Origin: a virus
Strand: one strand, 5' to 3'
IMG/VR virus record: IMGVR_UViG_3300018018_000024
Span: 1-29,663 of that record
DNA length: 29,663 bases
Part shown: positions 1 through 29,663 of the stretch, piece after piece
Numbering within the stretch: position 1 is the first letter of the stretch
How the letters are laid out: each line of letters starts with the position of its first letter
The notes under the pieces: model-generated
What the model was told of the DNA's origin: nothing
Database searches by the model: none
Seen by the model: the letters and a program-made list of their open reading frames with translations, nothing else
Made by a program: the position numbers and the translations under genes

Positions 1-390
1 AATCCAGTCCACCGGGGCGCGGAACTCGTAGTCGGCCAGCTTGAAGGAGACGATATAGGCGGTGAGGCGCAGTTGCAGCCAGTGGGAGAAAGATTGCTTG
101 ACGACCTCGGCCTTGAGATTGGCTAAACCGAAGTCGTTGACATTTTCGATGACGTGAAACGGCGTGATTCCAAAGTCAAGTTTTTCCACCGCTTCCGCCA
201 CCTGCTGCTTCGCTTCCTCCGCCCGGCGCGGGTCTTCATAATGGGTGCGGATGGCCTGCCGCACCAAGCCCACCGCCTTTTTGTGGGCGGTGTCATGGAG
301 GAGTAGGCGGGGGTCGGTGGCGAGGGTAGCCACCACGTCCTCGGCGGCGCGGTCAATCCAGTTGGGGGATGGGACAAGGGGAGGGGTCAT
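1..390 (-). CDS. Hypothetical protein, C-terminus cut off by window edge
   Basis: An open frame runs leftward from an ATG at 388-390 to the first base of the window, 130 codons with no stop. The protein starts MTPPLVPSPNWIDRAAEDVV and has a mixed, ordinary composition with an acidic, Lys/Glu/Gln-rich middle (around residues 65-85), so it looks like a real protein rather than a shadow. I recognise no domain. It begins 9 nt after the stop of the preceding gene and shares its MTPP start, so it is the last visible gene of the leftward operon. The start has no Shine-Dalgarno sequence (upstream bases are AATTCCAACC). Confidence 0.7.
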   Translation of the reverse strand, partial: MTPPLVPSPNWIDRAAEDVVATLATDPRLLLHDTAHKKAVGLVRQAIRTHYEDPRRAEEAKQQVAEAVEKLDFGITPFHVIENVNDFGLANLKAEVVKQSFSHWLQLRLTAYIVSFKLADYEFRAPVDWI

Positions 391-398
391 GGTTGGAA

Positions 399-719
399 TT
401 ATATGCAAGCTCGGCTCTGCAATCTTTCTACTTCTTGTTGCAATTGGTCACGTTCTATTCTAAGTTGTTTCGTTCTATTCAACCAATCGCCCTTGCTTCC
501 ATTATGTTTATGTGGTGGAAGTATCTGTTCATATTCATCGGCGAGTTCTTGATAGAACGGTTGATTCGCTTCCAATAATTTTAATTTTCCTAGCAACTCC
601 CGCTCCCACTCCTCAATCAGCGCGGCCACCTTGCGGGTGTCCTCCGCGAAGTCATCCGAGCCGGGGCGCAGCAGGCGCACAATCGCTTCGGCGAGGTCGG
701 TGGGGGTGGGCGGAGTCAT
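399..719 (-). CDS. Hypothetical coiled-coil protein
   Basis: A 106-residue protein of unknown function. The second half (about residues 40-105) is rich in Glu, Leu, Gln and Arg with heptad-like spacing, for example LRIERDQLQQEVERLQS near the C-terminus, which suggests a helical coiled coil. The start codon overlaps the stop of the upstream gene as ATGA (716-719), a typical translational coupling in this operon. No catalytic motif is visible. It is probably a small accessory phage protein. Confidence 0.7.
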   Translation of the reverse strand: MTPPTPTDLAEAIVRLLRPGSDDFAEDTRKVAALIEEWERELLGKLKLLEANQPFYQELADEYEQILPPHKHNGSKGDWLNRTKQLRIERDQLQQEVERLQSRACI

Positions 720-1093
720 GGCGGAGAAAGTTGATCGCTAAGATGGATTGCCCGCACCGCCCCCTCCACTGCCTCCTTGTACCGCCGCTCAAAGAATACC
801 TCAGCCAGCCGGTTGGCCATGGCGGTGGAGCGGAAGAAGGGAGAGATGGCCGTGGAGCCGGAGTAGATTTTCACATCATGGGCGGTTTCTAGTTTCTCCA
901 CCGTCATGCTAATTCCGGCGGGAAAGACCACTTCGGTATCGTTTAAGAACTCGCACTTTCCTCCTAGCAACTCATGCAGCACCCATCCTTCCACCAAGGC
1001 TTGCTTTTGCTCCAAAGTGAGGTGGGGGTTGTGCCATTCGAGGGCGGGGCCGTAGCGCACGTCGTCCTCGTCAATTTCGGGAGATGGGGTCAT
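716..1093 (-). CDS. Hypothetical protein
   Basis: A 125-residue protein, soluble by composition, that I do not recognise. It starts MTPSPEIDEDD and contains a helical segment LTLEQKQALVEGWVLHELLG near residues 25-44. The segment around residues 95-118 (ANRLAEVFFERRYKEAVEGA) is also helical. Both ends overlap neighbours by 4 bp (ATGA), so it is co-translated with the small membrane protein upstream and the coiled-coil protein downstream. No function can be assigned. Confidence 0.7.
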   Translation of the reverse strand: MTPSPEIDEDDVRYGPALEWHNPHLTLEQKQALVEGWVLHELLGGKCEFLNDTEVVFPAGISMTVEKLETAHDVKIYSGSTAISPFFRSTAMANRLAEVFFERRYKEAVEGAVRAIHLSDQLSPP

Positions 1094-1311
1094 GGTTTAG
1101 TCTCCTCCTTTATCTCACTATAGAACAGTGTCCAATCTCCCTCTTTACGGAAGCGCACGTTATATCTCCACAAGGAGAGGGCATGAAAAAAACCAACGAT
1201 AGCGCCCCCAATGATTCCAGCCACAATAAATAAGGGAAGCATTACAAAGAAGTTAATCCCGCTAAACCACAATGTGGTAATATTTTTGCCGAATCCTTTT
1301 AGGAAGTTCAT
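1090..1311 (-). CDS. Small single-pass membrane protein
   Basis: A 73-residue protein starting MNFLKGFGKN. A hydrophobic run at about residues 20-45 (FFVMLPLFIVAGIIGGAIVG) forms one clear transmembrane segment with GxxxG-like spacing. A charged C-terminal tail (RKEGDWTLFY, then KEETKP) follows. The open frame extends further upstream, but that extension is Gly/Arg low complexity. The ATG at 1309-1311 follows an AGAAAGAAC purine stretch, so I take it as the start. A TTGACA element lies about 48 nt upstream. Possible roles such as a holin-like or superinfection protein are speculation. Confidence 0.6.
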   Translation of the reverse strand: MNFLKGFGKNITTLWFSGINFFVMLPLFIVAGIIGGAIVGFFHALSLWRYNVRFRKEGDWTLFYSEIKEETKP

Positions 1312-1335
1312 GTTGTTCTTTCTTTTTCGCCCCCC

Positions 1336-1364
1336 ACCCTCGCCCCTTCCCGACGCGGTGTCAA
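1336..1364 (-). promoter_or_regulatory. Possible leftward promoter
   Basis: On the minus strand a perfect TTGACA (1359-1364) is followed after 17 nt by GAGGGT (1336-1341), 24 nt before the start of the small membrane-protein gene. The -10 element is poor against TATAAT, but two other leftward candidates here have similar GAGAGT and TTGAGT elements at the same distance. The intergenic position supports it. Confidence 0.35.
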
Positions 1365-1373
1365 GCCTTTTTA

Positions 1374-1778
1374 TTACCTTTTTTCCAAGTAGTTTGTAAT
1401 CGCCTCCCGCGCCTCGTCGGCGGAGTGGGCCACCACGCAATCGTAACCGAACTTCCTCGCGTCCTCCATGAACTCTTTTTGGGCGGGGGAGACGCGGCCC
1501 TCGGCACTTTTCATCTCCAAGTAGAGGCCGTGATACTGCTTATTAGGCACACTTAAAAACAAATCTGAAACTCCATCCCGCATCCCTTCCGCTTTCATGC
1601 GATTGGCCCGCACCACGGCAAGCGGCACCATCCCACGTTTGGTCTGCATGACCCCGCCCCCCATAAAAGCGCCGTTAGGTATTGAGAAGAGGAGATGCTC
1701 GGGGATGGCAAATTGGCGATGAGTGAAGGCCCACCACCTGACTAAAGCTTGCTGGGATTGGCTCTCGGGGTGGCGCAT
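1374..1778 (-). CDS. VRR-NUC domain nuclease
   Basis: A 134-residue protein matching the VRR-NUC (virus-type replication-repair nuclease) family of PD-(D/E)XK enzymes, common as stand-alone phage proteins. The visible hallmarks are in order: an N-terminal helix with SQQALVRWW, the IPNG motif (residues 33-36), GVSDLFL with the metal-binding Asp72, LYLEMKS giving the E-x-K pair (Glu88, Lys90), and a Gln100 in VSPAQ, followed by GYDCVVAHS. By family knowledge it would cleave branched or structured DNA during replication or recombination. It starts one base after the stop of the preceding leftward gene. Length is typical of phage VRR-NUC proteins. Confidence 0.88.
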   Translation of the reverse strand: MRHPESQSQQALVRWWAFTHRQFAIPEHLLFSIPNGAFMGGGVMQTKRGMVPLAVVRANRMKAEGMRDGVSDLFLSVPNKQYHGLYLEMKSAEGRVSPAQKEFMEDARKFGYDCVVAHSADEAREAITNYLEKR

Positions 1779-1779
1779 C

Positions 1780-2016
1780 TCAAATTCTTTTCATTACTTC
1801 TTTCTTGCCCCTATAAACCAATCTCCAATGCCTAAAACCGTCTTCAAGTGCCGCAAGACGTGCCTTCCTACCACAGCAATAATCTTTGAGATATTTCCAT
1901 ATGGCCACATCTTCCCGCACAAGATCAAAATTGACTAGAGGTAAATTCTGCCTCTTGAACTTCTCTCGTAATTTAACCCCAATCCGTCGCCATTCACTAA
2001 GAGTCATTGTTCTCAT
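1780..2016 (-). CDS. Hypothetical small basic protein
   Basis: A 78-residue, Lys/Arg-rich protein of unknown function (MRTMTLSEWRRIGVKLRE at the start). It is predicted mainly helical, with two Cys in YCCGRK at about residues 47-50. Two starts are possible: ATG at 2016 and ATG at 2007 (MTLSEW). The candidate promoter ends only 8 nt upstream of the first, so the mRNA would be nearly leaderless. It directly precedes the VRR-NUC gene (1-nt gap) and is probably its operon partner. Confidence 0.6.
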   Translation of the reverse strand: MRTMTLSEWRRIGVKLREKFKRQNLPLVNFDLVREDVAIWKYLKDYCCGRKARLAALEDGFRHWRLVYRGKKEVMKRI

Positions 2017-2024
2017 TTTTTACT

Positions 2025-2053
2025 ACTCTCTCACACTCCCGCCCTCCTGTCAA
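2025..2053 (-). promoter_or_regulatory. Possible leftward promoter, near-leaderless
   Basis: On the minus strand TTGACA (2048-2053), a 17-nt spacer and GAGAGT (2025-2030) lie just before the ATG at 2016. A transcript starting about 7 nt after the -10 would have a 5' leader of only a few bases. The -10 element is weak; the perfect -35 and position are the support. Confidence 0.35.
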
Positions 2054-2084
2054 CCACTTTCTTTCGCCCCCTCCACTTTTTCTC

Positions 2085-2112
2085 TTGACATGCCTGCCTC
2101 GCCCGCTACCAT
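2085..2112 (+). promoter_or_regulatory. Rightward promoter, leaderless type
   Basis: TTGACA (2085-2090), a 16-nt spacer and TACCAT (2107-2112) match the layout of the promoters at 10559, 10964 and 14980. The GTG of the small basic ORF at 2119 is exactly where transcription would be expected to start. Confidence 0.5.
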
Positions 2113-2118
2113 GCTTGC

Positions 2119-2289
2119 GTGAAAAAGAGACGCAAATGGAACGAGCCCCCCAAGGTCAAGGCCCACAACCGCTCCCGGCAACTCGGCAAGTGCCACCGCC
2201 GCAAGTGCGCCCAAGCAGAGCGGAAGTGGGGCGGGAGGAGTGAGGCTATCGGGACGTGGAGGCGAAGCGGGGAGATGGGGGAGGAATGA
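2119..2289 (+). CDS. Possible small basic protein, leaderless GTG start
   Basis: A 56-codon frame on the opposite strand to the surrounding operon, GTG at 2119 to TGA at 2287-2289. The product is strongly basic (begins VKKRRKWNEPPKVKAHNRSR) with a C-x(4)-C pair, GKCHRRKC, at residues 23-30, suggesting a nucleic-acid-binding peptide. The main support is the promoter ending 6 nt upstream, which puts the transcript start at the GTG. There is no Shine-Dalgarno sequence. It could instead be a short regulatory RNA, or nothing. Confidence 0.4.
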   Translation: MKKRRKWNEPPKVKAHNRSRQLGKCHRRKCAQAERKWGGRSEAIGTWRRSGEMGEE

Positions 2290-2359
2290 ATTTTACACGT
2301 GCCCCCGGCGACGCGGGGGATTAAAGGCCAGTCTCCAACAGGACAAAACTGCCGCGTGT
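2290..2359. other. Remainder of the 2017-2359 gap in the leftward operon
   Basis: The gap between the leftward genes ending at 2360 and starting at 2016 holds back-to-back promoters (2025-2053 and 2085-2112) and the small rightward ORF. The remaining bases contain a short GC-rich inverted repeat, CCCCCG/CGGGGG around 2313-2330, without a T-tract on either strand, so I do not call it a terminator. Confidence 0.4.
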
Positions 2360-2662
2360 TTACTTTTTATCCCAGCAACTCGACCCCACCTCTACCGTGT
2401 CTTTACTCGTCAGGTCCAAGTGGAATCCCAGTCCGCAAATCTGGCACCCCTCTATGAAGGCCGGGGGACCGGCGCGGTGAACCAAATCGAACGACAGGCG
2501 AACCCATAACGGCTCGCCATGATAGGTGGCGCGGTATTCATCGACAAGTTTCTTCACCCGCCCTTCAATTTCAAGACGCAGCATATCCGCTTTCAGTACA
2601 TGGCGCAGGTGGGCGGTGGGGGTGCCGTCTATAATTTGGGTTGTGGTGTCGGTTGCAGCCAT
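2360..2662 (-). CDS. Hypothetical protein with one CxxC pair
   Basis: A 100-residue protein (MAATDTTTQIIDGTPTAHLR at the start). Its C-terminal half has a single CQICGLGFHLDL segment (about residues 73-84) and a further Cys near the end (GSSCWDKK), which might bind a metal, although a full four-ligand site is not evident. The gene begins 34 nt inside the end of the diphosphohydrolase gene, so the two are translated together. I do not recognise the family. Confidence 0.65.
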   Translation of the reverse strand: MAATDTTTQIIDGTPTAHLRHVLKADMLRLEIEGRVKKLVDEYRATYHGEPLWVRLSFDLVHRAGPPAFIEGCQICGLGFHLDLTSKDTVEVGSSCWDKK

Positions 2663-3009
2663 TTAATGTCATCCAACTCCTTGGGAAGCAAACCCCCCTT
2701 AATACGCTCTGCCGTCTCTAAAAACGCTACGGCATTCCATGCCATGGCTCGATCATGGCGTTCATCATGTTCTCCGCCTAGTACCTTAAAGGCATGGCGG
2801 AGCATGGAATCCATAAATACACCAAGGTACATGCCCTTCTCCCAATTTCGGTCTTGGTACTTTACCGCGCCTTGCTGGAAATGGATGGCGAGTTCCCGCA
2901 TTGCCCTTGGTGGAAGCAGATCATAACGTCCCTTGTCATGAGTTACATCCCGCACCGCGCCCGTGGGAAATTCACGCCGCTGACCGGAGTCCTTAATCGC
3001 CCCGCTCAT
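2629..3009 (-). CDS. dATP/dGTP diphosphohydrolase-like protein (DUF5664 type)
   Basis: A 126-residue all-helical protein that I recognise as the phage dATP/dGTP diphosphohydrolase N-terminal family (formerly DUF5664). It shows the characteristic RYDLLPPRAMRELAIHF, GAVKYQDRNWEKG, SMLRHAFKVLGGE and DRAMAWNAVAFLE segments; acidic and His residues in the last two suit metal-dependent nucleotide hydrolysis as in MazG-like folds. Family members remove dNTPs from the pool, in some phages in connection with modified-base genomes. The start is the ATG at 3007-3009, overlapping the exonuclease stop as ATGA and preceded by GAGGAAG 5 nt upstream. No other Z-genome gene (PurZ, DatZ) is visible, so base substitution is not implied. 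Confidence 0.75.
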   Translation of the reverse strand: MSGAIKDSGQRREFPTGAVRDVTHDKGRYDLLPPRAMRELAIHFQQGAVKYQDRNWEKGMYLGVFMDSMLRHAFKVLGGEHDERHDRAMAWNAVAFLETAERIKGGLLPKELDDIKWLQPTPQPKL

Positions 3010-3773
3010 ACACACTTCCTCATCTTAATTTCCTTGCCCACCTTCTCTGCCCGCCCATGCCCCCACGCCCCGCAAGACTGGCACTGGTAGCGTTGTGTCA
3101 CACGGGAGGAGGCGATGTTGTAGCCCTTCTTCTGCACCTTGAGGGAGCCGCAAACTGGGCAGCGGGCCTTGCCATCCTTGCCGCAGGAGAAGAGGGAGAC
3201 GTTGGCGTGCTTGCCCGCGAGGGAACGGAGCTTGAGATAAGCAGCTTCCAATACCTCAATATCACGAGCACAGTGCGTGGCTATGTAATTAATAGAAGGG
3301 CGATGGCCGGACATGGCGCGAATCCACACTGGGCGCTTGATCGGAGTTTTCTCCGGTAAATCTAGCAATTCTACGATAGCTCCAAGCCGGTTGCTAGTGA
3401 GGGCGAGTTTGGTCTTGGCGATATGCCACGTATCCACCTCCTTGATGGGTGGCAGGGGCGAGAGGCCGTGATAGAGGAGTCGGGTATTGAGAAAACGGCG
3501 GTCGAATCGCCCGCTACTACCGTAATGCGTCACGAGAATATCTGCCTTGGAGAGCACTTTTGCCAAAGCCGCTACCAATTTCTTGTCATTGGTAGGATCA
3601 GTACGGAAACCCCGGAATTGGTCAACTCTGATTATCTTGACATCTTTATCACCGAGGAACTTGTAACCCACGCAAATAGCGAACCCAAAGTCCGCAAAAA
3701 GCGAGCTGCATTCTAAGTCCCAAAAGCATATTTTTGCATCTCCAGAATATACCGCATCATCGAGTTGTGACAT
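3006..3773 (-). CDS. RNase H-fold 3'-5' exonuclease with C-terminal zinc ribbon
   Basis: A 255-residue protein. The N-terminal 180 residues fit the DEDD exonuclease / YprB-like RNase H fold: FWDLECSS gives Asp19 and Glu21, THYGSSGRFDRRFLNTR gives Asp91, and YIATHCARDIEVLEAAY gives Asp171. The C-terminus is a four-Cys zinc ribbon (CPVCGS at 205-210 and CQSCGA at 231-236) that probably binds nucleic acid. It likely trims or degrades DNA during phage replication or host takeover. The frame is open further upstream, but the ATG at 3771-3773 gives the natural N-terminus (MSQLDDAVYSG). It lies 8 nt after a 44-codon gene and overlaps the next one by 4 bp. Confidence 0.8.
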   Translation of the reverse strand: MSQLDDAVYSGDAKICFWDLECSSLFADFGFAICVGYKFLGDKDVKIIRVDQFRGFRTDPTNDKKLVAALAKVLSKADILVTHYGSSGRFDRRFLNTRLLYHGLSPLPPIKEVDTWHIAKTKLALTSNRLGAIVELLDLPEKTPIKRPVWIRAMSGHRPSINYIATHCARDIEVLEAAYLKLRSLAGKHANVSLFSCGKDGKARCPVCGSLKVQKKGYNIASSRVTQRYQCQSCGAWGHGRAEKVGKEIKMRKCV

Positions 3774-3781
3774 AAAATGAT

Positions 3782-3916
3782 TTATTGTTTCCCCGCCCGC
3801 CGCCATCCCAGCACGAGCCGCTTCGCATACTCCCACGCCTCATCCCACGGGTCGCTGTCCACGAACCAGTAGCGCAAGGCGAGGAAGAAGACGCGAAGGC
3901 GCTGGCGGAAGGTCAT
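3782..3916 (-). CDS. Small hypothetical protein, 44 residues
   Basis: A short frame, MTFRQRLRVFFLALRYWFVD at its start and WRRAGKQ at its end. It contains an amphipathic or weakly hydrophobic helix followed by DPWDEAWEYAKRL. The ATG overlaps the preceding stop as ATGA, and the stop leaves only 8 nt before the exonuclease gene, so it fills the gap exactly as a co-translated gene should. Function unknown. Confidence 0.55.
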   Translation of the reverse strand: MTFRQRLRVFFLALRYWFVDSDPWDEAWEYAKRLVLGWRRAGKQ

Positions 3917-4182
3917 GGCAGATCATATCTTTTGCCCGTTGCTAGGATATGTACCCTATCTAATTCTTTAGCAAGCGGATCATTGGAATTACGGGATATA
4001 AAAAACAAGGCACTATTGGCATATGGGGCGTTTGGCAACTCACTTCTTAATATCCATTTTTTCCACGCGGGTAGAGCGGCAACCCGCCGCAGAAACTCAA
4101 GATGTTTTTGGGCTCTCGACTCCAAGAAATAATCATAAGCACACTTGATGCCGGGCAACGGCGCGATCTCATCAATGTTCAT
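3913..4182 (-). CDS. Hypothetical protein
   Basis: An 89-residue protein starting MNIDEIAPLPGIKCAYDYFL. It has mixed helix content, with RAQKHLEFLRRVAALPAWKK at about residues 23-42, and no recognisable motif. The frame extends upstream, but that part is Gly/Ala low complexity antisense to nothing useful. The ATG at 4180-4182 overlaps the upstream stop as ATGA, which fixes the start. Both ends are coupled to neighbours by 4-bp overlaps. Confidence 0.65.
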   Translation of the reverse strand: MNIDEIAPLPGIKCAYDYFLESRAQKHLEFLRRVAALPAWKKWILRSELPNAPYANSALFFISRNSNDPLAKELDRVHILATGKRYDLP

Positions 4183-4397
4183 TTTATCTCTTTTCCCACC
4201 CGCTCCCGCCAGTATAGCTCCGCCGTCTCCTCCAAGAGCCGCTTCTGTTCCTCCCCAAGCCGCCCCAGAATGGGGATGCCGTAGAGCCATACGTTGTGGA
4301 GGGTGGCGCGGTGGGTTTTCTCATCAACCTCGGCGGCGACCTCTACTCCGTAGTCTCCGTCATTGATCTTGGCGTATGAATGAAAATGAAATGGCAT
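4179..4397 (-). CDS. Hypothetical protein, first gene of leftward operon
   Basis: A 72-residue protein (MPFHFHSYAKINDGDYGVEV at the start) with a beta-rich N-terminus and a helical C-terminus (GRLGEEQKRLLEETAELYWR). A TTG eight codons upstream could extend it, but the ATG at 4395-4397 is preceded by AAGGCGAG and lies 18 nt after the -10 of the leftward promoter, so I prefer it. It opens the operon running to position 1. Function unknown. Confidence 0.65.
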   Translation of the reverse strand: MPFHFHSYAKINDGDYGVEVAAEVDEKTHRATLHNVWLYGIPILGRLGEEQKRLLEETAELYWRERVGKEIK

Positions 4398-4415
4398 CTC
4401 GCCTTGTTTCCCCGT

Positions 4416-4444
4416 ACTCAATCACATCCCGCCCCCTTAGTCAA
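4416..4444 (-). promoter_or_regulatory. Leftward operon promoter (divergent)
   Basis: On the minus strand TTGACT (4439-4444), a 17-nt spacer and TTGAGT (4416-4421) precede the first leftward gene. It is back to back with the rightward promoter at 4467-4495, which suits a bidirectional early control region. Confidence 0.45.
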
Positions 4445-4466
4445 GTCTTTTCTTCGCCCTTTTTTC

Positions 4467-4495
4467 TTGACACTTTCCACCACTCCTCCTATTCT
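4467..4495 (+). promoter_or_regulatory. Rightward promoter of the terminase operon
   Basis: TTGACA (4467-4472), a 17-nt spacer and TATTCT (4490-4495, 4 of 6 against TATAAT). The ATG of the next gene is at 4506, only 10 nt after the -10, so the 5' leader would be about 3 nt. No Shine-Dalgarno sequence is present. Confidence 0.6.
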
Positions 4496-4505
4496 TCCAC
4501 CCAAC

Positions 4506-5090
4506 ATGCCCGACCAGCCCCCCGCCCCTCCGCCTAGCGGAGCCATTGTCTCTGCAACTACGCCCGAATCCGCCCTCCTTCAACCCCGCAAGGTCAACCG
4601 TCTCTCCGCCCCGCGCCACGAGGATTCTTTCGTTCCTTGCCTTAAAATCAAGCGCATCCGAGGTAAAGAACTGGCACCGGAGCCGGTCATGGTGCCGATG
4701 GACATTCTCGCCAACCAAAACCGCGAGATCATCGTGGCAGAATTGGCGCGGCAATTTTTAACGGGCGTATTGGATGACTGGCAGGATAAAGGCACTAAAC
4801 TCACCCCACAAGAATTAAAGCAGACCATGGAGGCTATTAAGATCGCTAATGAGAACTGCCGCTTCGCCCACGAAGGTATCGCCCTCCCGCCCACCCCGGC
4901 CAGTGGAGGCGAGGGTAAGGGCGGTGTGTTGGCCAAGGCGATGGAGGGGTTGGGCAAAGGGTTGGCGGCGGGGAAGACGCCCACGGAGGAAGAGCTGATG
5001 AAAAAGTTCAAGGAGTTGGGGCGGAAGCTGAATGAGAAAGAGGTGAAGGAAGGGGAGGCGGTTGAGGTAAAAGCCGAGGAGAAAAAGTGA
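4506..5090 (+). CDS. Possible terminase small subunit
   Basis: A 194-residue protein directly upstream of the terminase large subunit and overlapping its GTG start by 4 bp, the usual place for the small subunit that recognises the packaging site. The N-terminus is Pro/Ala-rich (MPDQPPAPPPSGAI). The middle has a helical segment, ILANQNREIIVAELARQFL, then LTPQELKQTMEAIKIANENC. The C-terminus is Lys/Glu-rich. A clear helix-turn-helix is not visible, so the call rests mostly on position. The start is the ATG at 4506, just after the promoter. Confidence 0.5.
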   Translation: MPDQPPAPPPSGAIVSATTPESALLQPRKVNRLSAPRHEDSFVPCLKIKRIRGKELAPEPVMVPMDILANQNREIIVAELARQFLTGVLDDWQDKGTKLTPQELKQTMEAIKIANENCRFAHEGIALPPTPASGGEGKGGVLAKAMEGLGKGLAAGKTPTEEELMKKFKELGRKLNEKEVKEGEAVEVKAEEKK

Positions 5091-8000
5091 CTCTCGCGCA
5101 GTTAAAGTTTTTACACTCTCTCCTCGACGGCCAAGATCACGAGCGGTGGAAGCAGGCCGCCAACCTCATCTTGGCAGAAAGGGGGATGGGCGAGGTGAGG
5201 GATAGCTTTGACCTCGCCGACAAGGTAATCCGCCAGTTCTTACAGGACTTGTTGGACGCAGAGGATTACGAGGGGGCGGCGGCGCTTTTGTGGCATGAGA
5301 AGATGTTCAGCCTTGGCCCTAAATTTGTGCAGGATGTAATGCGGGTCATGCACGACCATCACCTCATTTTATTGCAAGGGGCCAGCTCGACGAGCAAAAC
5401 TTTTACAAGTGCCGTCTATATGTTCTTGGATTGGCTACGCGACCCCGCCCTCACCTCCACTAAAATTCTCTCCCGCGATGAAGGGCACCTACGCGCCAAT
5501 GCTTTTGGAGCCATCCGTACCATGTTCTACAACATGGCCATCCCGTGGGCAGACATGGATGACGTGGTGGACCGCGATAGCGACCTTTACTTGGGGTTGA
5601 GGTCGGCGGGGAAGGAGTTCGGTTTTCAAGGCATTTCCTTCAAACAATCCTATGAAGCAACGGGTGCCTTGCAGGGCTATCATCCCCGCCCCTACCGCAA
5701 GTTCGATCACCCCAAGTTTGGGCGACTTTCCAGAATAAGAATTTTGGGCGATGAGTGTTTTCCGGGCGACCAACGGGTGTTAATGGAGGATGGAAGACAA
5801 CTCGCTATATCGGATATTGTGAACCGCCGCATTACTGATAGAGTTCTCTCATTCAATACAGCCACGGGCAAGATAGAAAAACGAGTAATTTGCGGGTGGC
5901 ATAAAATATCCTCACGAGGCAGGAAGATTGTGGAAATTTGCGGAGCGCGGATGACCGCCAACCACCCCGTTTATACGAAAGAACTCGGCTATATCTGCGC
6001 AGATGAGGCGATGAAGAAACGTCTTACAGCCATTACAATTTATGATAAGAGCCATACGGGATGCGGAACAACTCACCAAAGAACAACGGTCGCTAGTGAT
6101 AGGAGGACTGCTCGGAGACGCAAGCATAGGAATGAAGTCGGGCAAAAAATGCAATGCTTGCGTATGCTTTACTCAGGGGGTGGCCCAACTCGATTACCTC
6201 AAGTGGAAGCAACAGATAATGGATTCATTTGCCCCATATCAAATAAGGGGTCCGCAATACACGCAATTCGGAGGGATCGTGTACCGCCTTCGTACCCAAT
6301 GCCACCCGAGGTTCACGGAGATATTACACGTCATATATCCCAACGGAAAGGATGGTGGAAAAAGAATGACACCACAGATTTTCGAATGGCTCGACCCAAT
6401 GGCGATAGCTATCTGGTTCATGGACGACGGCAACATGTACAGGGCGAAAGGATGCAAAACAATCATTGCCAATCTGGCTTCTTACTTCATGCAGGAATTG
6501 GATGTGGACATGACCGTAGATTTTCTCAAGGCCAGAGGGTTAGAGTGCAGGAAAAAACCCGACAAGGGGAAAAATACAATCGTCTTCACCGCCGAAGGCT
6601 CCAGAAATCTAGCGGAGATGGTACGGCCATTCATTCATCCAGCCCTTTCCTACAAACTCACGGGCGAAAAGTGTCCGCCAAGGCCGCAGATAATTCCAAA
6701 TCTCAATGCACCAATCATGGAGGAGTGTGTCATGTGCGGAAAAATTTTCAGGAAGTTTGGGATGGCAACCACTTGCGGCCCAGAGTGCAGCCGCGCCAAA
6801 TTTCAAATTCTAGGCAGTCGTTCTTACAAGATAACGAGGCAGTTTACTGTATCGACGTTGCCGGAAACCACAACTTCTTTATTGAGGGAACCCTAGTTCA
6901 TAACTGTGCGGATTGGCCAGAAGGACCGTTCAAGGGGCTCGCCTCCCCAATCTCCTCCATCTCCGACGAGGGCCACGTTAAGATCGTCCTTACCTACAAC
7001 CCGGTCGGCGTGGACCGCCATGTGGTGCAGATGGCCGAGCCGGAACAAGGCTGGCTTTTGGAGGAGTGTGAGACGCTTTACGAGTGGGTCAGCAAAGAGG
7101 GTTGGCACGTACTGCGGCTGGATGCGAAACTAAGCGAGAATGTCGTCCAGCGCAAGATGATCTACCCCGGCATCCAGAACTTCGAGGGCTACATGCAGAA
7201 ATTGCGGGGCGAGGGGGACACGAGCAGCGCCTTCTATTGCTTCGGTCGGGGCTGGCCGCCCCTCCAAACCCAAGTCCACACCGTCTTCCCGCCCTCGTGG
7301 CCCACCACCCAGCGGGGCGAGGCGCTCTTTGATGAACTCATTTGCGTGTGGGGCTCGGTGGACTGCGCCTATCAGGGAATTGACAAGGTGGTGATGACGG
7401 TGGGGCGGTTTGGCTTTGCGAGCGGGTGGACCAAGGCGAACGGGGAGGTGGTGAAGTTCACCGATCCCACCAACCCCAAAAACTTCAAGTCCCGCCCCGT
7501 CTTGCAGGCCGACCAGCAGATCATGCTGGAGAAGAGCGACAACACCGTGACTCTAGCCAATGAGATCATCGGCAAGTGCAAGATGATGGGCATCGACCCG
7601 CAGTGGTTTGTGATCGATGGCAGTGCGGCGGGACAGGGCACGGCCTCCCACCTCACCACCTACTGGGGCAACGTGCTCGTACTCTACTGGGGCAAGGGTT
7701 CAACCAACTTCAAAGTGCTGGCCGAGGACAAGCAGCTTGCCAACGAGCGGTATCAGGGGCTCCCCTCCGAACTCTGGTTTGCCGCGAAGGAGTGGATGAA
7801 CCCGGAAGTGTGCGCTTTTCTCATCAACCCAATTATTTCTCCCAATCCCCTCAACACGGAACTATCTACGCGGAGAGCACATCCCGTTAAAGGCAAGATG
7901 TGCGTCGAAGCGAAAGAAATTTATAAAAGTCGAAATGCGGGCAAGTCTCCAGACTGTTTTGTTGCCGGGACGTTGGTATCTACACCCTACGGCGACACAC

Positions 8001-9112
8001 CCATAGAACAACTTTCCGTGGGAGATAAGATTATCACGCCATTTGGACCAACGCACATTATTGCGAAACACATTGATGAAGTGGATTGCATTACCACGGC
8101 CACCATGTCTAACGGCAGCACCCTTTCCGGCAAGGGAAAGCATCATGTTTTTGTATGGGGGAAGGGGTGGATAAAATTATCTGATTTAGAGCTTGACATG
8201 ATAATTGAGTCGGTACATCATGCGTGGATATGGAATATCCTAAGTCGGTTGTTTACAAAGGCGTCAACTATTTCCTTCAAAGCACTGGTAGATACTATCA
8301 AGATGGACACCGCGATGCGCCGGAGAGACTTTTACACCGAGTCATCTGGATTGAGCACAATGGGCCTATTCCGGGCGGCCTGCACGTCCATCACAAGAAT
8401 GGCGATTGGACAGATAACCGAATCGAGAATATGGAACTTCTGTCAGCATCCGCCCATTCGCGGTTGCATTATCCCGGCATCATATCAATGCCGGGAGTTA
8501 GAGAAGCCGTCGAAGCCGGACGGCAAAAAGCCATCAAACTTGCACCCCTATGGCACCGATCTATCGAAGGACTGGCGTGGCACAAAGCCAATGGAATACA
8601 GGGATGGCTCAAGCGAAAGTTCGTTGAAAAAATCTGCGTCATCTGCGGCAAACGGTTCTCCACCAAATTTGTGCACATGCACGACTGTTGTTCCAAAAAA
8701 TGCGCTATTATCAAAAACAATAAAAAGGCTTATTGCCTTCCTGTGCACTGCGAAATATGCGGTGCGCTCTTTATGGCTAATAAGTTTAGGCCGGGGAGGT
8801 ATTGCAGTCGAAAGTGTTGTTATGCGACACGTAAAGAATCCCGTGCCAGTCTACAACCTCACCCTAGCCGAACATAACGTGTATTATGCTAACGGCGTTT
8901 TGGTTGAGAATTGCGCAGATTCCCTCCTCATGGGAGTGACGCTCATTCGCCAGCGCGCTTCGGTCTTGCCCGGCATGGCTACCATGCAGGACAACCGCCC
9001 CAAGAAAGAGGAGGAGGGGGGCATAATAATTGTAGACTCCACTACCCCGCAACGGAAGATATTGGACATGGGGTGGGATGATAAAAACGCGGGGGAGGGG
9101 CTTAGGCTATGA
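5087..9112 (+). CDS. terL: Terminase large subunit with two inteins
   Basis: A 1341-codon gene, GTG start. After removal of two inteins (383 and 319 residues) the mature product would be about 639 residues, normal for a packaging motor. The ATPase part has a deviant Walker A, GASSTSKT (residues 98-105), and Walker B ILGDE ending at Asp222-Glu223, exactly where intein 1 begins. The nuclease part has SVDCAYQG (Asp759), VIDGSAAG (Asp844) and SPD-CADSL (Asp956, with Asp1278 after the intein), exactly where intein 2 sits. Activity therefore requires both splicing events. The gene overlaps its neighbours by 4 bp on both sides. In the two intein interiors the frame stays open although it reads as the shadow of endonuclease genes. 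Confidence 0.93.
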   Translation: MTLAQLKFLHSLLDGQDHERWKQAANLILAERGMGEVRDSFDLADKVIRQFLQDLLDAEDYEGAAALLWHEKMFSLGPKFVQDVMRVMHDHHLILLQGASSTSKTFTSAVYMFLDWLRDPALTSTKILSRDEGHLRANAFGAIRTMFYNMAIPWADMDDVVDRDSDLYLGLRSAGKEFGFQGISFKQSYEATGALQGYHPRPYRKFDHPKFGRLSRIRILGDECFPGDQRVLMEDGRQLAISDIVNRRITDRVLSFNTATGKIEKRVICGWHKISSRGRKIVEICGARMTANHPVYTKELGYICADEAMKKRLTAITIYDKSHTGCGTTHQRTTVASDRRTARRRKHRNEVGQKMQCLRMLYSGGGPTRLPQVEATDNGFICPISNKGSAIHAIRRDRVPPSYPMPPEVHGDITRHISQRKGWWKKNDTTDFRMARPNGDSYLVHGRRQHVQGERMQNNHCQSGFLLHAGIGCGHDRRFSQGQRVRVQEKTRQGEKYNRLHRRRLQKSSGDGTAIHSSSPFLQTHGRKVSAKAADNSKSQCTNHGGVCHVRKNFQEVWDGNHLRPRVQPRQISNSRQSFLQDNEAVYCIDVAGNHNFFIEGTLVHNCADWPEGPFKGLASPISSISDEGHVKIVLTYNPVGVDRHVVQMAEPEQGWLLEECETLYEWVSKEGWHVLRLDAKLSENVVQRKMIYPGIQNFEGYMQKLRGEGDTSSAFYCFGRGWPPLQTQVHTVFPPSWPTTQRGEALFDELICVWGSVDCAYQGIDKVVMTVGRFGFASGWTKANGEVVKFTDPTNPKNFKSRPVLQADQQIMLEKSDNTVTLANEIIGKCKMMGIDPQWFVIDGSAAGQGTASHLTTYWGNVLVLYWGKGSTNFKVLAEDKQLANERYQGLPSELWFAAKEWMNPEVCAFLINPIISPNPLNTELSTRRAHPVKGKMCVEAKEIYKSRNAGKSPDCFVAGTLVSTPYGDTPIEQLSVGDKIITPFGPTHIIAKHIDEVDCITTATMSNGSTLSGKGKHHVFVWGKGWIKLSDLELDMIIESVHHAWIWNILSRLFTKASTISFKALVDTIKMDTAMRRRDFYTESSGLSTMGLFRAACTSITRMAIGQITESRIWNFCQHPPIRGCIIPASYQCRELEKPSKPDGKKPSNLHPYGTDLSKDWRGTKPMEYRDGSSESSLKKSASSAANGSPPNLCTCTTVVPKNALLSKTIKRLIAFLCTAKYAVRSLWLISLGRGGIAVESVVMRHVKNPVPVYNLTLAEHNVYYANGVLVENCADSLLMGVTLIRQRASVLPGMATMQDNRPKKEEEGGIIIVDSTTPQRKILDMGWDDKNAGEGLRL
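5756..6904 (+). mobile_element. Intein 1 of terminase, in Walker B site, with out-of-frame endonuclease
   Basis: A 383-residue intein, from Cys224 (CFPGDQRVLMEDG, block A) to VHN (ending at 6904), followed by the +1 extein Cys (TGT 6905-6907). Block B is seen as ARMTANHPVYT. Blocks F and G appear as VYCIDVAGNHNFFIEGT and LVHN. It splits ILGDE from CADWPEG at the terminase Walker B. Hint residues cover about the first 95 and last 35 residues. The roughly 250 in-frame residues between them (from about 6040 to 6800) have the odd Arg/His/Gln-rich composition of a frameshifted shadow, and a LAGLIDADG gene occupies this DNA in the +1 frame. Class 1-type splicing (Cys1, His-Asn, Cys+1) looks intact. 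Confidence 0.9.
6042..6896 (+). CDS. LAGLIDADG homing endonuclease, +1 frame inside intein 1
   Basis: A 284-residue frame shifted +1 relative to the terminase gene. It matches the LAGLIDADG DNA endonuclease family: LTKEQRSLVIGGLLGDASIG holds the first motif (residues about 18-30), the helix QLDYLKWKQQIMDSF follows, and AIAIWFMDDGNMY holds the second. A Cys-rich zinc-finger-like segment (CVMCGKIF then CGPECSR) is near the end; the last roughly 27 residues are the shadow of the intein C-terminal part. The enzyme would cut the intein-less terminase allele and spread the intein. ATG 6042 has no Shine-Dalgarno sequence. Expression by its own initiation, by frameshifting from the Hint frame (the +1 frame is open from 6015), or both, is undecided. 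Confidence 0.88.
   Translation: MIRAIRDAEQLTKEQRSLVIGGLLGDASIGMKSGKKCNACVCFTQGVAQLDYLKWKQQIMDSFAPYQIRGPQYTQFGGIVYRLRTQCHPRFTEILHVIYPNGKDGGKRMTPQIFEWLDPMAIAIWFMDDGNMYRAKGCKTIIANLASYFMQELDVDMTVDFLKARGLECRKKPDKGKNTIVFTAEGSRNLAEMVRPFIHPALSYKLTGEKCPPRPQIIPNLNAPIMEECVMCGKIFRKFGMATTCGPECSRAKFQILGSRSYKITRQFTVSTLPETTTSLLREP
8193..8221 (+). promoter_or_regulatory. Promoter inside intein 2, for the nested HNH gene
   Basis: TTGACA (8193-8198), a 17-nt spacer and CATCAT (8216-8221). The CATCAT element is identical to those at 10581 and 10986. The ATG of the HNH gene is 8 nt after the -10, the same distance as for the portal gene at 15016, so transcription would begin at or within a base or two of the start codon. 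Confidence 0.5.
8230..8877 (+). CDS. HNH homing endonuclease, +2 frame inside intein 2
   Basis: A 215-residue frame, +2 relative to terminase, starting MEYPKSVVYKG (a GTG two codons upstream is an alternative). It has an HNH_3-type core: LLHRVIWIEHNGPIPGG, then LHVHHKNGDWTDNRIENMEL and SASAHSRLH. Two zinc-finger-like Cys motifs follow (CVICGKRF with CCSKKC, and CEICGALF with CSRKCC). It would nick or cut the uninvaded terminase allele. The promoter at 8193-8221 and the leaderless spacing suggest expression independent of the terminase mRNA. The stop (8875-8877) lies within the intein C-terminal coding part. Confidence 0.87.
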   Translation: MEYPKSVVYKGVNYFLQSTGRYYQDGHRDAPERLLHRVIWIEHNGPIPGGLHVHHKNGDWTDNRIENMELLSASAHSRLHYPGIISMPGVREAVEAGRQKAIKLAPLWHRSIEGLAWHKANGIQGWLKRKFVEKICVICGKRFSTKFVHMHDCCSKKCAIIKNNKKAYCLPVHCEICGALFMANKFRPGRYCSRKCCYATRKESRASLQPHPSRT

Positions 9113-9915
9113 ACGAAGAAAATTTAGAGGTGCAACATGGCATGGCTATTCAGCAAGGCGTTAATGAACCGCTACGAGAACTCGCACTCTTTGCCGGTGC
9201 GGGCGGGGGAATCCTTGGGGGCAAACTGCTCGGATGGCGAACCGTCTGTGCCGTCGAAATCGACGCCTATGCCGCAAGCGTGCTTGTGGCACGGCAAAAC
9301 GACGGCTGCTTGGAAGCGTTTCCCGTCTGGGATGACGTGCGAACCTTTGACGGACGACCTTGGCGGAGCCGTGTTGACGTGGTTTCTGGCGGGTTTCCCT
9401 GTCAGGATATTAGTTCAGCAGGAAAGGGGATCGGAATTAATGGTGAACGAAGTGGACTATGGAAAGAATTTGTCCGAATCATTGGCGAAGTACGACCCCG
9501 TTTCTCATTCGTGGAAAACTCACCAATTCTCACTAGCAGGGGACTTGGAGTTGTTCTCGGAGACTTATTCGAATTGGGGTATGATGCGCAATGGGCAATT
9601 ATTGGAGGTAAAGACGCCAAAATGGATATTGACGGAAAGAGAATATGGATTATTGCCGCGTCCATGTGCAGGGGATTATCGGCGTGGAACAGTTCAAAAT
9701 TATCAAAAACTAAAGGCTTATCTACTGAGGCATCAACTATCCCTGCAAGATGTTCTCAATATGATCGGATTAGAAAATGGAGAACATGGACAAACAGACC
9801 CTATCTACACCGAAATAGCGATGGATTGGCCAATAGGGTGGACCGCCTTAAGGCCATTGGAAACGGCCAAGTTCCAGCAGTGGCTAGACTTGCATGGGAG
9901 ACATTAGCCCCATGA
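9109..9915 (+). CDS. DNA (cytosine-5)-methyltransferase
   Basis: A 268-residue C5-methyltransferase. Motif I is ELALFAGAGGGILGG (SAM binding). Motif IV is GGFPCQDIS with catalytic Cys98. Motif VI appears as FVENSP, where the usual ENV is ENS. Motif VIII-like KRIWIIAA follows, and motif X is LKAIGNGQVPAVA near the C-terminus. The variable region between about residues 185 and 240 is short and low in recognisable features, so the target-recognition domain is small. The gene overlaps the terminase stop by 4 bp. It probably methylates phage DNA against host restriction. A second long frame runs through the same DNA (9137-9907). Confidence 0.9.
   Translation: MNEENLEVQHGMAIQQGVNEPLRELALFAGAGGGILGGKLLGWRTVCAVEIDAYAASVLVARQNDGCLEAFPVWDDVRTFDGRPWRSRVDVVSGGFPCQDISSAGKGIGINGERSGLWKEFVRIIGEVRPRFSFVENSPILTSRGLGVVLGDLFELGYDAQWAIIGGKDAKMDIDGKRIWIIAASMCRGLSAWNSSKLSKTKGLSTEASTIPARCSQYDRIRKWRTWTNRPYLHRNSDGLANRVDRLKAIGNGQVPAVARLAWETLAP
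9137..9907 (+). CDS. Overlapping-frame protein inside the methyltransferase gene
   Basis: A 256-codon frame, +1 relative to the methyltransferase, open along almost its whole length. The first 100 residues look like the methyltransferase shadow. From the internal ATG at 9440 it reads like a real protein: SESLAKYDPVSHSWKTHQ, FSETYSNWGMMRNG, EREYGLLPRPCAGDY, LSLQDVL and DWPIGWTALRPLETAKFQQW. I recall this pattern (KYDP..S.WKT, WG.MRNG, GLLPTP, WPIGWT.L) from many phage and prophage proteins annotated beside or inside cytosine methyltransferase genes. No function is known to me. The real start may be 9440 rather than 9137. Confidence 0.5.
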   Translation: MAWLFSKALMNRYENSHSLPVRAGESLGANCSDGEPSVPSKSTPMPQACLWHGKTTAAWKRFPSGMTCEPLTDDLGGAVLTWFLAGFPVRILVQQERGSELMVNEVDYGKNLSESLAKYDPVSHSWKTHQFSLAGDLELFSETYSNWGMMRNGQLLEVKTPKWILTEREYGLLPRPCAGDYRRGTVQNYQKLKAYLLRHQLSLQDVLNMIGLENGEHGQTDPIYTEIAMDWPIGWTALRPLETAKFQQWLDLHGRH

Positions 9916-10562
9916 CCTTCCGCCTCAAATCCCCCCTCGTCCACGCCATCCCCGGCGACCACCACTTTTCCGACCCTAGCTCCGGTATCCTCTTTCGCAC
10001 CGACGATTTCCCCGCCCTCCTCGCCAAGATCACCGATTACCGTGTCGGAAACGGCCTGCCGATGGGCGATCCAGAGCAGGAGGTGCTTCAATTCTATGCG
10101 AAATCGTTCCCTTGGAGTGTGATAGAGGAAAAGAGCGGCAAGATTTTGTCAGACACTAATGGCAGTGTTATTGACAATCCCGACACGAATCCCGCCAATT
10201 TGTCGCAATCCGAGCGCCTTTATAGATGGGTGAACGAGGTTTGGCGCAACCCACCCACCACGCTTCTTCACTCGGAAGACGCCACCAGCCGCGTTTCTTA
10301 CTGTCAGAAATGTCCGCACCACCGCCCCCCCACCTCAGATACCCCCCAAAACGAGCCTAGGGCAAAAGAAGCCAATCGGCGGGTCATGGTACTCACCAAG
10401 TGCCGCCCGGCCCCTGGCGTGGGCTTTTGCGCCCATTTCGGCTGGGATTGCCGCCTCGCCTGCCTCCTGTCCCATCTCAGCGAAGTGGATGGGCCGGAGA
10501 AGTGCTGGGTGGTGGGGAGCAAGCAGGAAATGCCCACCCTTTTACCGCCAAAAACAACTTGA
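9912..10562 (+). CDS. Hypothetical Cys-rich protein
   Basis: A 216-residue protein starting MTFRLKSPLVHAIPGDHHFS. The ATG at 9912 overlaps the methyltransferase stop as ATGA, which decides the start over an in-frame ATG 18 nt upstream. The middle has SERLYRWVNEVWRNPP, and the C-terminal third is rich in Cys and His (SYCQKCPHH, VLTKCRPAPGVGFCAHFGW, DCRLACLL), which looks like a metal-binding module. The promoter of the following RNA lies over its stop codon. I do not recognise a family. Confidence 0.7.
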   Translation: MTFRLKSPLVHAIPGDHHFSDPSSGILFRTDDFPALLAKITDYRVGNGLPMGDPEQEVLQFYAKSFPWSVIEEKSGKILSDTNGSVIDNPDTNPANLSQSERLYRWVNEVWRNPPTTLLHSEDATSRVSYCQKCPHHRPPTSDTPQNEPRAKEANRRVMVLTKCRPAPGVGFCAHFGWDCRLACLLSHLSEVDGPEKCWVVGSKQEMPTLLPPKTT

Positions 10563-10586
10563 CAATCTTGTGCTCCATGCCATCAT
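10559..10586 (+). promoter_or_regulatory. Rightward promoter of a putative small RNA
   Basis: TTGACA (10559-10564), a 16-nt spacer ending TGC, then CATCAT (10581-10586). The TGC just before the -10 resembles an extended -10. The block TTGACAATC...TGCCATYAT is shared with the promoters at 10964 and 14980. The predicted transcript start is about 10593. Confidence 0.6.
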
Positions 10587-10592
10587 GCACTA

Positions 10593-10705
10593 TTGGCACG
10601 CAGAGTACATTGCGCTGCTCGCCGGGGTTCAGTGTTCGCCTCGTCAAGTCTCCTAGCGCGGGCGGTAAGGAGAGAGCTATCCGCCCCCTGCGTGCTCTAT
10701 TTTCA
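10593..10705 (+). ncRNA. Candidate small structured RNA, three-way junction
   Basis: Between two genes, right after a promoter. The ends pair perfectly: GCACGCAG (10596-10603) with CTGCGTGC (10688-10695). Inside are two arms, GCGCT/AGCGC (10612-10616 with 10655-10659) and GGGCGG/CCGCCC (10660-10665 with 10681-10686), giving a compact three-way junction. The closing helix starts 3 nt after the predicted transcript start and is followed by TCTATTTTC. I do not recognise the family; the 3' end is approximate. Confidence 0.5.
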
Positions 10706-10751
10706 ACTTAGAACCTATTTCACTAGAAATTGAATACGCACCTAGATTAAA

Positions 10752-10961
10752 ATGAGCGCATCACCCAAAACCAAACCATTCCGCGTTTTTTGGCGGGAGC
10801 GGTTGGTGTCCGGTTGCCGCATCTATCCAGAGACAGATCGCACGCGGGCGCATTGTTGGGGATGGTGCCGGATCGAAGCTGTGGATAAAGAACGGGCAGC
10901 ACAGATTTTCAGCGAAACTTTCAAGAACGCCCGAGTTCTTCGGGTAGAGCCTACACAATAA
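10752..10961 (+). CDS. Small hypothetical protein
   Basis: A 69-residue protein starting MSASPKTKPFRVFWRERLVS. It contains RAHCWGWCRIEAVDKERAAQ (about residues 32-51), with Trp- and Cys-rich core, and ends ARVLRVEPTQ. Composition is typical of a compact alpha/beta domain. It lies between two candidate RNA genes and has no visible Shine-Dalgarno sequence (TAGATTAAA before the ATG). Function unknown. Confidence 0.6.
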   Translation: MSASPKTKPFRVFWRERLVSGCRIYPETDRTRAHCWGWCRIEAVDKERAAQIFSETFKNARVLRVEPTQ

Positions 10962-10963
10962 AC

Positions 10964-10991
10964 TTGACAATCCTATTTTCTCTGCCATCAT
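10964..10991 (+). promoter_or_regulatory. Rightward promoter of replication leader or RNA
   Basis: TTGACA (10964-10969), a 16-nt spacer ending TGC, and CATCAT (10986-10991), the same arrangement as at 10559. The predicted start of transcription is about 10998. Confidence 0.6.
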
Positions 10992-10997
10992 GTCTCA

Positions 10998-11350
10998 CGT
11001 GCGCTGACAACGCACAGCGGTTGCTTGCATCCCGCGATAACAAGCAAGTACCACAGCCCGTAAACCTGTTGCAAGGAGCGGTTCCTGCTGGACCAGCGGT
11101 TCGTTACTAACGACCTCAGCCAGTAACGATCAAATCGAGTAGGCTTCACCGCCTAGCGAGAGCAGCCACCCCACTTTGAACAGCTCATGCCGCAAGAAGG
11201 CTGCTAAAGGAAACCCGCGACCGACTTTGAAGGCCAACGCTTCCCCTCGTTCCCACTGCTGGGGGCGAGGTGTCCCCACAAGCCAAGCTTTAAAGGCTAA
11301 ACACTTCAAGAGGTGCTTGGCGGAGCCGGAGGCAAAGCCAAGGTCTTAGA
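10998..11350 (+). ncRNA. Candidate large structured RNA or long leader
   Basis: About 350 nt with no sizeable ORF on either strand, starting at a promoter. Successive hairpins are visible: GTGCG/CGCAC (10999-11003, 11011-11015), TTGCTTG/CAAGCAA (11021-11027, 11041-11047), CGTTACT/AGTAACG (11102-11108, 11122-11128), TAGGC/GCCTA (11140-11144, 11151-11155), AGCAGCC/GGCTGCT (11161-11167, 11199-11205) and CCTCG/CGAGG (11245-11249, 11266-11270). No terminator is visible before the gene at 11370, so it may be a long 5' leader of the replication genes. It lacks tmRNA or RNase P signatures that I can see. Confidence 0.45.
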
Positions 11351-11369
11351 GAAGGAGAGAAGAAAAAAG

Positions 11370-11804
11370 ATGAGTAATAAAAGAGCACTCAAACTGGTGG
11401 TAGATCACATCTCTATCAACCCAGAAGGAGTCAAGAGTCTCTACCTAAACACAGATCAAGTAAATAAACTTGTAAAGCTTCTAGAGGGAAAAGTCAAAGA
11501 AAAAAAAGAGCACCCACCCACTCTGCGCAATCCCGTTTTCGATGCCCTTATCCAATACGGAGAGAAATTATCCCCGTCCGCTTTCCCGCCCGGAACCGGG
11601 GGCAAGATTGGCAAGGCATTGGCAGAAATCAGGCGATTTACCCCCGCCGTGACGGTAGAGGAAATCAAGCGCCGCGCCGGCAACTACTGCCTCCACTTCG
11701 GGGAAAAATACCTCACCGCTACCGCCCTTGCCTCCCATTGGGTGAAGTGCGACCAGCCCCCCACTCCCGAGGCGCGGCCCGGTGAAATCAAGTGCGTGGA
11801 ATAA
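11370..11804 (+). CDS. Replication-associated protein, possible helicase loader
   Basis: A 144-residue protein starting MSNKRALKLVVDHISINPEG, with AGAAGGAGAG upstream of the ATG at 11370. The C-terminal part, TPAVTVEEIKRRAGNYCLHF followed by LTATALASHWVKCD, resembles the C-terminal helical motif common at the end of phage replication-initiation and helicase-loader proteins (a xEEIxRRAxNY...T..ALAxHW pattern). The N-terminal half is Lys-rich and unrecognised. It sits immediately upstream of the DnaB gene (1-nt gap), which supports a role in loading or starting replication. Confidence 0.6.
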   Translation: MSNKRALKLVVDHISINPEGVKSLYLNTDQVNKLVKLLEGKVKEKKEHPPTLRNPVFDALIQYGEKLSPSAFPPGTGGKIGKALAEIRRFTPAVTVEEIKRRAGNYCLHFGEKYLTATALASHWVKCDQPPTPEARPGEIKCVE

Positions 11805-11805
11805 T

Positions 11806-14442
11806 ATGCCCCGCCGCCGCAAAGACCCCCCGCCCATTTTTCCCCACACCGCCCTCCGCGCTCTCTCTGGGCGGGAGCCACCCCAAAGCGCGGAGATGGA
11901 GCAGAACCTCCTATGCTGCTGCATCTTGGGCGGGATTGAGACCGTCTCCCACTGCGTTTCGGCGGGGGTGAAGCGGGGGGCTTTCTACCTCCCGGCCAAC
12001 GGCACCATCTACCAGCACCTCGTCTCCCTTTGCGCCAAGGGCACCGCCCCCACCCTTGATGCTCTTATCCAAGAGCTAAGGGAAGTAGGGGAGTTGGAGG
12101 CGGTTGGGGATGTGTCCTACCTCATGGCCCTCACCTCCAAAATTCCCACCTCCATCCAGTTTTCCTACTATCTGGAAAAGGTGTTGGAGCTTTACAAGTT
12201 GCGGGAACTCATTAAGATAAGCATCGGGTTACACGAAAAGTGCTTTGAATATGAGGGCACCATCGCAGAGGCGGTCGCTCCTTTCGTGGAAGAAATCGTG
12301 GCGATCCAAGCGGGTACAGGTGCTCCCTCCCACCGCCAGATGCCCGCCATTGTGGGCGAGGCGCGGGCGTGGGCGGAGGCGAAGATGCGGGGGAAAGAAA
12401 GCCCTTTCCGCCAAATCCTCACCGGCCTCTCCTCCTTTGACCGCTACGCCACTCCGATTGAGCCGCATGAGTACGTGGTGGTGGGGGCGCGGACGCGGCA
12501 TGGCAAGACTTCCTTCCTTTGCCAGATCGCCAACCACAACCTCTATAAAGGGGTACGCACCGCCTTCTTCAACCTTGAAACGAGCGACCGTTCCATCGTG
12601 GAACGCATCGCCGCGCAGAGGTCGGGGGCGAATGTCAAGCTCTTTGACCAAGAGCCGACCGACAAGCAGCAACGCTACTTTGAAGCATTAGGAGAACTTA
12701 ACACCCAGCCTCTCCTCATCTTCGACCACGACCTCACCTTGGAGCAAATCGAAGCCCGCTGCCGCCTGCTGGCCAACTCCTTCAAGCCGGAGTTGGTTGT
12801 TATCGACTACTTGAACTTATTAGGCGGAGACTCCCCCGACTCCTACGAGCGCATCACCCAAGTTTCCAAGGCCATGCTTCCCCTGCGCAAGAGGCTGGGG
12901 TGCGCGTTGCTGGTGGGGGCGCAACTCAACCGCTCCAGCGAGAAGGAGAATCGCCAGCCCCAGACCACGGACTTCAGGGATTGTGTCGCTGGGAGCCAAA
13001 GGGTACTAGACCCAAAGACTGGCAAACGAGTTAGAATAGAAGATGTTGTAGCCGGTCAAAACGTACTGGCTATTACCAACGACATGAAATTGGTAAATGA
13101 TACTGCTAGTAGCGCATGGGCGGCGGGCAAGAAAGATGTGTTTAGGGTGGATACCACATGTGGCAACTCCTTGGTTTGTACAAACGGACACCGGCTGTAT
13201 ACGCCTTATGGGTTCAAACGACTTAAACACTTATCAGTTGGTGATACAATAGCAGTTGCACGCATTATAGACGAGCCAGAAATATTTGCACCTATATCTC
13301 CTCGGGCTGCCCTGTTACTTGGATGGATGATGGGTGATGGATGCTTCTATCAGGCTCAAGAGTTGACTGTAAATTCAGTCTCCGATGCTGAATTGGCGTG
13401 TAATCTTGCCCGAGAGGAATTTGGCATTAAGCCAACCTACCGACCAGAGTCAAAATCAGATCGGGCATGGAGGGTGACATTTACTGCGGGGTGGCCGCCG
13501 CGTCCTAAAAAGAATCCAATGACGCGGTGGATTCGGTCACTTGGATTATACGGGAAAACTAAAGGCAATAAATTCACGCCCGATGTTATTTTTGAGGCGA
13601 GCAATCCGTGTGTTGCCGCATATCTTCGCGGATTATTTCATGCTGATGGTTGTTGTACTATAAAACCGGGAGGAACAAGCGTTCTCATTAAACTTAATTC
13701 AATCTGTCGGCATCTATGCGAACAGGCCCGTGACCTTTTATTGCGATTTGGTATTCAATCAATTGTCTCGGAAGAGCGAAATCCTAAACAGCGATTTGGG
13801 TGTTATCATGCTTATTGGAAATACAGCTATGTTCTTCGTATTACCAGAAGGACAGATGTGATAAAGTTTGTTGAGTCTATTGGATTTTTGGGCGAGAAAC
13901 ATAAGGCTGCATTGATAAAAATCACGCCCGCGAAGCATTTTAACGGCAGTTTCGACCGTCTTCCGTTAAAGGTTAATAGCATAGCCCAAGAGGCAAAGCA
14001 TAAGAAAAAATTGCGTGGATTTAGGTGGGATGACCAAGGCAAAAAGATGGCTAGAGAAAACGCCGCTATGCTGGCGGGACGTTTGGATGCTTTAGAACTT
14101 GCGGTATGGGCGCATAGTGACATTAGGTGGACGGAGATTAAATCCATTAATCCGGCAGGGAGAGCTGAGTGTTTCGATTTAACCGTTCCCATTAATCATT
14201 CCTTTGTTGTAGAGAATTTTGTCACACATAATTCGGGGAGCGTGGAAGAAGACGCCCACCGCATCGTTGCCCTCTACCGCCCCAATAAGGACTTCGCGGG
14301 GTTGGAGCAGGGACCGGAGCGGCTGGTGTACGATTATGAAATTCTCCAGCTTAAATTGCGGGACGGCCCCACCACGGGAACCCACGCCAAGTTCATGGCC
14401 ACTTGCACGAGGTTTATGGAAGAGGTCAAAAAAAGTGCTTGA
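11806..14442 (+). CDS. dnaB: Replicative DNA helicase (DnaB family) with intein
   Basis: An 878-residue precursor; without the 417-residue intein the helicase is 461 residues, typical of DnaB. The N-terminal domain shows PPQSAEMEQNLLCCCILGG. The RecA-like domain has Walker A GARTRHGKT (residues 227-235, Lys234), Walker B LVVIDYLNLL (Asp334), and GAQLNRSSE followed by QTTDFRD before the intein and SGSVEEDAHRIVALYRP after it, the conserved DnaB segment that often hosts inteins. It is the ring helicase that unwinds DNA at the phage fork. ATG 11806 lies one base after the preceding stop. The next promoter's TTGACA overlaps its stop codon. Confidence 0.95.
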   Translation: MPRRRKDPPPIFPHTALRALSGREPPQSAEMEQNLLCCCILGGIETVSHCVSAGVKRGAFYLPANGTIYQHLVSLCAKGTAPTLDALIQELREVGELEAVGDVSYLMALTSKIPTSIQFSYYLEKVLELYKLRELIKISIGLHEKCFEYEGTIAEAVAPFVEEIVAIQAGTGAPSHRQMPAIVGEARAWAEAKMRGKESPFRQILTGLSSFDRYATPIEPHEYVVVGARTRHGKTSFLCQIANHNLYKGVRTAFFNLETSDRSIVERIAAQRSGANVKLFDQEPTDKQQRYFEALGELNTQPLLIFDHDLTLEQIEARCRLLANSFKPELVVIDYLNLLGGDSPDSYERITQVSKAMLPLRKRLGCALLVGAQLNRSSEKENRQPQTTDFRDCVAGSQRVLDPKTGKRVRIEDVVAGQNVLAITNDMKLVNDTASSAWAAGKKDVFRVDTTCGNSLVCTNGHRLYTPYGFKRLKHLSVGDTIAVARIIDEPEIFAPISPRAALLLGWMMGDGCFYQAQELTVNSVSDAELACNLAREEFGIKPTYRPESKSDRAWRVTFTAGWPPRPKKNPMTRWIRSLGLYGKTKGNKFTPDVIFEASNPCVAAYLRGLFHADGCCTIKPGGTSVLIKLNSICRHLCEQARDLLLRFGIQSIVSEERNPKQRFGCYHAYWKYSYVLRITRRTDVIKFVESIGFLGEKHKAALIKITPAKHFNGSFDRLPLKVNSIAQEAKHKKKLRGFRWDDQGKKMARENAAMLAGRLDALELAVWAHSDIRWTEIKSINPAGRAECFDLTVPINHSFVVENFVTHNSGSVEEDAHRIVALYRPNKDFAGLEQGPERLVYDYEILQLKLRDGPTTGTHAKFMATCTRFMEEVKKSA
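12982..14232 (+). mobile_element. Intein 3, in DnaB, with in-frame LAGLIDADG endonuclease
   Basis: A 417-residue intein from Cys393 (CVAGSQRVLDPKTGKRV, block A) to FVTHN, then Ser+1. Block B is SLVCTNGHRLYTPYG. The endonuclease is in the same frame and has both motifs: LLLGWMMGDGCF (about residues 503-514) and AAYLRGLFHADGCC (about 604-617). Blocks F and G read CFDLTVPINHSFVVEN and FVTHN. This is the ordinary large-intein architecture and contrasts with the two terminase inteins. The interior is richer in A+T than the helicase around it. Confidence 0.93.
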
Positions 14443-14467
14443 CAATCCTGCGTAAAAGTGATTGGGT
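14439..14467 (+). promoter_or_regulatory. Possible promoter overlapping the DnaB stop
   Basis: TTGACAATCCTG (from 14439) repeats the -35 block of the promoters at 10964 and 14980. The -10 is unclear: TTGGGT (14462-14467) at 17 nt is poor. It precedes an ORF-free structured stretch. Confidence 0.4.
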
Positions 14468-14473
14468 GCGACT

Positions 14474-14803
14474 CGTTCTTTTCCACTTATCCATCTTTGG
14501 CCTGACGAGACTATGAGCATGGGCAGAAAGCCATGCCGTGGCTGACTGACGGCGCCGAAGAATCATGGTGCTGCCCTAACAGCCCAACGCAACATCGAGA
14601 GTCACGGTGCACCGGCAGGTGAAACCCCTGCGGCCAAACTACTTTATCGGAGCAAGCAAGAAGGCGCTTGAAAGCGGTAGCGCCAGACAATCGCCCGCTT
14701 TATCGGGAACGTGCCGATCTTGCTCCGGCCAATTTTAGCTCGTGTACCATGAAGCGTACAAGGAGTAACGGGGGCCGTCATAGTGGGCGGCCCCTAGCCT
14801 TTT
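14474..14803 (+). ncRNA. Candidate large structured RNA upstream of the tRNA
   Basis: About 330 nt with no credible ORF in any frame. A perfect 8-bp stem, GGAGCAAG (14649-14656) with CTTGCTCC (14719-14726), encloses two hairpins, GGCGCT/AGCGCC (14663-14668, 14679-14684) and CCCG/CGGG (14694-14697, 14704-14707). Upstream is AGCCA/TGGCT around 14530-14545 and a GCAGG/CCTGC hairpin around 14613-14630. The stretch ends in the GC-rich terminator-like hairpin at 14771-14794. Known families were considered (tmRNA, RNase P) without a match. Confidence 0.5.
14771..14803 (+). terminator. Terminator-like hairpin
   Basis: A 7-bp perfect stem, GGGGCCG (14771-14777) with CGGCCCC (14788-14794), followed by TAGCCTTTT. 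The T-run is short and abuts the tRNA, so it may also act as a processing signal. Confidence 0.5.
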
Positions 14804-14880
14804 AGCGGGATGGCGCAGTCTGGTAGCGCGTTTGGCTCATAACCAAAAGGTCGATAGTTCAAATCTATCTCCCGCTCCCA
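14804..14880 (+). tRNA. tRNA with CAU anticodon (Met or lysidine-type Ile)
   Basis: A full cloverleaf can be drawn: acceptor AGCGGGA/TCCCGCT, D-stem GCGC/GCGC, anticodon stem TTTGG/CCAAA with loop CTCATAA (CAT at 14838-14840), T-stem GATAG/CTATC with TTCAAAT, and an encoded CCA end at 14878-14880. The anticodon stem lacks the three G-C pairs of initiator tRNA, so it is elongator Met or tRNA-Ile2. The discriminator base is C, unusual for either. Confidence 0.92.
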
Positions 14881-14900
14881 TTTTTTGGCTTCAGGGAGGC

Positions 14901-14927
14901 AAAGCACCCCGATTGGGTGCCTTTTTT
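14901..14927 (+). terminator. Rho-independent terminator after the tRNA
   Basis: AAAGCACCC, a short CGATT loop, GGGTGC and then CTTTTTT: a 6-bp GC-rich stem flanked by A and T runs. It ends the RNA/tRNA transcript before the portal promoter. Confidence 0.75.
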
Positions 14928-14979
14928 GGTGAAGTAGGGCGGGTTTTTTAGAAAAATGGGCGATTTTGCGCAAAATATC

Positions 14980-15007
14980 TTGACAATCTTGACAAATATG
15001 CCATTAT
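14980..15007 (+). promoter_or_regulatory. Late/structural operon promoter, leaderless type
   Basis: TTGACA (14980-14985), a 16-nt spacer ending TGC, and CATTAT (15002-15007). The portal ATG is at 15016, 8 nt after the -10, so the transcript would start at or next to the start codon. It directly follows a terminator. Confidence 0.65.
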
Positions 15008-15015
15008 AGCGGGAA

Positions 15016-17085
15016 ATGCCCGACGTACCGGACCTCGAACCTTCACCTTCAACGATGGATTGGCTCGGCCAGAAGGCCGAGGTCTCAGAAAAGACACTGG
15101 AGCCCGCAAATCGGGTCATCGGATCGGTGGATCAGGGGTTGGCGGTTGTAAATTCTCTCATATATGCTTGGAATAAAGGTATTTACAACAGTTCCCGCAT
15201 CGTTGCCAAGGTAAATGGAGAGCCTCCCTATTCGAAGCGCGATCTTAAGGCCAAGGGGAAGGGGCATAAGAGAAATATCAGCACACGATTTTTGTTAACG
15301 CAGTGCCAGAAGGTCTACCCTCGCTTCCACCAGCCCCTCAAGCAAGCCTCTACCCTTACTGCCGCAACTTTGCCGGATGGCTGGCCGGATGGTCCCTCCA
15401 AGACCGATAAGTTCCGCCGCCGCCTCACCAAGACCATCCGCGCATGGCCCAAGTGGGACTTTTTCTGCGAAGGAATGGCGAAGGAGGTGGTGGATTTCGG
15501 GTTCGGGTTTGCCACGTGGTTCGACGAATACGAGTGGCGCCCCAATCTGATTCGGATGGACAAGGGGTTTGTCCCCCAAGGCACCGAGATTCTGGAATTT
15601 GACTTTCCCTTCTTCCTTGTGAAGTGGGATTACGCCCCCAACGAGTTGCTGAAGCTGGTGCGGGAGGCGGATGAGGCGGAACTGGACACATGGCAGAAGG
15701 AGGCGTGCATCAAGGCCATTAATCAGGCCGCCGCACCCACTATGGGTCCGACTTTTGAGCGGTGGCGCGATTACGAGCAATTGGTGCGACAAGCCCTCTG
15801 GTCCATCGCCTATTTCAAGGCCCGGAGGATGGTGGAAACCTACCACTTGTTCGTGCGCGAGTTCACCGGCAAGGTCTCGCATTATGTCTACAATAAGAAT
15901 GGGTTGAAGGGTGATCCCGACATGCGCCTCCTCTATGAAAAAGAGGACGCCTTTGACGCGATTTCCGACACCTCCGTGCCAGTGGTCTTCGGCTACGGTG
16001 ACGGCACCATTCAGGGCTCATGGGGGGTGGGCCACCTCCTCTTCGACCTCGCTAATCAACTTGAGATTATCCGCAATGATCTCATGGATACCCAGCTCAC
16101 CCAGAACAAAATGAAGTTGGAGGTGGCGGAGGGGAAGAACGTCAACGATGTCAAAATGGCCATCAGTGATGACTACGTGGCGGTCTCGGGGGCGAAGGTG
16201 GCGGGCAGTTCCGCCGCTCTTCCCGCCAATATTGAAAGCTACGTGCAGTGCGAGGCGCAGTTTTCGCAGTGGGCGATGCAAATTGTGGGCAACTACGTCC
16301 CGCCCATTCCGCTCCAACCCTCCGACTTGAAAGCGGCCAGTGTTAATGCCGCCATGTCGCAGGAGCAGGAGACCCAGATGAATAATCTGGACAAATATTT
16401 GAAGCAAATTGCCTTCATCATCACCACCATGACCAAGCGGCTTTGCGATCCCGCCAACCCGGATGATGAGGCGAAGGAATTTAGAACCGCACTCTTGGAG
16501 GAAGACCGGCTGACTGAGGAGGAAGTGGAGAAACTCGCCGATCAACCCGTGATCCAGAGCGTGACCGAGTTTACTCCCGCCGCCGCGCAGATGCGGGCGC
16601 AATTCGCCGCCTCGCGGGCGCAGGGGCCGACCGCCGCCCTCTACAACATGCGCAAACTGGAGGAAATTCAGGCGCAGGCGATTCCGGGAGGCAAGGCGGT
16701 GCTGGACTTTGCTCTTAATCCCGGCGATGATCCTCAAAATATCGCTCACGCCACCCGCCAGCAGGTACTCGAAAATACCGCCTTGGCGATGGGGCAGGAG
16801 GTGCCGGTGACGGCGGATGATGCAGATTGGCCCCACATGCAGACCATGAAGCAACCGCTCACCGAGGCGATTCAGAAGGGGGCGGTTGGCCCCGCCACCG
16901 TGGGGTTGAAACATTATAGTGCCCACTATATTGCCGGGGTCAGCAAAAAGAGTCTCCCGCCCGACCAGATCAACAGCGAAAAACAATTTATCTCCCAGTT
17001 AGAGCAGGGCTTGATGCAGGTGCAACAACAACAGGCGGCGGCGCTTGCTGCGCAAGGAACCGCCGCTCCTCCTGCGGGGGCATAA
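15016..17085 (+). CDS. Portal-like protein
   Basis: A 689-residue protein whose size, composition and position (first gene of the structural block, before a scaffold-like gene) fit a portal (head-tail connector). N-terminal helical regions (RNISTRFLLTQCQKVYPRFH, KWDFFCEGMAKEVVDFGFGF) lead to a core with WGVGHLLFDLANQLEIIRND, resembling the long-helix region of portal proteins, then NNLDKYLKQIAFIITTMTKR. The C-terminus is Gln/Ala-rich (about residues 670-689), common in large P22-like portals. I see no decisive motif, so the call rests on pattern and context. The start is fixed by the promoter just upstream; no Shine-Dalgarno sequence is present. Confidence 0.7.
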   Translation: MPDVPDLEPSPSTMDWLGQKAEVSEKTLEPANRVIGSVDQGLAVVNSLIYAWNKGIYNSSRIVAKVNGEPPYSKRDLKAKGKGHKRNISTRFLLTQCQKVYPRFHQPLKQASTLTAATLPDGWPDGPSKTDKFRRRLTKTIRAWPKWDFFCEGMAKEVVDFGFGFATWFDEYEWRPNLIRMDKGFVPQGTEILEFDFPFFLVKWDYAPNELLKLVREADEAELDTWQKEACIKAINQAAAPTMGPTFERWRDYEQLVRQALWSIAYFKARRMVETYHLFVREFTGKVSHYVYNKNGLKGDPDMRLLYEKEDAFDAISDTSVPVVFGYGDGTIQGSWGVGHLLFDLANQLEIIRNDLMDTQLTQNKMKLEVAEGKNVNDVKMAISDDYVAVSGAKVAGSSAALPANIESYVQCEAQFSQWAMQIVGNYVPPIPLQPSDLKAASVNAAMSQEQETQMNNLDKYLKQIAFIITTMTKRLCDPANPDDEAKEFRTALLEEDRLTEEEVEKLADQPVIQSVTEFTPAAAQMRAQFAASRAQGPTAALYNMRKLEEIQAQAIPGGKAVLDFALNPGDDPQNIAHATRQQVLENTALAMGQEVPVTADDADWPHMQTMKQPLTEAIQKGAVGPATVGLKHYSAHYIAGVSKKSLPPDQINSEKQFISQLEQGLMQVQQQQAAALAAQGTAAPPAGA

Positions 17086-17093
17086 ATTTCCTC

Positions 17094-17122
17094 TTGACAA
17101 GTTGCGGGTTTTCCGCTTTCAT
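17094..17122 (+). promoter_or_regulatory. Rightward promoter
   Basis: TTGACA (17094-17099), a 17-nt spacer and TTTCAT (17117-17122, 4 of 6), in the gap after the portal gene. The next ATG is at 17144, giving a leader of about 15 nt without a Shine-Dalgarno sequence. Confidence 0.5.
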
Positions 17123-17143
17123 GTCTCTTTAACGAATCGAACT

Positions 17144-17443
17144 ATGAGTATTCAATTAACCCCTGAGCAAGTAAAGTACCTGCAAGGATTGCGTGAGTGT
17201 CTAGGCGATGGCGATGCTGGCGTTTGGACCGATTCCCAAAAACTAGCCGACCTCCTCAAGCTCCTCCCCTTCACCCCGCCCCGCATCAAGAGCGACCGTG
17301 AGTTGGATTATGAGGCGTATGATGCGTGGCGTCCTCGATTCTTTTTGAACCCTTCTAGTTCTGAAGCCTTCCTTGCCGGTTGCGAATCGGCGCGGCAACG
17401 GATTTGTAGTGGATTTACCATTCCTGACGACAAGGGCGCATAG
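17144..17443 (+). CDS. Hypothetical protein
   Basis: A 99-residue protein starting MSIQLTPEQVKYLQGLRECL. It is helical at the start, followed by LADLLKLLPFTPPRIKSDRE and a Cys-containing FLAGCESARQRICSGF near the end. The ATG at 17144 is chosen because the promoter at 17094-17122 lies inside the upstream extension of the frame. Unknown function; small genes between portal and scaffold are often assembly or accessory proteins. Confidence 0.65.
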   Translation: MSIQLTPEQVKYLQGLRECLGDGDAGVWTDSQKLADLLKLLPFTPPRIKSDRELDYEAYDAWRPRFFLNPSSSEAFLAGCESARQRICSGFTIPDDKGA

Positions 17444-17480
17444 ATATTACTTTTAGTTAAGAACACTATTAGATTTCTTT

Positions 17481-17729
17481 ATGGCAACTGAACTTACCCA
17501 AAAGGTAACGAACGAATGGCGCGACTTTTTTTCCTCTAGGGAGGGACAGATTGGTCTCGCGTGGTTAAAGGAGCAGAAACCCAAAGTCTTTGGCGATACC
17601 CTCGAAGCCGCCGCCCTTTCTGGTAAAACGACTCAAGGTTACGATGAGGCACTCCACCAACTTGAGCAACTCTTGGAGACGGGGGCCGCGCCAAGGCGCA
17701 CCTCGGATGAGGAGCGGGGGCTGAGATAA
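17481..17729 (+). CDS. Hypothetical protein
   Basis: An 82-residue protein starting MATELTQKVTNEWRDFFSSR, with LAWLKEQKPKVFGDTLEAAA in the middle and YDEALHQLEQLLETG towards the end; mostly helical. The stop overlaps the next ATG by one base (TAATG), indicating coupled translation. No Shine-Dalgarno sequence (ATTTCTTT before the ATG). No known domain. Confidence 0.65.
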   Translation: MATELTQKVTNEWRDFFSSREGQIGLAWLKEQKPKVFGDTLEAAALSGKTTQGYDEALHQLEQLLETGAAPRRTSDEERGLR

Positions 17730-17974
17730 TGAAAATCGGCACATTTCCAGAAGTTACGGTGATCTTTGCTAAAGATCAACCGCAATATCGACCTCTTCCT
17801 GCCTATCGCATAGAGGGAGACCCGAAGGGGCGAGTTATTTGTTGTTGGGAGCTGTCATGGCGCGAGCGATTGGTATTACTTTTTCGAGGAGTGTTATGGC
17901 ATCAGATTTTGACGTTCAATCATCCCCTTCAACCACAATTGATTACTACTCGGAAACCCGAGATGATTCATTAA
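17729..17974 (+). CDS. Conserved small phage protein
   Basis: An 81-residue protein with the segment CWELSWRERLVLLFRGVLWH, then LTFNHPLQPQLITT. This WxLSWRERLxxLFxGxxW...TFxxPLQPQ pattern is, to my recollection, recurrent in small proteins of phage structural regions, but no function is known. Its start overlaps the upstream stop by 1 nt. The region after it (17975-18012) is A+T-rich with repeated ACTAATT, and holds no gene. Confidence 0.65.
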   Translation: MKIGTFPEVTVIFAKDQPQYRPLPAYRIEGDPKGRVICCWELSWRERLVLLFRGVLWHQILTFNHPLQPQLITTRKPEMIH

Positions 17975-18012
17975 TACTAATTTACTACTAATCCACCACT
18001 AATTAGTTTATC

Positions 18013-19488
18013 ATGGCCCAAGACCCTACCCCACAGAAAGTTGAAGTTGTAACCCTACCCCGCAATGAGCCCGATCCCGGCACTCGCGCCGAGACCGAGG
18101 AGATTATGAGCGGTTTCGCCGCCCTCCAGCAAAAAGCGCAAGAGGACGCGGATAAAGCCGCCAAGGAAGCCGCTGCCAAGAAAGAGGAACCAGAAAAGAA
18201 AGAGCCGGAGAAAGCCGAGCCCGAGAAGAAGGAGCCCGAGAAAAAGGAACCGGAAAAGAAGGAGGAGAAGGAGCTGGAGAAAAAGGAAGAGAAGAAAGAA
18301 GAGAAGAAATCCGCATTTGAGGATTTGTCGGACGAGGCGATTGAGAAGCACGTCAAGGCGCTTCCCACCAACAAGGCGGAGACTCAGCGCCGCTACCGGG
18401 AACTCTTAGGTGAGTTGAAGACTGAGCGCGAGGCGGGCCGCCTTACCAAGACCGACTACGAACAAGCCAAGCAGGAATTGGCCGCTGCGAAAAAGGCGGC
18501 GGAGGATGCGGCTAAAGAGGTGGAGGAAACCGAGGAGGAGAAAAAGGCGCGGGAGGCCCAAGAGCAGGAATTTGCCATGCTCCGCCGCCAGTATCAACTG
18601 GAGACCGATCCCGCCCTCAAAAAGCAGTATGACGATGTGGTGGACGCGGCAGAAAAAACCATCACCGACACCCTGACCGCCGCCACGCTGGACAAGGCCA
18701 CGCTCGACCTGATCGCCAAGGAGGGCGGCTGGCTCGCCTTCTCCCGCTCGGGCAAGCCGATTAGCTGGTATGAGGCGGACCCCACCGCAGAAGGCGGCAA
18801 GAAACTCGTCAACGGCACGCAGGCCGACTATGCGGAAAAAATCTACTCGGCTTTGAGCCGGGGCAACAAGGAAGTGCTCTCCGCCAAGGTGCAGGAGCAG
18901 ATCAACACCCGTACCGCCAAGGAGCGGTATATGACGGAGGAGAAAGGCAAGGCAAAGGAATTTTTCGAGCAACAGATCAAGACCGCGCAAGGCTCGCAGG
19001 AACAGGTAAAGGCCCAGTTGGAGCAGATAATAAAGGACTACACCGGGCGGGTGGAGAAGGCGACCAAGGAGGGGAAGGAGTTTGACTTTTTGCGTGACAA
19101 GGAAATCCCCGAAAAGGCCACCGCCGCTGAAAAGGCTACCTTGACGGAGCACAATGCCACCGCCGCCACCCTGCGCCAGTTCTTGGCTGACGCCCCCGCC
19201 GCCCAAACCCCAGAACTCTTTACCTCACTCGCCCTCTATGCGGCACGCGGCCTCTATTCCGAGAAGGCGGGAGTAACTAATGCGAAAGAGGTGGCCACTC
19301 TCACCAAGCAGGTGAAAGACTTGCAGGCGGAACTGGCCACCGTGAGAAAGGCGGGCCGCACCGTGCCTGCGGGCGGAAAGGTGAGCGGAGGTGGCGGACC
19401 TGCCGCACCTGCCAAGGATGAGGGCAAGGAAGATGATGTGGAGAGTATTGTGGGTGGATTGCGGGCAAAGCTGGAGGAGGAACAATAA
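18013..19488 (+). CDS. Scaffold-like charged low-complexity protein
   Basis: A 491-residue protein dominated by Lys, Glu and Ala. Residues about 58-99 are imperfect repeats of EKKEPEKKEP type. Residues 130-185 form a long helical, coiled-coil-like stretch (QAKQELAAAKKAAEDAAKEV), followed by a more ordinary middle and a Gly/Ala linker (VSGGGGPAAPA) near the C-terminus. Size, charge, coiled coils and the place after portal suit a capsid scaffolding protein that is removed during head maturation. No major capsid protein follows directly, which is odd for that order. The ATG at 18013 has no Shine-Dalgarno sequence. Confidence 0.55.
   Translation: MAQDPTPQKVEVVTLPRNEPDPGTRAETEEIMSGFAALQQKAQEDADKAAKEAAAKKEEPEKKEPEKAEPEKKEPEKKEPEKKEEKELEKKEEKKEEKKSAFEDLSDEAIEKHVKALPTNKAETQRRYRELLGELKTEREAGRLTKTDYEQAKQELAAAKKAAEDAAKEVEETEEEKKAREAQEQEFAMLRRQYQLETDPALKKQYDDVVDAAEKTITDTLTAATLDKATLDLIAKEGGWLAFSRSGKPISWYEADPTAEGGKKLVNGTQADYAEKIYSALSRGNKEVLSAKVQEQINTRTAKERYMTEEKGKAKEFFEQQIKTAQGSQEQVKAQLEQIIKDYTGRVEKATKEGKEFDFLRDKEIPEKATAAEKATLTEHNATAATLRQFLADAPAAQTPELFTSLALYAARGLYSEKAGVTNAKEVATLTKQVKDLQAELATVRKAGRTVPAGGKVSGGGGPAAPAKDEGKEDDVESIVGGLRAKLEEEQ
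18184..18309 (+). repeat. Degenerate tandem repeat coding KKEPE units
   Basis: Imperfect repeats of a 12-nt unit like GAGAAGAAGGAGCC encode residues 58-99 of the scaffold-like protein. Units vary at synonymous sites, suggesting older expansion under selection for charge. Confidence 0.8.
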
Positions 19489-19505
19489 TTTAGAAAGATA
19501 ACACT

Positions 19506-20495
19506 ATGCCCAACTTAACTCAACTCATCCTCGACAAAATCAACATTCTCGGCCAAACTGAGGCTGCTGCCTATTTTGGCGCCCCTCAGCCCACCGTCTC
19601 ACTCTGGCAGAAGGGCACCATCTCCAAGCAACTCGCCGCCGCTCAAAAGGTGCTGGATGAATACATCGCCCAAGAGAAGGCTAATGCGCCCGCAGTCGCA
19701 ATCCCCGAGCCTGTTCTCACTACCCCAAGCGAGCCTCTCACTGACTTGGGGCAGGGGAAAGTCACCATTCTCATGCCGGTTTATCGTTCAATTGCTTGGC
19801 AGACCCACGCCACCCTCTTCCGCAACTACGCCTTTTATGGGCCGGAGAAGGTTGAGGTGGCCCACTGGCCGGGAACCTTAGTGGACCGCGCCCGCAATAT
19901 CTTAGTGGAACGATTTCTCAAGAGTAAGTCGGAGTGGGCGATTTTATGTGACAGTGACGTGGTGCTCCCCTGCGGGAACGCCTACATCATCAACAACGTT
20001 TTTCACGCCCGCCTCCCCGAGCCTCTGGCCTCCCGCAATGCGATTTCCCGCCTCATGTCCCACGACCCTAAGTACCGGGTGGTGGGGGCGCTTTGCTACG
20101 TGAAGGGCGATCCCAAGGTCACGGGCAACAAGATGAGCGGGCGAGCGATGTGCTCGGAGGCATACGATAGTGATGCCGCCAACCGCGAATTGCATCAACC
20201 CAACAAGGAGTGGGGGCTGCGCAAGCAGGACTGGTTTGTGGGCATCAATTTCTGCCGTGTTCACCGCAGTGTATTTGAAGAGATGGCGCGGAATGCGGAC
20301 AAGCTTCCCGGCTTCGCCTCCAAGCGCCCCAACGGCCCACGCGGCTTCTTCCACCGCAACGACCCCGACAGCGGGGAGGACGTGAGTTTCTGTGCGCGGT
20401 GCAAGCAGTTGGGAATAGAACTTATGTGTGATACAGGTTTAATTTGTGGACATTCCGATGGGGAACAAATTTGGTGGCACTATAATACAATATGA
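19506..20495 (+). CDS. Helix-turn-helix / GT-A glycosyltransferase fusion
   Basis: A 329-residue protein with two parts. Residues about 5-40 look like a Cro-type helix-turn-helix (TQLILDKINILGQTEAAAYF then QPTVSLWQKGTISKQ). After a Pro/Ala linker (60-80), residues 85-329 form a GT-A glycosyltransferase fold: KVTILMPVYRS, RARNILVERFLKS and a DxD-type AILCDSDVVLP (Asp149, Asp151), then VGALCYVKGDP and a C-terminal MCDTGLICGHSD. The sugar donor and acceptor are unknown; virion or cell-surface glycosylation is a guess. Codon use changes to A+T-rich after about 20410, and a GIY-YIG gene starts at its stop (ATGA). Confidence 0.75.
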   Translation: MPNLTQLILDKINILGQTEAAAYFGAPQPTVSLWQKGTISKQLAAAQKVLDEYIAQEKANAPAVAIPEPVLTTPSEPLTDLGQGKVTILMPVYRSIAWQTHATLFRNYAFYGPEKVEVAHWPGTLVDRARNILVERFLKSKSEWAILCDSDVVLPCGNAYIINNVFHARLPEPLASRNAISRLMSHDPKYRVVGALCYVKGDPKVTGNKMSGRAMCSEAYDSDAANRELHQPNKEWGLRKQDWFVGINFCRVHRSVFEEMARNADKLPGFASKRPNGPRGFFHRNDPDSGEDVSFCARCKQLGIELMCDTGLICGHSDGEQIWWHYNTI

Positions 20496-21349
20496 AGGGC
20501 AGTGGAGTCATATATTGTATAGAATGTGAAAATGGCAAGAGGTATGTAGGGTCCACTACTGACATAGCTACAAGAAAGAAAAACCATTTTAGTACACTAA
20601 AGATCAACAAACATTTTAACAGTCTCTTACAAGAAGATTTTAATAGATTAGGAGAACAGGCATTTAGGGTGTATATACTAGGCGGATATGAGATAAATAA
20701 TCTTATTGATATGGAGCGCCTATGGATTAAAAAACTAAAAAGCGATGATCATTCCACTGGTTATAATCTATTGAGTCCGACAAAAGACAATACACATTTT
20801 ATATGGGCTAGATCATCTAGGGAAAAATTATCTTCTTCATTAAGGAAAAGACCTCCTTTTACTGAACAACATCGCCGCCATTTATCTGAGGCCAATAAAG
20901 GAAAACTTACACCATTGAAACAAGCCCAAATAGCAAGACTAGCAAAAAAGAGAAAAGGATTAAAACTTTGGGGACCACAAGACATTGAGAGATTGTCTAA
21001 AGATAACTCAGGTCAAGGCAATCCTTTTTTTGGAAGAACACATTCAGCAAAAACAAAGGCATTGATCTCTGCGGCTAGGAAAGGAAAGAAATATTGGTGC
21101 CGAAACCCCATAGAAAGAAGTCGAAAGATTAGTCAAGCCTTGCGCGTTGTAACAGAACCGAAACAAAAGATTTTTAGCTTAACTTCACCATCTGGAGAAG
21201 TTATAACTTTTAAGGGCATACGAGAATTTTGCAGGACACGCGGATTGCATAGATGGCCCATCAAGTGCTTAATAGATAATAATGGAAAAAGAAAACAATA
21301 TCTTGGATGGAAACCTGCTCCATTCCAACAACTCGCCCCCGCCGCCTAA
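20492..21349 (+). CDS. GIY-YIG homing endonuclease
   Basis: A 285-residue protein, much richer in A+T than its surroundings. The GIY-YIG domain is at the start: GVIYCIECENGKRYVGSTTD, with Arg27 in ATRKKNH and the metal-binding Glu in IDMERLWIKKL. Several NUMOD3-like repeats follow (PFTEQHRRHLSEANKGK, RTHSAKTKALISAARKGKKY) and a C-terminal DNA-binding tail ending in a KQYLGWK motif. The last codons run into the downstream GC-rich DNA, whose TAA ends the frame. It starts exactly at the glycosyltransferase stop (ATGA), so it is probably a free-standing endonuclease that has inserted there. Confidence 0.88.
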   Translation: MKGSGVIYCIECENGKRYVGSTTDIATRKKNHFSTLKINKHFNSLLQEDFNRLGEQAFRVYILGGYEINNLIDMERLWIKKLKSDDHSTGYNLLSPTKDNTHFIWARSSREKLSSSLRKRPPFTEQHRRHLSEANKGKLTPLKQAQIARLAKKRKGLKLWGPQDIERLSKDNSGQGNPFFGRTHSAKTKALISAARKGKKYWCRNPIERSRKISQALRVVTEPKQKIFSLTSPSGEVITFKGIREFCRTRGLHRWPIKCLIDNNGKRKQYLGWKPAPFQQLAPAA

Positions 21350-21560
21350 TCCCGTGGAATCTCCTCCTAAACCCGCCACCACGCGGCTTTGTCCTCCTGC
21401 CTTGCGGCAGGCCGCGATAGACGATTCCTTTGACCTCTGCCAAGCCACTTTTGCGGAAAGCACCCCGGAAAGCCTGCCTACGAGAACTGAACTTTTGCAA
21501 GTATTAGAGAAGATTCAGGACAACCTCAAGCCCTTCACTTCGGATAAAAAAATCACATGA
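21282..21560 (+). CDS. Hypothetical protein, 5' end disturbed by endonuclease insertion
   Basis: A 92-codon frame. Its first 13-14 codons lie in the A+T-rich endonuclease tail; from SNNSPPPPNPVESPPKPATT onward it is GC-rich phage sequence, ending TELLQVLEKIQDNLKPF. A GTG at 21354, after the endonuclease stop, is an alternative start giving 68 residues. It may be a normal small gene whose start was replaced by the insertion, or the remnant of a C-terminal extension of the glycosyltransferase. The stop overlaps the next ATG (ATGA). Confidence 0.5.
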   Translation: MEKENNILDGNLLHSNNSPPPPNPVESPPKPATTRLCPPALRQAAIDDSFDLCQATFAESTPESLPTRTELLQVLEKIQDNLKPFTSDKKIT

Positions 21561-21706
21561 AGATGCTATATGCCATTGGCCGATTTTTCCGCCTCCCGTA
21601 TGATATTCTGGCGCAACTTCGGTTGACCAATCATTATCTATGCGAACTCAAAGAGAGAGTTAATGATTTGGCCTGTCGGCCCCACATCCAAGTGAGGAGC
21701 GTATAG
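21557..21706 (+). CDS. Small hypothetical protein, 49 residues
   Basis: A short frame, MKMLYAIGRFFRLPYDILAQ at the start and HIQVRSV at the end. It has an amphipathic N-terminal helix, one Cys in YLCEL and one in LACRP. Its ATG overlaps the upstream stop (ATGA) and its TAG is one base before the next ATG, filling the gap exactly. Function unknown. Confidence 0.55.
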   Translation: MKMLYAIGRFFRLPYDILAQLRLTNHYLCELKERVNDLACRPHIQVRSV

Positions 21707-21707
21707 C

Positions 21708-22301
21708 ATGGGCGACAAGAACTACTTCAGCGTGGTGCGAGAGAACGCACCTGATCTCTCGGGCTTCTATAATCCACCCGACCCATGGAATTATGATGAT
21801 ATTCTTAAGTTCTCATTTTGTACCAATGTGCTTGTGCGTGACACGCACATTGTGGGCGGCAAAGAGAATTGCGTGGACGCGGTGCGGGGGAGCAGTTATC
21901 ACATTCTGAGTTGTATCTTGATTTGCCGTGGTACTGCCGCTATAGTTTTTAAGGGGGCGATTGAAGGATGGGCTGTTACTAACTGTATCATCGAATCATG
22001 CGGCTCGACCGACGTTGAGGTGGGACAATTTGACAACTATTGGTATCCCTTCCGTCTACCCACCTCCTACGGCCTCGTGCGAGGCACCCGCACTTCGACC
22101 GGAACTCCCGTGCGCGTCACTTGTTGGAATGCGACTAAGCCCGAGGTGGATGGAAATGTGGTTGTAACCAAGGTGCCATGGCTAGTGTGGTTTAGTTATT
22201 TCTGTTTTAGGTATTTGCAAGTCCGCCTCACGGGTGAGGTTCCTTGGGTTTGGAAATATGACCCGCCCCAAACCCCCACCCGCAACGGCGTTCCTCAATA
22301 A
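21708..22301 (+). CDS. Beta-helix-like protein
   Basis: A 197-residue protein with short repeating beta segments (NVLVRDTHIVGG, YHILSCILICRG, AIVFKGAIEGWAV, TNCIIESCGS), typical of right-handed parallel beta-helix (pectate lyase-like) proteins. In phages such folds occur in tail spikes or virion-decorating proteins. The C-terminal half is different (VTKVPWLVWFSYFCFRYLQV), with a hydrophobic, possibly membrane-associated stretch. It has one of the few clear Shine-Dalgarno sequences here (GAGGAG, 9 nt upstream). Confidence 0.6.
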   Translation: MGDKNYFSVVRENAPDLSGFYNPPDPWNYDDILKFSFCTNVLVRDTHIVGGKENCVDAVRGSSYHILSCILICRGTAAIVFKGAIEGWAVTNCIIESCGSTDVEVGQFDNYWYPFRLPTSYGLVRGTRTSTGTPVRVTCWNATKPEVDGNVVVTKVPWLVWFSYFCFRYLQVRLTGEVPWVWKYDPPQTPTRNGVPQ

Positions 22302-22310
22302 TTCCCCTCT

Positions 22311-22748
22311 ATGAAATTCAAGATCGTTCAATTATATCAACTCCACTCCGCCCTTACCACCCTTGACCGGGATGCTCCTACTGCCACCTCTACCCAGCCG
22401 ATTCCCTTCGATCTCGATGGCAAAGACCTCTACACGCTGGGGCGCAACATTCGCCTAATCGTACAGGAACTTCGCCATTTTGAAGAGAAGCGGGTCTCTA
22501 TGCAGAAGGATTTGGGCGAGCCGCCGGCCAAGGAGGTGGAAGAAGCTATAAAAACGGCTTACGCTTCCAAACAAAAGGAACTAGAGGCCAAGTTGAATGA
22601 GATGGGGGAGGCAGAGGTGGAATTAGATTTGCGCCCCTTCACCCTTAAGGGACTCGGCCTCGACCAGTCTCCCGCTCGCAACAAGATTCCCGCTGAACGG
22701 TGCCTTGCGGTTTTGATTGAGCACGCGCTCTTAGAGGAGCCGAAATAA
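22311..22748 (+). CDS. Hypothetical protein
   Basis: A 145-residue protein starting MKFKIVQLYQLHSALTTLDR. A central helical stretch, KEVEEAIKTAYASKQKELEA, is followed by MGEAEVELDLRPFTLKGLGL and a helical end (AERCLAVLIEHALLEE). The layout (helix, acidic beta strand, helix) recalls small phage structural-region proteins, but I cannot name the family. No Shine-Dalgarno sequence is visible. Confidence 0.65.
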   Translation: MKFKIVQLYQLHSALTTLDRDAPTATSTQPIPFDLDGKDLYTLGRNIRLIVQELRHFEEKRVSMQKDLGEPPAKEVEEAIKTAYASKQKELEAKLNEMGEAEVELDLRPFTLKGLGLDQSPARNKIPAERCLAVLIEHALLEEPK

Positions 22749-22764
22749 ACTCTATAATTTTCCC

Positions 22765-23052
22765 ATGAACTCAAATGCTTGTTGTGCCTCGCGGGAGGCG
22801 GAAATCCCGCATGAAACTAATCGTCTTGCTCAAAATATTGAGCGCCTTGCAAAGACCGTTGAAGAGTTGTCTGTTCGTATGCAATCAACGCTAAGGGCGG
22901 AGCCTATTGTTCCCACTCCAGAGAAATTAGGGACAAAATCATCTTCGCCATCTGCTTCTTTGGCGGTTGGTTTGAATGATGCTAACAACAAATTATCTTC
23001 TCTAACTGATCGCATAAGCGATTTGATTAATCGTTGCGAATTGGGTGGATAA
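22765..23052 (+). CDS. Hypothetical protein with coiled-coil ends
   Basis: A 95-residue protein starting MNSNACCASREAEIPHETNR. Two helical regions, LAQNIERLAKTVEELSVRM and LNDANNKLSSLTDRISDLI, flank a Ser/Pro-rich linker. Probably a small oligomeric protein. The ATG at 22765 follows TTTTCCC without a Shine-Dalgarno sequence. Unknown function. Confidence 0.6.
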   Translation: MNSNACCASREAEIPHETNRLAQNIERLAKTVEELSVRMQSTLRAEPIVPTPEKLGTKSSSPSASLAVGLNDANNKLSSLTDRISDLINRCELGG

Positions 23053-23061
23053 ATTTAATTA

Positions 23062-23763
23062 GTGAAAATCCTTGATTCTGGGGTGGCGGTACTCGTCAAC
23101 GACACCCACGCCTCCCGCTGGGTGGAGCAGAATGATGGGCGGTTGGACATCGCCCTTTCCCTCCTCACTCCCTTCCGCCATCTCATTCCAAAAGGTGGCG
23201 CCGTCATTGATGCGGGCGCCATGATTGGGGACCACACCATCACCTACGCGCAGTGGGTGGGGCCAACGGGCATTGTCCACGCCTTCGAGCCTCTCTGGGC
23301 CGCCTTCGTTTGTCTCTGCCACAACCTCACTGCCTATCCGTGGGTGGCCCCCTATTGTCTCGCCCTGGGGGACAAGAATGCGATTGTGCGCATCCATCGT
23401 GACGAGAACGCGGGCCGGTCTTGGATTGGGGAGGAGGGGGTAGAGGTGCCGATGATGACCCTTGATATTTTCCAACCCGGCCGCCTCGACTTCCTAAAGA
23501 TCGATGCGGAGGGGTGTGAACCTGCCATTCTGCGCGGGGGGCGGCAGATCATCGCCAAGTTCAAGCCTGCCATCTTGATTGAGGTGAACAACTTCATGCT
23601 GGCCAAGCAGGGGGAGACCGCGACCACCCTCCTTAACCTGCTGGACAACTACGGCTACACCTACCGCGTGGCACAGGAGGGGTTGATGCCTGAACCCCTG
23701 CCGCCCAAGGGCGAGTTGCCCATCCAGTGTGACCTAATTTGTATCCATAAAACGAAAATCTAA
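23062..23763 (+). CDS. FkbM family methyltransferase
   Basis: A 233-residue class I SAM-dependent methyltransferase. It has GGAVIDAGAMIGDHTITYAQ (SAM-binding motif, about residues 45-64), VHAFEPL (acidic residue that binds the ribose), and DFLKIDAEGCEPAILRGG (about 143-160), the hallmark KxDxEG of the FkbM family. Such enzymes usually O-methylate sugars. It is followed after 3 nt by a glycosyltransferase-like gene, so it likely modifies a glycan made by this cassette. The start is GTG at 23062. Confidence 0.85.
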   Translation: MKILDSGVAVLVNDTHASRWVEQNDGRLDIALSLLTPFRHLIPKGGAVIDAGAMIGDHTITYAQWVGPTGIVHAFEPLWAAFVCLCHNLTAYPWVAPYCLALGDKNAIVRIHRDENAGRSWIGEEGVEVPMMTLDIFQPGRLDFLKIDAEGCEPAILRGGRQIIAKFKPAILIEVNNFMLAKQGETATTLLNLLDNYGYTYRVAQEGLMPEPLPPKGELPIQCDLICIHKTKI

Positions 23764-23766
23764 CCC

Positions 23767-24546
23767 ATGCCTCTCTCCGACCCCCGCATCACCACTTTCC
23801 GCGACACCAAAGACTACGCCACCAAGATTGACGCCATCATTTCTTCGGTTCGCCCCTTCCGCGAGGATGAACAGTACGCCGCCTTGCAGAAGAAGGCGAT
23901 AGAAAGCTGGCCTGCGGTTGCCAAACGCATCATCCTTTTCAACCAGCCCGAAGATTTGAACGGTTGGACCGCGCCGGGGGTTTTCTGTGTCATGCCCGAC
24001 CAGAATCCGCCCCAAATCAAGCAGATGATTGCTTGTGCCAAGGATTTGGAGCCACAGTATATCGTGGCCATTTGCAATGCCGACATCACCTTAACCGCCC
24101 CCATTGCCAAGATTCCCAAGGCCGTTTTTGAGCACAAGTTGGTCACGTCTTGGGGCTGCACCTCGCTGCGCTATACTTTTGATCCTGCCAACCCCCTCGG
24201 GTTCCAAGCCTCCACGCCTGCTCTTCTTGCCCGCCCCCCCGACTATGGGCTAGACTTTTTTTGCGCTCCCGCCCGCATCTGGCAGATGTGTTTGGCGGAG
24301 GTGTCGGGAGTGCTCACGCTGGGGCGCTCCCCGTGGGATAACTGGGTGAATGGATGGTTCCGGGGCCGGGTGGACCCTGCCCGCTATTTCGACATCACGG
24401 AGTGGCGTTGTGTCTTCCACCCCAAACATGGGCGGGGGCGGTTGGAACCGTTGCCACCCTTGCCGCAACTGGAGGTGGCGGCAGCCCTGAGCCACGCGCC
24501 CCATCCGGGCGGGGTGCCGAGGCTCAAGTTCAATTTACCGACATGA
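23767..24546 (+). CDS. Glycosyltransferase-like protein
   Basis: A 259-residue protein that fits a GT-A-like glycosyltransferase: YATKIDAIISSVRPF near the start, AAKRIILFN-like strand (VAKRIILFNQPED), then QYIVAICNADITLTAP, where NAD stands in the place of a DxD motif. FFCAPARIWQ and SPWDNWVNGWF are typical of this group. Donor and acceptor are unknown. The stop overlaps the next ATG (ATGA). Confidence 0.6.
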   Translation: MPLSDPRITTFRDTKDYATKIDAIISSVRPFREDEQYAALQKKAIESWPAVAKRIILFNQPEDLNGWTAPGVFCVMPDQNPPQIKQMIACAKDLEPQYIVAICNADITLTAPIAKIPKAVFEHKLVTSWGCTSLRYTFDPANPLGFQASTPALLARPPDYGLDFFCAPARIWQMCLAEVSGVLTLGRSPWDNWVNGWFRGRVDPARYFDITEWRCVFHPKHGRGRLEPLPPLPQLEVAAALSHAPHPGGVPRLKFNLPT

Positions 24547-24872
24547 GACCAAGACCGACAGAGGAAAATACGCAAGATAAATGGAGGGAACACTTTGGGT
24601 ATGATCTTTTAGAAGATCAGTTTTTATGGGATTTTGAACGGTGGTGGAGACGTACTATGTGGAAACGGTTTATTTGGGCTTCGATCAAACACCCAATCCA
24701 AGCCTTTCCTAAGTGGTGGAAATTTTTGCTATTTCCTAAACCTTCTACAACTGTCATACATCTTTGGGGAGGTAAGGCATGGGTAGAAGCAGAAACTCCC
24801 AAAAAAATGGATATATTAAACTTATCATATCAGTGTCCATTTGATTGGGGTATTGATCCCGGAACAAGATGA
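24543..24872 (+). CDS. Hypothetical Trp-rich protein
   Basis: A 109-residue protein starting MRPRPTEENTQDKWREHFGY, unusually rich in Trp (FERWWRRTMWKRFIW, KWWKFLLF) and more A+T-rich than its neighbours. The ATG overlaps the upstream stop and its stop overlaps the next ATG, both as ATGA, so the start is well supported. Aromatic-basic segments could be membrane-associated. No known domain; base composition suggests separate origin. Confidence 0.65.
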   Translation: MRPRPTEENTQDKWREHFGYDLLEDQFLWDFERWWRRTMWKRFIWASIKHPIQAFPKWWKFLLFPKPSTTVIHLWGGKAWVEAETPKKMDILNLSYQCPFDWGIDPGTR

Positions 24873-25657
24873 ACGTAGAAATCTTTATTCGCTCCTTCCG
24901 CCCTGACCGCGAGTGGCTCGCCTACTGTCTCCGTTCGATTAGGAAGCACGCCCGTGGCTTCTCGGGGGTGACGGTGGCGGTCCCCGAGGCGGAACTGGAC
25001 GACTTCCTGCCCCTCGAATCCTACCACACGGCGGATGGGGCGCGAGTTCTGATGAAGCGGTACTTCCGCGTACAGGACAAGGGCTTCATCTTGGCCAACC
25101 TCATGGCCTGTTATGCCGACACATACTGTCCGCAAGCGGACTTCATCCTCTACACCGACTCCGACTGCCTCGTCACCCAAGACATCACCCCCGCCACCTA
25201 TTTTACCGGAGACAAGCCCCAACTGCTCTTCCGCACCTTCGATTCGCTGAGGAAACAGGGGCAACCCTATTCAGATGCGGCTTGCTGGCAGGGGCCGGTG
25301 GAGCGGGCGCTGAAATTCCCCGCCCCCTATGAAGTCATGGCCCGCCACCCTGCCGTGCATCCCCGCGCCCTCCTGCGGGAATTTCGGGATCACATGGAAG
25401 TGGTGCACGGCTGCCCCTTCTACGATTATGTGCTTTCTTGTGGAAACAACCCGCTCGGCTTTGCGGAATTTCCCACCCTTGGCATGTTCGCCATGCACGC
25501 CCACCCCGACTGGTACGACCTGATCGACGTGAGCGGGTGGACTATCGAGCAAGTGAAGGCGAAATACAAGCGGGAGATGACCCAGCAATGGAGTCATGGG
25601 CGGAGCGGGGATATGTATCAACAACAGAGGAGATTCTGTGAGCAGGTGGTGGCATAA
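24869..25657 (+). CDS. Glycosyltransferase-like protein (DxD)
   Basis: A 262-residue protein with GT-A features: VEIFIRSFRPDREWLAYCLR at the start, GFILANLMACYADTYCPQAD, then FILYTDSDCLVTQDITP with a TDSD metal-binding motif (about residues 94-97). The middle has FRDHMEVVHGCPFYDYVLSC and the end is Arg/Gln-rich. It probably transfers a sugar to a surface or virion acceptor. It is coupled to the preceding gene (ATGA). Confidence 0.7.
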   Translation: MNVEIFIRSFRPDREWLAYCLRSIRKHARGFSGVTVAVPEAELDDFLPLESYHTADGARVLMKRYFRVQDKGFILANLMACYADTYCPQADFILYTDSDCLVTQDITPATYFTGDKPQLLFRTFDSLRKQGQPYSDAACWQGPVERALKFPAPYEVMARHPAVHPRALLREFRDHMEVVHGCPFYDYVLSCGNNPLGFAEFPTLGMFAMHAHPDWYDLIDVSGWTIEQVKAKYKREMTQQWSHGRSGDMYQQQRRFCEQVVA

Positions 25658-25672
25658 TTATGCAACTCATTG

Positions 25673-26527
25673 ATGTTTCCTCTATTGTACGCGCTCCAAT
25701 TTTGTAGGTCCGACCGCACCCAAGCCATGGGGCTGGCGCGGCTGATTGCCGACCTCCAACCCGAGCCCACGGAGGAGTTGGGCTTTATGTTCTGTCCCAA
25801 AGCCGACACAAATGTGGACTTGGCGGTGGCGGAGTACGTATGTCAGAAATTTCCCTACACCTGCATCTATCATTGCTCCACCCAACTACAGGGGTGGCCG
25901 CGTGGCCCTAATGCGCAAGTCCATGAGATTTACCAGAAGTTCTATAGCTTGACCCACACTAGGCGGGAGGAATTTGGGTATTGTGCGATTTTGTTGGGTG
26001 AGCCGGATTGTGTGCCCCTAACTCAAGATTGGTTCCTGAAACTCCAGTGGGAGTGGCACAATTGCGATTGGGACTGGCCGGGTGGCAACCGGCAGCAGGT
26101 CTTGGGGTGCTGGCTGACGGGGGACGATTCCACCTGCGGCAGCCCCCATATCAACGGAAACTGCATGTTGGGGCCGAGTTTTGGAGATGTCTATTCCGCC
26201 TTCAAGGGCGGCACCCACCACGGGGCGTGGGATACGACCCACAGCCAAGCTATGATGCGATTTGGCCGCCCCTCCAAGTTCATTTATTCCGCCTACCGCC
26301 TTGACTCGCCGGAAACCCCGATACCAGATTGCGCGGACTTGTGGAAGCCGAGAATGATGCACGGCAGCAATCCCCTCGCCAATGTGCCGCTCTCGACCGT
26401 CTATCTGCATGGTTGCAAAAGCATGAAGGCACAGCAATGCGTGCGGGAGAAGTTTGGGTTGGGCGAACCTCCTCCCCCTCCGCCCCGTGAGCGCATTGTG
26501 CCGGTGCCTATTATCAAGAGGACATAA
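25673..26527 (+). CDS. Glycosyltransferase-like / cassette protein
   Basis: A 284-residue protein starting MFPLLYALQFCRSDRTQAMG. It carries LARLIADLQPEP and LAVAEYVCQKFP, then YCAILLGEPDCVPLTQDW, where GEPDC may replace a DxD motif. The C-terminus is Pro-rich (GEPPPPPPRERIVPVP). I recall similar proteins next to FkbM and glycosyltransferase genes in phages, but the reaction is unknown. ATG 25673 is used; a TTG lies 3 nt upstream. Confidence 0.6.
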   Translation: MFPLLYALQFCRSDRTQAMGLARLIADLQPEPTEELGFMFCPKADTNVDLAVAEYVCQKFPYTCIYHCSTQLQGWPRGPNAQVHEIYQKFYSLTHTRREEFGYCAILLGEPDCVPLTQDWFLKLQWEWHNCDWDWPGGNRQQVLGCWLTGDDSTCGSPHINGNCMLGPSFGDVYSAFKGGTHHGAWDTTHSQAMMRFGRPSKFIYSAYRLDSPETPIPDCADLWKPRMMHGSNPLANVPLSTVYLHGCKSMKAQQCVREKFGLGEPPPPPPRERIVPVPIIKRT

Positions 26528-26531
26528 ACCC

Positions 26532-27104
26532 ATGCGCCCCGCCCCGGAATCCTTTTACCCGCTTATTTCCCGCCTCGATCTGCCCGTCTTTCTGAATACC
26601 CACGGATTGGTCGGGGAAGGGGCGGAGGTGGGCACCTATTACGGGGAGTTCGCCCTCCAGATTTTGGGGGCATGGCAGGGAAAGCGGCTCTACTGCATTG
26701 ATCCGTGGCGGGCGCAAGACCCCGCCGTTTACAAGGACGGGTGCGCTGCCGTGGACTGGGAGGCGGTTTATGGGCAGGTGCGGGCCGTGCTGGGTAAGGA
26801 TAAGCGGGTGAAAATCATGCGGATGCTCTCAGAAGAGGCTGCCTGCGAAATCCTGCCCGATTCGCTTGATTTTGTCTATCTCGACGGCAATCATTCTTAT
26901 CACTCGGTTAAGGAGGACTTGAGAGCTTGGTGGCCCAAGATTAAATCGGGCGGATTATTGGGCGGCCATGATTTTTATTCCCGCCACGACTCAGCCCAAG
27001 ACTGCGGGGTGCTAACTGCGGTGTGGGAGTGGGCGGAGCGGAGCCGGTCGGGGGTGCGGCCTTGGGTGACGCCCTGTACATCATGGTGGTTTTGGAAGGA
27101 ATAA
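26532..27104 (+). CDS. Class I SAM-dependent methyltransferase
   Basis: A 190-residue protein starting MRPAPESFYPLISRLDLPVF. GEGAEVGTYYGEFALQIL (SAM-binding loop), RLYCIDPW (acidic ribose binder), and SLDFVYLDGNHSYHSVKEDL followed by WWPKIKSGGLLGGHDF match the Methyltransf_24 group that works on sugars or similar small groups. The start is the ATG at 26532 after TAAACCC. It is preceded by a glycosyltransferase-like gene and followed by another after 3 nt. Confidence 0.8.
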   Translation: MRPAPESFYPLISRLDLPVFLNTHGLVGEGAEVGTYYGEFALQILGAWQGKRLYCIDPWRAQDPAVYKDGCAAVDWEAVYGQVRAVLGKDKRVKIMRMLSEEAACEILPDSLDFVYLDGNHSYHSVKEDLRAWWPKIKSGGLLGGHDFYSRHDSAQDCGVLTAVWEWAERSRSGVRPWVTPCTSWWFWKE

Positions 27105-27107
27105 ACC

Positions 27108-27752
27108 ATGCTGCTTTGTGTCCATAGTTACCCCGGCGCGAACCACCTCATTCCCTACCACCTCCCTTACTGGCAACGGGCGGGATTCGACCCGATTATC
27201 GGCATCGGCACCACGGGTGGAGGGTGTCAATGGCCGGGCGGAATGCAGTCGGTGGAAATCGGGCGCAACACCTACATTGCGGGCGATGCCCTGCCCCGCC
27301 GCTTGGTGGATACGGCGGCCTACCTGCTCGCCCTTCCCGGCTGGGAGCACGCCGCCATCATCGAATATGACACTGTGATTTTCAAACCCCTGCCTGTCCC
27401 GCCTCCCGGCCTTGCCATGGTTAATTGCGTGGGGCCGCAACCCGGACATCGCAAGGGCACCTACGGCTACCATAATCCATGGCTGGCCAACCGGGCAACA
27501 TGGGCGAGGGTGGTGGAGTGTGGGCGACAGATGTTGGTGGAGGGCGATATTGAGGGCGGTTCCCCGGATTGCTTCATCGGGTGGCTGGCAGAGCGGTTTG
27601 GGATTCCGATTCATGGCGATCTTTTTAAGCTTTACACGCAGAACACCATCAACCAATCTGGGGTGGAAGCGGCGAAATTCGCGTACCGGAGCGGCTGGCA
27701 CGCGATCCACGGCTTGAAAAATATATCTATCTTACAACAGGTTATCGCATGA
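27108..27752 (+). CDS. Glycosyltransferase-like protein
   Basis: A 214-residue protein starting MLLCVHSYPGANHLIPYHLP. HAAIIEYDTVIFKPLP (about residues 80-95) resembles the Asp-containing donor-binding motif of GT-A enzymes. SPDCFIGWLAERFG and FKLYTQNTINQSG follow. The donor and acceptor are unknown. Its stop overlaps the FkbM gene (ATGA), suggesting paired addition and methylation of a sugar. Confidence 0.6.
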   Translation: MLLCVHSYPGANHLIPYHLPYWQRAGFDPIIGIGTTGGGCQWPGGMQSVEIGRNTYIAGDALPRRLVDTAAYLLALPGWEHAAIIEYDTVIFKPLPVPPPGLAMVNCVGPQPGHRKGTYGYHNPWLANRATWARVVECGRQMLVEGDIEGGSPDCFIGWLAERFGIPIHGDLFKLYTQNTINQSGVEAAKFAYRSGWHAIHGLKNISILQQVIA

Positions 27753-28369
27753 GTTACTACAGCCAGAACGACGAGGAGCGGGTTATCTTGGAATACTTCG
27801 GCGCCAAGCCGGGGCGCTTTCTTGACGTGGGGGCGTTTGATGGCATCGGCTTTTCCAACACGCGCAAGTTGTTGGAGAATGGTTGGTCGGGCGTGTATGT
27901 GGAGCCGAGCGCGGAGAATATCTTGAAGTTGATTAAGAATAGCGAGCCCTATGCCGACCGGGTGCATATCGTGCAAGCGGCGGTATCTTGCGAACGGAGA
28001 TTGGCCCGGTTTTACATTGACACCACCCCGGATAGAAAATGGTCCACTACCATCAATGAGGCACTTTTCAAGGAAGGATCGGTCAGGAGTCCGTTGGCTA
28101 TGAATATGTGGGCGACAGTCATCCGCATGGTCGATTTGAGCTTCCTTGGACCATACGACTTCATCTCTCTTGATGCCGAGTGGGAGGATATGGGCATTCT
28201 CCACCAAATGACCTTAGGGTGTGGATATGAAATGCTTAATGCCTGCCGCATGATTTGCATTGAGCCACGAGATGAAATAGAGCGCAAGCAAATGCGGGGA
28301 TGGTTGGAAGCCGCTGGATTTAAGCATCATTGGGACACGCATGAAAACCTATTAATGACCAAGCCATGA
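27749..28369 (+). CDS. FkbM family methyltransferase
   Basis: A 206-residue FkbM-type protein. RFLDVGAFDGIGFSNTRKL (SAM-binding, about residues 23-41), GVYVEPSAENILKL, and YDFISLDAEWEDMGILHQM (SLDAE in the place of KxDxEG) are visible. It starts MSYYSQNDEERVILEYF, the SQxxEE opening typical of the family. It is the second FkbM protein in the cassette and overlaps both neighbours by 4 bp. Confidence 0.85.
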   Translation: MSYYSQNDEERVILEYFGAKPGRFLDVGAFDGIGFSNTRKLLENGWSGVYVEPSAENILKLIKNSEPYADRVHIVQAAVSCERRLARFYIDTTPDRKWSTTINEALFKEGSVRSPLAMNMWATVIRMVDLSFLGPYDFISLDAEWEDMGILHQMTLGCGYEMLNACRMICIEPRDEIERKQMRGWLEAAGFKHHWDTHENLLMTKP

Positions 28370-28974
28370 AGACACTCGATCAGATTGCTTGCGAACAGGG
28401 CACCGACCGCGCCTCCAACGGCTGGCACAGTTATTGCGTGACCTACGACGAACTTTTCTCGCCCCTGCGAGATCAGCCAATCACCATTCTTGAGATGGGG
28501 GTGCTGGGCGGAGCGGGGATCAGGATGTGGAACGAGTATTTTATCCACCCAGAAACCAAGATCATCGGCATCGACATCCAGAATTATGGCGGCGCGATTC
28601 CCGACAGCCCAAGGGTCTCGATCAGGATGGGTTCCCAATCCGACCCGGCATTCGTGGGCCGGCTGCCGGGAAATTTCGACATTGTGATTGATGACGCGGG
28701 GCATTTTGCCTCCCAGCAAATCACGGCCTTTGGCTTGCTCTGGCAACGCGTGGTGCCGGGTGGGTTCTATGCCATTGAGGATTTGCACACCGCTTGGTCG
28801 CCCCAGCATTGCGACTCCGCGATTACCATCATGCAATTCCTAGAAAAGATCATGGAAGAGATGCAGGACCATGCTGGGGCGGAGGGGCGGGCCAAACCCA
28901 ATCTCGGAGATAGATGGCATTCCATTGACCAAATCATCTATAGAAAAGGGCTGGCGGTCTTTCGCAAGAGGTAA
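28366..28974 (+). CDS. Class I SAM-dependent methyltransferase (sugar-type)
   Basis: A 202-residue protein. TDRASNGWHSYCVTYDELF at the start, ITILEMGVLGGAGIRMWNEY, KIIGIDIQNYGG and DIVIDDAGHFASQQI, then VPGGFYAIEDLHT, match the group that includes macrolide-sugar and cephalosporin-hydroxylase-like methyltransferases. It probably methylates a sugar hydroxyl. It is coupled to the FkbM gene before it (ATGA). Confidence 0.78.
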   Translation: MKTLDQIACEQGTDRASNGWHSYCVTYDELFSPLRDQPITILEMGVLGGAGIRMWNEYFIHPETKIIGIDIQNYGGAIPDSPRVSIRMGSQSDPAFVGRLPGNFDIVIDDAGHFASQQITAFGLLWQRVVPGGFYAIEDLHTAWSPQHCDSAITIMQFLEKIMEEMQDHAGAEGRAKPNLGDRWHSIDQIIYRKGLAVFRKR

Positions 28975-28978
28975 ACAT

Positions 28979-29557
28979 ATGATTACGTCCATCACCCAGC
29001 ACAACGTGGCCACTGTTCATGGCCCCCACTTTCTGCAATGGATAGGGCACCTCAAGGGCACTCCGGCTAGCGGCATGGAACTGGGAACCCTTTTAGGAGA
29101 GAGCGCGGAGTGGATGCTTAAAAATATCTTCACCCATCCAGATTCCTCTTACCTGTGCGTCGATACCTTCGGGGGGTCGGTGGAACACGGCGGGACGGAG
29201 AGCGATTGGGCTGAGTTGGAAGCCTCCACCCGCGCCAAGTTGTCCGCCTACCCGCAGGCCGTTGTGTGCAAGAACCGTTCTGCTGATTGGATGAAAATAT
29301 GCCCGGAGGGGTTGGATTTCATCTTCATTGACGCCGCGCACGATTCGCTTAATGTGTTGCGTGATTCGGTGCTGGCCTTCGACTTGCTGAAGGTGGGAGG
29401 GACGCTTTGCTGGGACGATTATGGGTGGAATGTCATGCCTGATCCGCTCGACTGCCCCAAGGTGGCGATTGACTCCTTTTTGAATATCTATTCCCGGCAG
29501 ATTGAGGTGCTGGGTAAGGGTTGGTTGGTGGCTGCCAAGAAAATCCATGACGCTTGA
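28979..29557 (+). CDS. Class I SAM-dependent methyltransferase
   Basis: A 192-residue protein starting MITSITQHNVATVHGPHFLQ. MELGTLLGESAEWML (SAM-binding), SYLCVDTFGGS (acidic ribose binder) and LDFIFIDAAHDSLNVLRD followed by LLKVGGTLCWDDYGW place it in the Methyltransf_24 group, like the protein at 26532. The frame extends upstream, but the ATG at 28979, 4 nt after the preceding stop, is the natural start. The next gene begins 11 nt inside its end. Confidence 0.8.
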   Translation: MITSITQHNVATVHGPHFLQWIGHLKGTPASGMELGTLLGESAEWMLKNIFTHPDSSYLCVDTFGGSVEHGGTESDWAELEASTRAKLSAYPQAVVCKNRSADWMKICPEGLDFIFIDAAHDSLNVLRDSVLAFDLLKVGGTLCWDDYGWNVMPDPLDCPKVAIDSFLNIYSRQIEVLGKGWLVAAKKIHDA

Positions 29558-29663
29558 CCTAAAAGGGCTTGAAGAATTAGCTATGTGGTCGCAGTGGCAA
29601 GAGGTGGTGAAGAACTCTCTGCCCAACTTCTGTGCCGACCGGATTTATGTGGAGCAACTCAGC
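29547..29663 (+). CDS. Start of a further gene, cut by window edge
   Basis: An open frame begins at ATG 29547 and runs to the end of the window, 39 codons (MTLDLKGLEELAMWSQWQEV at the start). The 11-nt overlap with the methyltransferase and natural composition support a real gene. Function cannot be told from the fragment. Confidence 0.6.
   Translation, partial: MTLDLKGLEELAMWSQWQEVVKNSLPNFCADRIYVEQLS

Follow-up and report, generated by a model that had tools for sequence, protein, structure and literature searches.

Homing endonuclease genes nested in a second reading frame of phage terminase inteins

Introduction

Inteins are usually described as single-frame proteins in which the endonuclease is a domain. 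In classical LAGLIDADG inteins, such as PI-SceI and TliVMA, the endonuclease lies between the two Hint halves, in frame and as part of the excised protein, within an ATP-binding host gene. Separate encoding of the endonuclease between intein halves is known from fractured genes with split inteins, reportedly described by Dassa et al. in 2009, in which the host is broken in two and splicing occurs in trans. Free-standing and intron-encoded LAGLIDADG_2 enzymes (the I-SceI family) do not lie within an intein-coding frame.

Two further reports concern HNH endonucleases that are out of frame with the gene that contains them. An out-of-frame HNH endonuclease, called intein-encoded, has been noted in the large terminase gene of brucellaphages (PMC4422536, 2015). 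The account is a single remark on one near-identical phage group and HNH alone, and in the passages concerned the Hint domains are not analysed, stop avoidance is not assessed, and neither a survey of the family nor a LAGLIDADG counterpart is given (PMC4422536). The ShiLan domain is an out-of-frame HNH insertion without an intein, its host being a DNA methylase (PMC11855218, 2025). It shares with the loci reported here the insertion into a phage gene, an open host frame, a complete HNH in another frame and a scattered distribution; intein splicing motifs were, however, undetected in it and splicing was not proposed (PMC11855218). No LAGLIDADG version or family-wide account was found in the full-text literature searched, the preprint of Gosselin et al. 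(2025) on non-canonical actinobacteriophage inteins lying outside this scope. The first-pass annotation of the DNA analysed here knew of no description of a nested, dual-frame intein of this kind; the brucellaphage remark (PMC4422536, 2015) and the ShiLan insertion (PMC11855218, 2025) call for a correction of this for HNH, while for the LAGLIDADG type and the breadth of the family the papers searched yielded no description.

Here we describe a viral stretch of 29,663 nucleotides (IMG/VR record IMGVR_UViG_3300018018_000024, hereafter the window) whose terminase gene contains two inteins, each overlapped by an endonuclease gene in another frame. The HNH endonuclease of intein 2 resembles the brucellaphage case in lying inside a terminase gene and out of frame. 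Unlike the ShiLan insertion, the terminase inserts have Hint sequences that flank the nested gene; the presence of Hint N- and C-terminal parts in the host frame rules out an insertion of that type. The endonuclease of intein 1 is the same in family and fold as the free-standing enzymes and is closest by fold to I-SceI, which is intron-encoded, but in contrast to classical inteins it would be a separate product of another frame. Indeed, the offsets from the Hint frame (1 in intein 1 and 2 in intein 2) rule out a classical bifunctional intein, and a split-intein fractured gene is ruled out by a host ORF that is continuous over 1,341 residues and not divided into two. No group I or group II intron RNA was detected in the window (Rfam, gathering thresholds; the sole match was a tRNA), and a group I intron with an endonuclease was rejected on this result.

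Results

The features of the locus are collected in Table 1. Once both inteins are removed, the predicted spliced terminase has 639 residues. The edges of intein 1 read E/CFPGDQ...GTLVHN/C and those of intein 2 D/CFVAGT...GVLVEN/C (the slash marks the border), the insertion sites being GDE/C, in Walker B, and SPD/C. An intein-free allele exists in L003 (IMG/VR 3300044798_000162), the terminase of which is 77% identical and contains neither intein; because it reads straight across both sites (...RILGDE/CSDWPEG... and ...GKSPD/EAESLL..., respectively), both borders are judged to be right. Intein 1 matches Pfam Intein_splicing over residues 9-383 (E=5e-6) and NCBIfam intein_Nterm and intein_Cterm, and it bears the signature of a class 1 Hint-type intein, Cys1, TANH (block B TxxH) and VHN/C, which is conserved among 12 aligned sequences. 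These properties point to the terminase inserts being Hint-type class 1 inteins, and their intact catalytic residues predict self-splicing.

Table 1. Positions of the terminase inteins, the nested endonuclease genes and the in-frame control in the window
Feature	Position	Strand	Details
Terminase large subunit precursor ORF	5087-9112	+	GTG start; 1341 aa, unbroken; PHROG terminase matches
Intein 1	5756-6904	+	383 aa, terminase frame; after Walker B 'GDE'; +1 residue Cys
Hint N-terminal part, intein 1	5756-6046	+	Terminase frame; Cys1, TANH block B
Nested LAGLIDADG_2 (I-SceI-type) homing endonuclease	6042-6896	+	+1 frame; ATG start; C-terminal zinc finger
Dual-coding filler, intein 1	6047-6811	+	Open in terminase frame; predicted disordered
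Hint C-terminal part, intein 1	6812-6904	+	Terminase frame; CIDVAGNHNFF...LVHN; conserved columns
Intein 2	7955-8911	+	319 aa, terminase frame; after 'KSPD'; +1 residue Cys; Hint_2 E=7e-10
Nested HNH_3 homing endonuclease	8224-8877	+	Offset 2 frame; zinc fingers; Pfam E=6e-18
DnaB helicase intein, classical in-frame LAGLIDADG	12982-14232	+	417 aa; in-genome control

The first-pass annotation had placed the Hint parts of intein 1 in the terminase frame and a LAGLIDADG protein in the +1 frame, and both assignments were borne out, the former by the intein profiles and the latter by the match of the protein to Pfam LAGLIDADG_2 (E=2.6e-25). Its place in the I-SceI group rests on the family profile, two motifs with catalytic acidic residues and the fold: an AF2 model of this frame has a mean pLDDT of 85.9, and Foldseek aligns it with I-SceI (TM 0.78) and I-WcaI (TM 0.77). 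The aspartates of the LAGLIDADG motifs and the zinc cysteines are invariant across 11 aligned sequences. The frame encodes a complete endonuclease, for which site-specific cleavage of the empty allele is predicted. When the host frame of intein 1 was modelled with AF2, residues 1-97 (pLDDT ~93) and 353-383 (~92) were ordered and matched NpuDnaE, Mtu RecA and other mini-intein structures in Foldseek, whereas residues 98-352 scored ~33; the filler is therefore predicted to be disordered. The ordered parts of the two frames are complementary, their borders meeting at ~6047 and 6812-6822, and confidence is mostly low for the last 24 endonuclease residues, where the gene runs over the Hint C-terminal motif. 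In intein 2 the nested gene is identified by the HNH_3 profile and by histidines and cysteines that are invariant in seven aligned relatives; homology makes the ATG at 8230 a more likely start than the GTG at 8224.

The openness of the terminase frame was assessed against a null in which the endonuclease's own codons were permuted synonymously, keeping the protein and the codon counts. Over the 284 codons of intein 1 the terminase frame contains no stop, against a mean of 8.2 expected and a minimum of one in 2,000 permutations; 8.8 stops are expected when the gene's own codon usage is resampled and 9.7 with that of the window. The open frame claimed in the first-pass annotation is thus confirmed, although the ~13 stops that it expected was a crude figure. 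In the third frame of intein 1 there are 19 stops against 20.3 expected, and the terminase frame of intein 2 has none against 3.5 (P 0.006). The DnaB intein provides a control in the same genome. Its edges read D/CVAGSQ...VTHN/S, the phage thus having three inteins of two architectures, and its alternative frames contain 13 and 26 stops, matching the permutation expectation. At offset 1 a host-frame stop arises when T at endonuclease codon position 3 precedes AA, AG or GA; this occurs in 26 of 73 cases in the in-frame DnaB intein and in 0 of 70 in the nested LAGLIDADG gene.

Relatives were sought by scanning IMG/VR and genome contigs with alignments, after which a script tested each host frame for openness and for Hint domains. 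The alignments were needed, as a scan with the single endonuclease sequence returned one distant free-standing relative only. Protein searches of a phage collection with the terminase and the inteins gave either no match or Hint-N matches alone, and the relatives were therefore drawn mainly from IMG/VR. The LAGLIDADG survey yielded 17 distinct nested loci (the window included), as against 43 inteins of the classical in-frame type and 120 loci that are free-standing or of other kinds. Sixteen of the nested genes are at offset 1 and one, in Xanthomonas phage FoX3, is at offset 2; in 14 of the 16 and in FoX3 a Hint N- and a Hint C-terminal part could both be recognised in the host frame. Among the HNH relatives 72 of 84 are nested, 69 at offset 2 and three at offset 1, and 66 of the 72 have a host frame that bears the N- as well as the C-terminal Hint part. 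The three at offset 1 (L143, L148 and L154) suggest an independent nesting event. Hosts of the LAGLIDADG type are terminases, UvrD helicases and DEAD/Ski2-like helicases, the site being mostly at or beside Walker B. Nesting is found in isolated phages, namely FoX3 (LAGLIDADG), Tetrasphaera TJE1 (HNH) and Acinetobacter Highwayman (HNH), and likewise in the deposited Rhodobacteraceae phage genome MD07; in all four the nested endonuclease is unannotated. A nested LAGLIDADG intein also interrupts the UvrD-like helicase of L184 (3188-4408), a contig attributed to a Nostoc MAG, and the arrangement recurs in the terminase of L185, which belongs to a Bathyarchaeota MAG. Candidates rejected as nested comprised L002 and the crAss-like matches, which are free-standing, and the RNA ligase of KLEP7 together with 42 other loci, which are classical in-frame inteins. 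The host proteins of L058, L092, L166, L168 and L311 have an apparent second intein-like segment beside the nested one.

The avoidance of stop-forming codon pairs extends across these loci. Since the nested class was defined by having no stop in a host frame, the zero counts within it are partly so by construction, and are to be read in this light: T before AA, AG or GA occurs 0 times in 799 in 11 nested LAGLIDADG loci and 676 times in 2,355 elsewhere, while 69 nested HNH loci lack both an A directly after ATG (0/114) and an A or G directly after NTA (0/228), compared with 10/35 and 70/116, respectively, in the 15 HNH loci whose corresponding frame is interrupted by stops. Independent evidence for nesting comes from the Hint domains at the ends of the same open frame. 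The view of the first-pass annotation that selection keeps the host frame open is upheld by these counts, with the DnaB intein as negative control. Homologues with stops in the terminase frame, which it had named as contrary evidence, did not come to light; the relatives have an open host frame with the endonuclease out of frame. Both genes are intact, and selection acting through codon choice has kept stops out of the host frame.

As a metagenomic contig, the window is open to the argument that sequencing or assembly indels have pushed a normal in-frame intein endonuclease out of frame. This would, however, require two compensating indels in each of two inteins of one gene, and a host frame that by chance holds none of the ~8 stops expected. 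It should also be emphasized that the same offset recurs in 15 other LAGLIDADG and ~68 other HNH loci, isolated phages included, that codon pairs are avoided throughout the nested loci, and that the DnaB intein on the same contig reads in frame. An artefact was thus rejected through the homologues and the in-frame control of the same genome, and we give it practically no credence.

A second possibility is that the inserts are relics, with a defunct endonuclease frame and open frames that have simply lingered. Homing endonucleases commonly decay once fixed, which speaks for relics. The nested frame is nevertheless full length, with the invariant motif aspartates and zinc cysteines noted above, and the endonuclease keeps 42% protein identity despite long divergence. 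Nucleotide identity between the window and its relative L023 is 0.61 and 0.62 at the first two positions of the endonuclease codons and drops to 0.32 at the third. Decay is therefore highly improbable. These identities, together with the host-frame null below, indicate that the endonuclease protein is under purifying selection, while the host frame need only be open.

Conversely, the filler in the terminase frame might be the functional protein domain and the nested frame its by-product. Some filler residues are indeed common to relatives, and a few pairs of loci lie above the null, such as L030/L056 (z 4.7). The common residues are, however, forced by the endonuclease motif, as with VHGR under WFMDDG, and close pairs retain synonymous sites through descent. 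Host-frame identity between the window and L023 is 21%, exactly as under the synonymous-permutation null (21%, z=0.2), and over 55 pairs the mean z is 0.9; the filler amino acids are thus little or no more conserved than the endonuclease forces them to be. Endonuclease codon position 3, which is host position 1, is near saturation, and the filler is predicted to be disordered. The agreement of host-frame identity with this null led us to reject a functional filler domain, to which scarcely any likelihood can be granted. The nested arrangement itself is old and conserved.

How the nested gene is translated was considered in 12 nested loci, in all of which an in-frame stop lies 1-14 codons upstream of a usable start codon; in the offset-1 family the start codon is at or near one aligned position. 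The close upstream stop and the aligned start fit independent internal initiation. No strong Shine-Dalgarno sequence precedes the ATG at 6042, and most of the relatives likewise have a weak one or none, which suggests that the endonuclease is translated at a low level; a promoter scan of intein 1 returned nothing above chance. The weakness of the ribosome-binding site, along with the short frame overlap ahead of the conserved endonuclease core, would also suit programmed +1 ribosomal frameshifting from the terminase frame, which would make a fusion of Hint-N and the endonuclease and leave that fraction of the precursor unspliced. Against this, the upstream stop closes the endonuclease frame, with one codon between stop and start in L024, L025 and L027, no shared slippery sequence was seen, and the nested genes cluster with free-standing enzymes, which are read from starts of their own. 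Frameshifting is thus unlikely, and of the two routes allowed by the first-pass annotation, a start of its own or frameshifting, the sequence supports the former for the nested LAGLIDADG gene.

Directly after the terminase the window has a further dual-coding pair. A C5-methylase gene (9109-9915; Pfam E=1.7e-25) is overlapped over nearly its whole length by a second ORF in another frame (9137-9907; PHROGs 1008, 35493 and 26627), with no stop in either frame against 7.5 or 9.4 expected (0/1000 permutations). In L003, where the pair is absent, the next gene (11878-12573) follows the terminase directly.

Discussion

The reading that we favour, with a probability of roughly 85%, is that of a composite, dual-coding mobile element that arose when a free-standing homing endonuclease gene invaded a mini-intein. 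In the terminase frame each insert would specify a Hint mini-intein, with a long, unconserved and probably disordered stretch at the canonical insertion point for an endonuclease; read in another frame, the same DNA would specify an entire homing endonuclease, start and stop included (LAGLIDADG of the I-SceI type in intein 1 and HNH in intein 2). A ribosome entering from the terminase start would read through, and the precursor, to judge from its intact catalytic residues, would splice itself, while the endonuclease would be made separately by occasional internal initiation. It may then cut intein-free alleles, which do exist, at the insertion site, whereupon recombination would copy the whole element.

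As to origin, the endonuclease gene is likely to have entered the mini-intein without regard to reading frame. A tree of 88 endonuclease domains, built by a quick method and with modest support, places the window within a group of seven nested genes (SH-aLRT 95) and the nested genes among free-standing ones, and sets 39 of the 43 in-frame inteins apart in a group of their own. This grouping suggests an invasion of mini-inteins by free-standing genes and not a slip of in-frame domains into another frame.

On balance, dual-coding inteins seem to constitute a major and largely unannotated class of phage mobile element, comprising two unrelated endonuclease families, LAGLIDADG and HNH, each at more than one offset, in mini-inteins of packaging and replication ATPases. 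The endonuclease would thus be made independently of splicing, and codon-level selection would have kept the host frame open through long periods of evolution. In these inteins the splicing and endonuclease functions would be separate proteins on one stretch of DNA. They represent a natural case of overlapping genes in which one frame need only stay open, so that the cost and origin of gene overlap become measurable. They also show that common annotation overlooks homing endonucleases, as in FoX3, TJE1, Highwayman and MD07, and they offer a testable route by which free-standing endonuclease genes may gain a protein-splicing home. With respect to intein engineering, they suggest that natural inteins tolerate ~250 residues of unconserved and probably disordered filler.

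Follow-up and report, generated by a model that had tools for sequence, protein, structure and literature searches.

A separately encoded HNH endonuclease overlapping a terminase intein in another reading frame, and its relatives beyond a single viral contig

The window, i.e., the whole stretch of DNA analysed, is an entire virus record of 29,663 bases, where the gene of the large terminase subunit (TerL) carries two inteins, each overlapped by an endonuclease gene in another reading frame (Table 1). Once both inteins (382 and 319 residues) are subtracted, TerL amounts to 640 residues. Intein 2 begins at codon 957 of the TerL gene (nt 7955) with Cys1 and finishes with a terminal Asn, directly followed by a Cys at position +1, where inteins have a Cys, Ser or Thr; its penultimate residue is a Glu where a His is usual, which counts against the explanation preferred below. 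Residues C1 and H63 of the N-terminal Hint half are invariant in 13/13 aligned sequences (alignment A3); in alignment A7, C1 and N319 are invariant. The Hint splicing domain lies in the frame of the host protein and, among the members of the family scanned, Hint_2 was found in 32/32 and Intein_splicing in 27/32. When intein 2 is modelled by AlphaFold in the TerL frame, the pLDDT is around 90 for residues 1-80 and 84-93 for residues 281-319, with residues 155-252 of the linker below 50, and the top Foldseek matches of this model are intein and intein-like structures. A reading of the region as a group I or group II intron was discarded, Rfam giving no match at all in 4900-9300 at E-values up to 0.5.

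Table 1. Coordinates of the terminase gene, its two inteins and the overlapping endonuclease genes in the window.
Feature	Position	Strand	Evidence
TerL gene with two inteins	5087..9112	+	Uninterrupted 1341-codon ORF; PHROG terminase large subunit matches
Intein 1, 382 residues, TerL frame	5756..6901	+	Pfam Intein_splicing and Hint matches; site empty in L261
LAGLIDADG_2 endonuclease gene in intein 1, frame TerL+1	6042..6896	+	PF03161, E 2.6e-25
Intein 2, 319 residues, TerL frame	7955..8911	+	Hint_2, E 7.3e-10; Intein_splicing, 0.0068; AlphaFold Hint halves; Foldseek intein matches
Intein 2, N-terminal Hint half (Cys1, block-B-like His63)	7955..8218	+	Alignment and pLDDT
HNH endonuclease gene, frame TerL+2, 215 residues from ATG 8230	8230..8877	+	HNH_3, E 6e-18; phrog_15471 HNH endonuclease, 5e-21; model
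HNH_3 domain	8329..8463	+	Domain match
Putative zinc finger 1 (C136, C139, C154, C158)	8635..8703	+	Four Cys invariant in 31/31 aligned members
Putative zinc finger 2 (C174, C177, C192, C196)	8749..8817	+	Four Cys invariant in 31/31 aligned members
Intein 2, C-terminal Hint half, ending NVYYANGVLVEN before Cys+1	8795..8911	+	pLDDT and alignment

The HNH gene occupies the place where inteins usually hold an in-frame endonuclease. The HNH_3 domain is present in 33/33 members scanned, and the copy in the window is intact with every invariant residue. Its AlphaFold model reaches a mean pLDDT of 93 and has the homing enzyme I-HmuI as best fold match in the PDB (E 0.012, probability 0.98), which is a weak match; a search of the HNH profile against PDB sequences gave no match. 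The preliminary description of this DNA had proposed that intein 2 combines Hint blocks in the terminase frame with an HNH_3-type protein in the +2 frame, and that two endonuclease families are nested in two different frames of one gene; the former is confirmed by Pfam, AlphaFold and Foldseek, and the latter holds as well, with LAGLIDADG_2 in TerL+1 within intein 1 and HNH_3 in TerL+2 within intein 2. Directly downstream of TerL, a C5-cytosine methyltransferase ORF (9109-9915; PF00145, 1.7e-25) pairs with a 256-codon ORF (9137-9907), which has a phrog_1008 match and tblastn relatives in 27 phage records; this almost full overlap makes a third nested pair.

Across the HNH overlap, the TerL frame is devoid of stop codons against 10.8 expected in random DNA of the same composition. 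The absence of stops had been pointed out in the preliminary description together with an expectation of about 10, a figure that is right for random DNA only; under a null in which protein sequence and codon usage of the HNH are both preserved, 3.7 stops are expected (P 0.0115), and 3.2 under synonymous permutation of the HNH codons (P 0.0105). HNH codon usage alone, which might have cleared the other frame of stops, leaves several of them expected. As for the third frame over the HNH gene, it contains 12 stops where 12.0 are expected. Considered alone, intein 2 of the window (P about 0.01) is suggestive of an openness beyond chance, and intein 1 alone is the stronger case, its TerL frame over the LAGLIDADG gene having no stop against 8.6 expected and none of 5000 simulations being stop-free. 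Since the window by itself gives modest odds, it is the relatives that decide whether the overlap goes beyond chance.

With the window HNH as query, six loci were found, four of which (L001-L004) align with most of the query at 40-44% identity; in each of these four, the HNH lies in +2 inside an open TerL-intein ORF. A profile search of virus contigs with the HNH led to the examination of the best 80 of 242 loci. Besides, a census was ascertained through Hint, virus contigs being searched with Hint-N only so as to avoid selection by overlap; it took in the best 80 of 277 matches (profile A3) and the best 80 of 313 (profile A4), whose union comprises 153 loci and 105 distinct Hint sequences. 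In 96/105 distinct Hint sequences, the HNH is placed in +2 and the host frame continues open beyond it, a rate that describes this Hint clade rather than all TerL inteins as both Hint-N profiles were built mainly from nested inteins. An in-frame HNH occurs in 0/105, a different HNH in +1 in 1/105 (L250), and no HNH in 8/105. Among the members lacking an HNH, the contigs of L122 and L172 end early; with lengths of 124-152 residues, L172, L175, L208, L212, L223 and L230 count as mini-inteins, and L192 also reads as one. Of the host ORFs scanned, 8/8 match the PHROGs terminase large subunit, partly via intein-spanning profiles. Further away, six more distant Hint matches in phage records include none with this nested HNH (0/6) and one mini-intein in a TerL. 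The census host frames taken together have 0 stops against 213.1 expected, and chance openness is rejected across the family. The search of metagenomic phage terminases suggested at the outset therefore did return inteins with an out-of-frame endonuclease, the HNH being always in +2 in those 96, and it is confirmed that the nested out-of-frame design is real and extends far beyond the window. The window being a single metagenomic contig, sequencing or assembly indels could in principle have displaced an HNH domain of the usual in-frame kind into another frame; such an error, already deemed unlikely in the preliminary description, is now excluded for practical purposes, the same frame relation with an open host frame recurring in these 96/105 distinct Hint sequences as well as in the phages TJE1, Highwayman and LS06, and the stop-free host frame (against 213 expected) being conserved across independent assemblies. 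The overlap looks like an established lifestyle of selfish elements, not a sequencing error.

Free-standing and split versions of the same endonuclease serve as controls. HNH homologues occur in 89 phage records, of which 12 regions were examined: 4/12 (TJE1, Highwayman, LS06 and MT838676) are nested and free of host stops, and 8/12 are free-standing with 1-11 host-frame stops each. The records of Tetrasphaera phage TJE1, Acinetobacter phage Highwayman and LS06 annotate TerL alone at the overlap. Over 15 clusters of free-standing HNH relatives, 85 host-frame stops were counted against 79.0 expected. A Met followed by a codon starting with A, which makes a host stop unavoidable, is seen in 0 of 163 cases in nested clusters versus 10 of 33 in free-standing ones, bearing in mind that the nested class in this cluster comparison is partly defined by the absence of stops, from which the Hint census is free, and that same-contig loci recur before clustering. 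In the Vibrio phages 1.245.O (L270) and 1.238.B (L271), the ORF encoding the N-terminal part of TerL and IntN comes to a stop, the HNH comes next in +2, and a separate ORF holds IntC with the C-terminal part of TerL; host-frame stops number 14 in each, against 11.8 and 11.7 expected, respectively. In Brochothrix phage BL3 (L269, gp2/gp3), an apparent natural split TerL intein has an HNH remnant between its halves. All three apparent split TerL inteins (L269, L270 and L271) are deposited as separate genes.

As regards which frame is under selection, differences in the overlap between 14 pairs of relatives fall on HNH codon positions 1/2/3 in the numbers 494/347/898, and those in the Hint part of the same pairs on host positions 1/2/3 in the numbers 195/130/515, as is usual for a host frame (16 pairs, duplicates not removed). 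The substitutions thereby show selection in the HNH frame and, because HNH position 3 is TerL position 2, the TerL-frame linker is free to vary while staying open. The HNH copy could still be regarded as a fossil, with present selection solely on the TerL frame, given that decayed relatives exist: much of the HNH is deleted in L101/L102 with the intein frame still open to its C-terminal end, L039 has a nonsense codon in the HNH with the host frame intact, and 2/96 nested census HNHs have internal stops. Yet the window HNH is intact and third positions of the HNH are the most variable among relatives, which makes the fossil reading highly improbable. The converse case, counting against the preferred explanation, is met in L020, where one host-frame stop stands beside an intact HNH. 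Concerning the choice of frame, the unused frame of 100 nested clusters has 1348 stops against 1451 expected, whereas the null for the used frame is 215.7; a nested HNH in +2 therefore had far fewer stops to lose, and the +2 placement was probably favoured since HNH codons much more rarely create stops in this partner frame than in the other.

For its expression, a start codon candidate for the HNH is available in 112/112 loci, and Shine-Dalgarno-like 4-mers precede candidate starts in 44/112 loci against 17.4 expected; no such match was found before the HNH start of the window, nor before 15 of 21 other starts examined. Alternatively, the HNH might be made as an IntN-HNH fusion by -1 ribosomal frameshifting instead of from its own start, TerL+2 being equivalent to a -1 shift and a canonical slippery heptamer fitting within the allowed stretch in 16/112 loci. 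This is rather unlikely with 96/112 loci lacking such a heptamer, a start candidate at every locus, the enrichment of Shine-Dalgarno-like motifs, and an HNH frame in the window that opens at 8209, just 21 nt upstream of the ATG.

Alleles devoid of inteins are known for the host gene. Both intein sites are empty in 5/5 intein-free TerL relatives found (L261-L265, of which L264 and L265 are near-copies), and the TerL of L261 shows 75% identity across the 351 residues used in the search and spans 641 codons from stop to stop. At the site of intein 2, these alleles read SPD then E, S, E, A and A, and the window SPD then Cys after the intein; the identity of 0.33 over 600-nt flanks in this comparison comes from unaligned stretches and is not meaningful. 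The two sites presumably correspond to the Walker B and nuclease motifs of TerL. The nested family uses several TerL insertion sites, namely SPD before Cys, SPDxxDAL before Cys, and others. Compared with the window, L022, L028, L044 and others show that one and the same nested family occupies two adjacent TerL sites a few residues apart.

Taken as a whole, intein 2 would belong to a long-established family of mobile TerL inteins in which the homing endonuclease is translated on its own from an overlapping gene, a reading to which a probability of roughly 0.82 is given. On this model, (i) the TerL frame would yield Hint-N, a non-conserved linker and Hint-C, and the intein is predicted to splice itself out of TerL; (ii) the +2 frame would yield a separate HNH/zinc-finger homing endonuclease, presumably initiated at its own internal ATG; (iii) as suggested by the families involved and the empty sites, the HNH would cut intein-free terL at a conserved site and repair would copy the intein together with the gene; and (iv) selection on TerL would keep the overlap without TerL-frame stops and selection for homing would keep the HNH residues. 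The HNH may instead mainly assist the terminase in packaging or regulation and be no homing enzyme, bearing in mind that free-standing HNH relatives adjoin terminase genes and that the HNH of phage HK97 acts with its terminase, according to the available part of PMC10448857. However, inteins holding an HNH occupy several TerL sites, with empty alleles in relatives, natural HNH deletions and mini-inteins keep the TerL frame open, and the top structural match, albeit weak, is a homing enzyme, so a mere packaging role is unlikely.

Beyond this family, L250 harbours, around 2555-3550 in another Hint ORF, a nested HNH with a zinc finger that differs from the window HNH; this 275-residue protein in +1 leaves 0 host stops against 15.2 expected, none of 3000 simulations being stop-free. 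As this HNH and the LAGLIDADG of the window are both nested in another frame, recurrence is supported. The preliminary description went further in proposing a recurrent way for free-standing endonucleases to invade mini-inteins: nesting does recur (HNH_3 in +2, LAGLIDADG in +1, the L250 HNH in +1), whereas trees without a root do not establish the invasion. The HNH tree mixes nested with free-standing forms, with four changes of unrooted direction, e.g., Highwayman, which is nested, has the free-standing BP10 as its sister (SH-aLRT 98); in the Hint tree, which is weak with 123 columns only, mini-inteins are scattered (seven changes versus a shuffled mean of 6.8). Mini-inteins as descendants via in-frame decay of the HNH are equally plausible, and the window HNH is no fresh invasion because it is part of an old and widely inherited intein and HNH family. 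Distance correlations (Hint-HNH 0.50, Hint-TerL 0.41 and HNH-TerL 0.48) leave co-transfer and vertical descent unseparated. For intein 1, its Hint as query found no relatives, and relatives of its LAGLIDADG come down to one locus (L099), with no Hint around the LAGLIDADG frame. A search for relatives in genome contigs gave one weak match only. The Halobacterium plasmid pGSL19_54.9 (L267), possibly a provirus, carries next to a portal gene a Hint ORF with the same HNH nested in it and 0.9 expected host-frame stops, which is uninformative taken alone. It seems fairly likely that coding in two frames is a stable way of life for phage inteins and has evolved several times, HNH_3 (+2), LAGLIDADG (+1) and the distinct HNH of L250 (+1) each having arrived at it independently, the frame being chosen by stop load, with split inteins and mini-inteins as alternative outcomes.

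Inteins are taught as a single polypeptide that unites a splicing domain with a nuclease domain, while about a hundred distinct Hint sequences keep splicing and nuclease as two overlapping genes. As a natural data set on long overlaps coding in two frames, the family is large and brings its own controls in the free-standing, split and deleted forms; it also opens the origin of partnerships between intein and nuclease to testing, and may explain long inteins that appear inert. For annotation, it means that one gene of each overlapping pair is missed.

Among known systems, the fractured genes that Dassa reportedly described in 2009 are split inteins around a free-standing homing endonuclease gene (HEG). 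Here too, a HEG lies between intein halves, and the family has its own split versions, those of the Vibrio phages 1.245.O and 1.238.B and the remnant of BL3, but the intein of the window is one continuous ORF instead of halves on separate ORFs. The canonical large inteins of mycobacteriophage TerL, as far as covered by the accessible part of PMC5050341, share the Hint fold, the nuclease between the Hint halves and the insertion in TerL; in these, however, the nuclease is a domain of the intein, whereas in the window it is a separate overlapping gene in +2. Collaborative homing refers to free-standing HEGs adjoining introns (PMC10448857, available portion) and is akin to the free-standing HNH relatives next to terminase genes, unlike the HEG of the window, which lies inside the splicing element and in another frame. 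In the full-text literature searched, available mostly as titles and starts of abstracts, no out-of-frame endonuclease in a true intein was found, and the preprint 10.1101/2025.01.02.630785 on non-canonical intein architecture, cited by PMC11855218, may describe cases. In DNA methylase ORFs of L058, L060, L077 and L084, ShiLan-like out-of-frame HNH ORFs occur that lack an immediately surrounding Hint; in L060, the methylase additionally bears a separate Hint intein. The ShiLan domain itself, an insertion in a mycobacteriophage methylase with a hidden out-of-frame HNH (2025; PMC11855218, seen in part), is the closest precedent of intein 2, i.e., an out-of-frame HNH without an intein. According to the same portion of that source, an HNH with zinc fingers likewise sits in another frame of a continuous stop-free host ORF, as in the window, and the insertion spreads between phages; but the ShiLan insertion has no Hint or splicing domain and resides in a non-essential methylase, whereas the window has a complete Hint and thus a complete intein, in TerL.

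Follow-up and report, generated by a model that had tools for sequence, protein, structure and literature searches.

The small chain of the two-polypeptide C5-cytosine methyltransferase M.EcoHK31I was reportedly found by Lee, Kam and Shaw in 1995 to be read from a different frame within the gene for the large chain. Prokaryotes and their viruses seldom have long, nearly coextensive overlapping genes on the same strand with a functional reason for the overlap. In C5-methyltransferases, the small domain comprises the variable region and motif IX, and the large domain the remainder; natural enzymes made of two polypeptides exist, namely M.AquI and M.EcoHK31I (PMC3404938). As described there, M.EcoHK31I has motifs I-VIII, motif X and the target-recognition domain (TRD) on its large chain and only motif IX on its small chain, and M.AquI has part of the TRD and motif IX on its second chain (PMC3404938).

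The locus described here lies in a 29,663-nucleotide stretch of viral DNA (IMG/VR record IMGVR_UViG_3300018018_000024), which as a whole is referred to as the window. The window locus resembles M.EcoHK31I (YGGCCR) in that motifs I-VIII and X share a chain and motif IX is on the other, with motif IX assigned by homology to the LSPxFVEWMMG stretch upstream of motif X in single-chain enzymes. It differs in the reach of the second frame, which covers almost all of the gene (256 of 268 codons), and in that the TRD, which the same paper places on the large chain of M.EcoHK31I, appears to be on the second chain. The window pair would therefore be a variant of the M.EcoHK31I type and not a plain member of it. 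A Citrobacter homologue search of E. coli matched 4 of 5426 genomes, none of them named M.EcoHK31I. With M.AquI (CYCGRG), as portrayed in the same source, the window shares the apparent placement of the TRD region and motif IX on the second chain; unlike M.AquI, it has motif X in frame 0, and its chains overlap almost completely in different frames. Related actinophage-type loci (Krili gp6/gp5, ArV1 067a/067b and Koreni gp78/gp77) put motif X on the second chain too. The reading that we favour, and consider probable, is that a single segment of phage DNA, read in two frames, gives the two chains of a C5-cytosine DNA methyltransferase.

Organization of the locus

The first-pass annotation had pointed to a +1 frame that stays open inside the C5-methyltransferase gene. 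It is indeed an ORF, 9137-9907(+), which begins with ATG, runs for 256 aa without interruption by a stop, and is wholly contained within the methyltransferase ORF 9109-9915(+) and in the +1 frame relative to it (the methyltransferase frame being frame 0). The features of the locus are as follows.

9094-9098, + strand: GGAGG, Shine-Dalgarno-like by sequence, ahead of ATG 9109
9109-9915, + strand: C5-cytosine methyltransferase ORF, frame 0, 268 aa as listed
9126-9130, + strand: AGAGG, Shine-Dalgarno-like by sequence, 6 nt ahead of ATG 9137 and 11 nt ahead of ATG 9142
9137-9907, + strand: second gene, +1 (alternative) frame, an open frame with relatives found by tblastn and in viral contigs
9137-9169, + strand: alternative-frame N-terminus MAWLFSKALMN of the 'long' class, ahead of motif I of the methyltransferase, with conservation in the alternative frame and not in frame 0
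9178-9210, + strand: motif I, ELALFAGAGGG, frame 0 (methyltransferase alignment A2)
9388-9405, + strand: motif IV, GGFPCQ with the catalytic Cys, frame 0 (PCQ invariant in alignment A2)
9508-9525, + strand: motif VI, FVENSP, frame 0 (EN invariant in alignment A2)
9560-9595, + strand: ETYSNWGMMRNG core, alternative frame, whose codons fix Gly as GGG and Ala as GCG in frame-0 GYDA
9637-9651, + strand: motif VIII, KRIWI, frame 0, somewhat degenerate (alignment A2)
9647-9796, + strand: target-recognition-like variable region, alternative frame, from GLLPRP (regional selection; homology to LLPTP modules of single-chain methyltransferases)
9797-9850, + strand: candidate motif IX equivalent DPIYTEIAMDWPIGWTAL, alternative frame (alignments A3 and A5; hhalign to single-chain LSPxFVEWMMG)
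9853-9876, + strand: motif X, AIGNGQVP, frame 0 (alignment A2)

The in-frame ATG at 9142, 5 nt after the start of the second gene, may be the real start of the methyltransferase. The frame-0 ORF matches phrog_363 (E 6.9e-55) and PF00145 (E 1.7e-25, residues 25-202), the latter over profile positions 4-181 of 324 only. The catalytic motifs I, IV (PCQ), VI (EN) and X (GN) of the PF00145 class are in frame 0. The frame-0 motif VIII reads DIDGKRIWI (9625-9651) and lacks one of the arginines of the canonical form. The target-recognition region and motif IX are not in the frame-0 chain, as the Pfam match ends at position 181. The second protein gave no Pfam or NCBIfam family match, and no solved structure was matched by its sequence (best E 0.34). 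Its motifs SLAKYDP, SWKT, WGMMRNG, GLLPRP and DWPIGWTAL are present as had been described, although SLAKYDP begins near 9476 and not at 9440.

The ORF just upstream, 5087-9112(+), contains two intein-like insertions (Intein_splicing at residues 233-606 and Hint_2 at residues 957-992); judging by its sequence it is probably the terminase large subunit, and it gave no terminase family match. A 284-aa LAGLIDADG_2 endonuclease ORF (6042-6896(+), E 2.6e-25) and a 217-aa HNH_3 endonuclease ORF (8224-8877(+), E 6e-18) lie in another frame inside its first and second intein regions, respectively. Together with the second gene, these two nested ORFs make three successive out-of-frame nested genes in the window.

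Openness and start of the second frame

When codons are permuted synonymously within the gene, so that the methyltransferase protein stays unchanged, 8.2 stops are expected in the +1 frame between 9137 and 9904, where none is found, and no stop-free +1 frame arose in 20,000 permutations. Drawing instead on the codon usage of nine further ORFs of the window gives an expectation of 7.0 stops (P = 0.00025). The absence of stops stressed in the first-pass annotation thus holds, with an expectation of 7-8 and not about 12, which was a little high. The +2 frame of the same gene has 20 stops.

Relatives of the second protein were found by tblastn in 74 phage records, each below 60% identity, and an alignment of ten of them retrieved 387 confirmed viral-contig stretches, 80 of which were kept as the second-frame locus set; hundreds of phage contigs carry relatives of both frames together. 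Among loci fetched with the methyltransferase (the best 80 of 592 confirmed), 79 have no internal +1 stop, with 1.2 expected to be open, the mean number of stops being 0.01 in the +1 frame against 4.2 expected, and 13.8 in the +2 frame; all 80 match the second protein. The loci are related, so that these counts are not independent, and the eight members of alignment A2, with which this set was fetched, had come in with second-frame hits, many of the 80 lying on contigs shared with the second-frame set. The single locus with an internal second-frame stop among these best 80 of 592 (L169, on a contig shared with L082) has one stop. In control methyltransferases of the Streptococcus type, none of 70 is open in the +1 frame, which has 16.8 stops. 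Of 76 loci from bacterial genomes, 70 have both frames open, five the second frame only and one the methyltransferase only.

The pattern had been placed next to phage methyltransferases; it is instead inside them, in the +1 frame at 98 of 98 loci examined. Two candidates for a stand-alone second protein, gp29 of Escherichia phage ev129 and one in Lacticaseibacillus phage R23.9, proved to be methyltransferase frames with the second pattern in their +1 frame. After these two had been checked, no second protein without a methyltransferase overlap had been found.

The start of the second gene is also conserved. In the commonest arrangement (ATGAATG) 4 nt separate the starts, with the methyltransferase-frame start at -4 in 139 of 178 loci; it is at +5 in 23 of the 178. 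All 113 scorable genes (26 of the 139 have no scorable motif) encode the Asn of NELALF by AAT, the codon that creates the second ATG, and AAT makes up 374 of 1081 (35%) of the other Asn codons in these genes. The window belongs to the long class (15 of 178 loci), in which the second start is upstream of motif I. Over the first 11 residues of 11 distinct long-class loci, mean identity is 0.71 in the alternative frame against 0.39 in frame 0 for the same DNA, and the serine codons of these N-termini vary among TCA, AGC and AGT. The long-class N-terminus is the cleanest sign of selection on the second protein itself.

Selection in the two frames

Selection was assessed from pairwise substitution counts, classed by their effect in both frames. 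In the +1 frame, dNN/dNS was 0.66-0.85 and dSN/dSS 0.29-0.38, compared with 1.33-1.40 and 0.77-1.00 in the +2 frame. Non-overlapping controls also give +1 ratios below 1 (dNN/dNS 0.84-0.90, dSN/dSS 0.61-0.65), which marks a bias, and we do not lean on the overlap ratios alone. In the half that spans motifs I-VIII, dNN/dNS was 0.89, no lower than in controls; given the bias, only dSN/dSS, at 0.31 and below the control range, stands out there. The second-frame sequences resemble one another more than random synonymous choice would make them (z 3.5; controls, 2.6). At 54 four-fold columns, entropy did not set the overlap set apart from controls (p 0.29; p 0.03 when normalised). The outcome for excess synonymous constraint, the check put forward in the first-pass annotation, is mixed in this half. 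A comparison within 61 distinct actinophage-type genes, which serves as an internal control, is clearer than that with control genes: four-fold entropy drops from 1.63 bits ahead of the overlap to 1.16 inside it (12 columns each side, p 0.008). Moreover, the Gly codon of GYDA is GGG in 127 of 128 genes (59 of 60 actinophage-type loci) and its Ala codon is GCG in 88 of 112 genes (50 of 54 actinophage-type loci), the frozen GGG underlying the WGMMRNG-type core of the second protein. Taken together, the N-terminal half of the second protein is under modest constraint beyond openness.

Past motif VIII the constraint switches frames. Here dNN/dSN of frame 0 is 1.05 (0.98-1.15), which is neutral, compared with 0.32-0.38 for whole control genes, and the TRD and motif IX are thus not found on the chain that carries the catalytic motifs. 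The alternative frame is constrained in the same stretch, with a dNN/dNS of 0.72 (0.64-0.82) against 1.34 in the +2 control, and the quickest-changing codon position is the third of the second frame. This bears out the earlier impression that frame 0 becomes featureless where the other frame still looks natural; frame 0 is featureless across the target-recognition-like region of the second protein (9647-9796).

The second frame is accordingly both open and under purifying selection, weakly so relative to controls in the motif I-VIII half. That methyltransferase conservation and codon bias alone keep the frame open, as the near-control four-fold entropy of the overlap set would allow, is very improbable: 79 of the best 80 of 592 loci are open where 1.2 would be, AAT is invariant at the second start (113/113), the long-class N-termini are conserved in the alternative frame, and past motif VIII it is frame 0 that drifts and the alternative frame that is held. 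We reject this explanation for the gene as a whole, the motif I-VIII half not being clearly above controls by synonymous-site entropy. Openness, the conserved start codon, the reversal of selection past motif VIII and the conservation of the N-terminus support ORF 9137-9907 as a true overlapping gene, as the first-pass annotation had suggested.

A probable recognition region and motif IX in the second protein

Alignments of relatives give the C-terminal half of the second protein the form GLWPTP...LNPxWVEWLMGWPxGWTDL, the family consensus of the motif IX equivalent being LNPxWVEWLMGWPLGWTDL. Actinophage-type loci, comprising 80 loci from a search with actinophage relatives and three phage records, include 17 of 83 in which motifs I-VIII, the EWxMG motif and an ALGNGVVPQQ-type motif X are in one ORF; in 65 of 83 the C-terminal part is in the +1 frame, and one of 83 has no N-terminal hit. 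At the single-ORF loci L216, L223 and L229 the LLPTP modules are in frame 0. By hhalign, the C-terminal half of the second protein matches the single-chain region with a probability of 97.6 (E 1.3e-11), and the N-terminal half gave no match to it. The LLPTP modules would, by their position, be the variable target-recognition region. L.P......MG.P was taken as a putative motif IX from comparison by eye with LTPRECWRLQGFP in controls; hhalign does not make this match, and it links the canonical Streptococcus C-termini to neither that of the second protein nor that of the single-chain enzymes. On the homology to the single-chain region, the second frame very probably encodes the part that chooses the DNA sequence to be methylated.

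PTP copies range from 0 to 4 among 173 second proteins. Five single-ORF loci of the actinophage type (L201, L234, L239, L254 and L261) have one recognition-like module, TPTAQLAVNGGSQHPDKRKAGGHGPTLADEVEHL or close forms of it, in the +1 frame, with later parts read in frame 0; this looks as though modules had switched frame. Structure prediction of the second protein was poor (pLDDT 57, pTM 0.29). A model of the single-chain protein of L223 (pLDDT 62.6) aligned with M.HhaI by VIA (Z 20.8, rmsd 3.9, 258 aligned); its module region (168-321) has pLDDT below 50, so that the recognition fold is absent from the model.

The first-pass annotation had offered a specificity or an inhibitor partner, and the C-terminal homology to the TRD and motif IX of single-chain C5-methyltransferases favours the former and lends the latter no support. 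An independent partner, such as an inhibitor, a regulator or an anti-restriction protein that is not part of the enzyme, would fit a protein whose sequence matches neither a Pfam or NCBIfam family nor a solved structure; we nevertheless consider it unlikely, given that homology and a frame 0 whose Pfam match stops before the TRD and motif IX. Alternatively, a programmed frameshift could fuse frame-0 motifs I-VIII to the +1-frame target-recognition region and motif IX in one chain. Actinophage-type loci have motif X in the +1 frame as well, and their frame-0 ORF ends soon past motif VIII, so that a frameshift there would yield a complete enzyme. In loci of the window type, however, motif X is in frame 0 and the frameshifted product would lack it; the second frame also has its own conserved start, and its conserved N-terminus lies upstream of any useful shift site. 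Such a fusion is thus quite unlikely.

Annotation of related loci

The arrangement has left traces in existing annotations. The window second protein matches phrog_1008 ('DNA methyltransferase') over residues 79-187 (7.1e-12), as do its relatives, and that name is silent on members sitting in another frame of a methyltransferase gene. DIVA_50 of Paenibacillus phage Diva, noted as 'g49 internal gene', is a second-frame ORF inside the methyltransferase gene and ends in QLNPDWVECLMGFPIGWTD; it is annotated as a hypothetical protein with no function given. This label and the ArV1 067a/067b pair indicate that annotators had noticed parts of the arrangement. Pseudomonas phage phPA-G and Vibrio phage 1.236.O have an annotated gene for the second frame and none for the methyltransferase. 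Literature searches on overlapping or alternative-frame genes of phage methyltransferases returned nothing relevant by title, and those on split methyltransferases, on an internal gene in a Paenibacillus phage and on frameshifting in ArV1 found no papers; on that basis we do not claim that the overlap is unpublished.

A proposed two-chain methyltransferase

In the two-chain enzyme that we propose, frame 0 would supply the large domain, with motifs I-VIII and X, and the +1 frame, starting a few nucleotides from the methyltransferase start, would supply the second chain. The small domain, made up of the variable target-recognition region and motif IX, would be the C-terminal half of this chain. 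The N-terminal half would be an overprinted extension across the catalytic motifs, mostly weakly constrained and with a conserved start, whose conserved W.WGMMRNG-type core may help the second chain to dock. We infer that both frames are translated and that the two chains assemble, the second chain setting the methylation target, with the result that phage DNA would be methylated and protected against host restriction.

More tentatively, and with slightly less than even confidence, we suggest a phage-wide enzyme family that carries catalysis in one frame and the choice of DNA target in another. Modules would be gained and lost in the second frame, appearing in frame 0 as near-neutral filler, and the first half of the second chain would be overprinted sequence kept only by partnership. 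If so, specificity could evolve without disturbing the catalytic chain.

The overlapping pair here would be two domains of one enzyme. Gene callers retain one frame and discard the other; if the proposal is true, many annotated phage C5-methyltransferases would be listed without their specificity subunit, and a clone of frame 0 alone would have no activity. The pair would also offer a testable system for the origin of new proteins by overprinting.
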